A stretch of 64,000 nucleotides of DNA, taken from Pedobacter suwonensis. GTDB taxonomy: Bacteria; Bacteroidota; Bacteroidia; Sphingobacteriales; Sphingobacteriaceae. The position numbers were made by a program, and so were the translations under genes. The stretch is from contig NZ_FOJM01000006.1 in assembly GCF_900111825.1 (NCBI RefSeq), positions 220,506 to 284,505 of the forward strand, read 5' to 3'. The notes under the pieces are model-generated. The model did not search any database. It was not told the DNA's origin and saw only the letters and a program-made list of their open reading frames with translations. Every line of letters begins with the position of its first letter. Within the stretch, counting starts at the first letter, position 1. Of the stretch, positions 1-64,000 are shown in pieces.

Positions 1-2180
1 GTAAAGAAAATCTTCAGATTGTTTGCGGTGCGCCAAATGTAGGCGCCGGCCAAAAAGTGGTGGTAGCTACCGTGGGTACTACGGTATATCCCTTAGAGGG
101 AGAACCTTTCAAGATAAAAGAATCAAAAATCAGAGGAGAACTTTCGCAGGGAATGATCTGTGCCGAAGATGAAATCGGTTTGGGTAAATCGCATGATGGG
201 ATTATGATCCTTGCTGAAGATACCGAAGTTGGAATCCGTGCAAAAGATCATTTTAAAATGGATGACGATTTTGTTTTCGAAATCGGATTAACACCTAACC
301 GTGCCGATGCGGCTTCGCATTTGGGCGTGGCGAGAGATGTTGCTGCTTATTTCAGGAGTGAGTATGAAATGCCCGATATTTCCGCATTCAAAACGGACAA
401 CGAAAATCTGGTTATTCCGGTTGAAGTAGAAGATTTGGCCGCTTGTCCGCGTTATAGTAGCGTTACCATTTCGGGCGTTACCGTAGCAGAATCGCCTGAC
501 TGGTTAAAAGACAAATTAAAGGTAATTGGTGTACGTCCGATTAATAATGTGGTAGATGTTACCAATTATGTGCTTCATGGTTTGGGGCAACCATTACATG
601 CATTTGATGCTGATAAAGTTGCCGGTGGAAAAGTAATCGTTAAAAAAGCGGAAGAAGGAACTCCTTTTGTAACGCTTGATGATGTGGAGCGAAAGTTGAG
701 TGCAGATGATCTGATGATCTGCAATGCTGAAGCACCAATGTGCATTGCAGGGGTGTTTGGTGGCAAATCTTCTGGTGTAGATACGAGTACCAAAAATATT
801 TTCCTCGAAAGTGCTTACTTCAATTCTGTTTCTGTGCGTAAAACGTCGAAAAGACATGGTTTAAAAACCGATGCCTCTTTCCGGTATGAGCGTGGTACTG
901 ATCCTGAGATTACGGTTACCGCATTAAAATATGCAGCCATGTTGATTAAAGAACTGGCTGGCGGCGAAATTTCCTCTCCGGTTGCTGATATTTATCCAAA
1001 CCACATCAAGCCCTTTGAGTTTGAGGTAAGTTATACCAATATCAATAAACTGATCGGTGCAAATATCCCATCTGCCGAAATCAAACACATCATAACTGCG
1101 TTAGGTATTTCCGCTACCAATACCGCTGAGGATACTTTGGCTTTAAGGGTGCCATCATTTAAAGTAGACGTAACCCGCGAATGCGACATTACAGAAGAAG
1201 TTCTGCGTATTTACGGTTATAACAATGTTGAAATCCCTTCAAAGGTAAACGCATCACTTTCTTACAGTGTTAAGCCTGAAAAGGAAAATACACATAACGT
1301 AATTGCAGATATGCTTACCGCGAATGGTTATGCTGAGATTATGTGCAACTCGTTAACCAAATCGGCCTATTCAAAAAATTTAGATGAAGCTGTATTTATT
1401 TTAAATCCGTTAAGCAGTGATCTAAATGTAATGCGCCAGAATTTACTGATGCCGGCGCTGGAAAGTGTAGCATACAATCAAAACCGGAAGAACTCGGATG
1501 TGAAGTTTTATGAATTTGGTAAAACCTATCATTTGATTAACGAAAAGTATGTTGAGCGGCCAAGGTTGTTATTATTGATTGCTGGTGCCAAGCAAAGTGA
1601 GCAATGGAACCACCAGGCTAAACCGGCAACTTTTTATAATTTAAAATCAGCTGTTGATGCAGTTATATCACGTTTGGGGATTGCCAGTTATCAGTCGGAT
1701 GTTTTAAACGATGAAAACTTTGCTTATGGAATTAAATATTTCCGTGGAGATAAAACTTTGGTAAGTTTCGGTGCTGTTTCAAAAGCTGATCGTAAAGTAG
1801 CTGATGTGAATACAGAAGTGTTTTATGCGGATTTTGATTGGGCTGTTTTGTTGGATATTGTAAGGAAAAATAAAATCGTGCACAAAGATGTTGCTAAATA
1901 TCCGCAGGTACGTCGTGATCTTTCCTTATTAATTGACCAAAATGTAACTTTCGATACCTTAAAGGGGATTGCATTTAAAACGGATAAAAAGCTGATTAAG
2001 GAAGTGGGGGTGTTTGACGTGTATGTTGGTGATAAATTGCCGGAAGGGAAAAAATCTTATGCACTGAATTTCATCTTGCAGGATGAGGAACAAACCCTTA
2101 CCGATAAGCAGATTGAGCATACCATGCAGAAGCTTATTACGAATTTAACGGCACAAGCTGGCGCAGAAATTAGGAAATAA
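1..2180 (+). CDS. pheT: Phenylalanine--tRNA ligase beta subunit, 5' end outside the window
   Basis: Beta subunit of the alpha2beta2 synthetase that charges tRNA-Phe in the cytoplasm. The reading frame is open from base 3 and enters the window already inside the EMAP/OB-type tRNA-binding domain, so the ATG at 57 is internal and roughly 80-90 N-terminal residues lie upstream. Visible in order are the end of the tRNA-binding domain, the B3/B4 region (the editing region in this family), the B5 domain (near PSFKVDVTRECDITEEVLRIYG), the catalytic-like core and a C-terminal FDX-ACB anticodon-binding domain (from about KYPQVRRDLSLL). It is followed after 31 bp by the coiled-coil gene and zapA, probably in one transcript. 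No frameshift or missing segment is seen. Confidence 0.97.
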   Translation, partial: KENLQIVCGAPNVGAGQKVVVATVGTTVYPLEGEPFKIKESKIRGELSQGMICAEDEIGLGKSHDGIMILAEDTEVGIRAKDHFKMDDDFVFEIGLTPNRADAASHLGVARDVAAYFRSEYEMPDISAFKTDNENLVIPVEVEDLAACPRYSSVTISGVTVAESPDWLKDKLKVIGVRPINNVVDVTNYVLHGLGQPLHAFDADKVAGGKVIVKKAEEGTPFVTLDDVERKLSADDLMICNAEAPMCIAGVFGGKSSGVDTSTKNIFLESAYFNSVSVRKTSKRHGLKTDASFRYERGTDPEITVTALKYAAMLIKELAGGEISSPVADIYPNHIKPFEFEVSYTNINKLIGANIPSAEIKHIITALGISATNTAEDTLALRVPSFKVDVTRECDITEEVLRIYGYNNVEIPSKVNASLSYSVKPEKENTHNVIADMLTANGYAEIMCNSLTKSAYSKNLDEAVFILNPLSSDLNVMRQNLLMPALESVAYNQNRKNSDVKFYEFGKTYHLINEKYVERPRLLLLIAGAKQSEQWNHQAKPATFYNLKSAVDAVISRLGIASYQSDVLNDENFAYGIKYFRGDKTLVSFGAVSKADRKVADVNTEVFYADFDWAVLLDIVRKNKIVHKDVAKYPQVRRDLSLLIDQNVTFDTLKGIAFKTDKKLIKEVGVFDVYVGDKLPEGKKSYALNFILQDEEQTLTDKQIEHTMQKLITNLTAQAGAEIRK

Positions 2181-2211
2181 AATATAAATTCGTATTTTTA
2201 GAAATAAATTC

Positions 2212-2502
2212 ATGGCTTCTGTTGCAGATCAATTAGATAAAGTATTACAAAAAACGGCTCGGGTAATTGAGTTATGTAATGCGCTACAGGAAGAAAATGA
2301 TTTATTAAAGCTTGAAAACCAATCGTTAAAGGTAGCACTTGATACAGCGAAAGAAAAAAATGTAGAACTTGATGAAAAATTGAGGGTTACAAAATTGGCT
2401 AAAAGTATCGAGGGGACAAGTGAAAAATCGCTTGACATTAAACAAAAAATTAACGATTTTGTGCGGGAGATTGATAAAAGTATTGCATTATTAAAAAAAT
2501 AG
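2212..2502 (+). CDS. Small coiled-coil protein upstream of zapA (ZapB-like position)
   Basis: A 96-residue, highly charged protein with no signal peptide or membrane segment. Residues about 5-60 form a continuous heptad-rich coiled coil (ALQEENDLLKLENQSLKVAL), with a second short amphipathic helix near the C-terminus. It lies 31 bp after pheT and 32 bp before zapA. Small coiled-coil proteins at this position are common in Bacteroidota, and size and composition resemble the cell-division protein ZapB. Sequence similarity to ZapB is not something I can show, so a role as a ZapA partner at the division ring is inference from context. Confidence 0.85.
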   Translation: MASVADQLDKVLQKTARVIELCNALQEENDLLKLENQSLKVALDTAKEKNVELDEKLRVTKLAKSIEGTSEKSLDIKQKINDFVREIDKSIALLKK

Positions 2503-2534
2503 TGATGCAAGGAAATCAGAAACTAAGCTAACAA

Positions 2535-2825
2535 ATGGGAGAAATCTCGATTAAAATAACCATTTCCGACCGTATTTACCCATTAAAGGTGAACATGGAA
2601 GAGGAAGAAATTGTGAGACGGGCAGCGAAAATGATCAATGAGCGCATAAAAGATTACCAGGATAATTATGCGGTTAGAGATAAGCAAGACCTTCTTTCTA
2701 TGGCTGTATTGCATTATGCAACAGCCGTGTTAAGAACAGAAAACAAAGTACAGAGCCAGGATACTGCTGTTGCCGATAAAGTTGAAGAATTGGATGTTTT
2801 ACTCAGTAATTTCTTTGCAAAATAA
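2535..2825 (+). CDS. zapA: Cell division protein ZapA
   Basis: A 96-residue protein of the ZapA family, which binds FtsZ and bundles its filaments at the division site. The N-terminal beta-rich segment (ISIKITISDRIYPLKV, residues 4-19) and the following EEE..VRRAAKMINERI helix match the family's globular head. The C-terminal half is the coiled-coil stalk (LLSMAVLHYATAVLRTENKV). Length is typical. The gene follows the coiled-coil gene closely, and the next feature downstream is a 6S RNA. zapA next to the 6S RNA gene is also seen in Enterobacteria, which supports both calls. Confidence 0.93.
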   Translation: MGEISIKITISDRIYPLKVNMEEEEIVRRAAKMINERIKDYQDNYAVRDKQDLLSMAVLHYATAVLRTENKVQSQDTAVADKVEELDVLLSNFFAK

Positions 2826-2838
2826 GGTTCGTTCTTTC

Positions 2839-2880
2839 GGCATTTCATTACGCTGACCTGTTCAGCGCTTAAATGATGCC
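2839..2880 (+). terminator. Stem-loop just after zapA
   Basis: GGCAT, a TT bulge, CATT and GCTGA on the left pair with TCAGC, AATG and ATGCC on the right around a CCTGT loop. No T-run follows, so it could be a processing or mRNA-stabilising hairpin between zapA and the 6S RNA rather than an intrinsic terminator. Confidence 0.5.
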
Positions 2881-2895
2881 AATATTTAGCATAAA

Positions 2896-3073
2896 AACAT
2901 AGCCGCGGCTGGTTTTTGAGTTTCAAATTTTATAAAACTTAACACTTCAATATCTATAGGGTTAAGAGGGCGTATTTCATTTGCTATTGCACCTGAAAAT
3001 GGCTTAAACCCTAATTATGCTTAGTTGAGGTTTAAAATGTATGAGACTTTAAAAATTAGTTGCGGTTTTTTTT
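2896..3073 (+). ncRNA. ssrS: 6S RNA
   Basis: 6S RNA binds the housekeeping RNA polymerase holoenzyme by imitating an open promoter. The gap between zapA and rny folds as this family requires. CCGCGGCT at about 2903-2910 pairs with AGTTGCGG at about 3058-3065. The helix continues inward (GGTTTTTGAG and TTTC against GAGAC and TTTAAAAATT), then comes an AT-rich central region, then an apical helix in which GGGTTAAG (about 2959) pairs with CTTAAACCC (about 3003). A run of nine T at 3066-3074 gives the 3' end. The zapA-linked location matches 6S genes elsewhere. Exact ends are estimates, and no covariance search was run. Confidence 0.8.
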
Positions 3074-3088
3074 TACATAAAAAACAAA

Positions 3089-4660
3089 ATGGAAATAGTT
3101 GAAATATTAGGATACGTATTTGCCGTGATAGCGGGTATAGCTATCGGAGTAGTAATAGGAAGATTTCTCCTGCGTAACTTGCTTAAACAGCAAGAAATTG
3201 CCGCACAGAACAAAGTGAAAAAGATTTTAAAAGATGCAGAAAACAATGCAGAAATTTTAAAAAAGAATAAACTTTTAGAAGCAAAAGAGAAATTTTTACA
3301 GTTAAAAGCCGAGCACGAACAAGAAGTTAGTGCCAGAAACAATACCATTAACCAGCGCGAAAATACCATTAAGCAAAAAGAGCAATCGGTAAATCAGCGC
3401 ATGGAAAATTTTAATAGAAAAGAGCAGGAACTCGAAAAGCATAAAATTAACCTCGAAAAACAGACTGAACTTGCGGTTAAAAAGCAGGAAGAAGTAGAGG
3501 TACTCAAAAACCAGCATCTAAAGCAATTGGAAACCATTGCCGGCCTTTCTGCCGAAGAAGCCAAAGAACAATTGGTAGAAAATCTGAAACAAGAAGCCCG
3601 CACCCAGGCCATGATGCAGGTGAAGGATATTGTGGATGAAGCCAAATTAACGGCGAGTAAAGAAGCTAAAAAAGTAGTTATCCAAACCATCCAGCGTACT
3701 GCTACAGAGGCGGCAATTGAAAATTCTGTATCTATTTTCCACATCGAAAGTGACGAGATCAAAGGTCGCGTTATTGGTAGAGAAGGTAGAAATATCCGTG
3801 CTTTGGAAGCAGCAACCGGTATCGAAATTATTGTAGACGATACGCCGGAAGCCATCATTTTATCAGGTTTCGACCCGGTAAGGAGAGAGATAGCCCGTTT
3901 GGCTTTACACCGTTTGGTAACTGATGGTCGTATCCACCCGGCACGTATTGAAGAAATTGTAGCCAAAACCAAAAAACAGATCGAAGATGAGATTGTAGAG
4001 ATCGGCGAGCGTACCGTAATCGATTTGGGTATTCACGGCTTGCATCCTGAATTGATCCGCATGGTTGGCCGTATGCGTTACCGTTCATCTTATGGACAAA
4101 ACTTATTACATCACTCACGTGAAGTAGCTAATTTCTGTGCTACAATGGCTGCAGAATTAGGCTTAAATGCTAAAATGGCTAAACGTGCAGGTTTACTACA
4201 CGATATTGGTAAAGTGCCTGATGATAATCCAGAATTGCCACACGCTATTTTGGGTATGCAGCTGGCCGAAAAGTATAAAGAACACCCTGAAATTTGTAAT
4301 GCCATTGGTGCCCACCACGATGAAATTGAGATGACTTCAATGATCTCACCAATTGTACAGGCTTGTGATGCCATTTCTGGCGCTCGTCCGGGTGCACGCC
4401 GTGAGGTAGTGGAAAGTTATATTAAACGCCTTAAGGATTTAGAAGAGTTGGCTCTTTCTTATCCAGGTGTTGAGAAAACTTTCGCCATTCAGGCCGGTAG
4501 AGAACTACGTGTAATTGTAGAAAGCGAGCGCATTACCGATGCTCAGGCTGAATTGTTAGCTGCTGATATTTCTACCCGTATCCAAACAGAAATGACCTAT
4601 CCGGGACAGATTAAGGTTACCGTAATCAGGGAAACCCGTTCTGTAGCTTTTGCGAAGTAA
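3089..4660 (+). CDS. rny: Ribonuclease Y
   Basis: Membrane-anchored endoribonuclease that starts mRNA decay. The 523-residue protein has an N-terminal transmembrane helix (about residues 5-25), a long charged coiled coil (about 28-180), a KH RNA-binding domain ([19 protein letters not shown], from about residue 228) and an HD metal-dependent phosphohydrolase domain ([11 protein letters not shown] ... [11 protein letters not shown], metal ligands H and HD around residues 340-375). Length is usual for the family. The ATG follows the 6S RNA T-run by 15 bp, so its promoter must overlap or precede the 6S gene. A long perfect palindrome and then an intrinsic terminator follow the stop codon. Confidence 0.97.
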
Positions 4661-4668
4661 TATTTTTA

Positions 4669-4701
4669 AGACCTTATAGGTTTTCAAAACCTATAAGGTC
4701 T
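4669..4701. repeat. 33-bp perfect palindrome (16-bp arms, 1-nt centre)
   Basis: AGACCTTATAGGTTTT is followed by a single C and then its exact reverse complement. It lies 8 bp after the rny stop and 18 bp before a separate rho-independent terminator. A perfect hairpin this long with no T-run is more like a dispersed palindromic element than the terminator itself; as RNA it would protect the rny 3' end. Confidence 0.85.
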
Positions 4702-4719
4702 ATGAATTAAACAAAATAT

Positions 4720-4749
4720 AAAGCGATGGATATTCCATCGCTTTTTTTA
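4720..4749 (+). terminator. Intrinsic terminator after rny
   Basis: AAGCGATGGA, loop TAT, then TCCATCGCTT running into seven T residues. Perfect stem followed by a T-run ending 10 bp before the next start codon. Confidence 0.9.
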
Positions 4750-4759
4750 TTTTTACATA

Positions 4760-5275
4760 ATGAGCAAGCAAACCATTAAAATTGAACCTAAGAGACCTGT
4801 TGATGTACTTTTTGACAAGTACGCCGAAAGTCATCAAAATCCGACTAACAAACTGGTGCACTGGATCTGTGTTCCATTAATTGTATTTAGCTTATTAGGT
4901 TTGGTATGGCAGATTCCTTTCCCGCATTTGGGATTTCTGGGCAGTTATAATGGATTCTTTAACTGGGCTTCCTTTCTACTTGCCTTTAGCCTGTATTATT
5001 ATTTTACATTGTCTCCGGTACTGTTTTTCATGATGATCTGGGTGGTGGGAATAATGAGTTACGTTATCGTCAAAATTGAACAGGCTGTAGGTTTAGGGAG
5101 CGGAACTGCTTATGTCATTTATGCCGCAATATTTGTAGCGGCCTGGGTTGGTCAGTTTATCGGCCATAAAATAGAGGGAAAAAAACCATCATTCTTAGAT
5201 GACGTTAAATTCCTGTTAATTGGTCCGATTTGGTTACTTCACTTTATTTGCAAAAAGGCGGGCATCCGTTACTGA
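4760..5275 (+). CDS. Mpo1-like / DUF962 integral membrane protein
   Basis: A 171-residue membrane protein of the DUF962 family. Yeast Mpo1, of the same family, is a dioxygenase that oxidises 2-hydroxy fatty acids. The family signature is near the N-terminus (FDKYAESHQNPTNKLVHWICVP, residues about 17-38), with the conserved His, Asn and NKLxHW pattern, followed by about four hydrophobic helices between residues 35 and 145 and another conserved His in GQFIGHKIEGK. The start is 11 bp past the rny terminator. Function in bacteria is little studied, so substrate is not assigned; lipid alpha-oxidation is an inference from the yeast member. Confidence 0.85.
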   Translation: MSKQTIKIEPKRPVDVLFDKYAESHQNPTNKLVHWICVPLIVFSLLGLVWQIPFPHLGFLGSYNGFFNWASFLLAFSLYYYFTLSPVLFFMMIWVVGIMSYVIVKIEQAVGLGSGTAYVIYAAIFVAAWVGQFIGHKIEGKKPSFLDDVKFLLIGPIWLLHFICKKAGIRY

Positions 5276-5310
5276 TCAAAAATGCTTGTTAATATTTAAT
5301 TAACCTTAAA

Positions 5311-5366
5311 GTAAAGCAATCTTAATTAACATCTAACTTACAGTTAACACTGTGGTAATAATTTTG
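5311..5366 (+). promoter_or_regulatory. Phased TTAAC direct repeats and -7 box of the TonB operon
   Basis: TTAAT (5322), CTAAC (5333) and TTAAC (5344) start exactly 11 bp apart, with a weaker GTAAA at 5311. After exactly 10 bp comes TAATTTTG at 5359-5366, matching the Bacteroidota -7 consensus TAnnTTTG. An 11-bp direct-repeat period next to the core promoter is the geometry of PhoB/OmpR-type activators. The regulator itself is not in evidence. Confidence 0.65.
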
Positions 5367-5387
5367 CCCTTATCAAATAAAGGCAAA

Positions 5388-8195
5388 TTGGACTTACTAA
5401 ACTCTTTTAAAAGGGCGGCACTTACTGTGTTCGCGCTAACGATCAGCATACTTTCGTATGCACAGACCGGAAAAATTTCTGGTAAAATAACGGATAAATC
5501 TACGGGGCAAACGTTGGTGGGCCTATCTGTATTGATAGAAGGAACATCAATTGGTACTACCAGTGATGCTGATGGTAATTATATTTTAAATACTGTAAAA
5601 CCAGGAACTTACCGTGTAAGTTTTTCTTTTATTTCCTTTAAAAAACAGGTAATTCCTAATGTAAAAGTTACTCCAGGAAAAACAACTGTGATAGATGTTG
5701 TGATGGAAGATGATCAATCTACCCTTAACGATGTTGTAATTACGGGCGCCAGGAAATCAGGTACTGAAGTATCTCTTTTGGCAGAGCTGAAAAAATCTCA
5801 ATCAATTGCAAACGGAGTTTCCGCTCAAACCATTCAGCGATCCGGTGATACAGATGCTGCGCAAGTAGTAAAACGTGTTCCCGGTATTACGATTGTAGAC
5901 AATCGTTTTATTAATATCCGTGGTCTGGCGGAACGTTATAATAATGTTCAGTTAAATAATGTAACCGCACCCAGCTTAGAAACGGATGTTCGGTCTTTTT
6001 CATTTGATTTAATACCAAGCAATCAAATTGATCGTGTATTGGTTTATAAAAGTCCTTCGGCTGATATTCCCGCAGATTTTGCAGGAGGTGTTGTTAAGGT
6101 TTTTCTTAAAAGCATACCTGATGATGATCGATTAACAATCGATTATGGAACTAGTTACCGTCAAAATGCTACTTTTAAAGATTTCAAAAGAACTAATACC
6201 GGAAGCTTATATTTTACTGGCTTCAATACAGGTGAAAATGATTTACCTGTTAATTTCCCTTCAAATTTAAACCAGGTTAGTGCCAGCAAATTGAACGCGG
6301 CCGGGCATGCACTTAGGAATAACTGGTTACCAGAAGTTAATACGGCTAATTTGGATCAAAAGCTAAATATTTACGGTAGCAAACGATTTAACATCAACAA
6401 TAAATTATTGGGAAATATTACGGCGATTACCTATAGCAACAGTAAAACAAATAATGCCGTGTTTAGAGGAAATTACGAGGTTTATGATCCAATTTCGAAA
6501 ATCGCTGAAGAAAATTACAGATATAATGACGATCAGTATACCTACAATGTCCGTTTAGGGCTTGTACATAACTGGGCCTTTAAATTAAATAATAACAATA
6601 CTTTCGAGTTTAAAAACCTATATAATCAATTAAGTACATCACAATATGTTAGTCGCCTTGGTTCTGAAAAACAGCAGGAATACGCCAATTATGCATCGAA
6701 TGTTTTATATCGTGGCATTTATTCAGGGCAATTATCGGGTGTTCATAAATTTAATGAAGAGCATACCAAGTTTGACTGGGTATTAGGTTATAGTAAATCA
6801 TTCAGAGATCAGCCAGATTACTCGCGTTACAGAACACTTGCTAATGGAGATGGTACTTATAATATCTTCGTGCCAACTGGTGGTGCCCAGCCAGAGTTCC
6901 TGGGTCGGTTTTATTCCAAAATGAATGAAGACATTAAAACCGGTGCATTTAATGTTGAACAGGCACTTGCTCCAAAATCTGAGGGTTTTAAGCCTTCAAT
7001 AAAAGTTGGTGGTTATTATGAAGATAAGCAAAGAACATTTTCTTCTAGAAACATCGGTTACGTGCGGGCAAATTCATTACAATTTGATCAGTCGTTGTTA
7101 AAGGGAACTATAGAAGAACTTTTCGACTGGAAAAATATTAATACAACAACGGGAATCAGATTGGACGAAAAATCTAATCCATATGACAACTATGATGCTT
7201 CAAATAAACTATTAGCTGGATTCGCCAATTTTGTTCTGCCATATAAAGATAAATTAACCGTAGTTGCAGGTGCAAGAGTAGAAAATAACGTTCAGAAACT
7301 GAACAGTTTTGATACTGGAGGCCCTGTTAACGTTAATAATGATATTACGAGGGTACTTCCTTCGGCAAACATCCAGTTTAATATAAACGAAAAATCTTTA
7401 TTCAGACTGGCTTATGGTAAAACATTAAACAGACCAGAATTTAGAGAGATTGCACCCTTTTCATTTTATGATTTTGATCAGAATTTCAATGTTGCCGGAA
7501 ATCCAAATTTAAAAACAGCAAAGATTGATAATTACGATTTAAAATATGAATTCTATCCATCAACAAGCGAACTGATCAGTATTTCAGGCTTCTACAAAAA
7601 ATTTAAAGACGCCATCGAGATGACTGCTATACCAGGTTCTAATGCGCAGTCTTTTAATTTCAATAACGCTCAGAACGTTAGAAATATAGGAGTAGAACTA
7701 GAAATGCGTAAATCGCTTGCAGGGTTAAGTGAAAGTAAGTTTTTAAACGATATCACCATTTTGCTAAATGCTTCATACATTAATAGTAAAGTGATGTTTG
7801 ATGGTGCCAGCGCAATTGGACAATCCAATAATCGCCCTATGCAAGGACAATCACCATATATTTTAAACGCAGCGATATTCTATAATAACATTAAATCTAA
7901 ATTCCAGGTTAACCTGCTTTATAATGTTGCTGGAAAACGTATTGCATTTGTTGGCACAGATCTGATCAGGGATATTTACGAGATGCCAAGAAACGTGGTT
8001 GATTTAGTTGTGACGAAAAATTTCACCAATAAACTATCCCTAAAAGCCAACTTCAACGACTTGCTCAACCAAAACTTTACATTGATGCAAGACGGAAATC
8101 AAGATGGAAAATTCGATCAGTCAGAAGATCAGGTTACGGCCCAATTTAGGAGTGGCCGTCAGTTCGGATTAACGCTTTCTTACAAAATATTTTAA
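5388..8195 (+). CDS. TonB-dependent outer-membrane receptor with carboxypeptidase-regulatory-like N-domain
   Basis: Outer-membrane active transporter. A signal peptide (KR, a hydrophobic core, cleavage near SYAQ) precedes a CarboxypepD_reg-like beta-sandwich (about KISGKITDKSTGQTLVG onward), a TonB-box-like DVVITG, a plug domain (RVPGITIVDNRFINIRGLAERYNNV) and a beta-barrel ending in an aromatic residue (LSYKIF). The frame is open from a GTG at 5352, but that codon lies upstream of the -7 box at 5359-5366, so it would not be in the mRNA. The TTG at 5388 gives a normal signal peptide (about 935 residues) and is preferred. No SusD partner follows; instead there is a beta-helix lipoprotein 27 bp on. 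The substrate is unknown. Confidence 0.9.
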   Translation: MDLLNSFKRAALTVFALTISILSYAQTGKISGKITDKSTGQTLVGLSVLIEGTSIGTTSDADGNYILNTVKPGTYRVSFSFISFKKQVIPNVKVTPGKTTVIDVVMEDDQSTLNDVVITGARKSGTEVSLLAELKKSQSIANGVSAQTIQRSGDTDAAQVVKRVPGITIVDNRFINIRGLAERYNNVQLNNVTAPSLETDVRSFSFDLIPSNQIDRVLVYKSPSADIPADFAGGVVKVFLKSIPDDDRLTIDYGTSYRQNATFKDFKRTNTGSLYFTGFNTGENDLPVNFPSNLNQVSASKLNAAGHALRNNWLPEVNTANLDQKLNIYGSKRFNINNKLLGNITAITYSNSKTNNAVFRGNYEVYDPISKIAEENYRYNDDQYTYNVRLGLVHNWAFKLNNNNTFEFKNLYNQLSTSQYVSRLGSEKQQEYANYASNVLYRGIYSGQLSGVHKFNEEHTKFDWVLGYSKSFRDQPDYSRYRTLANGDGTYNIFVPTGGAQPEFLGRFYSKMNEDIKTGAFNVEQALAPKSEGFKPSIKVGGYYEDKQRTFSSRNIGYVRANSLQFDQSLLKGTIEELFDWKNINTTTGIRLDEKSNPYDNYDASNKLLAGFANFVLPYKDKLTVVAGARVENNVQKLNSFDTGGPVNVNNDITRVLPSANIQFNINEKSLFRLAYGKTLNRPEFREIAPFSFYDFDQNFNVAGNPNLKTAKIDNYDLKYEFYPSTSELISISGFYKKFKDAIEMTAIPGSNAQSFNFNNAQNVRNIGVELEMRKSLAGLSESKFLNDITILLNASYINSKVMFDGASAIGQSNNRPMQGQSPYILNAAIFYNNIKSKFQVNLLYNVAGKRIAFVGTDLIRDIYEMPRNVVDLVVTKNFTNKLSLKANFNDLLNQNFTLMQDGNQDGKFDQSEDQVTAQFRSGRQFGLTLSYKIF

Positions 8196-8222
8196 ATAAA
8201 AATAAAGACTTAAATAGGAAAA

Positions 8223-9752
8223 ATGAATATGAAAAAGCTTTACAAGCCAAAATTTGGTACTAATGGATTCAAAACAATGGTATTTGTTTTGGCAGGAACA
8301 TTAATTTTTAGTTCATGTAAAAGAACAACTATTATCGAATACAATGAAGCTGGATATAATTCTGGTAACGGATCTGGTACAGGTACAAATCCAGCTACTG
8401 GATTTACTAAACCAATAGTAGAAGTTGCAAACGGAAGTATTACGACCAACACTAAGTGGACTAAAGACAAAATTTACAGACTTAATGGTTTTGTTAGAGT
8501 GGGAAGAGATGCAAAAAATAAAGCAGGCTTAGCAGCAATTGAAGGAGTTACCTTAGAGATTGAAGCGGGTACGGTGATTATCGGCGACAGAGAGACAAAA
8601 GGTACTTTGGTTGTACAAAGAGGAAATAAATTAATTGCCGAAGGAACTGCATCTCAACCAATTATTTTTACTTCAGAACGTGCTCCGGGATTACGTGAGC
8701 CAGGAGATTGGGGTGGTGTTGTATTATGTGGAAAAGCAACTAACAATCAATCAGGTGGTGAAACCGAATTAGAAGGCGCTTACGAAGGCTGGCACGGTGG
8801 CACGGTTGATACAGATAATTCTGGTATTTTAAAATATGTAAGAATTGATTATGCTGGTACGCCGATTAACCCTAACCAGGAGGTTAACTCATTAACCATG
8901 GGTTCAGTAGGTTCTGGAACTGTAATTGATTACGTGCAATGTTCTTATGGTCTAGATGATGCTTTTGAATGGTTTGGTGGAACTGTAAATGCGAAACACT
9001 TGATCGCTTACCGTGGGCTTGATGATGATTTTGACGTTGATTTTGGTTTCCGTGGTACCGTACAGTTTGCTATTGGCATCCGTGATGCAAATTCTGCCGA
9101 CCAATCTGGTTCTAATGGTTTTGAAGTTGATAATGATGGAACTGGATCAAGTGTTACACCTTACACATCACCTCAGTTTTCTAATGTAACTATTATTGGC
9201 CCAAAGAAAGACAGAACCAAAACCATTTCAACTCAATTTCAAAATGCAATGCATTTGAGAAGAAATAATAAAATAAAAATCTACAATTCTGTATTTACAG
9301 CATACCCTAATGGATTGTTTATTGATGGGGCAACCACTTTGGCAAATGCTGCAAATGGCGAATTAGTATTAAAAAATATTGTTTTAGCAGGTGTTGATGG
9401 TTGGGGAGCAAACGGTTATGGTACAGGAGGTACAACAACATTCCCTAACCCAGTGGGTGTTGAAACGAAATCAACTGGCAATGTAGGTACGCAGGCAATT
9501 GATGTTTGGTTTAAAACAGCATCATTTGGAAATGAAACATATGGGAAATGGCAGGATTTAGGAATCGATGAAACTATTTTTGATTTAGGTGCTACTCCTA
9601 AATTCACATTAAATACGGGGTCAATTTTATTAGCAGGCGCTAGTTTTACAGGCTTAACTGGTTTTGATGTCGTAACTTATCGTGGTGCATTCGGCACTTC
9701 AGACTGGACATCAGGTTGGGCTAACTTTACGCCTCAAACTAATGTCTATTAA
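8223..9752 (+). CDS. Beta-helix-type surface lipoprotein paired with the TonB receptor
   Basis: A 509-residue predicted lipoprotein: the N-terminal hydrophobic stretch ends in LIFSSC (Cys about residue 32), then a Gly/Ser/Thr/Asn-rich linker (about 42-60). The remainder has repeated short beta-strand patterns typical of right-handed beta-helices (VTLEIEAGTVIIGD ... IIFTSERAPG ... VRIDYAGT ... NVTIIGP). An Asp-rich segment (RGLDDDFDVDFGF, about 265) may bind a metal. No catalytic motif is recognised. It follows the TonB gene by 27 bp, shares its promoter and ends before a bidirectional terminator. By position it replaces SusD, so a ligand-binding or tethered-enzyme role is plausible but not shown. 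ATG 8229 is an alternative start. Confidence 0.85.
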   Translation: MNMKKLYKPKFGTNGFKTMVFVLAGTLIFSSCKRTTIIEYNEAGYNSGNGSGTGTNPATGFTKPIVEVANGSITTNTKWTKDKIYRLNGFVRVGRDAKNKAGLAAIEGVTLEIEAGTVIIGDRETKGTLVVQRGNKLIAEGTASQPIIFTSERAPGLREPGDWGGVVLCGKATNNQSGGETELEGAYEGWHGGTVDTDNSGILKYVRIDYAGTPINPNQEVNSLTMGSVGSGTVIDYVQCSYGLDDAFEWFGGTVNAKHLIAYRGLDDDFDVDFGFRGTVQFAIGIRDANSADQSGSNGFEVDNDGTGSSVTPYTSPQFSNVTIIGPKKDRTKTISTQFQNAMHLRRNNKIKIYNSVFTAYPNGLFIDGATTLANAANGELVLKNIVLAGVDGWGANGYGTGGTTTFPNPVGVETKSTGNVGTQAIDVWFKTASFGNETYGKWQDLGIDETIFDLGATPKFTLNTGSILLAGASFTGLTGFDVVTYRGAFGTSDWTSGWANFTPQTNVY

Positions 9753-9775
9753 GATTTTTAGGATTTAATTTAAAA

Positions 9776-9811
9776 GAGGCTGTCTCATTTATTTTGAGAC
9801 AGCCTTTTTTT
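9776..9811. terminator. Bidirectional intrinsic terminator
   Basis: GGCTGTCTCA (9778-9787) and its perfect complement TGAGACAGCC (9795-9804) around a 7-nt loop, with seven T on the right and an A-rich left flank. It separates the lipoprotein gene from the convergent lysine-rich protein gene. Confidence 0.9.
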
Positions 9812-9814
9812 AAT

Positions 9815-10141
9815 CTATTTTAATTCCGCCTCTTCTTTTTCCGTCACTTTGGCTTTTTTGGTAACGGTTTTTACTGCTGAGGATTTTGTTGGCTTTTCTT
9901 TAACGGGTGGTGCAGCTTGTTCTTCTTCCTTAATAAACGGCACAATAGAATCATCTACAGCAGGAATAGTTACCTTTTTAGCAAGTTGTTTGGCAAACTT
10001 CTCAATTACTTTGTCGATTTTTTTTGCTTTGCCATATTGATTAACTAATTCATTAAATGCAAAGGTTAATTTCGATTCTAATTCTTTACGTAGCTTTTTA
10101 TTGGTCGAATGATTTTTCGACTTGGATTTATTCTTTTTCAT
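9815..10141 (-). CDS. Small lysine-rich basic protein, unknown function
   Basis: A 108-residue protein with no signal peptide or membrane helix. The N-terminal 20 residues are almost all Lys/Ser/Asn, residues about 20-55 form a helix (LESKLTFAFNELVNQYGKAKKIDKVIEKFAKQLAKK), and the tail alternates Lys/Glu/Ala/Val/Thr like a histone H1 or Lys-rich linker (KPTKSSAVKTVTKKAKVT). Nucleic-acid binding is a guess from charge only. On its own strand a TACTTTTG box (10159-10166) lies 17 bp upstream of the start, preceded by TTAAC-like repeats with 11-bp spacing but a 12-bp gap. Confidence 0.8.
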   Translation of the reverse strand: MKKNKSKSKNHSTNKKLRKELESKLTFAFNELVNQYGKAKKIDKVIEKFAKQLAKKVTIPAVDDSIVPFIKEEEQAAPPVKEKPTKSSAVKTVTKKAKVTEKEEAELK

Positions 10142-10158
10142 CTACTTATGGGTTTTTA

Positions 10159-10205
10159 CAAAAGTAGAAAAACAGAAAGTTAAGTTAATATTATGATTAT
10201 GTTAA
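10159..10205 (-). promoter_or_regulatory. Promoter of the lysine-rich protein gene with phased TTAAC-like repeats
   Basis: On the minus strand, TTAAC (10201-10205), ATAAT (10190-10194) and TTAAC (10179-10183) start 11 bp apart and are followed, after 12 bp, by TACTTTTG (10159-10166). The spacing differs by 2 bp from the two best sites in this window, so the assignment is weaker. Confidence 0.45.
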
Positions 10206-10286
10206 CACTCAGATGGCTGCTTAACATACAAAATATTTGTCATAACTTAGGTTAAATTGCATAGACTGGTATTTAATCGAACAAAT

Positions 10287-10439
10287 ATGAATTATCCAAT
10301 AGTAATAGGCGTTGCAGTTCTGGTCATTATTTTAATTATTTATCTGGTCGTCAGAAACCAAAAAGACAAAAAGGAGTTTGAGGAGGAGGTAATCCAATCA
10401 GAACTTCCCGCGGAGAAAGACGATAAAGAGAATAATTAA
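10287..10439 (+). CDS. 50-residue single-pass membrane protein
   Basis: A small protein with one transmembrane helix (YPIVIGVAVLVIILIIYLVV, residues 3-22) followed by a charged, Lys/Glu/Asp-rich cytoplasmic-type tail. An upstream in-frame TTG at 10257 would add ten residues, but the ATG at 10287 puts the helix right at the N-terminus and is preferred. Its stop codon overlaps that of the convergent gene: both stops are read from the same TTAA at 10436-10439. No family is recognised. Confidence 0.65.
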   Translation: MNYPIVIGVAVLVIILIIYLVVRNQKDKKEFEEEVIQSELPAEKDDKENN

Positions 10440-10711
10440 AAAGCATTTCCTGGTGCTACTTCACCACCTAAATCCAATGTATTTTGAAAGGCCTCCAGGT
10501 AGCCCAACAAATGGCGTTCTGCATTGGCATAAGAGGTAAATGTGGAAGCCGGTACATTGGCTTCCTGTCCGCTGGTATTTTTAAAGTGCGAACTGACCTG
10601 AAATGTAAAGGTTTTGTCGTCATTAATTGGAGATAGAATCCTGGCCTTTACCGGATAGCCGTGAATTTCGACAAAGAATTCCTTAATAACAGTATAGATG
10701 ATGGCGGCCAT
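10436..10711 (-). CDS. Conserved-looking 91-residue hypothetical protein
   Basis: No signal peptide, membrane helix or known motif. Predicted alternating strands (FFVEIHGYPVKARILSPI, KTFTFQVSSHFKN) followed by a helix (SYANAERHLLGYLEAFQN) suggest a small alpha/beta fold. The ATG at 10711 gives the whole frame. A four-unit TTAAC array lies 67-104 bp upstream, but in the orientation pointing away from this gene. No function can be assigned. Confidence 0.75.
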   Translation of the reverse strand: MAAIIYTVIKEFFVEIHGYPVKARILSPINDDKTFTFQVSSHFKNTSGQEANVPASTFTSYANAERHLLGYLEAFQNTLDLGGEVAPGNAF

Positions 10712-10777
10712 GTGTTTTTTCAGATTAACCCTTAAAAATACGGTAAATAAAGTGTTAATATACTTCTTATCGATAAG

Positions 10778-10815
10778 ATAACATCATCTTAACTTATGGT
10801 TAACCTTAGCTTAAC
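10778..10815 (+). promoter_or_regulatory. Four-unit phased TTAAC array
   Basis: ATAAC, TTAAC, TTAAC and TTAAC start at 10778, 10789, 10800 and 10811, each 11 bp apart. It lies between the start of the 91-residue gene and the 3' end of the transglutaminase-like gene, both on the minus strand. On the plus strand a TTCATTTG (7 of 8 matches to TAnnTTTG) follows after 11 bp, which would drive an antisense transcript. Which promoter it controls is unresolved. Confidence 0.5.
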
Positions 10816-10827
10816 CTGTCCGGTCTT

Positions 10828-12036
10828 TCATTTGTTGCCAGGCTCATAAGCATATACCACCTCATACTTCAGGTTTTTCAGGTTGGTGGCAATTTGCCCT
10901 ATTTTTAAGTTTTGTGCCTGAGGGGTAGGTTCACAATAAGAATATTTTTTGCCCTTATAAGTAACTGCTTCACCCACTGGTTTGTCAAACTGTACCGCAA
11001 TGGTTAAATGTTTGGGGTATAGTAATGCAATCATTGGCAGGTTATATATTTCCTTTACCAGGTAAAAGAATAATGCGGCCCGGTCGTCGCAGTCGCTATA
11101 TGTACTCAATAAAGTTTGTTCCGGAGAAAAGCGTTTTTCCTTACCATAGTTTTCATTGTCATCTTCATATAGAAAGCCATAACGTGTAAATCTCATCAGG
11201 TAGTCCACACCTTTTTTCTGATCCATGTTTTTCAGATTTTCTTTCAGTGTGGGAATAAGAGAACTGTACGTTTCTCTGCTCAGCGGGATATTGAAATAAC
11301 TCTCAAAATCAACTACCGGATAATTTTTAAAAATGGTCTGTACATCCTGATTAACTTTAAGTTTAAAATGATGTATTTTCTGTCGGTAGCTAAATTCAAT
11401 GTCTTTTTCCTCGTAACTTTCAGGCTTAAAATCGGGCATTCTGGTTACCTTATAGGAAAATGGATTCTTGGCTTCTGGTATTGATATCTTTATCGGTTTG
11501 TAAGCATCGGCCTGTTTAAATAGTTTGCCGTAATCATGGTAGTTCAGGTATGTAAACTTTTGCCCGTCAATCATAAAAAACGGAATATCGCTGATGTCTT
11601 CTTCGTTTCTTACATAAAAAATGACCTGGTCGTTGCCTACCGCCAACCTTGCATCGTAGCCGCATTTACTTAGTAAAAACCATTTATATAATGTATATCC
11701 AAAATAGTTGTTGGCTTTGGGACTAATCTGTTCTGCTGTTTTGCGGATCAGTTGATAATAAATCCAGTCGTTTAAATTAAATTTTTTCTGGTACGTTTCT
11801 AAAGATGAGATAAGGGAAGCGTATCGTCCGGAAGAGACCTGATGATAAAAGTTCGAAACTGCTGAAGCTGTTGCCGTTTGAGGTATGGGAAAAACTATTG
11901 TGGAATCGACATTGAAATTAAAAGTTCCTTCGTAAAAATCGAAAGCGTATTGTTGTCCCTTTGAGCTGATGGCATTTGTCATCAGGCCAGCGAACAAAAT
12001 AGTCCTCAAAATGTAGATGTAAATTCCTCTTTTCAA
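10828..12036 (-). CDS. Secreted transglutaminase-like cysteine-protease-fold protein
   Basis: A 402-residue protein with an N-terminal signal peptide (KRGIYIYILRTILFAGLMTNAISSKGQ). The C-terminal third has the Cys/His/acidic layout of transglutaminase-like domains: YSDCDDRAALFFYLV (Cys about residue 320), YPKHLTIAV (His about 350) and YSYCEP near 375. The preceding part is beta-rich and unassigned. These domains can be proteases, peptide ligases or inactive scaffolds, so the activity is not predicted. It is probably periplasmic or surface exposed. On its own strand a TTG, a 19-bp gap and TAAATTTA precede the start and may be its promoter. It stands alone, between two phased TTAAC arrays. Confidence 0.8.
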   Translation of the reverse strand: MKRGIYIYILRTILFAGLMTNAISSKGQQYAFDFYEGTFNFNVDSTIVFPIPQTATASAVSNFYHQVSSGRYASLISSLETYQKKFNLNDWIYYQLIRKTAEQISPKANNYFGYTLYKWFLLSKCGYDARLAVGNDQVIFYVRNEEDISDIPFFMIDGQKFTYLNYHDYGKLFKQADAYKPIKISIPEAKNPFSYKVTRMPDFKPESYEEKDIEFSYRQKIHHFKLKVNQDVQTIFKNYPVVDFESYFNIPLSRETYSSLIPTLKENLKNMDQKKGVDYLMRFTRYGFLYEDDNENYGKEKRFSPEQTLLSTYSDCDDRAALFFYLVKEIYNLPMIALLYPKHLTIAVQFDKPVGEAVTYKGKKYSYCEPTPQAQNLKIGQIATNLKNLKYEVVYAYEPGNK

Positions 12037-12222
12037 ACCGCGCCATATTTGGTTACATTAAATTTACTTATTATTAATACAAAATCAACAATTTCTTTAT
12101 GAGAACCATTTAGGCTGTCTTAATATTGTGTTAACATAGTGGCCGGCCTGCTAAAGCCTGAGTTTTTTCATATCAATTACTGATGTAAGCAAATTTCGTC
12201 AGTCATTAATAAATTTCTATAA
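12037..12222. other. Intergenic stretch upstream of the transglutaminase-like gene
   Basis: Contains the likely minus-strand promoter of the transglutaminase-like gene and a weaker 11-bp-phased pattern at 12108-12135 (on the minus strand TTAAC, TTAAG, TAAAT). No reading frame or repeat of note apart from the small-RNA unit that follows. Confidence 0.5.
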
Positions 12223-12267
12223 ATAACATTTCATTAATACCAATTTAACATGGCCAGCCTACTTTTG
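12223..12267 (+). promoter_or_regulatory. Phased TTAAC repeats and -7 box of a small RNA
   Basis: ATAAC (12223), TTAAT (12234) and TTAAC (12245) start exactly 11 bp apart; after exactly 10 bp comes TACTTTTG at 12260-12267 (TAnnTTTG). The geometry is identical to that in front of the TonB receptor gene. The next annotated gene on this strand is almost 2 kb away, so the promoter must serve an intergenic transcript. Confidence 0.65.
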
Positions 12268-12272
12268 TGGCA

Positions 12273-12346
12273 TAAATATTTGGTTAGTATTTATAAAGTT
12301 TAGGTTAGTTGATAATAAAAAACCCAGATGGATGTCTGGGTTTTTT
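12273..12346 (+). ncRNA. Predicted ~75-nt small RNA
   Basis: The start is placed about 6 nt after the TACTTTTG box and the end at a strong terminator (AAAAAACCCAGA, loop TGGATG, TCTGGGTTTTTT at 12317-12346). The body between is AT-rich, unstructured and has no start codon followed by a plausible frame. A regulated promoter, about 45 nt of single-stranded body and a 3' terminator hairpin is the usual build of a trans-acting bacterial sRNA. The terminator could also serve the convergent acyltransferase gene. No family is recognised. Confidence 0.55.
12317..12346. terminator. Intrinsic terminator, sRNA 3' end and acyltransferase gene
   Basis: Perfect 12-bp stem AAAAAACCCAGA / TCTGGGTTTTTT around TGGATG. 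T-rich on both strands, so it can stop the plus-strand small RNA and the minus-strand acyltransferase transcript whose stop codon is at 12358. Confidence 0.88.
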
Positions 12347-12357
12347 ATTGCCTTAAA

Positions 12358-14109
12358 TTATAAGTTTTTGCCGAGTTTTTCCAAAATTTCTGCTGGAATA
12401 CTGTGGGTATCAACCACTAAGAAACCATCTAAACAATCAGAAAACTTAGGGTCGATATTGAATGAGATGATCTTTGCATTCAGGTTCATGTACTGCCTCA
12501 ACAATACCGGGATTTTAATATGCGTGTTTTCGATGTCTCCGATAATGCTGTCCAGATCTTTGAAAGATTCGCTGCTGTCAACCAGGGTATCGGTAGAAAT
12601 AGGCAATAAATCGGCTTTAAATTTGTTTCGCGGTTTAACGTATTTGGCCATTTCGTAATCGAAATGGTTCTTGGTGATGTAATCTACAATTAAAGCCTTG
12701 CTGAATTTCGAGAAATTATTACTGATACTTACAGGACCGAACATATAACGGTACTGTGGATTATCGATCAGGTATTTTAAAATCCCTTTCCATAACAGGA
12801 ATAGGGGAAGTGGTTTACCCTGGTATTCTTTTCTGATCCATGATCTGCCCAATTCAATACCTTGTCTCAACATCGGGTAGAATTGATCTTTCATTTTAAA
12901 GAGTTCAGAAAGGTAAAAACCACGGCGTCCCATGCTTTCTAAAATCTCATCACCTTTTCCAATCCGGTAAGCTCCTACAATATTTTCTAAATCTTTATCC
13001 CATATAAATAAATGGTTATAGTAAATATCGTAATTATCCAGGTCGATTTTTTTATTGGTGCCCTCGCCAACCTCACGGAAAGTGATTTCGCGTAAACGGC
13101 CGATTTCCCTTAAAATATTAGGGATTTTTAAAGTTGGGACAATATATACCTCATAATTTTTCTCCGTCCAGACCCTGAAATCTTCCAGAGCTGCTACCTC
13201 ATTTTTAATCAGGAGCCTTGAGGTTTCTTCAATTACCTCCGCAGGTTTCTTTTTAATTTTAAACAGGTTTAACGGGTTAAAGAGTTTTTTCTCAGTATCT
13301 AAACCAATACCAAGCGCGTAGGTACGGGCTCTTAAAAAGTCCATTAGCTTATTGCTGCTGTTCATGTGCGAAATTTCAGAAACGGCTATTGGCTTACCAA
13401 TCCGGACCTTGATGGTTCGTCCATGTTTGTTTAAAAATTCTGAAGGTAGCTTTGCCGTGCGCAGGGTAGGGTGTATAAAGCTCAAAATATTAAAGAAAAC
13501 GCCATTATTACCATGGAAATAAATCGGTACAACGGGTACTTTAGCTTTAGCAATCAGTTTTCCAACAACAGGGTGCCACATCCTGTCGGTTACCTGCTGA
13601 GCATCTAATTTAAAAGTAGATACTTCTCCGGCAGGGAAAATACCAATCGGTGTTCCGTTTCTGAGCAGGTCAAACGTAGTTTTTAATCCGCTGATGCTGG
13701 AAGAATGCTGCACATTTTCGAAAGGATTAACCGCCACAAAAAACTCATCAAGGTTTGGTATTTTTTTCAGAATAAAATTGACCATTACCTTGGCATCTGG
13801 CCTAACCGTACACAATAGTTTAACCAGGGCCAAACCTTCTACACCGCCATAAGGGTGATTTGCAATAGCGATAAAAGGTCCTGTTTTCGGGATACTATTT
13901 AAGTCATCATCGTCGAATTCTATAGAAACACCAATGGTTTCCAATATCTTGTCTACAAATTCTAAGCCTTTAAAGTGTTGATTTTGAGCAAATACATCAT
14001 TAATGTCGTTCAGTTTCATGATCTCCATCATCAAACCTGCTAAACCTGGCACACCTAGCTTATCTATCTTTGTTGCTTTCGCAAACTCAGATGTAGTTAT
14101 GATTTTCAT
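12358..14109 (-). CDS. olsF: Two-domain acyltransferase, OlsF-type (ornithine/glycine lipid synthesis)
   Basis: A 583-residue fusion. Residues about 60-290 are a PlsC-type O-acyltransferase: NHPYGGVEG carries the catalytic His, and GIFPAGEVS matches the FPEGTRS motif. Residues about 320-560 are a GNAT-like N-acyltransferase of the OlsB/hemolysin-like type (YNHLFIWDKDLENIVGAYRIG ... GFYLSELF). This order is that of OlsF, reported to make ornithine lipids in Serratia and Flavobacterium in two steps: N-acylation by the C-terminal domain and O-acylation by the N-terminal domain. The frame extends to 14160, but the ATG at 14109 (MKIITTSEFAKATKI) is preferred; on this strand a TATTTTTG box lies about 50 bp upstream. 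Single gene, divergent from the HhH gene. The amino-acid head group is not predictable. Confidence 0.75.
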   Translation of the reverse strand: MKIITTSEFAKATKIDKLGVPGLAGLMMEIMKLNDINDVFAQNQHFKGLEFVDKILETIGVSIEFDDDDLNSIPKTGPFIAIANHPYGGVEGLALVKLLCTVRPDAKVMVNFILKKIPNLDEFFVAVNPFENVQHSSSISGLKTTFDLLRNGTPIGIFPAGEVSTFKLDAQQVTDRMWHPVVGKLIAKAKVPVVPIYFHGNNGVFFNILSFIHPTLRTAKLPSEFLNKHGRTIKVRIGKPIAVSEISHMNSSNKLMDFLRARTYALGIGLDTEKKLFNPLNLFKIKKKPAEVIEETSRLLIKNEVAALEDFRVWTEKNYEVYIVPTLKIPNILREIGRLREITFREVGEGTNKKIDLDNYDIYYNHLFIWDKDLENIVGAYRIGKGDEILESMGRRGFYLSELFKMKDQFYPMLRQGIELGRSWIRKEYQGKPLPLFLLWKGILKYLIDNPQYRYMFGPVSISNNFSKFSKALIVDYITKNHFDYEMAKYVKPRNKFKADLLPISTDTLVDSSESFKDLDSIIGDIENTHIKIPVLLRQYMNLNAKIISFNIDPKFSDCLDGFLVVDTHSIPAEILEKLGKNL

Positions 14110-14202
14110 ATAATTCTTAGATTGTTGATAGGCAAAACCTATGCAGTTTTGCAATTCCAAAAATAAGATTTATATTTATAATCCACATGTCATATCGCAT
14201 CA

Positions 14203-15111
14203 ATGAGAATTTGGTTCAACAAAAATTTTGGTGTTAGCAAAAGTGAATTCAACGGGCTGTTGTTCCTGGTCTTTATTATTATTGTGATTAAGGCTATCCC
14301 GATTTTGTGTACCCATTTCCAGCCGGTTTCGAAGGATGATCCTGATCTTTTGGCGCAGATTCAACAGATTAGTATAACAGACAAGGCGTATGATCATGTT
14401 GTTCGCGACAGGATTGAAGCTTCCAGTTATAAAAAAATAGTCAGACTTTTTAAATTTAACCCCAACACTTTAAATAAGGAAGGTTGGGAAACTTTAGGCT
14501 TATCGGCAAAACAGGCCCAATCGGTTGTAAACTATACGGCTAAAGGTGGCAGATTTTACAAACCCGAAGATCTTCAGAAAATGTATACCATTTCGCCGGA
14601 AATGTATAAAAAGATATTGCCTTATGCACATATACCCGAGTCAACTAAGGTGTACAAAAATGACCAGCTTTCTGAAAGAAAAGAACATGTGAAAAAAGCT
14701 CTTGTAATTGTTGATATTAATACGGCAGATTCTACACAATTGGATGAGATTAAAGGTATAGGCGAAACTTTTGCACGTAGAATTATTAAATATAGGGAAC
14801 GTTTGGGTGGTTTTTACAAAAAAGAGCAGCTTCTTGAGGTTTACGGCTTAGACTCCGTTAAGTATGCGGAGATTAAAGACCAGATTAAAATTGGCAATAC
14901 ACCGCTAAAAACAATCAATATCAATACGGCAGGTTTTAACGATTTAAAGCGTAGTCCATATCTGAGTTTCAAACAGATCAATGCCATTATTCAATATCGC
15001 AGGCAGCATGGCCATTATACAGGTGTAGCTGATTTAAAAAAGATCATTTTATTAAATCAGGAAGTGATCGATAAGATTACGCCTTATATTTCTTTCCAGA
15101 AAGAATATTAA
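14203..15111 (+). CDS. ComEA-like helix-hairpin-helix protein with N-terminal membrane anchor
   Basis: A 302-residue protein with one hydrophobic helix (FNGLLFLVFIIIVIKAIPILC, about 17-37) and then at least three helix-hairpin-helix units: FNPNTLNKEGWETLGLSAKQAQSV, VDINTADSTQLDEIKGIGETFARRIIKYRERLGGF and ININTAGFNDLKRSPYLSFKQINAIIQYR. The GIGETFA turn is the non-specific DNA-binding loop. ComEA is the periplasmic DNA receptor of natural transformation; this protein has extra HhH copies and is longer, so DNA binding outside the inner membrane is likely but a role in competence is inference. The ATG at 14203 is 93 bp from the divergent acyltransferase start. The stop codon abuts the repeat array. 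Confidence 0.85.
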   Translation: MRIWFNKNFGVSKSEFNGLLFLVFIIIVIKAIPILCTHFQPVSKDDPDLLAQIQQISITDKAYDHVVRDRIEASSYKKIVRLFKFNPNTLNKEGWETLGLSAKQAQSVVNYTAKGGRFYKPEDLQKMYTISPEMYKKILPYAHIPESTKVYKNDQLSERKEHVKKALVIVDINTADSTQLDEIKGIGETFARRIIKYRERLGGFYKKEQLLEVYGLDSVKYAEIKDQIKIGNTPLKTININTAGFNDLKRSPYLSFKQINAIIQYRRQHGHYTGVADLKKIILLNQEVIDKITPYISFQKEY

Positions 15112-15116
15112 TTTTT

Positions 15117-16260
15117 GATTTTGGAAAGCAAAACCTGTATTCCATAGGGAAGTTTCTCCCTGCTCTTCGCTTTACTCCGTTGCACTCCGTGTTCGCTGCG
15201 ATCAGGTTTAAGTACGCAAGATAGTGCTGTAAACGATAATAATCTTAAATGCATATTATTTCTGCACCCTGCAACCTCAAATCTGATTACTGGCCGTGCC
15301 ACCTAAACCCAATGGAAGCGGTCACGCAGTAAAGCGGACAGTGGGACTGCGTGATCCTGAATGCTTCCAATTTGCTTTCCTAAAAAAAGCGTATTTAAGA
15401 GTTCTGTTGTTTTGGAAAGCAAAATCTGTATTTCATCGTCAGGTTTCTTCCTGCTCTTCGCTTTACTCCGTTGCACTCCGTGTTCGCTGCGATCAGGTTT
15501 AGATACGCAGGACAGTGCTGCAATCCTTTGCGCATAACTAAAGGCAGGTTGTTTCTGCACGCTGCAACCCCCAATCTGATTACCGGCCGTGCCACCTAAA
15601 CCCAATGGAAGCGGTCACGCAGTAAAGCGGACAGTGGGACTGCTTGATCCTGAATGCTTCCAATTTGCTTTCCTAAAAAAAAGTGTATTTAAGAATTCCG
15701 TTGTTTTGGAAAGCAAAACCTGTATTCCATCGTCAGGTTTCTTCCTGCTCTTCGCTTTACTCCGTTGCACTCCGTGTTCGCTGCGATCAGGTTTAGTTAC
15801 GCAGGACAGTGCTGCAAGCCTTTGCGCATAACTAAAGACAGGTTGTTTCTGCACCCCAATCTGATTACTGGCCGTGCCACCTAAACCCAATGGAAGCGGG
15901 CACGCAGTAAAGCGGACAGTGGGACTGCGTGATCCTAAATGCTCCCAACTTGCTTTCCTAAAAGAAAGCGTATTTAAGAGTTCTGTTGTTTTGGAAAGCA
16001 AAACCTGTATTCCATAGTCAGGTTTCTTCCTGCTCTTCGCTTTACTCCGTTGCACTCCGTGTTCGCTGCGATCAGGTTTAGTTACGCAGGACAGTGCTGC
16101 AAGCCTTTGTGCATAACTAAAGGCAGGTTGTTTCACCCAAATCTGATTACTGGCCGTGCCACCTAAACCCAATGGAAGCGGGCACGCAGTAAAGCGGACA
16201 GTGGGACTGCGTAATCCTAATGATTCTAAACCTGCTTTCCTAAAAAAACACGTTTAAGTA
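15117..16260. repeat. Four-copy tandem array of ~290-bp repeats
   Basis: Units begin TTGGAAAGC at 15121, 15412, 15706 and 15991 (periods 291, 294 and 285 bp) and close with GCTTTCC at about 15380, 15673, 15958 and 16240, so each unit has imperfect terminal inverted repeats (TTTGGAAAGCAAA / TTTGCTTTCC). A roughly 31-bp AT-rich spacer, itself conserved, separates units. Each unit ends in a hairpin in which GGAAGC and TCACGCAGT pair with ACTGCGTGA and GCTTCC (first copy 15314-15368). Copies differ by scattered substitutions and a short deletion (copies 3 and 4 lack part of the region around CTGCACGCTGCAACC). Open frames across it are repeat artefacts. A diverged inverted relative lies at 50717-50766. 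Confidence 0.92.
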
Positions 16261-16496
16261 TTTTAAGCTGTTAATCTTTTATCCGTATTCAAATGAAGCT
16301 ATTTTCCAAAATATTCGGTTACCGTTTTAAAAAATCATAAAAAACTTTCCTCCTTAATTTTCGATGTTTAAAATTAACCGGGAAACTTATTGAACCGAAT
16401 ACCATTTCATTCTGTAATGGCACAAATATTTAATGGTAACTAACTATCAAATAATTGTTTATAATTGCCTCAACTAACTATAAAAATATATATTTA

Positions 16497-17651
16497 ATGA
16501 GCGTAAGCTTCGATTTTTCAGAAACAGAAACTCAGCAAAGTGTAAAGGCCATGGTCCGCGATTTTGCAGAGAAAAACATCCGTCCGCATATCATGGAATG
16601 GGATGAAGCACAGCATTTTCCTATAGATTTGTTTAAGCAGCTCGGAGCATTGGGGTTGATGGGTGTTTTGGTTCCCGAAGAATATGGCGGCTCAGGATTA
16701 GGCTATCAGGAATATGTTGACGTCATTGTAGAAGTAGCCCGGGTTTGTGGTTCAATCGGTTTGTCGTTAGCAGCACATAACTCTTTATGTACGGGGCATA
16801 TCCTCGCATTTGCCAGCGAAGAACAGAAACAGAAATGGCTTCCTAAACTGGCTACAGCCGAATGGATTGGTGCCTGGGGATTAACAGAGGCCAATACTGG
16901 TTCAGATGCCTTAAGAATGATGACTACGGCTGTTGAAGATGGTGATGATTACATTATAAACGGTGCAAAAAATTGGATTACCCATGGTAAAAGCGGCGAT
17001 ATTGCGGTGGTGATGGTAAGGACAGGTGAGCAGGGAAGTTCAAAAGGAATTTCGGCCATTGTAGTAGAGCGTGGTACGCCGGGTTTCTCCGCTGGAAAAA
17101 AAGAAAATAAACTCGGCATGCGGGCATCAGAAACTACTGAAATGATTTTTGATAATTGCCGTGTACCCAAAACCAACCTGTTGGGCAATGTTGGCGAAGG
17201 TTTTAAACAGGCCATGAAAGTGTTGGACGGCGGAAGGATTTCTATTGCGGCCTTGGCTTTAGGCATTGCAAAGGGGGCTTTTGATGCTGCGGTAGCATAC
17301 TCTAAACAACGGCAACAGTTTGGTCAACCTATTTCCAGTTTCCAGGCCATTAGTTTCAAGCTTGCTGATATGGCTACAGAGATTGAAGCTGCAGCGCTAT
17401 TGATCCGCCAGGCAGCTGATTTAAAGAACAGACACTTACCTATGACAAAAGAATCGGCTATGGCAAAATATTTTGCCTCGGAGGTTTCAGTGAAAGTTGC
17501 TACAGATGCCGTTCAGATTTTTGGCGGATATGGTTATACAAAAGATTTTCCGGTAGAGAAATTTTATCGTGATAGTAAATTATGTACAATAGGAGAGGGC
17601 ACCTCAGAAATACAAAAGATTGTGATTGCCCGCGAAGTATTATCGAGGTAG
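16497..17651 (+). CDS. Acyl-CoA dehydrogenase
   Basis: A 384-residue FAD-dependent acyl-CoA dehydrogenase that introduces a trans-2 double bond into acyl-CoA in beta-oxidation or branched-chain amino-acid breakdown. The three domains are present: N-terminal helical domain (to about 120), middle beta domain ([19 protein letters not shown], the FAD-binding signature) and C-terminal helical domain ([44 protein letters not shown]). The [14 protein letters not shown] segment near 365 holds the conserved motif with the catalytic Glu position in many short-chain enzymes. The ATG at 16497 ([11 protein letters not shown]) is preferred over 16455. Monocistronic. Chain-length preference is not resolvable. 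Confidence 0.93.
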
Positions 17652-17667
17652 TGGTAAAAGTATAGGG

Positions 17668-17726
17668 TTTAAGGCTAATATCAAATCACGCTAAACCCTA
17701 CGTCCTAAACCTTACACCTTAACCCT
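17668..17726. repeat. Low-complexity inverted repeat (AAACCCTA-type)
   Basis: GGGTTTAAGG on the left is followed by several copies of CTAAACCCT/CTTACACCTTAACCC on the right, so the RNA can fold back on itself. Similar words recur at 18097-18124. Confidence 0.6.
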
Positions 17727-17752
17727 TATTAAAAACCAAATATATTATGAGT

Positions 17753-17787
17753 AATCCGGACGGTTTAACCACCTCCGGATTTTTTAT
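17753..17787 (+). terminator. Intrinsic terminator after the acyl-CoA dehydrogenase gene
   Basis: AATCCGGA and TCCGGATT around a 13-nt loop, followed by a T-run. Confidence 0.85.
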
Positions 17788-17906
17788 TTAAAATTTTAAA
17801 ACTGCTGATCTTGATATGCTGTTTTGAATAAAGACTTTAACAGTTTCCAATTGGCGATTGGCGGTTGCCAATGAATAAATGATCACTGAATTAATGAACG
17901 ATAAAA

Positions 17907-18080
17907 ATGGCAAAATATTCAGAAAAAGCTGGTGAGAAAGTAGAAAAAACCATGCACGAAATGAAAGAAGGTAAGCTTAAGAGCGGGACCGGTAAAAAAG
18001 TAACTTCCAAAAAGCAGGCAATTGCTATCGGATTATCGGAAGCCAGAAAAGCAGGAGCCAAGGTGCCTAAAAAAGGTTAG
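17907..18080 (+). CDS. DUF6496-type small basic protein (57 aa)
   Basis: A complete 57-residue frame beginning MAKYSEKAGEKVEKTMHEMK and ending in VPKKG. The pattern MHEMKEGKLKSGTGKKV followed by SKKQAIAIGLSEARKAGAKVP matches a widespread family of small basic bacterial proteins (DUF6496). No membrane segment. Function is unknown; such proteins occur near DNA-repair or stress genes but no such context is visible here. The start is the only ATG giving the conserved N-terminus. Confidence 0.85.
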   Translation: MAKYSEKAGEKVEKTMHEMKEGKLKSGTGKKVTSKKQAIAIGLSEARKAGAKVPKKG

Positions 18081-18127
18081 GAGGCGGAAAGTTTATGGTA
18101 TAAGGTAAACCCTAAACCCTAAACCGC

Positions 18128-18514
18128 TTATTGCGGTATATCCTTCGAAGTTAAAATGCTATCAACTACGTAAACACTAAATCCGCGCCATGGCAGGGAG
18201 TGTTTATATTCTTTGTAGTGTAATTCGAAAAACCTGCCACTATTGGCCATCATTTTTTCAGCAATTTCCTTGTTGGCAATAGAAAATTCGAATTCGTTGT
18301 TCTGCAGTGTTCCTGTTTGTCGCGATTTTATGCCACTCTGGATTAATTTGCCTTCATAGGTTTTAAAAACGTAGCCTTTTTTCACCACATAGTTTAATTC
18401 GCCTGCTTTAACACCTTCACCAAAGACAAAGAAATACCTATAGTAACAAGTTGCTATTAATATAATAACCACGATAACGGCGATAATCGAGCCTACTTTT
18501 TTACCTGTTGTCAT
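18128..18514 (-). CDS. Small membrane-anchored protein, unknown function
   Basis: A 128-residue protein with one N-terminal transmembrane helix (VGSIIAVIVVIILIATCYYRYFFVF, about 6-30) and a predicted beta-rich extracytoplasmic domain (LNYVVKKGYVFKTYEGKLIQSG ... EFEFSIANKEIAEKMM). The ATG at 18514 (MTTGKK) fits better than the upstream one at 18565, which would place polar residues and an extra hydrophobic run ahead of the anchor. Similar short proteins are frequent in Bacteroidota and are sometimes misnamed; no enzymatic motif is present. Confidence 0.8.
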   Translation of the reverse strand: MTTGKKVGSIIAVIVVIILIATCYYRYFFVFGEGVKAGELNYVVKKGYVFKTYEGKLIQSGIKSRQTGTLQNNEFEFSIANKEIAEKMMANSGRFFELHYKEYKHSLPWRGFSVYVVDSILTSKDIPQ

Positions 18515-18596
18515 AAAGTATAATGTATATATAAATGTAGGTAAACAATAGTTTAGTTTAATCAATGATTTAAATAATATTTCTTTCTATAAAATC

Positions 18597-18627
18597 TTTC
18601 TCATTTTCAATATTTTGCTTACATTTG
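18597..18627 (+). promoter_or_regulatory. rpsU promoter
   Basis: TTTC at 18597-18600, a 19-bp gap and TACATTTG at 18620-18627 fit the Bacteroidota -33/-7 pattern. The leader is then about 50 nt and contains the Shine-Dalgarno sequence. Confidence 0.7.
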
Positions 18628-18662
18628 CAGCCCCGATAATACGGGAAAATTTAAAAACCACG

Positions 18663-18670
18663 AGAGGAGG
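18663..18670 (+). promoter_or_regulatory. Strong Shine-Dalgarno sequence of rpsU
   Basis: AGAGGAGG ends 12 nt before the rpsU ATG. Most genes in this window have no such element. In Bacteroidota the 16S anti-Shine-Dalgarno tail is held by bS21 itself, so a strong SD on the bS21 mRNA is the expected basis for autoregulation. Confidence 0.85.
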
Positions 18671-18682
18671 TATTTCAGCGTT

Positions 18683-18877
18683 ATGATCATTATCAACATT
18701 AAAGACGGCGAATCATTAGATAAAGCCCTTAAACGTTTCAAGAAAAAGTTTGAAAAAACTGGTGTATTGAGAGAATTACGTAGCCGCCAGGCATACGAGA
18801 AAAAATCCGTTGCACGCCGTACTGAAATTAAACATGCTGTTTACATTCAGAATATGAATCAAGATACAACTGCATAG
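18683..18877 (+). CDS. rpsU: 30S ribosomal protein bS21
   Basis: A 64-residue protein of the small-subunit platform. The family pattern is clear: LDKALKRFKKKFEKTGVLRELRSRQAYEKKSVARR. In Bacteroidota bS21, together with bS18 and bS6, occludes the anti-Shine-Dalgarno end of 16S rRNA, which explains why this phylum hardly uses SD-based initiation. The gene is an exception in having a strong SD (18663-18670). It has its own promoter and terminator, and leads the cluster recombinase, hpf, tRNAs, tuf. Confidence 0.97.
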   Translation: MIIINIKDGESLDKALKRFKKKFEKTGVLRELRSRQAYEKKSVARRTEIKHAVYIQNMNQDTTA

Positions 18878-18898
18878 TTGTTTAAGATATAATATATT

Positions 18899-18932
18899 AA
18901 AGTCTTCCGATTAACATCGGGAGACTTTTTTG
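18899..18932 (+). terminator. rpsU intrinsic terminator
   Basis: AAGTCTTCCGAT and ATCGGGAGACTT pair (one G-U) around a 4-nt loop and are followed by six T. Confidence 0.9.
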
Positions 18933-19034
18933 TTTTTGGGGGCATTCAAAACTTTACAATAAACAATTAATTAATGATTTCTTTATATCAAAACAATTTG
19001 TAACTTCATATCAATGCCCCATAAAAGATATTGA

Positions 19035-19916
19035 ATGTTGCTAAAAAGTTTTATTACCTATTTAACTCACGAGAAGCGCTATTCTCAGCACACTGTCACA
19101 TCTTATCAAACCGATTTAGATCAGTTTGAAGAATTTGTTAAAGCATTGGAACTTGATTTTTCTGAAGTAAAACATACTCACCTGCGCAGTTACCTGGTGG
19201 AGCTGATGGAAAAGGAAAATTCAGAAAATACCATCAACAGAAAAATTTCCGCTTTAAGAAGTTTTTACAAGTTTTTGCACCGCTCAGGAAAAATCGATCA
19301 AAATCCCATCCTTTTAATTAAAGCACCTAAAATACCGAAAAGACTACCTGTGTTTGTGGACGCCCGGAAAATGGACCAACTGTTGGATTCTGAGCGTTAT
19401 TTCGATGAAAGTTTCCCTTCTGTCCGCGATCATTTGGTTATCGAACTGCTTTTCGGAACAGGTATACGTTTAACCGAACTATTGCAGTTAAAAGATACTG
19501 ATATTGATCTTTATTCAGGAACGATAAAGGTATTGGGCAAAAGGAACAAGGAAAGAATAGTGCCTATAAATAAACAGCTTATCAATCAGGTAAATACCTA
19601 TATTGACTTAAAAAAGTTGCAAAACTTTAATAACAATTTACTAATATTAATCGTTACCAATACAGGTGCAGCGGCATATCCGAAATTAATATACCGCATT
19701 GTTACCTCATACCTAAACCATGTATCAACCAATGAAAAGAAAAGCCCCCACGTGTTGCGGCACAGCTATGCAACCAGCCTTTTAAATGCAGGTGCAGATT
19801 TAAATGCTATTAAGGAACTTCTGGGTCATTCGAGTTTAGCGGCTACCCAGGTTTACACCCACAATTCGATCGAAAGATTAAAAACAATTTATAAACAAGC
19901 CCATCCAAAGGCATAA
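19035..19916 (+). CDS. XerC/XerD-type tyrosine recombinase
   Basis: A 293-residue site-specific recombinase. The N-terminal SAM-like DNA-binding domain (about 1-90; HEKRYSQHTVTSYQTDLDQF) precedes the catalytic domain with the tyrosine-recombinase residues: Arg in GTGIRLTELLQLK (about 151), Lys in the VLGKRNKER hairpin, HVLRHSYATSLL (about 240), the LGHSSLAATQVYTH box with His and the nucleophile Tyr (about 275). Length and motif spacing match the chromosome-dimer resolvases, and the fixed position between rpsU and hpf supports a housekeeping role; XerC versus XerD is not decidable here. Ends 14 bp before hpf. Confidence 0.93.
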   Translation: MLLKSFITYLTHEKRYSQHTVTSYQTDLDQFEEFVKALELDFSEVKHTHLRSYLVELMEKENSENTINRKISALRSFYKFLHRSGKIDQNPILLIKAPKIPKRLPVFVDARKMDQLLDSERYFDESFPSVRDHLVIELLFGTGIRLTELLQLKDTDIDLYSGTIKVLGKRNKERIVPINKQLINQVNTYIDLKKLQNFNNNLLILIVTNTGAAAYPKLIYRIVTSYLNHVSTNEKKSPHVLRHSYATSLLNAGADLNAIKELLGHSSLAATQVYTHNSIERLKTIYKQAHPKA

Positions 19917-19920
19917 AAAA

Positions 19921-19926
19921 AGGAGG
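19921..19926 (+). promoter_or_regulatory. Shine-Dalgarno sequence of hpf
   Basis: AGGAGG ends 4 nt before the hpf ATG, the second clear SD in this cluster after that of rpsU. The gap is short, but the core is perfect. Confidence 0.65.
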
Positions 19927-19930
19927 AAAA

Positions 19931-20278
19931 ATGAAAATCGGAGTTCAATCAATCCACTTCAATGCAGATAGTAAGTTGTTAGATTTTATACAGAAAAAAG
20001 CAAATAAGCTTGATCAGTTTTTTGACCAGATCATTAGCGGAGAAGTGTATTTAAAGTTGGAGAACGTAGAGGACGAGGCGAATAAGATCAGTGAGATAAA
20101 ACTCATTGTACCCGGAGGCACCCTCTTCGCGAAGGAACAATGTAAATCATTTGAAGAAGCCACCGATCTGGCCATCGAGTCGTTAAGAAAGCAGATTACT
20201 AAACATAAAGATAAAACGCGTGCAAAATTAAGTGAGCATAAGGCAATTTTAAGTGAGATTGAAGCTACTGATTATTAG
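19931..20278 (+). CDS. hpf: Ribosome hibernation-promoting factor, short form
   Basis: A 115-residue HPF/RaiA family protein that binds the 30S A/P-site region and silences ribosomes in stationary phase. The beta-alpha-beta-beta-beta-alpha fold is visible (MKIGVQSIHFNADSKLLDFIQKKANKLDQFFDQIISGEVYLKLEN ... ATDLAIESLRKQITKHKDK). It lacks the C-terminal dimerisation domain of long HPF. It follows the recombinase by 14 bp and is likely co-transcribed with it. It has its own SD, so its translation may respond to the same anti-SD availability as rpsU (inference). Confidence 0.93.
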   Translation: MKIGVQSIHFNADSKLLDFIQKKANKLDQFFDQIISGEVYLKLENVEDEANKISEIKLIVPGGTLFAKEQCKSFEEATDLAIESLRKQITKHKDKTRAKLSEHKAILSEIEATDY

Positions 20279-20303
20279 TAAATCTCTTAAATATAATTAG
20301 CAG

Positions 20304-20333
20304 AGCGGCGCAGTTAATGCGTCGCTTTTTTTT
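20304..20333 (+). terminator. hpf intrinsic terminator
   Basis: AGCGGCGCA pairs with TGCGTCGCT (one G-U) around GTTAA, followed by eight T. Confidence 0.85.
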
Positions 20334-20352
20334 GTTTAGTTTTTATAGTTTT

Positions 20353-20421
20353 CGTCATGCTGAACTTTGTCTCACTATCTTTCTGCCAGATAGACCCTGA
20401 AATAAATCAGATAACCTAAGT
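20353..20421. repeat. Degenerate copy of the CGTCATGCTGAA repeat
   Basis: Begins CGTCATGCTGAACTT and contains ATAGACCCTGAAATAAATC but has lost the closing CAGGGTGACG end. Related full copies are at 20476 and 34785. Confidence 0.7.
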
Positions 20422-20475
20422 TCGTTTATCCGCTAAATATAAATGCTTATTTCTAAATGTTTGTATTAATGAGAT

Positions 20476-20555
20476 CGTCATGCTGAATTTATTTCAGCAT
20501 CTTTCTTGTTAAACCGTCTTACTATCAAGACCCTGAAACAAGTTCAGGGTGACGA
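20476..20555. repeat. CGTCATGCTGAA ... TTCAGGGTGACG repeat element
   Basis: About 80 bp with terminal inverted CGTCA/TGACG and two internal hairpins: ATGCTGAA with TTCAGCAT, and ACCCTGAA with TTCAGGGT. This REP/MITE-like element is scattered through the window (20353, 34785, 41296, 62396). Confidence 0.85.
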
Positions 20556-20932
20556 CCATCATGCAATGCGCCTAATAATCCAAATTAAAGCAATTTAATC
20601 GAATTGAGGTGGGTAGCTATCAGATTAGGGTGATGATAATTTAAAGAAACAGGAAGCTATTCACACAATTTCTATGGACCTAATTTAATTTTCCAAGTTC
20701 ACTCGCCGTCGAAAAACAGTCTTCGACGCATAAATTTTAACCTTTATTTGGCTTAATTTTATTTTTTATTCACCATTAATAATTGTGATTACAGTTTATA
20801 ACCTTGTCAAGGTTGAAAATGGCCATAAAAAAAATGAAAAAAATATTCAATTTTAAGAGATTGATTATGAAGCTTCTTCAGGTAGATGACGGGCTTTGAT
20901 CTGAATAACTTCATTATTTTTTTTCAAAATTA
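20556..20932. other. Intergenic stretch with no recognised gene
   Basis: AT-rich DNA between a repeat copy and the tRNA promoter. A GC-richer patch near 20700-20730 contains CGAAGACTG-like short inverted words (CGTCGAAAAACAGTCTTCGACG), a hairpin with an 8-bp stem. No coding frame of note. Confidence 0.5.
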
Positions 20933-20963
20933 TTTTGAAGTGAAATATAAGTGTGTATATTTG
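20933..20963 (+). promoter_or_regulatory. Promoter of the tRNA cluster
   Basis: TTTTG at 20933-20937, 18 bp, TATATTTG at 20956-20963: one of the best matches to the Bacteroidota housekeeping promoter in the window. It gives a leader of about 120 nt before the first tRNA. Confidence 0.8.
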
Positions 20964-21091
20964 CATTCCCTTTCGGAAACGGTGTTAGGCCAAGAAGAAA
21001 AGGATAGTTCTGTGAAAAGATAAAAGTTTTAAAAAAACACGTTAATAGTATGAAAAATGAAGATTTTTCGTATCATTGCAGAAAATTTAAA

Positions 21092-21164
<73 letters not shown>

Positions 21165-21203
21165 CTTTTTATGTTAAAGTGTTAGCATTTTAAAGTAAAA
21201 AAC

Positions 21204-21286
21204 GGGGAGATACCAGAGCGGCCAAATGGGACAGACTGTAACTCTGTTGTCGTAAGACTTCGAAGGTTCGAATCCTTCTCTCCCCA
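21204..21286 (+). tRNA. tRNA-Tyr (anticodon GTA)
   Basis: An 83-nt class II tRNA with a long variable arm. Acceptor GGGGAGA pairs with TCTCCCC, the anticodon loop contains GTA, and the T-loop is GGTTCGAATCC. The long variable arm is as expected for bacterial tRNA-Tyr. Confidence 0.97.
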
Positions 21287-21291
21287 CACTT

Positions 21292-21352
21292 TAAATGAAT
21301 GACCAAATGTTTTAATGGCAGAATAAATCTCTCATTCTTTCATTCAATCAAT
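21292..21352. repeat. Low-complexity inverted spacer between tRNAs
   Basis: GAATGA-type words on the left and TCATTC-type words on the right (TCATTCTTTCATTCAATCAA) let this spacer fold back on itself. Same style as 23051-23127. Confidence 0.5.
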
Positions 21353-21366
21353 CACTAGTTTTAAAA

Positions 21367-21439
21367 GCGGAAGTAGCTCAGTTGGTAGAGCGATAGCCTT
21401 CCAAGCTATAGGTCGCGAGTTCGAACCTCGTCTTCCGCT
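21367..21439 (+). tRNA. tRNA-Gly (anticodon TCC)
   Basis: Acceptor GCGGAAG pairs with CTTCCGC; anticodon loop CTTCCAA gives TCC, reading GGA/GGG; T-arm GAGTTCGAACCTC. Confidence 0.97.
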
Positions 21440-21454
21440 CTAAAAATAAAGTGA

Positions 21455-21516
21455 GCAGTTAATGGTTGTCAGTTTGGTGGTTTTGCTAAAACTGAATGCT
21501 GAAACTAGAAACTAAA
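21455..21516. repeat. CAGTTT / AAACTGAA low-complexity spacer
   Basis: CAGTTAATGG and CAGTTTGGTGG words are followed by AAACTGAATGC and AAACTAGAAACT, an imperfect fold-back of short words like the one at 46486-46546. Confidence 0.5.
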
Positions 21517-21518
21517 AA

Positions 21519-21590
<72 letters not shown>

Positions 21591-21716
21591 CAAGGATAAT
21601 AAAGCTTTGTTAAATCTGTTTAATATGCAGGGTAGACAAGGTTTTTTGTGTTGCATTGCATCAAAAAAATTAATAAAAATAATAAAAAGTTAACCTACTA
21701 ATTAGTTATAAATAAA

Positions 21717-22904
21717 ATGGCAAAAGAAAAATTTGACCGCAGTAAACCGCACTTAAACATCGGTACAATCGGTCACGTGGATCACGGTAAAACAACTTTA
21801 ACAGCGGCTATTACAAAAGTTTTAGCTGATGCTGGTTTAACTGAGGCACGTTCATTCGATTCAATTGACTCTGCTCCAGAGGAAAAAGAAAGAGGTATTA
21901 CAATCAATACAGCTCACGTTGAGTATTCAACAGCTAACCGTCACTATGCACACGTTGACTGTCCAGGTCACGCGGATTACGTGAAAAACATGGTTACTGG
22001 TGCTGCTCAGATGGACGGTGCAATTATCGTTGTTGCTGCTACTGATGGTCCAATGCCACAAACTCGCGAGCACATCCTATTAGCTCGTCAGGTTGGTGTT
22101 CCTTCATTGGTTGTATTCATGAATAAAGTGGATATGGTTGATGATCCTGAATTATTAGAATTAGTAGAAATGGAAGTTCGTGAATTATTATCATTCTACG
22201 AATTCCCAGGTGATGATATTCCTGTAATCCAAGGTTCTGCACTAGGTGGATTAAACGGAGATGCTAAATGGGTTGGAAAAATCATGGAATTAATGGATGC
22301 TGTAGATAGCTACATTCCAATTCCTCCACGTTTAACTGATCTTCCTTTCTTAATGCCTGTTGAAGACGTATTCTCAATCACTGGTCGTGGTACTGTTGCT
22401 ACTGGTCGTATTGAGCGTGGTGTAATCAACTCTGGAGATCCGGTTGAGATCTTAGGTATGGGTGCTGAGAACTTAAAATCTACAGTAACTGGTGTTGAGA
22501 TGTTCCGTAAAATCTTAGATTACGGTGAAGCTGGTGATAACGTAGGTTTATTGTTACGTGGTATTGAGAAAACTGATATCCGTCGTGGTATGGTAATCTG
22601 TAAACCAGGTTCAGTAACTCCTCACACTGATTTCAAAGCTGAGATCTATGTATTATCAAAAGCTGAAGGTGGTCGTCACACTCCATTCTTCAACAAATAT
22701 CGTCCTCAATTCTATTTCCGTACTACAGACGTAACTGGTGAGATCTCACTAGCTGAAGGAACTGAAATGGTTATGCCAGGTGATAACGTTACAATCACTG
22801 TTAAATTAATTAACGCGATTGCAATGGAAAAAGGTCTACGTTTCGCTATCCGTGAAGGTGGTAGAACAGTAGGTGCTGGTCAGGTAACTGAAATCTTAGC
22901 TTAA
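21717..22904 (+). CDS. tuf: Elongation factor Tu
   Basis: A 395-residue translational GTPase that delivers aminoacyl-tRNA to the ribosome. G-motifs: GHVDHGKT (G1, about 19), [12 protein letters not shown] (G2), DCPGHADY (G3, about 81), NKVDMVD (G4, about 136) and GSALGG (G5). Domains II and III are complete through VTEILA. The codons are strongly biased to a few forms, as expected for a highly expressed gene. The gene lies between the four-tRNA cluster and tRNA-Trp, as usual in Bacteroidota. Confidence 0.98.
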
Positions 22905-22923
22905 TTTTAAGCTACAACAATAC

Positions 22924-22955
22924 AAAAGAGAGCTGGTTAAGGCTAGCTCTCTTTT
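22924..22955 (+). terminator. tuf intrinsic terminator
   Basis: AAAAGAGAGCT and AGCTCTCTTTT around a 10-nt loop, ending in a short T-run. It lies 7 bp before tRNA-Trp, so the downstream operon may depend on readthrough or on a promoter inside this gap. Confidence 0.8.
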
Positions 22956-22961
22956 AAATAC

Positions 22962-23032
22962 ACGGGAATAGTTCAACGGTAGAATAGAGGTCTCCAAAAC
23001 CTTTGATCAGGGTTCGAATCCTTGTTCCCGTG
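22962..23032 (+). tRNA. tRNA-Trp (anticodon CCA)
   Basis: Acceptor ACGGGAA pairs with TTCCCGT; anticodon loop CTCCAAA gives CCA; T-arm GGGTTCGAATCC. Located directly upstream of secE, the usual bacterial arrangement. Confidence 0.97.
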
Positions 23033-23050
23033 CTTAATATTGATTGAGTA

Positions 23051-23127
23051 CAAGAATGAGTGAATGATTGAATTTGAAGCTTCGTTTCAAGTAATATCAT
23101 CCACTCATTTACTCATTCATTCATTCA
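23051..23127. repeat. GAATGAGT / ACTCATTC low-complexity inverted repeat
   Basis: AGAATGAGTGAATGATTGAA on the left can pair with the right-hand run of ACTCATTTACTCATTCATTC words. A long but imperfect hairpin between tRNA-Trp and secE. Confidence 0.65.
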
Positions 23128-23137
23128 ATAATTTGAT

Positions 23138-23335
23138 ATGGCTAAAGTAGTTGAGTTTATAAAAGAATCGTACGATGAAATGACCCAAAAGGTTACCTGG
23201 CCTACCTGGGGCGAACTGCAAAGTTCTGCAATTCTCGTATTAGTGGCTTCTTTAATTATTGCATTGGTTATTTTTGCAATGGATAAAGGATCGACATTTG
23301 TGTTAGATACTTTTTATAAATCACTTTCTAATTAA
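23138..23335 (+). CDS. secE: Preprotein translocase subunit SecE
   Basis: A 65-residue single-pass inner-membrane protein of the SecYEG channel. The conserved amphipathic segment (VEFIKESYDEMTQKVTWPTWGELQ) precedes a single transmembrane helix (SAILVLVASLIIALVIFAM, about 29-47). The length is that of the short SecE form. Ten bp separate it from nusG. Confidence 0.95.
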   Translation: MAKVVEFIKESYDEMTQKVTWPTWGELQSSAILVLVASLIIALVIFAMDKGSTFVLDTFYKSLSN

Positions 23336-23344
23336 TATTTACTA

Positions 23345-23884
23345 ATGAGCGATCTAAAGTGGTACGTTGTAAGGGCGGTTAGCGGTAAGGAAAAGAAAGT
23401 AAAACAGTACATTGATGCTGAGATCAGCCGTTTAGGTTTCTCTCATTTGGTTCCACAGGTTTTAATACCGATGGAAAAATATTACCAGATGAAAGATGGT
23501 AAAAAAATTGCCAAAGAACGTAACTTTTATCCGGGTTATGTTTTAATCGAAGCGACATTGGATGGAGAATTAGAACATATCATTAAAGGTATAAACAGTG
23601 TAATTGGTTTCTTAGGCGATAAAGCCGGTAATCCAATCCCAATGCGCCAGGCAGAAGTTAACCGTATTTTAGGTGTGGTTGATGAGATGAGCGAGCAGGG
23701 CGAAACGATGAATGTTCCTTACTACGTTGGCGAAGGCATCAAAGTAATGGACGGACCTTTCAATGGTTTCTCCGGTGTTATTGAAGAGGTAAACGAAGAG
23801 AAGAAAAAACTAAAAGTAATGGTTAAAATCTTCGGTCGTAAAACACCGCTGGAACTTAACTACATGCAGGTAGAAAAAGAATAA
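23345..23884 (+). CDS. nusG: Transcription termination/antitermination factor NusG
   Basis: A 179-residue transcription factor that binds RNA polymerase and links it to Rho or the ribosome. The NGN domain (KWYVVRAVSGKEKKVKQYIDAEI ... NFYPGYVLIEATLD, about 4-110) is followed by a KOW domain (GIKVMDGPFNGFSGVIEEVNEEKKKLKV, about 128-160). Normal length. It is followed by an intrinsic terminator, so rplK has its own promoter. Confidence 0.97.
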   Translation: MSDLKWYVVRAVSGKEKKVKQYIDAEISRLGFSHLVPQVLIPMEKYYQMKDGKKIAKERNFYPGYVLIEATLDGELEHIIKGINSVIGFLGDKAGNPIPMRQAEVNRILGVVDEMSEQGETMNVPYYVGEGIKVMDGPFNGFSGVIEEVNEEKKKLKVMVKIFGRKTPLELNYMQVEKE

Positions 23885-23901
23885 TAAAAATATTAAACAT
23901 T

Positions 23902-23930
23902 AAAAGCTCCGGATTACCGGGGCTTTTTTT
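23902..23930 (+). terminator. secE-nusG terminator
   Basis: AAAGCTCCGG pairs with CCGGGGCTTT (one G-U) around ATTA, then seven T. Confidence 0.9.
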
Positions 23931-24061
23931 ATGATCATGAATTTGCTGAGGTTATGTTGTAATAAGTAATAAATTTTAGTATTTGCCCGTTAAATATATA
24001 ATAATCGAATTCAGATCCTGGTTCTGTATAAAAACTACAATAAATTAATTTATTAATACTA

Positions 24062-24092
24062 TTGTTTTACTGTAAGTTAATCCATATCTTTG
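24062..24092 (+). promoter_or_regulatory. Promoter of the rplKAJL-rpoBC operon
   Basis: TTG at 24062-24064, a 20-bp gap and TATCTTTG at 24085-24092. The leader is about 85 nt and could hold the L1 operator, but no obvious L1-like stem could be assigned by eye. Confidence 0.75.
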
Positions 24093-24184
24093 CAGTCCTT
24101 TAAGTTTTATAGGAGCTCTAAGGAATTAAATGTTACATGCTTCCAATATTTAACATTGAGTTTTAAATAAACAAAAAACACAAA

Positions 24185-24628
24185 ATGGCAAAAGAAGTCA
24201 GTGCAATGATCAAATTACAGATCAAAGGCGGAGCGGCAAATCCATCGCCACCAGTAGGACCTGCATTAGGTGCTAAAGGGGTGAACATTATGGAGTTTTG
24301 CAAACAGTACAACGCTCGTACCCAAGATAAAGCAGGTAAAGTATTGCCAGTTGTAATTACTGTTTATGCTGATAAGTCATTCGATTTCATCATCAAAACC
24401 CCTCCGGTAGCTATTCAGTTAAAAGATGCTACTAAATTACAGAGTGGTTCTGCTGAGCCTAACCGTAAAAAAGTTGGGTCGGTGACCTGGGACCAGATTA
24501 AAGTTATTGCTGAGGATAAAATGCCTGATTTAAATGCATTTACAATCGAATCAGCAATGAGTATGGTTGCTGGAACAGCACGCAGTATGGGAATCACCGT
24601 TTCTGGTGACGCACCCTGGAACAATTAA
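24185..24628 (+). CDS. rplK: 50S ribosomal protein uL11
   Basis: A 147-residue protein of the GTPase-associated centre. The N-terminal Pro-rich domain ([33 protein letters not shown]) and the C-terminal rRNA-binding domain ([33 protein letters not shown]) are intact. First gene of the operon, 20 bp before rplA. Confidence 0.98.
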
Positions 24629-24648
24629 TTAAAAAACAGTTTACAACA

Positions 24649-25347
24649 GTGGCGAAATTAACTAAAAATCAAAAAAAGGCACATGCTAAAATAGAAGCTG
24701 GTAAAGCTTATACTTTGAAGGATGCTGCTGCTTTGGTAAAAGAAATCACTACTACTAAATTCGATGCTTCAGTTGATATTGATGTATCTTTAGGTGTAGA
24801 TCCGCGTAAAGCCAATCAAATGGTACGTGGTATTGCTACTTTACCACACGGAACAGGTAAAACTGTACGTGTTTTAGCTTTGGTAACTCCTGATAAGGAA
24901 GAAGAAGCAAAAGCAGCTGGCGCAGACTTCGTAGGTTTAGACGAGTATGTAGCTAAAATTGAAGGTGGTTGGACCGATGTAGACATTATTATCACTACAC
25001 CAGCTTGTATGGCTAAGGTAGGTAAATTGGGCCGTGTTTTAGGTCCAAGGAACTTAATGCCTAACCCAAAATCAGGAACAGTAACTAACGAAGTTGGTAA
25101 AGCTGTAACAGAGGTTAAAGCAGGTAAAATTGATTTTAAAGTAGACAAAACGGGTATCATACACGCCTCGATAGGAAAAGTATCATTCCCAGCAGACAAA
25201 ATTTATGAGAACGCACTTGAGATTATTCAAGTAATTTCTAAATTAAAACCATCTGCTGCAAAAGGAACTTATTTTAAGAGCATTCACGTGTCTTCAACAA
25301 TGAGTCCTGGGATTGCAATTGAAACAAAATCAGTAGCGGGGATCTAA
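24649..25347 (+). CDS. rplA: 50S ribosomal protein uL1
   Basis: A 232-residue L1-stalk protein and, in many bacteria, translational repressor of its own operon. The signature is clear ([26 protein letters not shown] ... [20 protein letters not shown]). The start is a GTG at 24649 (MAKLTKNQ), since no in-frame ATG gives the conserved N-terminus. Two bp separate the stop codon from the rplJ ATG. Confidence 0.98.
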
Positions 25348-25349
25348 TC

Positions 25350-25871
25350 ATGAACAGAGAAGAAAAAAACGAAGTAGTTTTAGAACTACAAGGACAAATG
25401 CAGGAATTTGGCAATTTTTATATTGCTGATACTTCCAGCCTTTCTGTTGAGCAGATCAATAACATCCGTCGCAAATGTTTTGAAGGCGATATCGTGATGA
25501 AGGTTGCTAAAAATTCTTTAATCCGTAAAGCGATTGAAGGGTTAGATGGCGATGCTTCTGAGATATACGAAGCGCTTAAAGGTTCATCATCATTATTATT
25601 CTCAAAAACAGCTAATGCTCCGGCTAAGTTGATTAAAGCTTTGAGAAAAACATCTGATAAACCAGTGCTTAAGGCGGCGTTCATAGATTCATCAGTATAT
25701 GTTGGCGATGACCAATTGAATAACTTAGTAAGCTTGAAATCAAGAGAAGAGCTTATCGGAGATATCGTTGGATTATTACAATCACCAGCTAAAAATGTTC
25801 TATCTGCGCTTCAATCAGGCGGTAGCAAAATTGCAGGAATTGTTAAAACTCTTCAGGAAAGAGAAGGTTAA
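25350..25871 (+). CDS. rplJ: 50S ribosomal protein uL10
   Basis: A 173-residue base of the L7/L12 stalk. The N-terminal rRNA-binding domain (MNREEKNEVVLELQGQMQEFGNFYIADTSSLSVEQINNIRRKC) and the C-terminal helix that binds L12 dimers are present. The spacing of 2 bp from rplA suggests coupled translation. Confidence 0.97.
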   Translation: MNREEKNEVVLELQGQMQEFGNFYIADTSSLSVEQINNIRRKCFEGDIVMKVAKNSLIRKAIEGLDGDASEIYEALKGSSSLLFSKTANAPAKLIKALRKTSDKPVLKAAFIDSSVYVGDDQLNNLVSLKSREELIGDIVGLLQSPAKNVLSALQSGGSKIAGIVKTLQEREG

Positions 25872-25936
25872 CGGACACCTTAAGTTCGCAAATTAAACAC
25901 AATTATTTTTACGTAAATTTTTAAAATCTTAATAAA

Positions 25937-26314
25937 ATGGCAGATTTAAAAGCGTTTGCTGAGCAATTGGTAAACTTAACAGTTAAAGAAGTTAATGAAT
26001 TAGCTCAAATCTTAAAAGATGAGTATGGTATTGAGCCTGCAGCTGCTGCTGTAGTTGCTGGTCCTGCTGCTGGTGGTGATGCACCTGCTGCTGCTGCAGA
26101 AAAAACATCTTTTGATGTAATCTTAAAAGAAGCTGGTGGTCAGAAATTAGCAGTTGTAAAACTTGTTAAAGACTTAACTGGTTTAGGTTTGAAAGAAGCT
26201 AAAGACTTAGTAGACGGTGCACCAAAAGAATTAAAAGCTGGTGTTGCTAAAGACGAAGCAGAAGCTCTTAAAAAACAATTAGAAGAAGCTGGAGCAGTAG
26301 TTGAGATTAAGTAA
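25937..26314 (+). CDS. rplL: 50S ribosomal protein bL12
   Basis: A 125-residue stalk protein: N-terminal dimerisation helices ([30 protein letters not shown]), an Ala/Gly-rich hinge (about residues 34-56) and the C-terminal factor-binding domain ([38 protein letters not shown]). The hinge is encoded by repetitive GCTGCTGCT-type codons. Followed by a terminator-like hairpin ahead of rpoB. Confidence 0.98.
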
Positions 26315-26345
26315 TCACTTAACTTAGCTAAGCTAAAAATGTATT

Positions 26346-26374
26346 AGACACCGACTGAAAATGTCGGTGTCTTT
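26346..26374 (+). terminator. Attenuator-like hairpin between rplL and rpoB
   Basis: AGACACCGAC and GTCGGTGTCT pair perfectly around a 7-nt loop, but only three T follow, so termination is probably partial. This fits a need for less rpoBC than ribosomal-protein mRNA. Confidence 0.75.
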
Positions 26375-26395
26375 ACCTGTTTATAAACACCTCAT

Positions 26396-26438
26396 TTTGT
26401 TTGGTTAATGAGCCTGTTTGAAATTCGAACCAAACAAA
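26396..26438 (+). promoter_or_regulatory. Long-loop inverted repeat in the rpoB leader
   Basis: TTTGTTTGGTT (26396-26406) and its exact complement AACCAAACAAA (26428-26438) enclose 21 nt and end 33 bp before the rpoB start. It may be an RNA processing site or a protein-binding leader element. Confidence 0.6.
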
Positions 26439-26471
26439 TAGTTTATTCTTAAACTAAAATCTTTTAGTCCA

Positions 26472-29400
26472 TTGGCAAAGACAGTCGAACAAAGAGTAAA
26501 TTTTGCAACAAGTAAGCACATTATAGACTATCCGGATTTTCTGGATGTGCAATTGCAATCATTCAGAGAATTTTTCCAGATAGATACCACATCAGACGAT
26601 CGCTCTAGCGAAGGTTTGTTCAAAGTGTTTGCTGAAAACTTTCCAATAACAGATTCAAGAAATATCTTCGTATTAGAGTTTCTTGATTATTTTGTTGATC
26701 CGCCACGTTATGATATACACGAGTGTATTGAGCGTGGATTAACCTACAATGTTCCATTAAAAGCAAAGCTTAAGCTTTCTTGTAATGATGTAGAACATGA
26801 AGATTTTGAAACCATTATCCAGGATGTCTACTTAGGTACAATCCCGTATATGACACCAAAAGGTACATTTGTAATCAACGGTGCAGAACGTGTTATCGTT
26901 TCGCAATTACACCGTTCTCCGGGCGTGTTCTTCGGCCAAAGCCGTCACACTAACGGCACCAAATTGTACTCTGCACGTGTAATCCCTTTCAAAGGTTCAT
27001 GGATCGAGTTCGCTACAGACGTTAATAACGTGATGTATGCTTATATCGATCGTAAGAAAAAATTCCCGGTTACCACTTTATTACGTGCTATCGGTTACGA
27101 TTCTGATAAAGATATCTTGGAACTTTTTGATCTTGCTGACGAAGTAAAGGTTAGTAAATCAGGTTTAAAGAAATACATCGGTCGTAAACTGGCGGCAAGG
27201 GTATTGAAAAAATGGGTAGAAGATTTTGTTGATGAAGATACTGGTGAGGTAGTTTCTATCGACCGTAATGAAGTGATTCTCGAAAGAGAAACCGTTTTAG
27301 AAGACGAACACATTGATATGGTTATCGAAGCTGGCGTAAAAAGCATCATCTTATCAAAAGAAGATGGCGCAAGTCAGGCTGATTATACCATTATATATAA
27401 TACCTTACAAAAGGATACCTCAAACTCAGAAAAAGAAGCTGTAGAAAACATCTATCGTGCTTTGCGTAACGCAGAACCACCTGATGAGGAAACAGCCCGT
27501 GGTATCATTGATCGTTTATTCTTTTCAGATAAACGTTACGATTTAGGAGATGTTGGTCGTTACCGCATTAACCGTAAATTGAAAATGAATACCCCTGATG
27601 AGGTTAAAGTATTAACAAAAGCAGATATCATTGCGATTGTAAAATACCTGATCAAGTTGATCAACTCTAAAGAAGAGGTGGATGATATCGATCACTTATC
27701 TAACCGTCGTGTACGTACGGTAGGTGAGCAGTTGTACGCACAATTTGGTGTGGGTTTAGCCCGTATGGCCAGAACCATCCGTGAGCGTATGAACATTCGC
27801 GATAACGAGGTGTTTACACCAACTGATTTGATTAACGCACGTACGTTATCATCAGTAATCAACTCTTTCTTTGGTACCAATCAGTTGTCTCAGTTCATGG
27901 ATCAAACCAATCCATTGGCAGAGATTACGCACAAACGCCGTTTATCGGCTTTAGGTCCGGGTGGTTTATCACGTGAGCGTGCCGGTTTCGAGGTACGTGA
28001 CGTTCACTATACCCACTATGGCCGTTTATGTACGATTGAAACACCAGAGGGACCGAATATTGGTTTGATTTCATCACTTTGTGTGCATGCAAAAATCAAT
28101 AATCTAGGTTTCATTGAAACACCATACAAACGTGTTGAAGATGGTAAAGTAGTTGTAGATTCAGACGTTATTTATTTATCTGCAGAAGATGAAGATGGTA
28201 AAACCATTGCACAGGCCAATGCAGAGTATGATGATAATGGTAACTTTACTACACCACGTGTTAAAGCGCGTTACGAGGGTGACTTCCCGATTATTGAGCC
28301 TGAGAAATTAGACTTAATGGACGTTGCACCTAACCAGATTACTTCAATTGCTGCTTCGTTAATTCCGTTCCTGGAACATGATGATGCGAACAGGGCTTTG
28401 ATGGGATCAAACATGCAACGTCAGGCCGTACCATTGTTACGTCCTGAAGCACCGATTGTAGGTACAGGTTTGGAAGGTCGCGTCGCACGTGACTCAAGAA
28501 CTTTGATCAATGCAGAAGGTGATGGTGTTGTAGAGTACGTTGATGCCAACGAAATTACCATTAAATATGAGCGTAACGAAGATGATCGTTTAGTTTCATT
28601 TGAAGGTGATAGCAAAACTTACCGTTTAATTAAATTCAAAAAAACCAACCAAAATACTTGTATCAACTTAAAACCAATCGTTAAGAAGGGTCAGAAAGTA
28701 ACTAAAGGACAAGTGCTTTGTGAAGGTTATGCTACTGAAAATGGCGAATTGGCCTTAGGAAGAAACTTAAAAGTGGCGTTCATGCCGTGGCAGGGTTTCA
28801 ACTTTGAGGATGCGATTGTAATCAACGAGCGTATTGTTCGTGACGACGTTTTCACTTCATTGCATATTGAAGAGTTTGAATTGGAAGTACGTGATACTAA
28901 ACGTGGAGAAGAGGAATTGACACCTGATATCCCGAACGTTTCTGAAGAGGCTACTAAAGACCTTGATGAAAATGGTATTATCCGTATTGGTGCTGATGTA
29001 AAAGAAGGTGATATTTTAATTGGTAAAATTACACCTAAAGGAGAGTCTGATCCTTCACCGGAAGAGAAATTGCTACGCGCAATTTTTGGTGATAAAGCAG
29101 GTGATGTTAAAGATGCATCTTTAAAAACTCCTCCTTCTATTCAGGGTGTGGTAATTGATACCAAATTATTCAGCCGTGCTAAGAAAACTACAAAAGCTGA
29201 AGAAAAATCAGCGATTGAGAAATTAGACAAGGCATATAATAATATCACTGAGAAGCTAAAGGCAGAATTAGTTGACAAATTATTCGCTATCGTAAATGGG
29301 AAAACATCACAAGGTGTATACAACATTTACAAGGAATTGTTAGTTGCTAAAGGTGCTAAGTTTACGCAGAAAATTTTAGCCGAGCTTAATTATGAGCACA

Positions 29401-30275
29401 TTAGTCCTAACAAGTGGACTACTGATGATGATAAAAATGAGCTGATTAAAATGTTGCTTCACAACTACGGTATCCGTGTTAACGAAGAGCTGGGTGCTTA
29501 CAAACGTGATAAATTCGCGATCAGTGTAGGTGATGAGCTTCCTTCAGGAATCGTACAGATGGCAAAAGTTTATGTGGCTAAAAAACGTAAATTAAAAGTA
29601 GGTGATAAAATGGCAGGTCGCCACGGTAACAAAGGTATTGTTGCACGTATTGTACGTGATGAAGATATGCCTTTCTTAGCTGATGGTAGCCCGGTTGATA
29701 TCGTGTTGAACCCGCTGGGTGTACCTTCACGTATGAACCTTGGCCAGATCTATGAAACCGTATTGGCATGGGCCGGTAAAGAATTGGGTGTTAAATTTGC
29801 CACTCCGATTTTTGATGGTGCTACGCACGATGAGGTGGAAGAGTGGATTGCTAAAGCGGGTGTTCCTGCTTCAGGAAAAACCTACTTGTACAATGGTTTA
29901 ACAGGTGAGCGTTTCGATCAGACTACAACTGTAGGTATTATCTACATGTTGAAATTAGGTCACATGGTTGATGATAAGATGCACGCCCGTTCAATCGGAC
30001 CATACTCATTAATTACACAACAGCCATTGGGTGGTAAAGCCCAGTTCGGTGGTCAGCGTTTTGGTGAGATGGAGGTTTGGGCATTAGAGGCATTCGGTGC
30101 AGCTAACATTCTTCAGGAGATCTTAACCGTTAAGTCGGATGATGTAATCGGAAGAGCCAAAACTTACGAAGCCATTGTTAAAGGTGAAAACCTACCAACG
30201 CCGGGTGTACCAGAATCGTTTAACGTATTGGTACATGAGTTACGCGGATTAGGTTTAGATATTACATTAGATTAA
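26472..30275 (+). CDS. rpoB: DNA-directed RNA polymerase subunit beta
   Basis: A 1267-residue catalytic subunit of RNA polymerase, of the length usual for Bacteroidota. Recognisable blocks include the protrusion/lobe start ([28 protein letters not shown]), the rifampicin region ([34 protein letters not shown], around residues 465-500), the GRHGNKGIV catalytic-site segment (about 1050) and the C-terminal clamp ([25 protein letters not shown]). The start is a TTG at 26472, because no ATG or GTG lies in frame near the conserved N-terminus. rpoC follows after 90 bp. Confidence 0.98.
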
Positions 30276-30279
30276 TTAA

Positions 30280-30352
30280 GGTAGAGGGTTAAAAGGTAGA
30301 AGGTTGAGGGTTCAAACGCCCTCTGCCTTCCGCCTTCCGCCTTTCGCCTTTA
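30280..30352. repeat. Purine/pyrimidine word repeat between rpoB and rpoC
   Basis: GGTAGAGGGTTAAAAGGTAG words on one side and GCCTTCCGCCTTCCGCC words on the other give an imperfect fold-back with strong strand asymmetry. It fills almost the whole spacer within the operon. Confidence 0.7.
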
Positions 30353-30365
30353 ACCTTACATAAGT

Positions 30366-33300
30366 ATGTCTTACAAAAAGGATAATAAATTAAAAAGCAA
30401 TTTCACATCCATCACAATTAGCTTATCGTCTCCGGAAATTATTTTGGAACGTTCAAGCGGTGAGGTGTTGAAACCAGAAACCATTAACTACCGTACTTAC
30501 AAACCTGAGCGTGATGGTTTGTTCTGTGAGCGTATTTTTGGTCCGGTAAAAGATTACGAATGTCATTGCGGTAAATACAAACGGATCCGTTACAAAGGGA
30601 TAGTTTGTGATCGTTGTGGTGTTGAAGTAACTGAAAAGAAAGTACGTCGTGAGCGTATGGGACACATCGCTTTGGTGGTTCCTGTTGCACACATCTGGTA
30701 TTTCCGTTCTTTACCAAATAAAATCGGTTATTTATTAGGTTTACCTACTAAAAAATTAGATTTAATTATCTATTACGAGCGTTACGTAGTTATCCAATCA
30801 GGCTTAATGGCTGAAGAAGGTATCAACTATATGGACTTCTTAACTGAAGAAGAATATTTAGATATCTTAGATAAATTACCTAAAGAAAACCAATATTTAG
30901 ATGATAAAGATCCTAATAAATTCATCGCCAAAATGGGTGCTGAAGCATTAGAAGATTTATTAAAACGTATTGATTTAGATACTTTATCTTATGACTTACG
31001 TCACCAGGCTGCTAACGAAACTTCTCAACAACGTAAAAATGAGGCTTTAAAACGTCTTCAGGTTGTTGAAGCTTTCCGTGGTGCCAATACACGTATCGAG
31101 AATCGCCCTGAATGGATGATTGTTAAAATCGTTCCGGTTATTCCACCAGAATTACGTCCTTTGGTTCCATTAGAAGGTGGCCGTTTCGCTACTTCAGATT
31201 TAAATGATTTATACCGTCGTGTAATTATCCGTAACAACCGTTTAAAACGTTTGATCGAGATTAAAGCACCAGAGGTAATTTTACGTAACGAGAAACGGAT
31301 GTTACAGGAAGCTGTAGATTCGTTATTTGATAACTCACGTAAAGTTAACGCGGTAAAAACTGAAGGTAACCGTGCTTTGAAATCACTTTCTGATATTTTG
31401 AAAGGTAAACAAGGTCGTTTCCGTCAGAACTTATTAGGTAAACGTGTGGATTATTCAGCTCGTTCGGTAATTGTTGTAGGGCCTAGCCTTAAATTACACG
31501 AGTGCGGTATTCCTAAAGATATGGCTGCTGAGCTTTACAAACCGTTCATTATTCGTAAGATGATTGAGCGTGGTGTGGTAAAAACAGTTAAATCTGCTAA
31601 GAAAATCGTTGATAGAAAAGATCCATTGGTTTGGGATATCTTGGAAAATGTATTAAAAGGTCACCCGGTATTATTAAACCGTGCACCTACGCTACACAGA
31701 TTAGGTATTCAGGCTTTCCAGCCAAAATTAATCGAAGGAAAAGCGATCCAGTTACACCCATTAGTTTGTACCGCATTCAACGCCGATTTTGACGGTGACC
31801 AGATGGCTGTGCACTTACCATTAGGTAACGCAGCAATTTTGGAAGCCCAGGTGTTAATGTTGGCTGCTCACAACATTTTAAACCCTGCAAACGGTACGCC
31901 GATTACAGTACCATCACAGGATATGGTTTTAGGTCTTTATTATATTACTAAAGGCCGTAGAACAGATGAAACCAGAGTGGTTAAAGGACAGGATTCTGCT
32001 TTCTATTCTCCAGAAGAGGTTATTATTGCTTATAACGAGAAAGAATTAGACTTGCATGCATTTATCAAAGTAAGGGTAAATGTTAAACAAGCCGATGGTT
32101 CTATCGTTAATAAATTAACTGAAACTACTGTAGGTAGGGTATTGTTCAACCAGATGGTTCCTGAAGAGGTTGGTTATATCAATGAATTATTAACCAAAAA
32201 GTCTTTAAGAGATATTATTGGTGAAGTAGTGAAAATGACTGGTATGGCCCGTGCTTCACAATTCCTGGATGATATCAAGGAATTAGGTTTCAAAATGGCA
32301 TTCCAGGGAGGTTTATCGTTCAACTTACAAGACGTAAACATTCCGGTTGAAAAACATACTTTATTAGAACAGGCAGCAGCTGAAGTTGAAGAGGTAAGAA
32401 ACAACTATAACATGGGTTTCATTACCAACAACGAGCGTTACAACCAGATTATCGATATCTGGACCCGTATCAACAACAGGTTAACTACTTTCGTTATGAC
32501 TCAGTTATCTTCAGATAACCAAGGTTTTAACTCGGTTTACATGATGCTTGATTCAGGTGCACGTGGATCTAAAGAGCAGATTCGTCAGCTTTGCGGAATG
32601 CGTGGTTTGATGGCGAAACCTCAAAAATCAGGTTCAGGTGGCGATATCATCGAAAACCCGATCTTATCAAACTTTAAAGAAGGTTTATCGGTATTAGAGT
32701 ACTTTATCTCTACTCACGGTGCACGTAAAGGTTTGGCGGATACGGCGTTAAAAACGGCGGATGCGGGTTACTTAACCCGTCGTTTACATGATGTGGCACA
32801 GGATATGATTGTTAACGATGATGATTGCGGTACTTTAAGAGGTATGTACACAACCGCATTAAAAGATAACGAAGATATTGTTGAGCCATTATATGAGCGT
32901 ATTTTAGGCCGTACATCATTACATGATGTGTACAATCCTTTAAATGGCGAGTTATTGGTAGCTGCTGGTCAGGATATTGATGAGGATGTAGCTAAAGCGA
33001 TTGAAGAGTCGCCGCTTGAAGGGATCGAAATCCGTTCGGTGTTAACCTGCGAGTCTAAACGTGGTGTTTGTGCATTATGTTATGGACGTAACTTAGCATC
33101 TGGTAAACGCGTTCAAAGAGGTGAGGCAGTTGGTGTAATTGCAGCACAATCAATCGGTGAGCCGGGTACACAGTTAACACTTCGTACTTTCCACGTGGGT
33201 GGTACTGCATCAAACATTGCTGCAGAATCAAATATCGTAGCTAAGTTTGATGGTGTAATCGAATTCGAAAACATCCGTACTGTGGATACACAAACAGAAG

Positions 33301-34652
33301 ATGGTACCGTACAGGTAGTATTGGGTCGTTCAGGTGAGTTTAGAATTGTTGAGCCAGGAAGCGGTCGCGTGATCGTAACCAACAACATCCCTTACGGAGC
33401 TTTCTTATTTGTTAAAGAAGGTGATAAAGTAACCAAAGGCGACAAAATTTGTTCATGGGATCCGTACAACGCGGTTATCCTTTCTGAATTTGCCGGTAAA
33501 GCACAATTCGATGCCATTATTGATGGTGTAACTTACCGTGAAGAATCTGATGAACAAACTGGTCACAGAGAAAAAGTAATTATTGATACCCGTGATAAAA
33601 CGAAAAACCCTTCTATTCAAATCGTTGACAAGAAAGGTGAGTTTATCAAAGGTTATAACATTCCGGTAGGTGCGCACGTTTCAGTTGATGAAGGTGAAGC
33701 GATCCAAACTGGTCAGATTATTGCTAAAATCCCACGTGCAACTGGTAAAACCCGCGATATTACGGGTGGTTTACCTCGTGTAACAGAATTATTTGAAGCC
33801 CGTAACCCATCAAACCCAGCTGTAGTAACTGAAATTGATGGTGTGGTAACTTTAGGTGGTGTTAAACGTGGTAACCGCGAGATTACAATTGAATCTAAAG
33901 ATGGTGAGGTTAAAAAATACCTTGTTCCATTGTCTAAACACATCCTTGTACAGGATAACGACTTTGTGAAAGCAGGTATGCCATTATCAGATGGTTCAAT
34001 TTCTCCTGCTGATATCCTTGCTATTAAAGGGCCTGCTGCCGTTCAGGAATACTTAGTAAATGGTATCCAGGAGGTTTACCGTTTACAAGGTGTGAAAATT
34101 AACGATAAACACTTCGAGGTGATTGTTCACCAGATGATGCAGAAAGTTCACATCGAAGATCCTGGCGATACTATTTTCTTGGAAAACAATGCAGTAGACC
34201 GTTGGGACTTCTCAGAAGAAAACGATGCCATGTACGACAAGAAAGTTGTTGAAGATGCAGGTGATTCAACCGAATTCAAACCAGGTCAGATTGTATCGTT
34301 ACGTAAATTAAGAGACGAAAATTCTCAATTGAAACGTAAAGATTTGAGACAGATCACAGTTAGAGATGCAAGACCAGCAACTGCAAGTTCTATCTTACAA
34401 GGTATTACCCGTGCATCATTAGGTACTAAATCGTTCATTTCTGCGGCTTCGTTCCAGGAAACTACGAAAGTATTAAATGAGGCAGCTATTGCAGGTAAAC
34501 GCGATAATATGTTAGGCTTGAAAGAGAATGTGATCGTTGGTCACCTAATCCCTTCAGGTACTGGTGTACGTGGTTACGAAAGAATCATCGTTGGTTCACA
34601 AGAAGAATACGATAAATTATTAGCTTCGAAACAAGAAGAAGTAGAAGCTTAA
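30366..34652 (+). CDS. rpoC: DNA-directed RNA polymerase subunit beta'
   Basis: A 1428-residue catalytic subunit. The N-terminal zinc site ([20 protein letters not shown], about residue 67), the clamp, the Mg-binding [12 protein letters not shown] (about 470), the trigger-loop region ([25 protein letters not shown], about 920) and the second zinc site ([13 protein letters not shown], about 895) are intact. The insert after the trigger loop, in the region around residues 960-1130, is as expected for this phylum. A strong terminator follows at 34674. Confidence 0.98.
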
Positions 34653-34673
34653 TATTTTTTGATATTTTGTTTT

Positions 34674-34703
34674 AAAACTCCCTCCATATTGAGGGAGTTT
34701 TTT
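34674..34703 (+). terminator. rpoBC operon terminator
   Basis: AAAACTCCCTC and GAGGGAGTTTT around CATATT, then T residues. Confidence 0.92.
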
Positions 34704-34784
34704 GTTTGGAATAGATTTTGTAACTTTAGTTGTATTAGTGATAATTTATGATGTCAGGTTTTTAGCACCAATACCTAATTCGAT

Positions 34785-34850
34785 CGTCATGCTGAACTTG
34801 TTTCAGCATCTTTTCACCAAGTAGACCCTGAAATAAATTCAGGGTGACGA
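34785..34850. repeat. CGTCATGCTGAA ... TTCAGGGTGACG repeat element
   Basis: Compact, well-preserved copy of the element at 20476: CGTCATGCTGAACTTG, TTTCAGCATC, AGACCCTGAAATAA and TTCAGGGTGACG. The two internal hairpins and terminal CGTCA/TGACG are present. Confidence 0.87.
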
Positions 34851-34910
34851 TTTAGGAAGAACAAAAATAATTGAACTCAGTCAGTAAATAAGAATAAACA
34901 CAATAGAGTT

Positions 34911-35081
34911 ATGCCTGAATTGGATAATAAGAAAGAGATTTTAGCAACAAAAGAAGACATTGGCCATACTAAGGAAGCACTGGCTAATGCCAAAGCTGAA
35001 ATTATTAAGTGGATGTTTATTTTTTGGATCGGTCAGATTGCAGCTACGGTAGGTATAATATTAACTTACCTGAAAAAATAA
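34911..35081 (+). CDS. 56-residue coiled-coil membrane protein
   Basis: A complete small frame, MPELDNKKEILATKEDIGHT onward, ending in a hydrophobic segment (WMFIFWIGQIAATVGIILTYL, about 34-54) and KK. The N-terminal KEDI/KEALANAKAEIIKW part is amphipathic. The layout (short helix, then a C-terminal membrane anchor) is that of small DUF1640/CCDC90-like proteins. Its start is 60 bp after a dispersed repeat and it is followed by a terminator. Short, but codon use and the two-part build suggest a real gene. Confidence 0.65.
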   Translation: MPELDNKKEILATKEDIGHTKEALANAKAEIIKWMFIFWIGQIAATVGIILTYLKK

Positions 35082-35121
35082 AGGTTAAAAGTTTCGATGA
35101 TTTTCTTTAATATTATATTCT

Positions 35122-35151
35122 AAATTCCGCCATTAAGCAGCGGAATTTTTT
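35122..35151 (+). terminator. Terminator after the 56-residue protein gene
   Basis: AAATTCCGC and GCGGAATTT around a 9-nt loop, followed by T residues, 15 bp before the DUF3467 gene. Confidence 0.87.
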
Positions 35152-35165
35152 ATTTTTGAACCATT

Positions 35166-35477
35166 ATGGAAGAACAACAAAACGAGAATCAATTAAACAT
35201 AGAGTTATCAGAAGAGATTGCTGAAGGGATTTTTTCTAACCTGGCCATTATTACCCACTCTAATACCGAATTTGTATTGGATTTTATCCGCGTAATGCCC
35301 GGTATTCCTAAAGCTAAGGTAAAATCAAGAATTATCTTGACTCCAGAACATGCAAAACGTTTGCTATCAGCATTGGAAGATAATATACAAAAATTCGAAG
35401 CCGTAAACGGACGTATTAAGACTCAGGAAGAACCGCCTTTTCCGATGGGTTTTGGTGGACCGACTGCCCAAGCATGA
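35166..35477 (+). CDS. DUF3467 domain protein
   Basis: A 103-residue protein matching the DUF3467 family (LNIELSEEIAEGIFSNLAIITHSNTEFVLDFIRVMPGIPKAKVKSRIILTPEHAKRLLSALEDNI). The pattern of strands around NLAIITHSNTEFVLDF and a closing helix suggests a small beta-rich fold. In Bacteroidota it is very often next to rpoC, as here, so a link to transcription is sometimes suspected, but there is no experimental role that I know of. Confidence 0.9.
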   Translation: MEEQQNENQLNIELSEEIAEGIFSNLAIITHSNTEFVLDFIRVMPGIPKAKVKSRIILTPEHAKRLLSALEDNIQKFEAVNGRIKTQEEPPFPMGFGGPTAQA

Positions 35478-35504
35478 AACCCTTAAAATTCTTACACATA
35501 AATA

Positions 35505-35536
35505 TTTGCTTACTATGTTAGCATAGTATATATTTG
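35505..35536 (+). promoter_or_regulatory. Promoter with built-in operator for the FadL-like operon
   Basis: TTTG (35505-35508), 20 bp, TATATTTG (35529-35536). The spacer is almost entirely a perfect dyad: TACTATG, TTAG, CATAGTA at 35511-35528. A repressor bound there would cover the spacer and block polymerase. Confidence 0.75.
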
Positions 35537-35553
35537 TATATAACCATTTATAA

Positions 35554-36777
35554 ATGAAAAAAATTTTATTGAGCGTATTACTTTCTGCTCCACTATGGGT
35601 TTTGGGGCAGGGTTTCCAGGTTAATTTACAAGGTCAGAAGCAAATAGGTATGGCGGGTGCAGGTTCTGCATTGGCTTTGGATGAAGCTTCTGTATTTTAC
35701 AATCCGGGTGCGGTATCTTTCTTAGAGAAAAACTCAGTTTCAGCAGGAGTAAACCCATTATTATTTAAATCAGCGTTTCAACAAACAGGCTCAAACGTTA
35801 CGGAGAATGTTAAAAATAAAATTGCGCCTCCATTCGAATTTTATGCGGTTTGGGGTCCAAAATCAAATAAATGGAAACTGGGTTTGGGCGTTTATACGCC
35901 ATTCGGAGGTTTGGTTGACTGGGGAAATGACTGGTCTGGCAGATATGCACTAACCTCATTAAATTTAAAAGCTATTTATTTCCAACCTACTTTAAGTATC
36001 AAGATTACGGACCGTATTGGTATTGGTGCAGGTTTTGTGTATAATCATGGTGATGTGAATCTTCAAAGAGCGCTTCCGGTAAATTTTCCTGATGGGCGCT
36101 CCGGACATGCTACTTTAGAGGGAACCGGAAAAGGTTATGGTTGGAATGCAGGTTTATATATTAAGACCCTAAGCAATATTTCATTTGCGCTTGTTCACAA
36201 ATCAAAAGTAGTTACGAAATTAGATAATGGTACTGCTGAATTTGATGTGCCAGGTTCATTAAGGTCTTCGTTCCCGGCAGGAAACACTTTCAATGCTGAA
36301 TTACCTTTGCCGTCAACCACAAGCCTGGGTATAGGCATTCCATTATCACAAAGTACTACATTAGCATTTGATGCCAGTTGGGTGCAATGGCATATTTATC
36401 AGGATTTATCATTTGATTATGCGACCAATACTCCAGCACTTGCGGATACGAAATCGGCTCGTAATTATCGGGATGGTTCTTCTTTCAAACTGGGTATTAA
36501 TCACCAGGCGTCAGAAAAATTAGCTTTACGAGCTGGTGTTGGTTATGCGCTTTCACCTGTACAGGATGGCTATGTAACACCTGAGGCACCAGATGCTGAT
36601 CGTTATATTTTAAGCGCTGGTTTCGGTTATACGCCTACCCGCCATTTCGAAGTTAATGCATCGTTCTTTTTTGAAGATGTTAAATCACGAAAGCAAAAGA
36701 ATATAGAAACAGGCCTGGATGGTACTTTTAAAACATTGGTTTATGCGCCAGGTATTTCATTAACTTATAAATGGTAG
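35554..36777 (+). CDS. FadL/OmpP1-family outer-membrane transporter
   Basis: A 407-residue outer-membrane beta-barrel for hydrophobic compounds such as long-chain fatty acids. A signal peptide (KKILLSVLLSAPLWVLG) is followed by the family N-terminal hatch (GFQVNLQGQKQIGMAGAGSALALDEASVFYNPGAVSFL), where MAGAGSA and NPG are typical. The remainder alternates beta-strands and ends in aromatic SLTYKW, a barrel-assembly signal. It overlaps or abuts the GDSL lipoprotein gene, so the pair probably imports and releases lipid-derived acids. Confidence 0.93.
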   Translation: MKKILLSVLLSAPLWVLGQGFQVNLQGQKQIGMAGAGSALALDEASVFYNPGAVSFLEKNSVSAGVNPLLFKSAFQQTGSNVTENVKNKIAPPFEFYAVWGPKSNKWKLGLGVYTPFGGLVDWGNDWSGRYALTSLNLKAIYFQPTLSIKITDRIGIGAGFVYNHGDVNLQRALPVNFPDGRSGHATLEGTGKGYGWNAGLYIKTLSNISFALVHKSKVVTKLDNGTAEFDVPGSLRSSFPAGNTFNAELPLPSTTSLGIGIPLSQSTTLAFDASWVQWHIYQDLSFDYATNTPALADTKSARNYRDGSSFKLGINHQASEKLALRAGVGYALSPVQDGYVTPEAPDADRYILSAGFGYTPTRHFEVNASFFFEDVKSRKQKNIETGLDGTFKTLVYAPGISLTYKW

Positions 36778-36788
36778 GAGAATTTAAG

Positions 36789-38084
36789 ATGAAAAAATAT
36801 ATATTAAATAGTTTCATTGCTGCTGCCATTCTTTTCACAGCAGCCTGCAAACCTGAGATTGAAACACCTGCGGGCACAACGGCAGGACAAGCGAATTTCA
36901 GCAAATACATTGCTGTTGGTAATTCATTAACTTCAGGTTATGCTGATGGTGGATTATACTTAGAAGGCCAGAAAGTAGCATACCCGAATTTAATTGCAGC
37001 GAAGATGTCTTCAGTAGGGGGAGGAGCTTTTACTTCTCCATTTTTCAATGAAGATCGTTTAAATGGCTCGGGTTATATCTCTTTGACAGCTTTGGTAAAT
37101 GGAACCCCAACTTTAACTCCTGTAACAGATAAATTAGCAATAAGGGATGCTGCAAAGCATTTGGATAAGTACAGTGGTGAAATCCAAAATTTAGGTATTC
37201 CCGGCATGCGTGTCGATTTATCTTTCGATCCAACACTTACTTTTAGCGCTGCCAATCCTTTTTTTGAGCGTTTATTAACGGATGCCCAAGTTGGTAAAAC
37301 CAATTATTTTCAATATATCCAGGGAAGAAACCATACCTTTTTCTCTATCTGGTTGGGAAATAACGATGTATTGGGTTATGCTTTAAATGGTGCGGTAACT
37401 GTTGCTGGTGATCCGACTACCGTGTTAACAGATAAAGTAACCTTCTCCTCATTATATGCTAATTTATTAAATGCCTTAACCGCTGGTGGTCAGAAAGGAA
37501 TAGTAGCCACTATTCCTGATGTAACAGCTATTCCTTACTTCAATACTGTTAAGCCTTCTCTGCTGCTCGCTGCAGCAAAGGCTTCTAATCCCGCTGCTCA
37601 GGCCGTATTTATTCAAACGGGTACTGGCGCGGTAAGGGTAGCAACGGATGAAGATTTAATTCGTTTACCGTTTCAATCGGCTGGTTTATTTGGTCAGGGT
37701 ACTATTCCTTATGGTTTGCACCCGTTAAATCCTATCGCAAACAACTGGGTATTGGATAAAGATGAGGTAATTAAGGTAAAAGATTATGTAAACAGCTATA
37801 ACAGCAGCATAAAATCTATCGCAACAAGCAAAGGTTTAGCTATAGCAGATACCTATGCTTATTTTAATCAGGTAAAAGTTGGTGTATTAGTACAAGGTAT
37901 TGGTATCAATGCTGCTTTTATTTCAGGTGGTGCTTTCTCTTTAGATGGAATTCATTTAACCCCTCGTGGTAATGCAGTAATTGCGAATGTATTTATCGAT
38001 GCCATTAATGCAAAATATGGCTCTACTATTCCAACGGTTGATGTTACACAATATAGAGGAGTAAAATTTCCTGACACAAAGTAA
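36789..38084 (+). CDS. SGNH/GDSL-type lipoprotein hydrolase
   Basis: A 431-residue predicted lipoprotein with lipobox LFTAAC (Cys near residue 20). The SGNH-hydrolase blocks are visible: GNSLTSGYADG with the nucleophile Ser (block I), GNNDVLGYA (block III, Asn) and DGIHLTPRGNAVIA with Asp and His (block V). The fold is used by lysophospholipases and esterases. The frame could begin at 36771, overlapping the FadL-like stop, but the ATG at 36789 gives a clean signal peptide. Genes for a FadL porin and a surface lipase together suggest a lipid-scavenging unit under the operator-containing promoter at 35505. Confidence 0.9.
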   Translation: MKKYILNSFIAAAILFTAACKPEIETPAGTTAGQANFSKYIAVGNSLTSGYADGGLYLEGQKVAYPNLIAAKMSSVGGGAFTSPFFNEDRLNGSGYISLTALVNGTPTLTPVTDKLAIRDAAKHLDKYSGEIQNLGIPGMRVDLSFDPTLTFSAANPFFERLLTDAQVGKTNYFQYIQGRNHTFFSIWLGNNDVLGYALNGAVTVAGDPTTVLTDKVTFSSLYANLLNALTAGGQKGIVATIPDVTAIPYFNTVKPSLLLAAAKASNPAAQAVFIQTGTGAVRVATDEDLIRLPFQSAGLFGQGTIPYGLHPLNPIANNWVLDKDEVIKVKDYVNSYNSSIKSIATSKGLAIADTYAYFNQVKVGVLVQGIGINAAFISGGAFSLDGIHLTPRGNAVIANVFIDAINAKYGSTIPTVDVTQYRGVKFPDTK

Positions 38085-38100
38085 GGTTTATGGATTTAAA

Positions 38101-38135
38101 AAAAGGGGAGCATAGTTTTGTATGCTCCCCTTTTT
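38101..38135. terminator. Bidirectional terminator between lipase and miaA
   Basis: AAAAGGGGAGCATA and TATGCTCCCCTTTT around GTTTTG, with A- and T-runs on the two sides. The miaA stop codon at 38134 overlaps its right edge. Confidence 0.9.
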
Positions 38136-39057
38136 ATTTGCAGGTTATTTTGTTCTCTGCAAAGTCGATAATTTGTTTACTTTGGTCAGGTTCAAACCAA
38201 TTAACTTCTTCGTCTCTTCTAAACCAGGTTAGCTGGCGTTTGGCAAAGCGCCGGGTATTTTGTTTAATGGCAGCAACGGCATCCTTAAGGTCAATTTTGC
38301 CGTCCAGGTAATCGAAAAGCTCACTATAACCTACCGTATTTAAAGCATTGTATTTTCTAAATGGGATGAGCAATTTTACTTCCTCTACTAAGCCATCAGC
38401 CATCATCTGATCAACTCTTCTGTTAATCCGATCATAAAGAACAGCGCGATCGGTATTTAATCCAATCTTGATGATACTAAACGGTCTTTCCTTTTTGGTT
38501 GCCGAAAGCATTGAAGAAAGCTTTTGACCTGTTGATAAATATACTTCCAAACCTCTGATCATTCTTTGTGGATTTTGCTGATCTACTTTGGCAAAGTATT
38601 CAGGATCCAGTTCGGCCAGTTGATTTTGGATAACACTTAAACCTTCTTCTTCGAATTGTTTATTTAATTTTTCCCTGATCGATAAATCGATATCGGGCAT
38701 GTCATCTAAACCATTTATCAATGCATTTACATATAACCCTGAGCCTCCAACCATAATCGCTACATCATGTTTCCTGAAAATTTCATCCAGCTTCTTTAGC
38801 CCTTCAACTTCAAAATCGCCGGTACTGAATAATTGCGATACTGAATGTGAATCAATAAAATGATGCTTTGCCGCTGCTAATTCAGCTGCACTGGGTTTTG
38901 CGGTTCCTATTGCCATTTCCCTAAAAAACTGCCTAGAATCTGCAGAGACAATTTCTGTTCCAAAATGTTGAGCCAGTTGAATAGCCAAAGCCGTTTTGCC
39001 TATGGCAGTAGGGCCAACTACGGATATTAAAGTTTTTGTTTTCGGGGCTTGAGGCAT
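38134..39057 (-). CDS. miaA: tRNA dimethylallyltransferase MiaA
   Basis: A 307-residue enzyme that adds a dimethylallyl group to A37 of tRNAs reading UNN codons. The P-loop is near the N-terminus (VVGPTAIGKTALAIQLA), then the SADSRQFFREMAIGTAKP motif, the FIDS/AMIVGGSGLYVNAL motif with DMPDI, and the tRNA-binding insert (QNPQRMIRGLEVY). C-terminal RFAKRQLTWFRR is typical. Normal length. Downstream of the IS1096-type gene on this strand but separated by a terminator. Confidence 0.97.
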   Translation of the reverse strand: MPQAPKTKTLISVVGPTAIGKTALAIQLAQHFGTEIVSADSRQFFREMAIGTAKPSAAELAAAKHHFIDSHSVSQLFSTGDFEVEGLKKLDEIFRKHDVAIMVGGSGLYVNALINGLDDMPDIDLSIREKLNKQFEEEGLSVIQNQLAELDPEYFAKVDQQNPQRMIRGLEVYLSTGQKLSSMLSATKKERPFSIIKIGLNTDRAVLYDRINRRVDQMMADGLVEEVKLLIPFRKYNALNTVGYSELFDYLDGKIDLKDAVAAIKQNTRRFAKRQLTWFRRDEEVNWFEPDQSKQIIDFAENKITCK

Positions 39058-39074
39058 GAAGATTGGTATAAAAT

Positions 39075-39109
39075 AAAAGCTGCCAAATTTAAATATTTGG
39101 CAGCTTTTT
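39075..39109. terminator. Hairpin terminator between two minus-strand genes
   Basis: AAAAGCTGCCAAAT and ATTTGGCAGCTTTT are a long stem with T-runs on both strands. It separates the IS1096-passenger-type gene from miaA. Confidence 0.85.
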
Positions 39110-39131
39110 GCATTTATTATTTTGTTGCTAA

Positions 39132-39779
39132 TTAATAGTCATCTTTATGGCTATCATCTTCGAACTGATCGTCATCAGAAAATTCATCTCCAAATTCGTC
39201 GTCTTCACTCTCTTCATCTTCTTCCCGTTCTTCCTCGTTAATACCCATATCGCCCATGGCTTCTAATTCGTCGGTATCTTCAGGTACAAAGTTCATTTCG
39301 TTTAAGAAATCAAATTCACCTGCAGTCGCAGCAGCTCCCCGGGGATCAACAGCCTGCGGACTATTCTGCTCCATAATTTTTGGTGCTTCACCAACGCTTT
39401 TGGCTAAAAATGGATATTCGATATTCGGATCGGCGTCAAGTATGATTTTTACAAGCTCTACGTGGAAATCGTAAGGGCGGTCGAAATTATAGATATAGTA
39501 AAACTTTTGATGTGGATCTTCAATGAAACCGCTCAATTTGGAATTTTCCATTAAAACTACACGGTCTTTTTTTCGTTCGTTTGGTAAATAGGCAATTTCA
39601 TCGCCTTTTAGCCAATTATCGGTACTTACATAAAAAGATGAAGGCTTTTCGGCATTATAACCTGTCGATCTGTGGATAGCTTTATGCAGATCTTCAAATG
39701 TTTGGTTTGATTTAATGTCGATCTCTCTCACAACATCATCAAAATCTTCGAAAGTAATTCTAAATTTATAAATAGCCAT
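39132..39779 (-). CDS. pRiA4b ORF-3-type protein with acidic tail
   Basis: A 215-residue protein of the plasmid pRiA4b ORF-3 / IS1096 passenger family, found widely in chromosomes as well as on elements. The N-terminal domain (YKFRITFEDFDDVVREIDIKSNQTFEDLHKAIHRSTGYN) and the Phe-Tyr-Val-Ser-Thr segment match. The last 50 residues are almost wholly Glu/Asp (NEEEREEDEESEDDEFGDEF). The ATG at 39779 is preferred over 39851, which would add a non-conserved stretch. No mobile-element genes adjoin it, so it looks resident. Function unknown. Confidence 0.8.
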   Translation of the reverse strand: MAIYKFRITFEDFDDVVREIDIKSNQTFEDLHKAIHRSTGYNAEKPSSFYVSTDNWLKGDEIAYLPNERKKDRVVLMENSKLSGFIEDPHQKFYYIYNFDRPYDFHVELVKIILDADPNIEYPFLAKSVGEAPKIMEQNSPQAVDPRGAAATAGEFDFLNEMNFVPEDTDELEAMGDMGINEEEREEDEESEDDEFGDEFSDDDQFEDDSHKDDY

Positions 39780-39878
39780 TATTTTATTTTGGAATCGTAA
39801 AAATAAAGTTAATTTATAACTGCCGCAAGCATGGAGCGTCTTAAAAGACACCGTATTTAGATTGTTACGGCAATCAAA

Positions 39879-41285
39879 TTATTTATTAACAGGATATAAT
39901 CCCATTTGTTTTGCCTGATTAAGCATAAAATTAAACGCTTCCTGATAATCATTTGTAATCTCACCTTCCAATATGGCCTCACGAATGGCGTTTTTAATCA
40001 GGCCGACTTCTTTGCCTGCATCAAGGCCAAAAGTTTCCATGATGTCGTTGCCGGTAATTGGTGGTTGCCAGTTTCTGATTTTATCACGTTCTTCAACATC
40101 CCTGAGCTTTTGCTTTACCAGTTCAAAGTTGTTTCGGTATTTTGTTTTCTTATATTCGTTTTTGGTGGTCACATCGGCATTGCAGAGCAACATCAGGCTT
40201 TCAATTTCTTCTCCGGCATCAAAAAGCAATCGCCTTACAGCAGAATCTGTAACCGTTTCCTGTGCAAGCACAATTGGGCGTAAATGAAGTTGCACCAGTT
40301 TTTGCACATACTTCATCTTTTCGTTTAAAGGAAGTTTCAGCTGTGCGAAAATTTTCGGAACCATGCGCGCACCCCTGTCTTCATGGCCGTGGAATGTCCA
40401 GCCGTGGCCTTCTTCAAAACGTTTGGTAGCCGGTTTGGCAATATCATGTAAAATAGCCGCCCAACGTAGCCATAAATCATCCGTATCCGCGCATATGTTA
40501 TCCAATACCTCAAGTGTATGATAAAAGTTGTCTTTATGCCCCTTTCCTTTAATAATTTCCACGCCATGAAGTTGTGCCATCTGGGGGAAAATGATATGCA
40601 ATAATCCGGTATCGAAAAGATATTTAAAGCCTACAGATGGCTTTTTGGAAAGAATGATTTTATTCATCTCATCCGTAATCCGCTCTTTTGATACAATACT
40701 AATGCGCTGTTTTTGTGTTTTTATGGCATGTAGCGCAGTCTGATCAATATCAAAATTAAGTTGTGAAGCGAAACGTATGGCCCGCATCATGCGCAAAGGA
40801 TCGTCAGAAAAGGTTATTTCCGGGTCGAGTGGTGTACGGATCAGCTTATTTTCGAGATCTTTGGTACCGTCAAAGGGATCCAGTAATTCACCAAAACGAT
40901 CAGCATTTAAATTAATTGCCAAAGCATTGATGGTGAAATCTCTGCGGAGCTGGTCGTCTGCTAAAGTACCATCTTCAACAATAGGTTTGCGCGAATCAGA
41001 ACGATAAGATTCTTTCCGGGCGCCCACAAACTCGATTTCTAAATCCTGAAATTTGATGTTTGCCGTACCGAAATTTTTAAAAACAGCCACCTTGGTGTTC
41101 AGTTTTCTACCTACAGCTTCAGCATAGGCTATTCCGCTGCCCACAACAACCACATCAATATCTTTTGAAGGGCGATCTAAAAATAAATCGCGAACAAAGC
41201 CACCGATTACATATGCTTCGGTTTGATGCTTATCGGCAATTTGTGATAAGGTTTTAAATATTGGATGTTGTAGGTGTTGCTGCAT
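39879..41285 (-). CDS. CCA tRNA nucleotidyltransferase / poly(A) polymerase family with HD domain
   Basis: A 468-residue nucleotidyltransferase that adds or repairs the 3' CCA of tRNA. The class II head is clear: [25 protein letters not shown] with GG, RD and DxD, then [11 protein letters not shown] and the [15 protein letters not shown] motif. The C-terminal part holds an HD domain ([21 protein letters not shown]). Length with the HD extension is common in Bacteroidota. The exact activity (full CCA or A-adding only) cannot be read from this. A weak repeat copy lies at its 5' side. Confidence 0.93.
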
Positions 41286-41295
41286 AAAATGATTT

Positions 41296-41363
41296 CGTCA
41301 TGCTGATCCGATAGCTAACTATTGGATTTATTTTAGCATCTATTAAAAAATAACCTGGTGACG
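41296..41363. repeat. Degenerate CGTCATGCTGA repeat
   Basis: CGTCATGCTGATCC, TTTAGCATC and CTGGTGACG mark the ends of the dispersed element; the middle is replaced or lost (GATAGCTAACTATTGG). Confidence 0.65.
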
Positions 41364-41403
41364 AATTACTTAATGATGCGAAATTAATAAAAACTATTGA
41401 GGC

Positions 41404-41970
41404 TTACTTCCTGATAAACTCAAACTGTCCACCTGGAGAAAGTTTCATGATGGTTGATGGTTTTTTGCTGGTCCGGTTTTCCTGTTCAAAATCTACTACA
41501 TAATCAACGGTATTGATAATTTCAGGATCAATGTCATCGAAGAATTTTGGCGAAGGCTGCCCGCTTAAATTTGCTGAGGTAGATACGATAGGTTTTCTAA
41601 AACGCTGGATCAATGGGGTACAAAAATCGTGTTTAACAATTCTGATGCCTACGCTGCCATCGGCATTAATTACATTTTTAGCTAAGTTTTTGGCATTCGA
41701 AAAAACAACGGTAAGTGGGTTTTCTGCATATTCGATCAGATCATAAGCCACGTCGGGTATTTCGGCAACATAACTCTGCATTTTACTGTCAGTATCCAAT
41801 AAGACGATTAAGCTCTTTTCGGCCGGCCGGTTTTTTATTTTCAGTACTTTATCTACCGCTTCCGGATTGGTGGCATCGCAACCTATTCCCCAAATGGTAT
41901 CGGTAGGATAGAGGATTACCCCGCCCGATTTTAATACTTCTAAAGCTTTGTTAATCTCATCTTTTAACAT
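41404..41970 (-). CDS. L-threonylcarbamoyladenylate synthase (Sua5/YciO/YrdC family)
   Basis: A 188-residue protein that makes threonylcarbamoyl-AMP for the t6A37 modification of tRNAs reading ANN codons. The family core is intact: LKSGGVILYPTDTIWGIGCDATNPEAVDKVLKIKNRPAEKSLIVLL and VGIRIVKHDF, then the PIVSTSANLSG block. It lacks the C-terminal Sua5 domain, so it is of the short TsaC type. Single gene, in a gap beside the DUF4136 pair. Confidence 0.92.
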   Translation of the reverse strand: MLKDEINKALEVLKSGGVILYPTDTIWGIGCDATNPEAVDKVLKIKNRPAEKSLIVLLDTDSKMQSYVAEIPDVAYDLIEYAENPLTVVFSNAKNLAKNVINADGSVGIRIVKHDFCTPLIQRFRKPIVSTSANLSGQPSPKFFDDIDPEIINTVDYVVDFEQENRTSKKPSTIMKLSPGGQFEFIRK

Positions 41971-42304
41971 TCTGCAAAGTTAATCGATAAAGCTTAAGTT
42001 AAGTAACGTACTCATAAAAGAATTTTAGCATTATATATTCTTTATTCTATTAACTGATACGCTCGGATCAATAAATCAATTTCTAATTACTGGTTATTAA
42101 ATGAAGTACATTTTACAATAGGAATGTTTATCCTTAATGATTCAACGATTTCCTGTGGCGTCATATGTTCCTATCTGGCACTTATCATACTGATAAAGTG
42201 ATGTTATGATCGTAACATATTCTTTATCGTTCATTTAGCTGAACTGATGTGTTTTACGCCAATAAACCCGTATTTTAGTAATAGGTTATTAAATAAAACA
42301 TAAA
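41971..42304. other. Regulatory-looking gap before the DUF4136 genes
   Basis: Two perfect dyads lie side by side: TTATCA, TAC, TGATAA at 42182-42196 and ATGTTA, TGATCG, TAACAT at 42201-42218. No frame or repeat family is seen in the remainder. Confidence 0.6.
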
Positions 42305-42856
42305 ATGAAACACACACTTAAATGGGGTATGCTGTTTACTATTGTAATGGCATTTACCGGTTGTATTTCTGTGCTTACGGCATCAGATTACGACAAAAAG
42401 ATCGATTTTTCGAAGTTAAAATCATTTGCTTACTATGAAAAAGGCATTGAACATTTAGAATTAAACAACCTGGACAAGCCCAGGATGTTAGATGCCATCG
42501 AAGCCACTATGGCAAAAAAAGGGTTTGGCAAAGCTGGCCGACCGGATTTTTTGGTTAATGTAGTAGTTTTAAGCAGCATTAATGCGAGGGCAGATTGGGG
42601 TTACAGCGGAGGTGGTTATCAATGGGATGCAGCCTCATTGTCGTATCAATGGAGAGATTCGCAATTCGGACCGCTTAACAGCAACAAACCATATCAAACG
42701 GGGACTATTATCATCGATTTTTTGAATCCGGAAACCAAGGCAATTATGTGGCACGGGGTAGGTTCAGGCTTTAATATGGATGATTATAACGATAGAGAAA
42801 ACAGGATAAATCTTGCTGTTAAACAGATCTTGTCACAATATCCTCCAATTTATTGA
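42305..42856 (+). CDS. DUF4136 lipoprotein, copy 1
   Basis: A 183-residue lipoprotein (lipobox FTGC, Cys about 20) of the DUF4136 family. The family pattern is ASDYDKKIDFSKLKSFAYYEKG followed by LMxA-type helix KPRMLDAIEATMAKKGFGKAGRPDFLVNVVV and a closing GTIIIDFLNPETKAIMWHGVGSG. It is a periplasmic or outer-membrane-linked beta-sandwich of unknown function. A paralogue follows on the same strand. The dyads at 42182-42218 may control it. Confidence 0.88.
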   Translation: MKHTLKWGMLFTIVMAFTGCISVLTASDYDKKIDFSKLKSFAYYEKGIEHLELNNLDKPRMLDAIEATMAKKGFGKAGRPDFLVNVVVLSSINARADWGYSGGGYQWDAASLSYQWRDSQFGPLNSNKPYQTGTIIIDFLNPETKAIMWHGVGSGFNMDDYNDRENRINLAVKQILSQYPPIY

Positions 42857-43034
42857 TCTGATCCATTTAATCCAATTGTAAAATATTTAGTCTGAGTGAT
42901 ATAAGGTCAAAACATAATCAAATAGAAATCGTTTTATAGATAAAAATCTGATTGTAAAAAAATGTTAAATGATTTTATTTGGTTTGCAAGATCGTTATAT
43001 TTATGTCAGGTTATTTATACAAGAAACGCACAAA

Positions 43035-43589
43035 ATGAAAACAGCACAAAAATTATTAATGCTTTTTACAGTGGTATTGGCATTAGCAGGGTGTACAACA
43101 CTCCGCACCGCATCAGATTATGATAAAGATGTTGATTTAAGGGGTTATAAAACTTACAATTTTTACGATAAAGGTATTGCCAGGATTAAGCTCAACAATT
43201 TAGATAAGCGCAGGTTGATGGCGGCGGTTGAATCTGAAATGAATGCGAAAGGCTTCACAAAATCGGATCGTCCGGATATGCTGGTTAATCTGGTAGTGGT
43301 TGCCCGCGAAAAAACCGATGTGTATGGCCCGGGTTACTACGGTGGCTGGGGATGGGGCTGGCGCGGCGGTTGGGGAAATCCTTTCTGGGGCGGTGGTACC
43401 TATGTGAACCAGTATATTGACGGTACCATTATTATCGATTTTCTGGATCCGGCCAAAAAGATTTTATTCTGGCACGGACAGGGATCAGGTTTTAACCTTG
43501 ATAACTTTAATAAAAGAGAACAACGTTTGTATACTGGCGTGAAAGAAATCTTAGCACAATATCCATCGAACGGTGTAACTGCAAAATAA
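43035..43589 (+). CDS. DUF4136 lipoprotein, copy 2
   Basis: A 184-residue paralogue of the preceding gene (lipobox LAGC), sharing ASDYDKDVDLRGYKTYNFYDKGIARIKLNNLDKRRLMAAVES and IIIDFLDPAKKILFWHGQGSG. It differs by a Gly/Trp-rich insert (YYGGWGWGWRGGWGNPFWGGG, about residues 110-130). The frame extends upstream to 42969, but the ATG at 43035 gives a proper signal peptide. Tandem duplication of an envelope lipoprotein is inferred; role unknown. Confidence 0.88.
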   Translation: MKTAQKLLMLFTVVLALAGCTTLRTASDYDKDVDLRGYKTYNFYDKGIARIKLNNLDKRRLMAAVESEMNAKGFTKSDRPDMLVNLVVVAREKTDVYGPGYYGGWGWGWRGGWGNPFWGGGTYVNQYIDGTIIIDFLDPAKKILFWHGQGSGFNLDNFNKREQRLYTGVKEILAQYPSNGVTAK

Positions 43590-43610
43590 GCAGTAGAAAT
43601 TAACTATAAC

Positions 43611-43648
43611 AAGAGGGCTGTTGAATTTTAAATAATTCCAGCCCTTTT
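43611..43648 (+). terminator. Terminator after the DUF4136 pair
   Basis: GGGCTG and GAATT pair with AATTC and CAGCCC, with TTTT following. A short mismatch breaks the stem. Confidence 0.7.
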
Positions 43649-43680
43649 GCCTTTGTACAGTCAGTTCCAATTTAAACCTG

Positions 43681-43760
43681 ACATTCGCGGAAAGCCCGGA
43701 ATCCGATTGTTCATCGGATGAGGACTTGTAGCATTGGCAGGACTAACGTTTATAGTAGCA
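43681..43760. repeat. Possible dispersed element with ATCCGAT hairpin
   Basis: ATCCGAT, TGTTC, ATCGGAT (43701-43719) sits in a GC-richer 80-bp patch containing AGGACTTGTAGCATTGG, unlike its AT-rich surroundings. Words of this kind resemble Sphingobacteriaceae dispersed repeats, but no second copy is in this window. Confidence 0.4.
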
Positions 43761-43864
43761 GTATCGTTGCTTTTCAAATATAAAAGCCAAATTTCTGTAA
43801 TTAACCTAAATTACGGCACATTACACGTTATAACAAGGGAATGTTGGCATAATGGAATAGCCTT

Positions 43865-45064
43865 TTAAAGAGATAGATAACAATTCATCAATTGCTGTGT
43901 AACCACAGAACTATTGAATTTTTGAACAAATTCCAACCCCTTTTCTTTCATTTCTTTTTGAAGTTGAGGATTTTCTATAATTTGATTAATGGCTTTTGCT
44001 AATCCTGTTGCATCATTTGGCGAAACATACAGACTATTGGGACCACCCGCTTCTTCCAGGCATGAGCCTGTTGCTGCAACAACTGGAACACCAGAGTAAA
44101 GGGCCTCAATAATTGGGATACCAAAACCTTCGTAAAAAGAAGGGTAAACAAAAACGTTGGCCATTTGGTAGATACCAGGCAAGTCGGTAAAAGGAATGTT
44201 TTTTAAAAATAAGACACGGTTTTTCAGACCTAGTTTTTCTATTTCTTTCTCAATGCTGTTAAAATAGGCAGTTTGTTTCCCTATCACTACCAATTTATAT
44301 TCTTCATTAACTTCTTTTAAAGCCTGGACAACCAGTTTTAGATTTTTACGCTCTTCAATGGTGCCAACATTCAGCAGGTATTTATCGGGTAGTTTATAGG
44401 TTGCCTTAATCCTGCTTAATTTTTCTTTTGGAAACGCTGTTTTAAAACTATCATCGCAGCTCTGGTAAATCACTTCAATCTTTTCAGGGTTAATCCCGTA
44501 CAGATTGATAATATCTTCCTTTGTTTTTTCGCTGATGGCGATAATTTTATCGGCGCGTTTGCATGCAGATTTACTTTTCCATTCGTATAATTTCCGGTCG
44601 ATCAATTTATAATACTGTGGAAAGCGAAGAAAAATTAAATCATGTATGGTTACGATGGATTTAATCCTGGTGTGCTGGATGGCCAATGGAATTTCATGAC
44701 TAAGACCATGAAAAATCTGGCATTCGTCTTGGGTTAAATCTTTTAGAATATTTAACGCCCGCCATAAAAAAGGCCCGCTTTTAGGAAGCTTTAATTTGAT
44801 GTTTTCCTTTTCAAAAAAAGCATCTATCTGTCTGGCGGATTTTACTTTTGGTGCATAAACCAAATACTCGTGTTCAGGAAACTGATCCGCAAGATGCTCA
44901 ATTAAAGAACGGCTGTAATTACCAAGTCCGGTTAAGTTATTGGCAGCACGCTTGCCGTCAAACCCTATTTTAAGCTTAAAGTTTAAAGCCGAAAGACCAA
45001 AGCTTGATTGATCAAGTTCAGTACTATCGGCCTTTTGATTTTTAGTTTCGCTTTCAGCTTTCAC
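43865..45064 (-). CDS. Glycosyltransferase family 4 (GT-B) protein
   Basis: A 399-residue nucleotide-sugar-dependent glycosyltransferase. The conserved part starts at about residue 32 (KIGFDGKRAANNLTGLGNYSRSLI) and includes a C-terminal Rossmann domain with KYLLNVGTIEERKNLKLVVQAL, VFVYPSFYEGFGIPIIEALYSGVPVVAA and the EX7E-type Glu pair. Residues 1-31 are encoded by an AAAGCTGAAAGC-type low-complexity inverted repeat and show no conservation pattern. The frame begins with GTG at 45064; no in-frame ATG exists before the conserved start. Acceptor unknown. Upstream gene dapD ends 15 bp away. Confidence 0.88.
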   Translation of the reverse strand: MKAESETKNQKADSTELDQSSFGLSALNFKLKIGFDGKRAANNLTGLGNYSRSLIEHLADQFPEHEYLVYAPKVKSARQIDAFFEKENIKLKLPKSGPFLWRALNILKDLTQDECQIFHGLSHEIPLAIQHTRIKSIVTIHDLIFLRFPQYYKLIDRKLYEWKSKSACKRADKIIAISEKTKEDIINLYGINPEKIEVIYQSCDDSFKTAFPKEKLSRIKATYKLPDKYLLNVGTIEERKNLKLVVQALKEVNEEYKLVVIGKQTAYFNSIEKEIEKLGLKNRVLFLKNIPFTDLPGIYQMANVFVYPSFYEGFGIPIIEALYSGVPVVAATGSCLEEAGGPNSLYVSPNDATGLAKAINQIIENPQLQKEMKEKGLEFVQKFNSSVVTQQLMNCYLSL

Positions 45065-45080
45065 CTTTTTGCTTTCAGCT
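44990..45080. repeat. AAAGCTGAAAGC low-complexity inverted repeat overlapping a gene start
   Basis: On the minus strand GAAAGCTGAAAGC words are followed by CTTTCGGCTTTAAACTTTAAG words, able to fold back with one wobble. It runs through the first 30 codons of the glycosyltransferase. Confidence 0.7.
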
Positions 45081-45898
45081 TAAACCGCTACATTATTTTC
45101 TCTCAACGCATCGTTAAGTGAAGTTTTCTTATCTGTACTTTCTTTACGTTTACCGATAATTAAAGCACAGGGAACCTGAAATTCGCCAGCTGGGAATTTT
45201 TTAGTATAACTTCCTGGTATTACCACTGAACGAGCCGGAACAATACCTTTATATTCAACAGGGGTTGGGCCGGTAACATCAATAATTTTGGTCGATGCTG
45301 TTAAAACCACATTGGCACCAAGAACGGCTTCTCTTTCTACTTTAACACCTTCTACAACAATAGCCCTTGAGCCTAAAAAGGCATCATCTTCAATAATAAC
45401 GGGAGCAGCTTGTACAGGCTCTAAAACACCACCAATACCTACACCACCACTTAAATGTACACGTTTACCAATTTGTGCGCAAGAACCCACGGTAGCCCAG
45501 GTATCAACCATGGTACCTTCGTCAACATAAGCGCCAATATTTACATACGATGGCATCATGATTACACCTTTTGCCAAAAACGAACCATAACGTGCGCTTG
45601 CCATAGGCACCACACGAACACCAGTTGTTTTGTAATCGGTTTTTAATTCCATTTTATCATGGTAAACAAACGGACCGCTTTTAATTTCCTTCATTTCGCG
45701 GATCGGGAAATATAAAATTACTGCCTTTTTTACCCATTCATTAATGCCCCAAGAATTTAAAACTGGTTCAGCTACACGGATTTCGCCCTTATCTAAACCT
45801 TGAATTACCGTTTCAATGGCTTCGCAATAGTTGCTATATTGTAAAAGTGTTCTGTCTTCCCAAGCGGCTTCAATTAATTTCTTTAAATCTGAATACAT
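45080..45898 (-). CDS. dapD: 2,3,4,5-tetrahydropyridine-2,6-dicarboxylate N-succinyltransferase
   Basis: A 272-residue lysine/diaminopimelate-pathway enzyme that transfers succinyl from succinyl-CoA. The N-terminal helical domain (LKKLIEAAWEDRTLLQYSNYCEAIETVI) is followed by the left-handed beta-helix hexapeptide repeats (YVDEGTMVDTWATVGSCAQIGKRVHLSGGVGIGGVLEPVQAAPVIIEDDAFLGSRAIVVEGVKV). Usual length. On its strand the promoter region is short and AT-rich. Confidence 0.97.
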   Translation of the reverse strand: MYSDLKKLIEAAWEDRTLLQYSNYCEAIETVIQGLDKGEIRVAEPVLNSWGINEWVKKAVILYFPIREMKEIKSGPFVYHDKMELKTDYKTTGVRVVPMASARYGSFLAKGVIMMPSYVNIGAYVDEGTMVDTWATVGSCAQIGKRVHLSGGVGIGGVLEPVQAAPVIIEDDAFLGSRAIVVEGVKVEREAVLGANVVLTASTKIIDVTGPTPVEYKGIVPARSVVIPGSYTKKFPAGEFQVPCALIIGKRKESTDKKTSLNDALRENNVAV

Positions 45899-46067
45899 GA
45901 TGTTTTTTAATTTTACGCAAAATAAATCAATTTTTGTTTATTAAAGGGTTTATTGTATAAATTGTTTTGTTCCTGGGTTAACTGGTTGATTATTTCAATC
46001 GGTTAACTGTTGAAAGCCGTATCTACAATTAATCGATTAAGCAGTTTATACAGTTAACCTAATTACG

Positions 46068-46075
46068 TATTTTTG
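46068..46075 (+). promoter_or_regulatory. -7 box directly before the S4-domain gene
   Basis: TATTTTTG ends 7 bp before the ATG at 46083. A start site at the usual 5-7 nt distance would give an almost leaderless mRNA. Confidence 0.65.
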
Positions 46076-46082
46076 TATTTTT

Positions 46083-46481
46083 ATGACAGAGACAGAAAAA
46101 CTTCGGATAGATAAATATTTATGGGCAATCAGGCTGTTTAAAACAAGGAGCCTGGCTACCGATGCCTGTAAAGCGGGTAGGGTGAAACTCAAGGGGCAGA
46201 ATATTAAACCCTCGGCTATTGTGAAAGTTGGCGACGTTTACCAGGTTTCAAAAGGCATTGAGAAAAAAATTATAGAGGTGGTTGAACTCTCGTATAACAG
46301 AACAGATTCGCCAACCGCCTTAACCAAATATAAAGATCTTACTCCGCCAGAAGAAACGCATGCTTTTAAATCAGCTTTTCATGCACCAACACTTAAACGC
46401 GATCGGGGAACAGGACGTCCAACTAAGAAAGACAGAAGGGAAACAGATGATTTATTGGATGGGATGTTTGATGAAGAGTAG
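46083..46481 (+). CDS. S4-domain RNA-binding protein (Hsp15/HslR-like)
   Basis: A 132-residue protein with an N-terminal S4 domain (RIDKYLWAIRLFKTRSLATDACKAGRVKLKGQNIKPSAIVKVGDVY). Hsp15, of this family, binds 50S subunits carrying stalled nascent chains and helps recycle them. The C-terminal tail is basic (RDRGTGRPTKKDRRETDD). The size and tail match Hsp15. The mRNA appears to have hardly any leader. Confidence 0.9.
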   Translation: MTETEKLRIDKYLWAIRLFKTRSLATDACKAGRVKLKGQNIKPSAIVKVGDVYQVSKGIEKKIIEVVELSYNRTDSPTALTKYKDLTPPEETHAFKSAFHAPTLKRDRGTGRPTKKDRRETDDLLDGMFDEE

Positions 46482-47255
46482 TTAGTTTCCAGTTTTCAGT
46501 TTACGGTTTTCAGTTTCTTCTGAACTGGAAATTGCGTACTGCAAACTGAAATACCTCATTCTGTAACTCATCATGGCTGTCTTACCTAATTTCTCAATTA
46601 ATTTATAATTGGCAATAGCGCCAACCGCTGCGCCCACAAAAGGGAGCATCTGGGCCAGTTTAGCCAGATCGATGTAATCACGATACTGTTGCTGAAAAGT
46701 GAGCCAGTCAAATTCATCAATATTGGTCGGCAATAAATGCGCTTGTTCATCCCAGGACAGCATTTTTCTGAAAACATGCTGACTTTCTTCTTTACTTGAA
46801 AAGGCCAGTTGAAAGATGTGTAGAATATATAAACGTTCGCGGTAATCTTTAACATCATATCCGTAAACTGCCGCTATATCGAAAAGCATTTTCATTTTGA
46901 TGCCCAATAACAACGGGAAATCAGCCAGGCTCATTAAAAAACCACCCGCACCTGTAATTCCACCTTCTGCAGCCCCTGTTTTTTTATAATTTTCGACCTT
47001 TTGCTTAATTAATGCTTCCCGGTGCATCAAAGTCAAATCGGTAATGGGTTTCGAAGTGGTAAAGGTAGAACCAAAAAGTACCGCCTTAACCATTTGTTTT
47101 ATGGCTGAGGTTATGGCATCATGAACCTTATCGGGTATATAGCTGTTTATTTTCTTTTGAACTTTATCAGTCACCTTGTTTAATAGTGAAGGTTGTTGCA
47201 AAGTTTTAAACTTCCAGAAATCCAGTTCACTCTTTATTTTTTGTTCGTAGGTCAT
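46482..47255 (-). CDS. EcsC-family protein
   Basis: A 257-residue EcsC-like protein (YEQKIKSELDFWKFKTLQQPSLLNKVTDKVQKKINSYIPDKVHDAI ... GAAEGGITGAGGFLMSLADFPLLLGIKMKMLFDIAAVYGYD). The Gly-rich GGITGAGGF-ADFPLLL segment is the family's hallmark and may be membrane associated. ATG 47255 (MTYEQ) is preferred over 47267. The final residues SSEETENRKLKTGN are encoded by a CAGTTTTCAGTTT repeat (46486-46546), so the native C-terminus may have been extended by it. Function poorly known. Confidence 0.88.
   Translation of the reverse strand: MTYEQKIKSELDFWKFKTLQQPSLLNKVTDKVQKKINSYIPDKVHDAITSAIKQMVKAVLFGSTFTTSKPITDLTLMHREALIKQKVENYKKTGAAEGGITGAGGFLMSLADFPLLLGIKMKMLFDIAAVYGYDVKDYRERLYILHIFQLAFSSKEESQHVFRKMLSWDEQAHLLPTNIDEFDWLTFQQQYRDYIDLAKLAQMLPFVGAAVGAIANYKLIEKLGKTAMMSYRMRYFSLQYAISSSEETENRKLKTGN
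46486..46546. repeat. CAGTTTTCAGTTTACGG low-complexity inverted repeat
   Basis: Repeated CAGTTTTCAGTTT words are followed by CTGAACTGGAAATTG and CTGCAAACTGAAA, giving an imperfect fold-back. It provides the last coding codons and the stop region of the EcsC gene. Confidence 0.7.
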
Positions 47256-47318
47256 GATTATGTTCACACAATAATTATTCCTTAAAATTTAACAAAAAAT
47301 AACTAGGAAAAATGGCGA

Positions 47319-47340
47319 ATAAACTATATATTTAGTTTAT
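47319..47340. promoter_or_regulatory. Perfect dyad upstream of the TlpA-like gene
   Basis: ATAAACTA, TATATT, TAGTTTAT: an 8-bp-arm palindrome ending 25 bp before the start codon, suited to a dimeric repressor or activator. Confidence 0.5.
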
Positions 47341-47365
47341 CTAATTAAAACCTAATCCTTTCATT

Positions 47366-49288
47366 ATGAAAACCTTAAAATTGTTCTGTTTACTGGTGTT
47401 GGCTGCGGGAGCGGTTAATGCTCAGGGGGTAAAATTTTCTGCTGTTCAACCAGCTGCAGGAAGTACCGTTAAATTTACCTACGATCCAAAAGGAACTAAC
47501 CTGGAAAACCTGGCCGATGTAAAATGTACCGGTTATACTTTTTTTAGTACAACTAATCCAAAAAGTAAGAAAGTTGAACTGGTAAAAGAAGGGACGGTTT
47601 ACAAAGGGGAGATTTCAACTCCGGATAGCGTTACTGTGGTTGGCCTTTCCTTTTCTGTTGGCGACCAGAAAGATGAAGCGCCGGCCGGTTACGTCATTGA
47701 ATTTACCAAGGGTGGAAAAGTACCTGCTGAGGCGTATCTTAACGAAGCCTTTTTATATGGATTAGCCGGAAATTATTATCTGGGACTTACCATTGATCCT
47801 GAAAAGGCAGTATCATTATACAATCAGGCATTTGCGCTAAAGCCAGGGTTGAAAAAGAAAAACCTGCAGCAATACCTTTCGCTAGAGTATAAAGCAGATA
47901 AAGATAAGGGAACAAAGCTCATCAACGAGAACATTTCGGCGTTGTCTAAACTAAAAGAACCTAAAGAAGAAGATTTGAGCACTGTAATCGGACTATATTC
48001 GCTGCTAAAGAAGAAAACACAGGCCGATTCAGTTAAAGGGATTGTGCTCAAGAAATATCCAAACGGGAACTATGCCTGGAATGATGGAATGAATACACTT
48101 TACGGTACAAAAGATTTTGCTGTGCAAATAAAGAAAGCGGAAGAACTGATAGCAGGATTTAAACTCGATCAAAACAAAAAGGCTGATGTGGGCAAACTAA
48201 ATGCTGTTTATGGCATGATGGCAAATAGCGCGGTAAAAGCCAAAGATCTGGATAAGTTTCAATATTATGCGGGTAAAGTAACTGATAAAATGACAAGGGC
48301 AAGTCTCTATAATAATTTTGCCTGGCCAGCTGCCGAAAAAAAGGAAAATATAGATTTAGCCTTAAAGCTTTCCAGGCAATCGCTCGATCTTATAGAAGCA
48401 TCAAGAAGTGATGAGCTGCCAAAATATTACAATACTAAAGAAGATTATCTCAAATATTTAGATGGTGCTTATGGCATGTATGCTGATACCTATGCATTAT
48501 TGCTTTATCATCAGGGCAAATTTAAGGAAGCATTGGCTGCACAGGAAAAAGCTTTACCGATGTATGCTAGTGTTCCGCCAGATGTTTCTGAGCGTTATGT
48601 TACCTACCTGATTAAAGATGGGCAGAACAATAAAGCCTATACAGAGGCGGAAAAACTCATCAAAGATGGTAAAGCAACCGATTCGTTAAAAGCTGATTTT
48701 AAGAGGCTTTACACCACTTTAAAGAAAGAAGGTACTTACGAAACGTATATCGCCAGTCTGGAAAAAGCAGCTTTAGAAAAAGAAAGAGCGGAGTGGACCA
48801 AAAAAATGATCAATATCCCTGCACCCGCATTTTCACTGATGAATTTAAAAGGTGAAAAGGTTAGCCTGGCCAGCTTAAAAGGTAAAATAGTGATTTTGGA
48901 TTACTGGGCAACCTGGTGTGGCCCATGTGTAGCTTCTTTTCCCGGTATGCAAAAAGCCATGGCGAAATATTCAGCCAACCCCAATGTGGTATTCCTGTTT
49001 GTAAACACCTGGCAAAATGAGGATAACAGGGAGAAAGTGGTTACCGATTTTATTGCTGAAAAGAAATACAATTTTAATGTGCTTTACGATACCAAAAACG
49101 CTAAAGATCCCTCAAAATTCGATGTTGTAAGTGCTTATAAGGTGGATGGAATCCCTACTAAATTTGTGATAGACGGCGATGGTAACATCAGGTTTAAAGC
49201 CGTGGGTTTCTCAGGAACTGATGATGGTGTAATGAAAGAGATAGATGCTATGGTGGGGTTATTGGCTTCTAAAGAATCGGGTAAATAA
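47366..49288 (+). CDS. Secreted TlpA/AhpC-type thioredoxin with TPR-like middle
   Basis: A 640-residue periplasmic protein: signal peptide (KTLKLFCLLVLAAGAVNAQ), a beta-rich N-domain to about 130, a helical TPR-like region of alternating helices (about 150-470), and a C-terminal thioredoxin-fold domain (MINIPAPAFSLMNLKGEKVSLASLKGKIVILDYWATWCGPCVASFPGMQKAM) with the CGPC active site near residue 520. It probably reduces or isomerises disulfides on envelope proteins, with the TPR part as a docking surface (inference). A dyad lies upstream of the start. Confidence 0.9.
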   Translation: MKTLKLFCLLVLAAGAVNAQGVKFSAVQPAAGSTVKFTYDPKGTNLENLADVKCTGYTFFSTTNPKSKKVELVKEGTVYKGEISTPDSVTVVGLSFSVGDQKDEAPAGYVIEFTKGGKVPAEAYLNEAFLYGLAGNYYLGLTIDPEKAVSLYNQAFALKPGLKKKNLQQYLSLEYKADKDKGTKLINENISALSKLKEPKEEDLSTVIGLYSLLKKKTQADSVKGIVLKKYPNGNYAWNDGMNTLYGTKDFAVQIKKAEELIAGFKLDQNKKADVGKLNAVYGMMANSAVKAKDLDKFQYYAGKVTDKMTRASLYNNFAWPAAEKKENIDLALKLSRQSLDLIEASRSDELPKYYNTKEDYLKYLDGAYGMYADTYALLLYHQGKFKEALAAQEKALPMYASVPPDVSERYVTYLIKDGQNNKAYTEAEKLIKDGKATDSLKADFKRLYTTLKKEGTYETYIASLEKAALEKERAEWTKKMINIPAPAFSLMNLKGEKVSLASLKGKIVILDYWATWCGPCVASFPGMQKAMAKYSANPNVVFLFVNTWQNEDNREKVVTDFIAEKKYNFNVLYDTKNAKDPSKFDVVSAYKVDGIPTKFVIDGDGNIRFKAVGFSGTDDGVMKEIDAMVGLLASKESGK

Positions 49289-49335
49289 ACTTCAGTTTAC
49301 AACAAAGGTGCTGAGTGATCGGCACCTTTCGTAGT

Positions 49336-49812
49336 TTAATAATTAATCCGCATCTGCGATGTTTCCCATAGCTTAAATGCCGACAACGCTTCATCGCGCA
49401 TCAACTGGATTACAGGCAGGCTTCTGTTTTCCATTGGTTTGTCAAGCTCATCATAAATGAATTTGTCGCTAAAACCAATATGCTCAGCATCTGATTTGGT
49501 ATTTGCGTAATATATGGTATCAATTTTTGCCCAGTAAATAGCCCCCAAACACATCGGACAAGGCTCGCAGCTGGTGTAGATTACACATCCACTTAAATCG
49601 AAAGTATTTAATTCGGTACAGGCCAGTCTGATGGCCGAAACCTCTGCATGTGCCGTCGGATCGTTGGTTAAAGTAACCTTGTTAGCTGATTTAGCAATGA
49701 GTTGTCCATCTTTTACCACTACCGCGCCAAATGGTCCGCCAATGCACTCGCTTACATTTTGTACCGATAGGTCGATGGCCATCTGCATGTATTCCTGATG
49801 TTGTTTTTCCAT
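49336..49812 (-). CDS. Nucleoside/nucleobase deaminase (guanine deaminase-like)
   Basis: A 158-residue zinc deaminase of the CDA superfamily. Motifs: TAHAEVSAIRLA (HAE) and TSCEPCPMCLGAIYWA (PCxxC), with the zinc ligands all present. Residues after it (IDTIYYANTKSDAEHIGFSDKFIYDEL) resemble the guanine deaminase GuaD more than TadA. The ATG at 49812 (MEKQHQEYMQMAIDLS) is preferred over 49854. Substrate cannot be fixed by eye. Confidence 0.9.
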   Translation of the reverse strand: MEKQHQEYMQMAIDLSVQNVSECIGGPFGAVVVKDGQLIAKSANKVTLTNDPTAHAEVSAIRLACTELNTFDLSGCVIYTSCEPCPMCLGAIYWAKIDTIYYANTKSDAEHIGFSDKFIYDELDKPMENRSLPVIQLMRDEALSAFKLWETSQMRINY

Positions 49813-49862
49813 ATTTATTTTATTTGGGTAAATGGTTTCGGTGCTGATTTTCAATGTAACAC

Positions 49863-49892
49863 AAAAAAAATGCCCCGATTTTGTCGGGGCAT
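49863..49892 (-). terminator. Terminator of the OmpH-like gene
   Basis: On the minus strand ATGCCCCGA and TCGGGGCAT enclose a 5-nt loop and end in eight T. It lies 23 bp past the OmpH-like stop. Confidence 0.9.
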
Positions 49893-49914
49893 CCAGTTTT
49901 CAATGTCTTTTGGT

Positions 49915-50514
49915 TTATTTTTTACTGTATTCTGCATTTAAGCCTTTAATTACTTCTGAAGTCACATCTAAACTTTCATCGGCAAATAAGATGGCACTGT
50001 TACCTTTTGAGTAAGTTAAAACCATTTTATAACCTTTTTCTTTAGCATAACCTTTCAGATAATCAGCTACTTTATCGTAAAGTTTTTCATTTTCGGCAGC
50101 CTGCTCATTCTGTAAAGCGCCACCAGCGTTTTGTTGGTAAGTTTGAAGCTCTTGTTGTTTACGTGCCAAACGTTCTTCAGTACTTTTGCGTTGATCGGCT
50201 GATAATGTTTGTGCCGATTGCTGGTATTGTGCTACCTCTCTCTGAAAAGCCTGACCTTTTGCCTGGATATCTGCCTGAGCACTTTTGCTTTTCCCTTCAA
50301 ATTTTACTTTAAGATCTTTGAAGTATTCATATTTTGTAAGTAACGAGTCGGAGTTTACAAACACAATTTTCTCAGTTGCAGAAACCGGTGCAGTAGTACC
50401 CTCTGTTTTTTTAGGTTCAGTAGTTTTAGTGTCTTTGTTCTGACATGCAGAGAAAGCAGTTATCAAAGTTGCAGTTGCAAGTAAACCAAAGGTTTTAAAG
50501 GTTCTTCTTTCCAT
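49915..50514 (-). CDS. OmpH/Skp-family lipoprotein
   Basis: A 199-residue protein, signal peptide with a lipobox-like TAFSAC, then a Thr/Lys linker, a Skp/OmpH-type core (EKIVFVNSDSLLTKYEYFKDLKVKFEGKSKSAQADIQAKGQAFQREVAQYQQSAQTLSADQRKSTEERLARKQQELQTYQQ) that forms the long tentacle coiled coil, and a closing strand (YKMVLTYSKGNSAILFADESLDVTSEVIKGL). Periplasmic chaperones of this family carry unfolded outer-membrane proteins. A lipid anchor is a difference from E. coli Skp. Confidence 0.9.
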   Translation of the reverse strand: MERRTFKTFGLLATATLITAFSACQNKDTKTTEPKKTEGTTAPVSATEKIVFVNSDSLLTKYEYFKDLKVKFEGKSKSAQADIQAKGQAFQREVAQYQQSAQTLSADQRKSTEERLARKQQELQTYQQNAGGALQNEQAAENEKLYDKVADYLKGYAKEKGYKMVLTYSKGNSAILFADESLDVTSEVIKGLNAEYSKK

Positions 50515-50534
50515 TCTTGTTTAATAAATTTTAG

Positions 50535-50565
50535 CAAACTTATATAAATTAGTTTTGATATGCAA
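50535..50565 (-). promoter_or_regulatory. Promoter of the OmpH-like gene
   Basis: On the minus strand TTG (50563-50565), 20 bp, TAAGTTTG (50535-50542), with the start codon about 20 bp downstream. Confidence 0.75.
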
Positions 50566-51090
50566 TTTAAAGAAAAGCCTATTGTCATCGAAAGGTGTTT
50601 TACGTTTGGCGCGGAGCATCAAGCGTTAATTTTACGCGTTGCTAAGCACCTTGCCGGCCGCTCAAACCAGATAGCGATGATTTGAAAAGCAATACCTTTT
50701 TTTCAAACGGTTGTTTGCCCTGCTGTCCGCTTTATTGCATGCCCGCTTCCATCAGGTTTAGGTGGCGCAGCATATGCTGCTATTGGGGTTGTATGTTGCG
50801 TGGCAAATTGGCAATAGCAAATAATCCTAAGGAAAGAAAACACCAATTGACTATTGACTACTTACGAATCGCCCCTTACGGGATGTTTTTTCTCAAAATG
50901 AAGCTTCTATATTGCGGATGATGCCCGAAAGAAAAATAAATGTTCTTTACCGGCTTTAAGCCCAAACGGAATGGGGGTAAAACCGGGGTCAATAGAAGTA
51001 GAGAGACAACCCTGCTGGTAATACAGGATTTACATTTCAAATCCCTGTTAATTCAATGAAAGAGGCTTTTGCATCAATCTCTTAACAGCC
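50566..51090. other. Intergenic repeat-derived region
   Basis: A 525-bp stretch without a credible gene. 50717-50766 is a diverged, inverted relative of the 290-bp array unit (TGTCCGCTTTATTGCATG, CCGCTTCCATCAGGTTTAGG). The rest holds short inverted words and GC-rich patches (CCGGCCGC, GGGGTAAAACCGGGG) that look like decayed elements. Confidence 0.6.
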
Positions 51091-51096
51091 CAAAAA

Positions 51097-51105
51097 TTAT
51101 CCACA
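51097..51105 (+). other. DnaA box upstream of the gyrB promoter
   Basis: TTATCCACA, a perfect match to the DnaA consensus, lies 26 bp upstream of the gyrB -7 box. It is the only one nearby, so regulation is likelier than an origin. Confidence 0.55.
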
Positions 51106-51131
51106 TATTAGTTTAAGTGGCAAAATTTCCG

Positions 51132-51139
51132 TATTTTTG
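51132..51139 (+). promoter_or_regulatory. gyrB -7 promoter box
   Basis: TATTTTTG, 24 bp before the ATG. A clear -33 element is not seen. Confidence 0.55.
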
Positions 51140-51160
51140 ATACTTATTGTTTTTAATTAA

Positions 51161-53122
<1,962 letters not shown>

Positions 53123-53155
53123 TCCTTAGATCCCCTTCAGGGGACTTTAATATAC

Positions 53156-53191
53156 AAACCCTCTTCAAGTCAAAGCTTGGGAGGGTTTTTT
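53156..53191 (+). terminator. gyrB terminator
   Basis: AACCCTC pairs with GAGGGTT around a long loop, then T residues. Confidence 0.8.
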
Positions 53192-53335
53192 CTTAGCGGG
53201 ATTATCGGAGGCGTCAGTTGTTTCCAGCTGAGGCTGGAGGCATAGTACTGTAAAATGATATCAGCTAAAACTGCCGCAAATTTTCTTATCAATTAAGGGT
53301 GTGTCAGTTAATGTTTGATTATACTACAAAAAAAC
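53192..53335. other. Intergenic stretch after gyrB
   Basis: GC-richer patch with CCAGCTGAGGCTGG-type inverted words (53223-53236), probably a decayed dispersed element. No gene. Confidence 0.5.
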
Positions 53336-53364
53336 AAAGCCATTCATTTTTTGAATGGCTTTTG
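53336..53364. terminator. Bidirectional hairpin terminator
   Basis: AAAGCCATTCA and TGAATGGCTTT around a 5-nt loop with an A-run on the left and T residues on the right. It can end the convergent bestrophin transcript. Confidence 0.8.
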
Positions 53365-53468
53365 TATTATACAACTATCGCAAATGGCCATACTTTATCC
53401 AAAGGAAAACCATTGCGCTTAACTAACCATCTCAGCAAAGAGATTTATTTTAGGCTTCCTGGGGTGAT

Positions 53469-54395
53469 TTACAAAATGTAATATGATCCCACCTGGGCCA
53501 ATTCGGTTTGAGGTTTATCCTCATAAATTTTATTATCATCTAACATCTGGCAAAGATCTCGTTCAATGGTTCTACAGATGGTAGTAGTTGGTGTATCTGT
53601 AGGTTTATTCTCAAAAGGATCCTGAAGATGAACAGCCATTTTTTCAACCAGTAAAAAGAAGGCAGCAATGGCCACCACCAATGGAACTTCCATGTAACCA
53701 AAGTATTCCAGCAATCCGAAAGGCAACAAGACTATGAATAAATGGATAGACATGTTGATATACTTGCTATAAGTAACCGGGAAAACGGTGTTTTTAATTC
53801 TTTCCGATCCGCCCATATGGTTACATAAACCGGTTATGGTTTTGTCTATTTCTATCTGTTGATATTTATTGATCCAGCCTTCCTGCAGTGCTCTTTTTAA
53901 AGCCATGGCATGCAATTCTAAAATGCTGGCCGTTACATTTTTGCGTTTCTTGATGAATTCAAATTCTTCAACCGAAAGGTATTCTTCTAAACCTTTTCGA
54001 GGATTAAAACCTCTCAAGGCCTGACTTAAGGCATAACACCAGGCAATCTGCCGTTTTACAAAGCTTGCCTTGAACTCCTCAATTTCGTCTATTCCATAGG
54101 GATTTTCAACGAACGACAAGATCTGGCGAGACAAGGTTCTCGAATCATTAACTATTGCGCCCCAAAGAATCCTTGCTTCCCACCACCTGTCATAAGCCTG
54201 GTTAGAACGAAATGCCAATAAAAGCGAAATGATTGTTCCTAGTAAAGCAGGTACTGCAACAGGAATGGAAATACGGGTAACATGAAGGTTCTCATATAAT
54301 ATCACAATACCTATAGAGTAACCGATAACAAACAGAAGCTCTTTTTTGATCTTTCCAAATATATAAGTGAGCGGAATATTATTTCGTAATAGCAT
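53469..54395 (-). CDS. Bestrophin-family channel protein
   Basis: A 308-residue membrane protein. The bacterial bestrophin (YneE) pattern is visible: PLTYIFGKIKKELLFVIGYSIGIVIL, VAVPALLGTIISLLLAFRSNQAYDRWWEARILWGAIVNDSRTLSRQIL, with the NQAYDRWWEAR signature, four hydrophobic helices and a cytoplasmic C-terminal part. Members form pentameric ion channels. It is followed on its strand after 24 bp by a stress-protein-like gene, which lies upstream. Confidence 0.93.
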   Translation of the reverse strand: MLLRNNIPLTYIFGKIKKELLFVIGYSIGIVILYENLHVTRISIPVAVPALLGTIISLLLAFRSNQAYDRWWEARILWGAIVNDSRTLSRQILSFVENPYGIDEIEEFKASFVKRQIAWCYALSQALRGFNPRKGLEEYLSVEEFEFIKKRKNVTASILELHAMALKRALQEGWINKYQQIEIDKTITGLCNHMGGSERIKNTVFPVTYSKYINMSIHLFIVLLPFGLLEYFGYMEVPLVVAIAAFFLLVEKMAVHLQDPFENKPTDTPTTTICRTIERDLCQMLDDNKIYEDKPQTELAQVGSYYIL

Positions 54396-54419
54396 AATAT
54401 AAAGTTTAATGGTTGGTAA

Positions 54420-54917
54420 CTAAGAATTTGCTTCCTGCAGCTGCGTTTCGTGTATTTTTGTATCGATTAAATTTTCGTTGGCATGAACGGTTAAAGTATT
54501 TAGTAAAATTACTTCACATCCTGCCCGTTCTGTTAATATTTTAGGGTCGATACTATATTTGTTGATTGGCGTAAAATTGTATCCCTTTAAATAGGCAATG
54601 CATTCTACATCAAAAGCTTCGATGAAATTTTTAAAAGCCGCTACTGTACTTCCGTAGAAATATTCAATCCCAATGGTATTGATCTGAGTAGGATATTTTC
54701 CCTTGGCCTGATTGATTTGCTGATAAAATTCGTCGCTGACGTTTTCATAATCGCGGCTGCGGCGACTCAACATTAACATATCAGTTATGGAATCAGACAA
54801 TTTAAAGGCATGTACGAAAATGATGTTTAATATTTCGTTTTTTTGATGTTGAACAAGTGCATCAATAATTTTTATACTTTCTACTTTGAAGTCGGTTGGA
54901 ATTAATACTGTTTTCAT
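54420..54917 (-). CDS. UspA-like protein
   Basis: A 165-residue protein with the universal-stress-protein fold signs: the N-terminal KTVLIPTDFKVESIKIIDALVQ (beta1 and P-like loop), IIFVHAF, an alpha/beta middle and a C-terminal CEVILLNTL strand. The usual GxxxGS(T) nucleotide loop is not convincing, so ATP binding is doubtful. It is immediately upstream of, and probably co-transcribed with, the bestrophin gene. Role in stress is by family only. Confidence 0.75.
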   Translation of the reverse strand: MKTVLIPTDFKVESIKIIDALVQHQKNEILNIIFVHAFKLSDSITDMLMLSRRSRDYENVSDEFYQQINQAKGKYPTQINTIGIEYFYGSTVAAFKNFIEAFDVECIAYLKGYNFTPINKYSIDPKILTERAGCEVILLNTLTVHANENLIDTKIHETQLQEANS

Positions 54918-55167
54918 CTCTTTATCTTGTTTAAATGAATTGAAATATTATTTATACAAGTTTAACCGCATATTATTATAGCGAAATAAGAGCGAGATTA
55001 AAACGAGATTAGAATGCACTCCTTTTTAGAATAGTTAATTAGTGCATTAGCCATTAGCTCATCTATGCAGAAGTCCAATGCATAGTTTAAAGTACTTGAC
55101 GAATTGTTATCTAGTTGATAATTATTAAGGCTAATTTACAATTAACCAGTTTAAACGATGTAAACAA

Positions 55168-56520
55168 TCAACCTGATACAGGTAACAATACTTTAATTTC
55201 CGTGCCAACGCCTTCCTGCGATTTGATGGCAATACTCCCCCTGTGCAAACGGATAATATTTAACGAAAGTGGCAAGCCAACCCCATAACCTTTAAAATCA
55301 TTGGTGTTTGATGCCCGGTAGAAAGGCTCAAATATATGCTGGATATCGGTTTGTGGGATGCCGATACCCCGATCGGTTACCGAGATCGAAAGCATATTGA
55401 CGTTACTTTCTATACTAATGCTTACCAATTTCTCATTAGAATATTTGCAGGCATTATTTACAATATTACTGATGGCCAGTTTCATCAGGTTTTTATTTAC
55501 CCGCAACGAAAGCAATTCATCATCATCGGGGAGTTTACTAAAATCGATTTCTATTTTACTGTTCGGATGAACCTGGTTTACCGAATCTTTAATTTCCCAT
55601 AACAATTCATCCATTCGTACTTCTTCCCAGGGCTGGTTTTTTCCGTTGAAACCTGATTGGGCCAGGCCTAATAAACTGGTTAAAATATGCTCCAGCCGTT
55701 CTGCTTCATTCTTGATTTTTGATAATGCCTTTTCCTGTTTGTCCGCATCTGCAATGTTTTTCATGGCCAGCTCAACCTCTCCACTAATGATAGTTAAAGG
55801 TGTTCTAAGCTCATGTGAGGCATTGCTGATAAAATTATTTTGCGTCTCGAAAGCCGTTTCCAAACGGTTGAGCATATTATTAAAGGTTTGCGCCAGTTGC
55901 GACATTTCATCATTACCTTTTTTAACATCCAGCCTTAGGTGCAAATTTTCGGCCTTTATTCTTTTTACACTTTTAATGATATTTCGCAGGGGCATCAACA
56001 TGTAATTGGAAAATTTCCAGCCTACCACAAATGATAATATAACTGAAAGAAAAAAGCCAATAATTAAAATTCTTTGCAGGTCTTTTAACTCGCGGAAACC
56101 GACAGGATCATTTGCAGAAACAATAACAATATATCCTCCATTTGGATTTTTAAAATATTTGCCGGCATAAAAGTGGTTTTCCGTGCGATAGCGGGCTACG
56201 TAACCTGCATTTATCCGGTTATAAAAACTTGCTGGCAATTCGCGATCCAGTTTATTGGTTGGTTTTCCTGCTTGAATGATGTATTCCTTTTCAGAAGGCA
56301 ACCGCTCCAGGTATCTGTTGCGCATTTTAGCATAAACCTTATTGTTGTCGTCTTTGTAAAGTTTAATCTGGGCAGCAATATTAACCCTTGCTTCCAGGCG
56401 TTTGTAAAAATCTTCAAAGGCAAATTCGTTAGAAAAATACCAAACAAAACCACTTAATAAGGAAATAATAACTGCCGATAAAATGGCAAAAAGTAAAGTG
56501 ATTTTCTTGGCGATCTCCAT
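55168..56520 (-). CDS. HAMP-type sensor histidine kinase
   Basis: A 450-residue kinase: TM1 (KITLLFAILSAVIISLLSGFVWYF, about 6-29), periplasmic domain (30-150), TM2 (ILIIGFFLSVILSFVVGW, about 152-170), HAMP, HisKA (NNFISNASHELRTPLTIISGEVELAM, phospho-His about 239) and HATPase_c (NIVNNACKYSNE, VTDRGIGIPQTDIQHIFEPFYR, GYGVGLPLSLNIIRLH). Its start codon is directly adjacent to the regulator's stop codon, so they are translationally coupled. The domain build resembles metal/envelope-stress sensors such as CusS, but the input is unknown. Confidence 0.95.
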   Translation of the reverse strand: MEIAKKITLLFAILSAVIISLLSGFVWYFSNEFAFEDFYKRLEARVNIAAQIKLYKDDNNKVYAKMRNRYLERLPSEKEYIIQAGKPTNKLDRELPASFYNRINAGYVARYRTENHFYAGKYFKNPNGGYIVIVSANDPVGFRELKDLQRILIIGFFLSVILSFVVGWKFSNYMLMPLRNIIKSVKRIKAENLHLRLDVKKGNDEMSQLAQTFNNMLNRLETAFETQNNFISNASHELRTPLTIISGEVELAMKNIADADKQEKALSKIKNEAERLEHILTSLLGLAQSGFNGKNQPWEEVRMDELLWEIKDSVNQVHPNSKIEIDFSKLPDDDELLSLRVNKNLMKLAISNIVNNACKYSNEKLVSISIESNVNMLSISVTDRGIGIPQTDIQHIFEPFYRASNTNDFKGYGVGLPLSLNIIRLHRGSIAIKSQEGVGTEIKVLLPVSG

Positions 56521-57198
56521 CTATTTTTCTTTCAATATATAGCCTAAACCTACCGCGGTATGGATCAGCTTTTGATCAGCATTCTTATCTATTTTTTTAC
56601 GAAGGTAATTAACATAAACATCAACTACATTGGTGCCCAGGTTAAAATCGATATCCCACACGTTTTCCAAAATATCTATCCGGGATAAAATTTTGGATTT
56701 GTTTTTAGCCATATACTCCAGTAGCCGATACTCTGTTGCCGTAAGAATGATTTCTTGTTGGTTTCGCTTTACGGTTTTTGCGCTTAAATTTAGCTGCAGG
56801 TCGCCTACAGCAATAATCTGATCTTGCGAAACCACGCCATGGTATCGCCTCAGCAGCATTCTGATCCTCGCGAAAAGTTCAGCAAATTTAAATGGTTTGA
56901 TCAAATAATCATCTGCACCATTATCCAGTCCGTTTACCACATTTTCGGTAGTACCTAAGGCTGTAAGCATGATAATGGGCGTATTGGGTTTTTGCTCTTT
57001 AATGATCTTGCAGAGTTCCAGGCCATTTATTCCAGGTAGCATAATATCAAGGATAATCAGATCAAACTGATTATCCAAAGCCATCTGTTTCCCGATTAAA
57101 CCATCAGGAGAAATACTTACGGTGAATCCCTCGTCTGTTAAACCCCTCGAAATTACAGATACAACACTTGGTTCATCTTCTACAAGTAATAAATTCAT
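56521..57198 (-). CDS. OmpR-family response regulator
   Basis: A 225-residue transcription regulator: receiver domain (NLLLVEDEPSVVSVISRGLTDEGFTV, phosphorylatable Asp in DLIILDIMLPG at about 51, LTALG and IKPF Lys) and winged-helix DNA-binding domain (LILTATEYRLLEYMAKNKSKILSRIDILENVW ... TNVVDVYVNYLRKKIDK). The ATG at 57198 (MNLLLVEDE) is preferred over 57312, which would add 38 unconserved residues. Pairs with the downstream kinase. Domain type equals that of PhoB, but it is one of many OmpR-type members and need not bind the TTAAC arrays. Confidence 0.95.
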   Translation of the reverse strand: MNLLLVEDEPSVVSVISRGLTDEGFTVSISPDGLIGKQMALDNQFDLIILDIMLPGINGLELCKIIKEQKPNTPIIMLTALGTTENVVNGLDNGADDYLIKPFKFAELFARIRMLLRRYHGVVSQDQIIAVGDLQLNLSAKTVKRNQQEIILTATEYRLLEYMAKNKSKILSRIDILENVWDIDFNLGTNVVDVYVNYLRKKIDKNADQKLIHTAVGLGYILKEK

Positions 57199-57315
57199 TT
57201 GATGGAAAAGTAATCTAAAAAACAGGAAATTACAAAATATTAATTGATGGTTAGACCACTTTTGATACTTTTTTAACCCAAAGCAGGGATAATTGTTTGG
57301 TTGGTGTTTCAAAGA

Positions 57316-57340
57316 ATAAAAAAAGCTCTTTTCAAGAGCC
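57316..57340 (-). terminator. Minus-strand intrinsic terminator
   Basis: GCTCTT, TTC, AAGAGC with a T-run on the minus strand. It ends the minus-strand transcript from the SRPBCC gene before the regulator gene. Confidence 0.75.
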
Positions 57341-57513
57341 TGGAAATATTACTTGCTTTTTTAACCACAAAGATCATGAAGTTATGGCACAGAGAATGCA
57401 AGTTTACAGGGCGCACGTCCTAGATTGGAGCAAAGCGGAATGAAGAGATCTTTGAATCACAATAGGGTCTTCGACTTCGTTACCGTTGACAGATTTAAAC
57501 AAAAAAAGGGGCA
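57341..57513. other. Intergenic stretch without a recognised gene
   Basis: AT- and repeat-like DNA between the terminator and the next repeat element. No convincing frame or regulatory site. Confidence 0.5.
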
Positions 57514-57608
57514 TCATTGCGAGGCACGAAGCAATCTTAATACACCCGCTGGCAGCGATCGTTGTAAGATTACTTCATCTGCTGAAAAAGCCTTCTCAGC
57601 AATTACGG
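57514..57608. repeat. TCATTGCGAGG ... GCAATTACGG repeat element
   Basis: Begins TCATTGCGAGG and CGAAGCAATC, holds an AGCGATCGTTG hairpin and ends near CAGCAATTACGG. A second member is at 62427. Confidence 0.75.
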
Positions 57609-57695
57609 ACGCTAGCAGCCCGCCATTTGGCAAAAAAAAACTGCCATTTTATATTGATTTTAAACAATAAATTATCTCTCAGAATGACAATGCAA

Positions 57696-58229
57696 TTAAA
57701 TCTCCTTCTCTGATTTCTCTTTGAGGGATTTCAATCCATCTTCAAAATCTTTACCGATCATGTTATCCATAAATAAGCAAAACCATTTGTTGACGATGCC
57801 TTTGCTATCTCCACTCATGGTCCAGGTTACTTTATTTCCATTCTCAGCTTTTTCGATGTCAAAGCGGGTGTTTGCTATGCTTTCCATGGGTTTGATGAAT
57901 TTTAATTCCATATCGACCATTTTATTTGCCTCTGCTTTATTGATCAGCATTTGTCCGGTACCACTTTTTTCACCATTCCATTGGTACAGGTGACCCGGCT
58001 GAGCAGCTGTACCGGTAATGGTAATCTTCGCTTTTGGATCCATTTTAGACCATGCATTCCATTTGTAAAATTCATGATAATCGGCAATGTTTTTATAAAT
58101 AATACTGTCTGGAGCAAGAATGGTTATAGTCCGATTAACGGAATAGCTTTTTGGAAGAAAGAAACTACCTCCAATAATGATTACTGCCAGTACGGCGATA
58201 ATGCCTAAAAAGATTTTGAGAAATTTCAT
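57696..58229 (-). CDS. SRPBCC-family ligand-binding protein
   Basis: A 177-residue protein with an N-terminal hydrophobic helix (FLKIFLGIIAVLAVIIIGGSFFL) and a START/Bet v1-like SRPBCC domain (YSVNRTITILAPDSIIYKNIADYHEFYKWNAWSKMDPKAKITITGT ... NKVTWTMSGDSKGIVNKWFCLFMDNMIGKDFEDGLKSLKE). The fold has a large cavity for hydrophobic ligands. A 12-bp-arm perfect dyad lies 4 bp upstream of the start and may be its operator. Ligand unknown. Confidence 0.88.
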   Translation of the reverse strand: MKFLKIFLGIIAVLAVIIIGGSFFLPKSYSVNRTITILAPDSIIYKNIADYHEFYKWNAWSKMDPKAKITITGTAAQPGHLYQWNGEKSGTGQMLINKAEANKMVDMELKFIKPMESIANTRFDIEKAENGNKVTWTMSGDSKGIVNKWFCLFMDNMIGKDFEDGLKSLKEKSEKEI

Positions 58230-58232
58230 AAC

Positions 58233-58261
58233 ATAAATTTAGTTTGGTTAACTAAATTTAT
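58233..58261. promoter_or_regulatory. 12-bp-arm palindrome at the SRPBCC gene start
   Basis: ATAAATTTAGTT, TGGTT, AACTAAATTTAT: a perfect dyad that ends 3 bp upstream of the start codon on the minus strand. A bound dimer would cover the promoter or the translation start. Confidence 0.7.
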
Positions 58262-58293
58262 AAAGAAAGCAGTTGAAATCAAAGCGGATTGAA

Positions 58294-58689
58294 CTAAACA
58301 ATCTTGATCTTCGATAAGGGGGCATTGATTTTAAAGTGCATTAAATCAGCAATAGATTGGGCTTTTTGTTTAATCAGTTCTGCATTAGGTCCCGTAAACA
58401 AATCGTCTACGTTTTGGAAAAAGAGATTTTTCCATATCTCAAATTGTTCCTGCTGCAATGGCGTTTGTTTATTCAGTGCAAAATGGCTTAGCATCGGATT
58501 TCCCTTATAAATGGCTTTACCGAAAAGTATACTTTCCCAAAAATCGTACATTTTCGGTAGGTGGTGTGTCCAATCCACCCTGGCAACATCGGTAAATATC
58601 GGGCCTATATGTGGATTGATCGCAACATTTTCGTAAAAAGTATCCACTAAAACGATAATATCTGCTCTATTATCAATATCCTTTTTCAT
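58294..58689 (-). CDS. Group III truncated hemoglobin
   Basis: A 131-residue globin (DIVVLVDTFYENV, VDWTHHLPKMYDFWESILFG, YKGNPMLSHFALN). The proximal His lies in LSHF (about 69), and the group III pattern of a short helix set without the Gly-Gly motif is visible. Such globins bind O2 and NO. Its start overlaps the end of the upstream membrane-protein gene by 17 bp, implying coupled expression. Confidence 0.93.
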   Translation of the reverse strand: MKKDIDNRADIIVLVDTFYENVAINPHIGPIFTDVARVDWTHHLPKMYDFWESILFGKAIYKGNPMLSHFALNKQTPLQQEQFEIWKNLFFQNVDDLFTGPNAELIKQKAQSIADLMHFKINAPLSKIKIV

Positions 58690-59113
58690 GGTTTAATGAT
58701 TTTAAATTTAAGAAACCCATTGTAATCAATATCAGGAATTTAATGGTGTCGGCAATGATATACAAGATATGATGGTAACTTCTTACCGGGGCATGACCCG
58801 CCAAAACCAGTTTTGCCCTTTCATCAAGTAGTGGCAATAACCAAAAAGTATCAATCATCAACAGGATGGTAACCGAAAAAAGTAAAATACTGCTGATGTT
58901 TTTTAACGGTGCCGGCAAGGAGCAGGCTAAAATCACCATAAGTAATATAACCTCTATTTTATTGAGTGCCTGAAAAACCAACTGCCCGATACCTAATCCA
59001 AGCGGGATGGTAATTCCTGGCGCCTGAAATTTTAGCGGGGCTTCTAAAAAGCTAATTCCACCAATTAATCCGGCCCAAAAAATAATACAAAAGATTGCGA
59101 TTAACTTCTTCAT
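58673..59113 (-). CDS. Four-helix membrane protein, unknown family
   Basis: A 146-residue protein with four hydrophobic helices (LIAIFCIIFWAGLIGGISFL; VFQALNKIEVILLMVILACSLPA; ISSILLFSVTILLMIDTFWLL; ILYIIADTIKFLILITMGFL). The first segment resembles the DUF4149-type membrane proteins, but that is uncertain. It overlaps the globin gene on its downstream side by 17 bp. The ATG at 59113 (MKKLIAIF) is preferred over 59122. A role with the globin is inferred from the overlap. Confidence 0.8.
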   Translation of the reverse strand: MKKLIAIFCIIFWAGLIGGISFLEAPLKFQAPGITIPLGLGIGQLVFQALNKIEVILLMVILACSLPAPLKNISSILLFSVTILLMIDTFWLLPLLDERAKLVLAGHAPVRSYHHILYIIADTIKFLILITMGFLNLKSLNHEKGY

Positions 59114-59178
59114 CAAGGTCAAATATCACTTAAAATGGCTTTGTTAAAAATGATCGGTGTCATAAAGAAAAATTATCT

Positions 59179-59604
59179 TTATCTATAAAGCCTCAGCATC
59201 ATTTTCTGGTAATTAATCACAGCCTTATACTGCATTAAGATATCTCCGCCAATAATCCCCATAATAGGTGGGTGACCAAACTGCTGGTAAGTTTCGCTTA
59301 CCGACTGCAGATCAAAAGCCACTGTTTCATAATTATTGATCTTTAAGGTGCCGATTTTTAATTGAGGAAGGGTAGCCTGTATGGTAGTGGTGGTAGTAAA
59401 AAGTGTAGCAGCATTAATTTCATCAGAAACCTGAAGTGTTTCTGATATATGTTTTTCGATCAATGATTTATCGAAAACACTCCGTGAAGCGCCGGTATCT
59501 AAAACGGCGAGGTGTTTTTCCTTAAAAACAATAACTTCCACTAAAAGGTGAAAGCCATCGTCTTGTAAGTTTATTATTTTTAAGGGAATGGAAATGGCTT
59601 TCAT
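59179..59604 (-). CDS. Retropepsin-like aspartic protease (clan AA)
   Basis: A 141-residue protein with the pepsin-like half-fold: LLVEVIVFKEKHLAVLDTGASRSVFDKSL contains the DTGA catalytic motif, and YQQFGHPPIMGIIGGDILMQYKAVINYQ is the Gly-Asp-Ile strand of the family. It has no signal peptide, so it would work in the cytoplasm and must dimerise to form an active site. A dyad (AGCCTA, AAT, TAGGCT) lies at 59619-59633 upstream of its start. Confidence 0.88.
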   Translation of the reverse strand: MKAISIPLKIINLQDDGFHLLVEVIVFKEKHLAVLDTGASRSVFDKSLIEKHISETLQVSDEINAATLFTTTTTIQATLPQLKIGTLKINNYETVAFDLQSVSETYQQFGHPPIMGIIGGDILMQYKAVINYQKMMLRLYR

Positions 59605-59663
59605 AACAAATGTTTAGAAGCCTAAATTAGGCTAATTAACCTAAAAACCATGTCAGGTAAGGG

Positions 59664-61469
59664 TTATTTGTTTTTGATCAGGTTTTTTACAAATTCCATT
59701 TCTGTATCATATCCGCTTAAGTACTCTTCAATTTTTGGCTGCACTTCGTTATCGGGCATTACACCGCGACCAAATGGAATATTATTTTGTTTTTCTTTAA
59801 CAACAAATTTAATGAGTGGGATCCGGCCAGTTAATTTGGAATTAGGTAAGGTATAATTGATGAAAAAACCACTGGTATTGCCATAATAACCTCCGCCTGT
59901 TTCTTCACCTATAAAACGTGCGTTGGTATAATTTTTTGCTAAAGCAGCAAATTCTGATCCTCCGGAAAAAGATAAACCGCTGATGAGTATATACAAATTG
60001 CCTTTGAAACGGTTGGTTTGGGGTGTATCACTTTTGTATTTCCCGGGAAGATCCAGGTAACGCCCGTCGTTGCTGCGATAAAATTCGGCTTTTAAGTCCT
60101 TTTCAAAATCATCCTGCGATTCTTTATTCCGGTAATCGGTATAATCTAAAAAAGAATAGGTAAAGGACGGAATTTCAGCATACTGGTATTTTGGATATTC
60201 TTTGTCGACCAGATACGACATTAAGTGGTCTTCCATGGCCTGTGCACCGCCTTCATTTTTCCTGATGTCAATAATTAAATGCTTTATTTTATGATGAGCA
60301 ATGTCTTGAAAACCCCTGGCTAAGAATTCTTTAAAACCCTTTCTGCCACCTGTATAATCGTTGGTTGAAAATGTATTTACTGTTAGTGTAGCCGTGCTGA
60401 GCAGTGTGTCGATCTTTAATGCAGCTGGTTCTTTATAGCGGTAATTAGGGATAGATTGGGTTTCTTTAGAAATAAATTTTCCGTATTGTTTAAAACTTAA
60501 TGCTGTTATTCCATTATAATGAACCTTATCGTTGGTTTTTGGGTTAATCAGTTCAATATCGAAATCATTCGGTTGCTGTTCGAAAAAACGCAGGTAATAT
60601 TTAGAGAACGCTGTTTCTATCCAACGGTATTTGCTTGTGGTATTATAGCCGTCTGCCGGCTCTATTTTTAGAAATTGCGTCATGATGCTATCGATACTAT
60701 TTCCATTGATTTTAGAAAGTAACATTCCCTTGGTTTTGTAATGATCAAGATCGTTCAGGACATAAACCTTTTTATCCAGGATTTTTATCAGAAATGGAAA
60801 GTACTTGCCATGTTGCCTGATGTAATTACCCGTTTCTTCGGACGTCTGGATTGCACAATGGCCCTCTTTGGTGTAGGTAACCACCGGCGCAACGATCTGA
60901 TAAAAATCCAAAGCACTCATTCGATTTTTTATCTTACTTTTTTGTGCCTTACATAGGCTGTCGAACTGCTTATAGGTATTGTACCACAGGCCAATATTTG
61001 TTTCAATGAAAGCATTTTTAAGGATGTCGAAATCCTGTTCGAGGGCTTTTGAACTCAGTTTTTTTAATTTCTTTGGCGGGCTTTGTATGATGACTGAATA
61101 GTTACCCTCTTTCGCATTGCTACTTTCGTACAGTGGTTTAACCGTAAGGATAAAATAACCGCTACTATCAGGCGAATAGATGATTTTTTCGCTGCCGAAC
61201 CGGCCATTGGGAGAATCTATATCCTGTATGGTTTTCCCGTTATGGTCTTTTAATCCTACTGTAACATCTATTCCTTTTTGTTCAACAGTGATTGAGTAGT
61301 AAAGATCTTTTTTTAACTGGAAACTAAATGAAGTTTCTTCGCCCTGCTTGATGTTTAAATCGGCTGTAGTTTTGTCTATTTTAATCGGAATGAGGTTATG
61401 GCCCACTTGTGCACGCACCGAGAAACCGAAAAATAAAATAATAAGAATGGTAAAGCTATCTTTTTTCAT
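59664..61469 (-). CDS. Secreted S41-family peptidase
   Basis: A 601-residue protein with a signal peptide (KKDSFTILIILFFGFSVRAQ), an N-terminal beta-sandwich-like domain (SFSFQLKKDLYYSITVEQKGIDVTVGLKDHNGKTI), and a C-terminal tail-specific (S41) protease domain. The nucleophile Ser lies in LISGLSFSGGSEFAALAKN (about 495), with the Lys base expected downstream and the FIGEETGGGYYGNTSGF block close by. A PDZ domain is not obvious. Its -7 box TATTTTTG is at 61489-61496 on the minus strand. Substrate unknown. Confidence 0.88.
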   Translation of the reverse strand: MKKDSFTILIILFFGFSVRAQVGHNLIPIKIDKTTADLNIKQGEETSFSFQLKKDLYYSITVEQKGIDVTVGLKDHNGKTIQDIDSPNGRFGSEKIIYSPDSSGYFILTVKPLYESSNAKEGNYSVIIQSPPKKLKKLSSKALEQDFDILKNAFIETNIGLWYNTYKQFDSLCKAQKSKIKNRMSALDFYQIVAPVVTYTKEGHCAIQTSEETGNYIRQHGKYFPFLIKILDKKVYVLNDLDHYKTKGMLLSKINGNSIDSIMTQFLKIEPADGYNTTSKYRWIETAFSKYYLRFFEQQPNDFDIELINPKTNDKVHYNGITALSFKQYGKFISKETQSIPNYRYKEPAALKIDTLLSTATLTVNTFSTNDYTGGRKGFKEFLARGFQDIAHHKIKHLIIDIRKNEGGAQAMEDHLMSYLVDKEYPKYQYAEIPSFTYSFLDYTDYRNKESQDDFEKDLKAEFYRSNDGRYLDLPGKYKSDTPQTNRFKGNLYILISGLSFSGGSEFAALAKNYTNARFIGEETGGGYYGNTSGFFINYTLPNSKLTGRIPLIKFVVKEKQNNIPFGRGVMPDNEVQPKIEEYLSGYDTEMEFVKNLIKNK

Positions 61470-61488
61470 TTTTTGTGAGATATGATAG

Positions 61489-61496
61489 CAAAAATA
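61489..61496 (-). promoter_or_regulatory. -7 box of the S41 peptidase gene
   Basis: TATTTTTG on the minus strand, about 20 bp before the start codon. No clear -33 element. Confidence 0.55.
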
Positions 61497-61538
61497 AGGC
61501 TTACATGCCGGGATCTGTTGTACGATATTGCAATTGGG

Positions 61539-62345
61539 TTAAGCCCTTTTATATTCAGAAGGTGTTACACCGGTAAATCTTTTGAAATGCCTTGATAGGT
61601 GTGCCACATCATAAAAACCTGTTTTAATGGCAACCTCCATCAAATCTGTTTCTTTAGTGAGCAGCTTTTTGCAATTTTCTATCCGCTGTAAAAGGATATA
61701 ATTATTTGGCGTTAAACCAGTCTCGTGTTTAAATAGACGCAGAAATTTGTATTTATCTAATCCGAAGCGTTTTGCAGTATCTGTTAATGAAAATTTTTCT
61801 GAAAGGTTTTCGCTGATAAAATCCTGAAACAACACCGTTTTCTGATCACTAAAATACATACTGGAGGCATAACGGGAAACCAGTTGTTCTAAAACAGATA
61901 GTAACGCTTTTTCTAGATTAAGCGCCGGATGGTTAAAGTGTTCTGACAAATAATGTAAGCGGTTAACCAGATTATGATCATAAATGATTTTATCCTCAAA
62001 AAAAACATCATGGCCTTTGTTTAAGGTTTTAAGCACGTCTGGAGCAACGTAAAACGTAAAAAAAGAATTGCCTAGCTTACTATCGCAGGGAGTTGCATGT
62101 ACTTCGTTTGGGTTGGTGATTGAAATTGTACCGATCGGTGCCGTTAAAAATTTATCGTTGAGTTTAGTATAAAAAGTCTGATTTAAAATCAGCGTAATAT
62201 TAAAATTATTGTGCGTGTGAAAGGGGAAATCAATGGTGTGTTTTTTAGCATTTAACAACTCCAGACCATCTAAAATCGGGATTTTATGGTAGGTACTGAT
62301 GTTATGTGTCTCAGCTACTATTTTATCTATACTTTTGATATTCAA
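61539..62345 (-). CDS. AraC-family transcription regulator
   Basis: A 268-residue regulator: N-terminal cupin-like sensory domain (FPFHTHNNFNITLILNQTFYTKL, ITNPNEVHATPCD) and a C-terminal AraC DNA-binding domain with two helix-turn-helix motifs (FSLTDTAKRFGLDKYKFLRLFKHETGLTPNNYILLQRIENCKKLL; DLMEVAIKTGFYDVAHLSRHFKRFTGVTPSEYKR). The target is unknown; the S41 peptidase gene downstream on the same strand is a candidate. Confidence 0.92.
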   Translation of the reverse strand: MNIKSIDKIVAETHNISTYHKIPILDGLELLNAKKHTIDFPFHTHNNFNITLILNQTFYTKLNDKFLTAPIGTISITNPNEVHATPCDSKLGNSFFTFYVAPDVLKTLNKGHDVFFEDKIIYDHNLVNRLHYLSEHFNHPALNLEKALLSVLEQLVSRYASSMYFSDQKTVLFQDFISENLSEKFSLTDTAKRFGLDKYKFLRLFKHETGLTPNNYILLQRIENCKKLLTKETDLMEVAIKTGFYDVAHLSRHFKRFTGVTPSEYKRA

Positions 62346-62395
62346 TGGCTAAAGCTTCTTTAATATCCTGAAAAATAATCTTCATCTCGATTGGA

Positions 62396-62424
62396 AGACC
62401 CTGAAACAAGTTCAGGGTGACGAT
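62396..62424. repeat. Half copy of the CAGGGTGACG repeat
   Basis: AGACCCTGAAACAAG and TTCAGGGTGACG only; the CGTCATGCTGAA half is missing. It joins directly onto the next repeat. Confidence 0.75.
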
Positions 62425-62426
62425 AT

Positions 62427-62541
62427 GCCGAGGAGGAACGACGAAGTAATCTTTAAGCGTTGGCTGGTATCGATCGTTTTAAGATCGCTCCCCCGGAAAG
62501 TCGGTACAGGCTGTTGGCTAAAGAAGCCTTCCCGCAATGAC
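62427..62541. repeat. GCGAGG/GCAATGACG repeat, second copy
   Basis: CGAGGAGGAACGACGAAGTA on the left, GATCGTTTTAAGATCG hairpin in the middle and CCCGCAATGACG on the right, matching the element at 57514. Confidence 0.75.
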
Positions 62542-62552
62542 GATTTATCCTT

Positions 62553-63491
62553 TTAAACCAGTTTCATTTCTGCCAGTACGCTGTTCATGTTTCTCACTGC
62601 ATCAGCACTTTTATTAAATGCCGCCTGTTCATCTTCTGATAATTTAAAATCGACGATTTTTTCCCAACCATTGCGACCGATTATTACCGGTACACCTAAA
62701 CAAATATCTTGTTGTCCGTATTCTCCCTCCAGGGAAACGCAGCAGGTAAATAGTTTTTTTTCATCGCGTAAAATGGCTTCAACCAATGCTGCACCTGCCG
62801 CACCCGGAGCATACCAGGCTGATGTTCCTATTAAACCAGTTAAAGTAGCGCCACCAACCATGGTATCTGCCGCCACCTGATCAAGCTTAGCTTTATCCAA
62901 TAAATGGCTTACTGGTAAACTTTGGTAAGTAGCTAAACGGGTCAATGGAATCATCGTGGTATCGCCATGGCCACCAATTACAAACCCTTGTAAATCATTA
63001 GGGCTGCAATTTAAAGCTTGTGATAAATAAAATTTGAAACGTGCGCTATCTAACGTTCCACCCATACCAATAATACGGTTTTTCGGCAGTCTTAAAGATT
63101 TTAAGGCCAGATAGGTCATCGTATCCATAGGGTTACTGATCACGATGAAGATGGCTTCAGGAGAGAATTTTAAAATATTTTCGGCAACACCTTTCACAAT
63201 ACCTGCATTAATGCCAATCAATTCTTCGCGGGTCATCCCCGGTTTACGTGGCAAACCCGAAGTAATTACCACTACATCAGAACCTGCGGTTTTGCTATAG
63301 TCGTTCGTTACCCCTGTAATTTTGGTGTCGAAGCCCAAAAGGGTTGCAGTTTGCATCATGTCGATTGCCTTACCTTCGGCAAAACCTTCTTTAATATCCA
63401 ATAATACAAGTTCGTTCGCCAATTCTTTGCGGGCAATATGATCTGCACAAGTGGCACCAACTGCGCCTGCGCCAACAACGGTTACTTTCAT
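62553..63491 (-). CDS. mdh: Malate dehydrogenase
   Basis: A 312-residue NAD-dependent enzyme of the TCA cycle. Rossmann GAGAVGATCADHIARK, the substrate loop GLPRKPGMTREELIGINAGIV (Arg residues that contact malate), the NPMDTMTYLALK and GGHGDTTMIPL active-site segments (His) and LIGTSAWYAPGAAGAALVEAIL are all present. Its length and RKPGM loop fit the LDH-like malate dehydrogenase group common in Bacteroidota. Confidence 0.97.
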   Translation of the reverse strand: MKVTVVGAGAVGATCADHIARKELANELVLLDIKEGFAEGKAIDMMQTATLLGFDTKITGVTNDYSKTAGSDVVVITSGLPRKPGMTREELIGINAGIVKGVAENILKFSPEAIFIVISNPMDTMTYLALKSLRLPKNRIIGMGGTLDSARFKFYLSQALNCSPNDLQGFVIGGHGDTTMIPLTRLATYQSLPVSHLLDKAKLDQVAADTMVGGATLTGLIGTSAWYAPGAAGAALVEAILRDEKKLFTCCVSLEGEYGQQDICLGVPVIIGRNGWEKIVDFKLSEDEQAAFNKSADAVRNMNSVLAEMKLV

Positions 63492-63635
63492 ATATTTATA
63501 TTTTTTGGTTCGCTTTCGTTAAATACCTATCGAAGGTATAAATAAATATAAGGTTAAAAAATGCTTTTCAAAACTTTATAATTTAATCGGGGTTTAATTA
63601 ATCGTCACTAATCATCAATTTTTGTGCTAATAAAT

Positions 63636-64000
63636 ATGGAAAACAAGCCAATCTCAAATATCGATTATAAAGCCTTCGAGGGAAAATGGTATTCTTTATA
63701 TTCTATACCAACCTTGTTGGATAAACATTGGAAACAGACTACTGAGACCTATACTTTAATAGATGATGATCATTTTGATGTATATACCACTTACCATAAG
63801 GATGGGAAACCTGAAGAAAAATCGATCACTTCAAAGCTATTTTTCGACAAGGAAAAAGCCGATGGAGATATGAAAGCCCAGTTTTTATGGCCTTTTAAAA
63901 TTGGCTACTGGATTATAGAGCTGGCTGATGATTACAGTTATGTCGTGGTAGGGCATCCGGATGAAAAATATCTCTTTATTATGGCTCGTGAGCCCAAAAT
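63636..64000 (+). CDS. Lipocalin (Blc-like), 3' end outside the window
   Basis: Partial protein (about 121 residues visible) that starts MENKPISNIDYKAFEGKWYSLYSIPTLLDKHWKQTTETYTL and shows the lipocalin GxW motif (GKWYS) with a run of beta-strands (DDHFDVYTTYHKDGK ... IGYWIIELADDYSYVVVGHP). This is the pattern of the Blc/ApoD outer-membrane lipocalins, but no signal peptide precedes it. The C-terminal third is outside the window. Confidence 0.85.
   Translation, partial: MENKPISNIDYKAFEGKWYSLYSIPTLLDKHWKQTTETYTLIDDDHFDVYTTYHKDGKPEEKSITSKLFFDKEKADGDMKAQFLWPFKIGYWIIELADDYSYVVVGHPDEKYLFIMAREPK

Follow-up and report, generated by a model that had tools for sequence, protein, structure and literature searches.

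Two promoters in the 64,000-nucleotide stretch of Pedobacter suwonensis DNA analysed here (the window) carry the same arrangement of three NTAAY units at 11-bp spacing, followed after 10 bp by a TAnnTTTG box. One precedes an operon encoding a TonB-dependent transporter and a lipoprotein (array from 5322), and the other precedes a noncoding RNA of about 76 nt (array from 12223). We consider it likely that this array is the PHO box of Pedobacter, through which a PhoB-like regulator of the OmpR family activates both transcription units when phosphate is scarce. What was established for the array is its sequence, spacing, conservation and gene context; binding, phosphate dependence and transcription are inferred.

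At the TonB operon, the units TTAAT (5322-5326), CTAAC (5333-5337) and TTAAC (5344-5348) lie on the forward strand and form a candidate PHO-box-type operator, with the -7 box TAATTTTG on the same strand at 5359-5366, 10 bp after the last unit. These units, the gap and the box match the original prediction exactly, and its claim that both the period and the 10-bp gap recur at 12223-12267 was confirmed. When both strands of the window were searched for three NTAAY units at 11 bp, a further 10 bp and TAnnTTTG, only these two sites were found. The operon transcript would be expected to begin near 5370-5373, a few bases past the box. Its first gene (5388-8195, +), read from a TTG codon, encodes the TonB-dependent transporter, with CarboxypepD_reg, Plug and OMP_b-brl_3 domains (Pfam), and the second (8223-9752, +) encodes a lipoprotein without a Pfam match. 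Among 17 same-genus orthologues of the TonB gene for which loci were fetched, 16 share the array of three units with its 10-bp gap and its box, and one (L267) has a degenerate array. Lack of conserved spacing in orthologous promoters had been named as a result that would refute the prediction, and the 16 orthologues that keep the array do not refute it. Three longer TonB paralogues from the genus have no array. The strict pattern gave no match in TonB orthologues from other families; in three such orthologues from other families of the class, TTAAC-like repeats with an 11-bp period were recognised by eye, without statistics.

The array had also been taken to imply that the TonB gene starts at TTG 5388 instead of GTG 5352, and this shift is supported by the presence of TTG at that place in 17 of 17 same-genus orthologues. 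GTG 5352 was rejected as a start codon, since the -7 box comes after it and, in two orthologues (L263 and L266), the frame is closed by a stop codon between the GTG and the TTG. On this comparative evidence, the start of the TonB gene is TTG 5388, not GTG 5352. An inverted repeat, TTTGCC...GGCAAA (5363-5387), spans the TonB promoter and start and is kept in most orthologues. Although conserved, it was set aside as a leader hairpin because its left arm precedes the likely transcript start.

The pattern was then followed through the genome and the genus. A looser, two-unit form occurs seven times in the 5.8-Mb genome, compared with two occurrences of the backward pattern. Two of the seven matches are the window sites, one precedes a second copy of the small RNA, and one (L005) lies immediately 5' of the genes for a DUF47 protein and the phosphate permease Pit; of the other three, one stands before a TolC-like gene, one before an ECF-sigma-like gene and one before no clear gene. 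In the search of related genomes that had been proposed as a check, the three-unit form was present in 69 of 69 Pedobacter genomes, at one to six per genome, whereas its backward control gave two matches in total across the same genomes. Genes behind the three-unit matches were inspected, among the matches listed, at 30 automatically fetched loci and at 40 picked loci, the latter being neither TonB nor small-RNA sites, or of a TTTAAT kind considered below.

The register of the units was assessed in promoters of the small RNA. From 146 distinct upstream sequences, six without a recognisable box were excluded, including two from unrelated bacteria (L111 and L125), which left 140. TAAY begins 14 bp before the box in 118 of these promoters, 25 bp before it in 122 and 36 bp before it in 104. 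At least two of the three units were present in 124, versus zero or one when the register was moved by 1 to 5 bases. Pairwise column identity was 59-98% in the TAA core and mostly about 25-47% in other upstream columns. A weight matrix was built from 58 unique small-RNA promoters, the input being 69 candidate copies of the RNA minus 10 without a strict TAnnTTTG box, of which two (L025 and L071) are not copies of the RNA. The 12223 site was in this training set and the 5322 site was not; the latter nevertheless ranked second of about 128,000 window positions at 17.9 bits, and the next position, which is unrelated, scored 10.1. The matrix consensus has the repeats, and no TTTG, at the position of a -35-type element. 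Because the TAAY register is fixed in the small-RNA promoters and near-absent in shifted registers, we conclude from its conservation that the array is a conserved operator and not a consequence of AT-richness, as had been argued at the outset from the two window sites alone; the backward control leads to the same result.

Related repeats occur elsewhere in the window. On the reverse strand, the units TTAAC, ATAAT and TTAAC at 11 bp are separated by 12 bp from TACTTTTG (10205-10159), upstream of an ORF (9815-10141) for a lysine-rich protein of 108 aa, and the same 12-bp gap is found at this site in the relative G010 (L390). Four 11-bp units, ATAAC, TTAAC, TTAAC and TTAAC (10778-10815, +), lie between the ORFs 10436-10711 and 10828-12036 and have no matching box. 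A separate tandem array at 15119-16248 consists of 3.9 copies of a 285-bp unit with 90% matches and holds only spurious-looking ORFs.

The second array comprises ATAAC (12223-12227), TTAAT (12234-12238) and TTAAC (12245-12249) on the forward strand and is followed, after 10 bp, by the -7 box TACTTTTG (12260-12267, +). A protein-coding role was rejected for this array, as the conserved block contains no reading frame and has stops in all frames. Judged by what lies downstream, the array drives a hitherto unlisted small RNA (about 76 nt; 12271-12346, +) and not a protein gene; the 5' end of this RNA and its transcription are inferred. Downstream of the boxes, about 75 bp ending in a terminator are nearly identical between the window copy and the second copy in this genome (L007, contig C39), whereas the upstream DNA differs except for the repeats. 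The element was detected in 35 of the 36 genomes searched from the genus, where a genome has as many as five matches, some of them partial; a single 20-base match in another family is probably due to chance. With a strict RNA pattern, 56 of the 69 genomes of the genus gave a match, as against none of 232 genomes from other genera of the family. A scan of a named collection returned at least 118 stretches, and the 80 listed among them comprised 77 from Pedobacter, 1 from Nubsella and 2 stray matches from unrelated bacteria. By this distribution of matches, the RNA is a multicopy family of Pedobacter (and one Nubsella). Convergent to the small RNA lies a gene (12358-14160, -) for a fused GNAT and acyltransferase protein, ornithine-lipid-synthase-like by its domains, which also adjoins the copy of the RNA at L390.

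The RNA is predicted to fold into a 5' hairpin (12272-12294) with the loop UGGUU (12281-12285), an unpaired linker (12295-12316) and a terminator hairpin (12317-12346), with a folding energy of -19.8 kcal/mol (z = -4.25). Across 27 sequences, all 11 consensus pairs fall in the terminator, each with at least one double change; covariation is silent on the 5' hairpin because that part hardly varies. The most conserved part of the RNA contains GGUUAG twice, in the hairpin loop and again in the linker. No Rfam family reached its gathering threshold for this sequence, the highest being MicC with 29.7 bits against 90. With its own promoter, its own terminator, conservation and no open reading frame, the element meets the criteria for a small regulatory RNA, the transcript again being inferred.

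Possible targets were indicated by the leaders of SusC genes. The loop seed AUUUGGUUAGU (12278-12288, +) is the complement of the SusC leader motif ACUAACCAAAU, and the linker seed GGUUAGUU (12303-12310, +) is the complement of AACUAACC. The genome has 68 matches to the SusC signature, and the analysis was restricted to the 62 that exceed the family cut-off. Their top 6-mers were CTGATC (5 leaders), followed by TAACCA (19), AACTAA (28), CTAACC (12) and AACCAA (25), and the last four assemble to AACTAACCAAAT, the complement of the RNA loop plus linker. On leader-derived scores, which are independent of the RNA itself, the RNA ranked above every other 45-nt window of the 64 kb (127,781 windows, overlapping), and its score was reached by 0 of 3,000 dinucleotide shuffles (top-8) or 4 of 3,000 (mean). 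A perfect complement of at least 7 nt was present in 39 of the 62 SusC leaders, compared to 15.7 ± 3.1 for shuffled leaders and 11 of 44 other genes; for at least 9 nt, the corresponding values were 15 of 62, 1.3 ± 1.1 and 1 of 44. The complementary sites cluster 40 to 10 bases before the SusC ATG. We propose that the Pho-induced RNA may pair through its GGUUAG seeds with SusC leaders and lower their translation, a pairing inferred from a single genome. The leader of the TonB transporter in the window contains no CTAACC.

We give nearly even odds to a different role, in which a real, Pho-controlled RNA acts by binding a protein or on targets other than SusC mRNAs, and the SusC match is only the by-product of a leader motif that is older. 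In another genus, a genome without a match to the RNA pattern has ACCAAT-type leaders related to the SusC leaders of P. suwonensis, and CTAACC is not significantly rarer there (4/30 vs 12/62, p = 0.35), which fits an older motif; AACTAA, in contrast, is commoner in P. suwonensis (28/62 vs 4/30, p = 0.002), and this, the first rank of the RNA among all windows and the excess of 7-nt complements in SusC leaders over shuffled leaders and other genes argue for a connection to SusC. By duplex energy, the separation between SusC and other genes was weak (p = 0.018), and the difference was reached by 15 of 300 shuffles. A plain genome scan for AACTAACC-N(2-18)-ATGAA, which preceded the SusC-centred tests, also favours a different role, giving 8 matches, three of them SusC genes, versus 12 in its control. 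The motif appears in few SusC leaders from other Pedobacter loci: 19 leaders were available, several of which are not SusC by eye, and three contain AAACTAACC, too few to decide. Three SusC-like genes with an array in other Pedobacter (L238, L288 and L311) have AAACTAACC shortly before the start. The fuller proposal, in which low phosphate acts through a PhoB-like regulator to make the multicopy RNA a general brake on SusC that covers the leader motif AACTAACCAAAT, with the window TonB transporter escaping, is tentative and in our judgment falls somewhat short of an even chance. If it is true, phosphate status would set the share of the outer membrane devoted to glycan uptake, because the RNA would brake SusC.

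The evidence for phosphate as the signal comes from context, above all from the genes behind the array. Binding of the direct repeats by a PhoB/OmpR-type regulator, first suggested by the 11-bp period, is supported by the conserved repeats and by PhoB-like gene context, in the absence of binding data. In E. coli, a PHO box lies at a fixed short distance from the -10 element and replaces the -35 element. The array likewise has two or more 11-bp direct repeats and a fixed short distance to the -10/-7 element (10 bp, with the exception of 12 bp at 10205), and it meets the further criterion of a position before phosphate-acquisition genes. Two proximal units and the box were found upstream in 24 of 30 Pit loci; the DUF47 gene is directly next in 23 of the 24, and another frame intervenes in one (L339). 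Five of the 30 loci have a longer Pit and no array, and at one (L332) a contig end cuts the upstream region. Most of the 30 alkaline phosphatase loci are without an array; only 3 have a site directly upstream, where matrix scores are low and one unit is degenerate. PhoU (PF01895) was absent from 31 of 31 Pedobacter genomes and present in 13 of 14 control genomes; it therefore could not be used as a phosphate marker, and phosphate uptake in Pedobacter seems to rest on DUF47-Pit.

Candidate regulators were found near these sites. A histidine kinase gene lies just upstream of the DUF47-Pit promoter in P. suwonensis. In a genome of another family (G038), the TonB orthologue and a gene for an OmpR-family regulator are arranged divergently, and the best match of this regulator in P. 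suwonensis is a gene on contig C40 with 58% identity, the next reaching 36%. Upstream of the C40 gene, three TTAAC units repeat at 11 bp. The box of this promoter, TACTTTCG, keeps the register only on the assumption of a fourth, degenerate unit, and the promoter scores poorly with the matrix (-3.9). Phosphate starvation had originally been advanced partly on account of the ornithine-lipid-type gene in the same stretch. That argument fails, since the gene is convergent to the second array and downstream of neither, and is therefore uninformative. Phosphate as a candidate signal instead gains support from the DUF47-Pit promoters and the repeats at the PhoB-like regulator and, indirectly, from the published low-Pi induction of a transporter and lipoprotein pair in Flavobacterium. 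Because these sites and repeats agree with the literature on Flavobacterium johnsoniae, Riemerella and PHO boxes discussed below, a phosphate regulator is the best reading of the array, although neither a phosphate response nor binding data are available.

An OmpR-type operator answering a non-phosphate signal (redox, envelope stress or metals), with the phosphate genes as part of a wider regulon, appears unlikely but deserves consideration. TTTAAT arrays with the same geometry of a 10-bp gap and box occur before TolC-like, TatA and response-regulator genes at ten loci (L001, L228, L230, L233, L241, L290, L321 and L323-L325), and same-geometry arrays precede ECF-sigma-factor-like genes at four (L006, L294, L299 and L303), so array geometry alone is no proof of phosphate control. 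Further targets include hydrolases, small membrane proteins and others without an evident tie to phosphate, and the scarcity of alkaline phosphatase loci with a site points in the same direction. In the accessible portion of the Riemerella report, PhoP sites resemble ArcA sites and are found before 764 genes (PMC9603813). Evidence against a non-phosphate signal is given by the site at most Pit loci, by the regulator that adjoins the TonB gene of G038 and by the F. johnsoniae cluster of phoBR, transporter and lipoprotein, as far as the latter is described in the text available. TTAAC and TTTAAT units, moreover, look like separate sets, and the TTTAAT arrays probably belong to another OmpR-type regulator. 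Chance repeats, for which one could cite the 62% A+T of the window and its frequent TTAA-like words, are ruled out for practical purposes by the register-specific conservation in 124 of 140 promoters and by a pattern found in every Pedobacter genome against two control matches.

Under control by a phosphate regulator, the 11-bp repeats would form a head-to-tail series that ends 10 bp short of the -7 box and occupies the place of the upstream promoter element. A PhoB-like regulator of the OmpR family, activated by low phosphate, would bind these repeats and switch on DUF47-Pit phosphate uptake, the TonB transporter and lipoprotein pair, and the small RNA. The pair, with translation from TTG 5388, may serve phosphorus acquisition, while the RNA could pair with the common motif of SusC mRNA leaders and reduce translation; the resulting decrease in SusC might leave outer-membrane and TonB capacity for phosphorus uptake. 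The regulator half of this model rests on conservation and context, and the SusC half on a statistical prediction in one genome.

PHO boxes of E. coli, Bacillus and Streptomyces are 11-nt direct repeats to which an OmpR-family regulator binds head to tail, according to the part of the source that was available (PMC4415409). The Pedobacter array resembles these PhoB and PhoP operators in its 11-bp direct repeats and in the phosphate genes downstream, binding being inferred. It differs in having NTAAY units, not CTGTCAT or GTTCACC, usually three in number and followed by the Bacteroidota TAnnTTTG box, and, unlike classical PHO systems, the Pedobacter genomes searched are without PhoU. Within the same phylum, the PhoP motif of Riemerella anatipestifer has TTTAACA as its most conserved bases and lies before TonB-dependent and outer-membrane genes; its authors tie it to virulence and to an ArcA-like redox role (PMC9603813, available in part). 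The Pedobacter array shares with that motif, so far as the available text describes it, a TTAAC-type core and TonB-dependent targets; that text gives neither an 11-bp period nor a distance to the -7 box.

The operon in the window also has a counterpart in F. johnsoniae. In the accessible sections of the relevant study, consecutive locus tags of the PUS IV/phoBR cluster (Fjoh_0543-0546) encode PhoR, PhoB, a TonB-dependent transporter and a lipoprotein lacking Pfam domains, and the transporter (Plug, CarbopepD_reg_2 and OMP_b-brl_3) and lipoprotein are strongly induced at low Pi (PMC8115612). The window pair is like this pair in domains and order, and its lipoprotein corresponds to Fjoh_0546 (form II) in position and domain status, as given in those sections, not by sequence comparison. 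It is unlike the F. johnsoniae cluster in that no phoBR lies alongside. Our literature search, which left subscription papers mostly uncovered, found no Pho box with an NTAAY array sequence described for Bacteroidota and, among the matches listed, no description of the RNA of about 76 nt. The PHO box as such is a known kind of element. The array provides a specific candidate for the operator of phosphate control in a large Bacteroidota genus, and with it comes a conserved small RNA that has a likely signal and a likely target class.

The closest functional parallels to the RNA are found in other small RNAs. FopS and GibS of Bacteroides thetaiotaomicron are multicopy RNAs of 65-70 nt with a seed complementary to the susC mRNA start region, as stated in the available portion of the report (PMC11697453). 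The Pedobacter RNA is like FopS in being multicopy and in having a seed complementary to susC translation start regions, the latter on sequence grounds in one genome. FopS and GibS differ, by the same partial account, in depending on ordinary promoters and bile salts and not on an 11-bp array. Homology was not supported, as the similarity of the RNA to the FopS 5' consensus did not exceed that of shuffles, 870 of 2000 of which scored as well. The OmrA and OmrB RNAs of E. coli are near-identical to each other, are induced by an OmpR-family regulator and lower TonB-dependent outer-membrane proteins; they differ from the Pedobacter RNA in phylum, signal and sequence. Should the SusC step prove true, the Pedobacter RNA would be a second case, unrelated to FopS, of small-RNA control of SusC translation, and one tied to phosphate.
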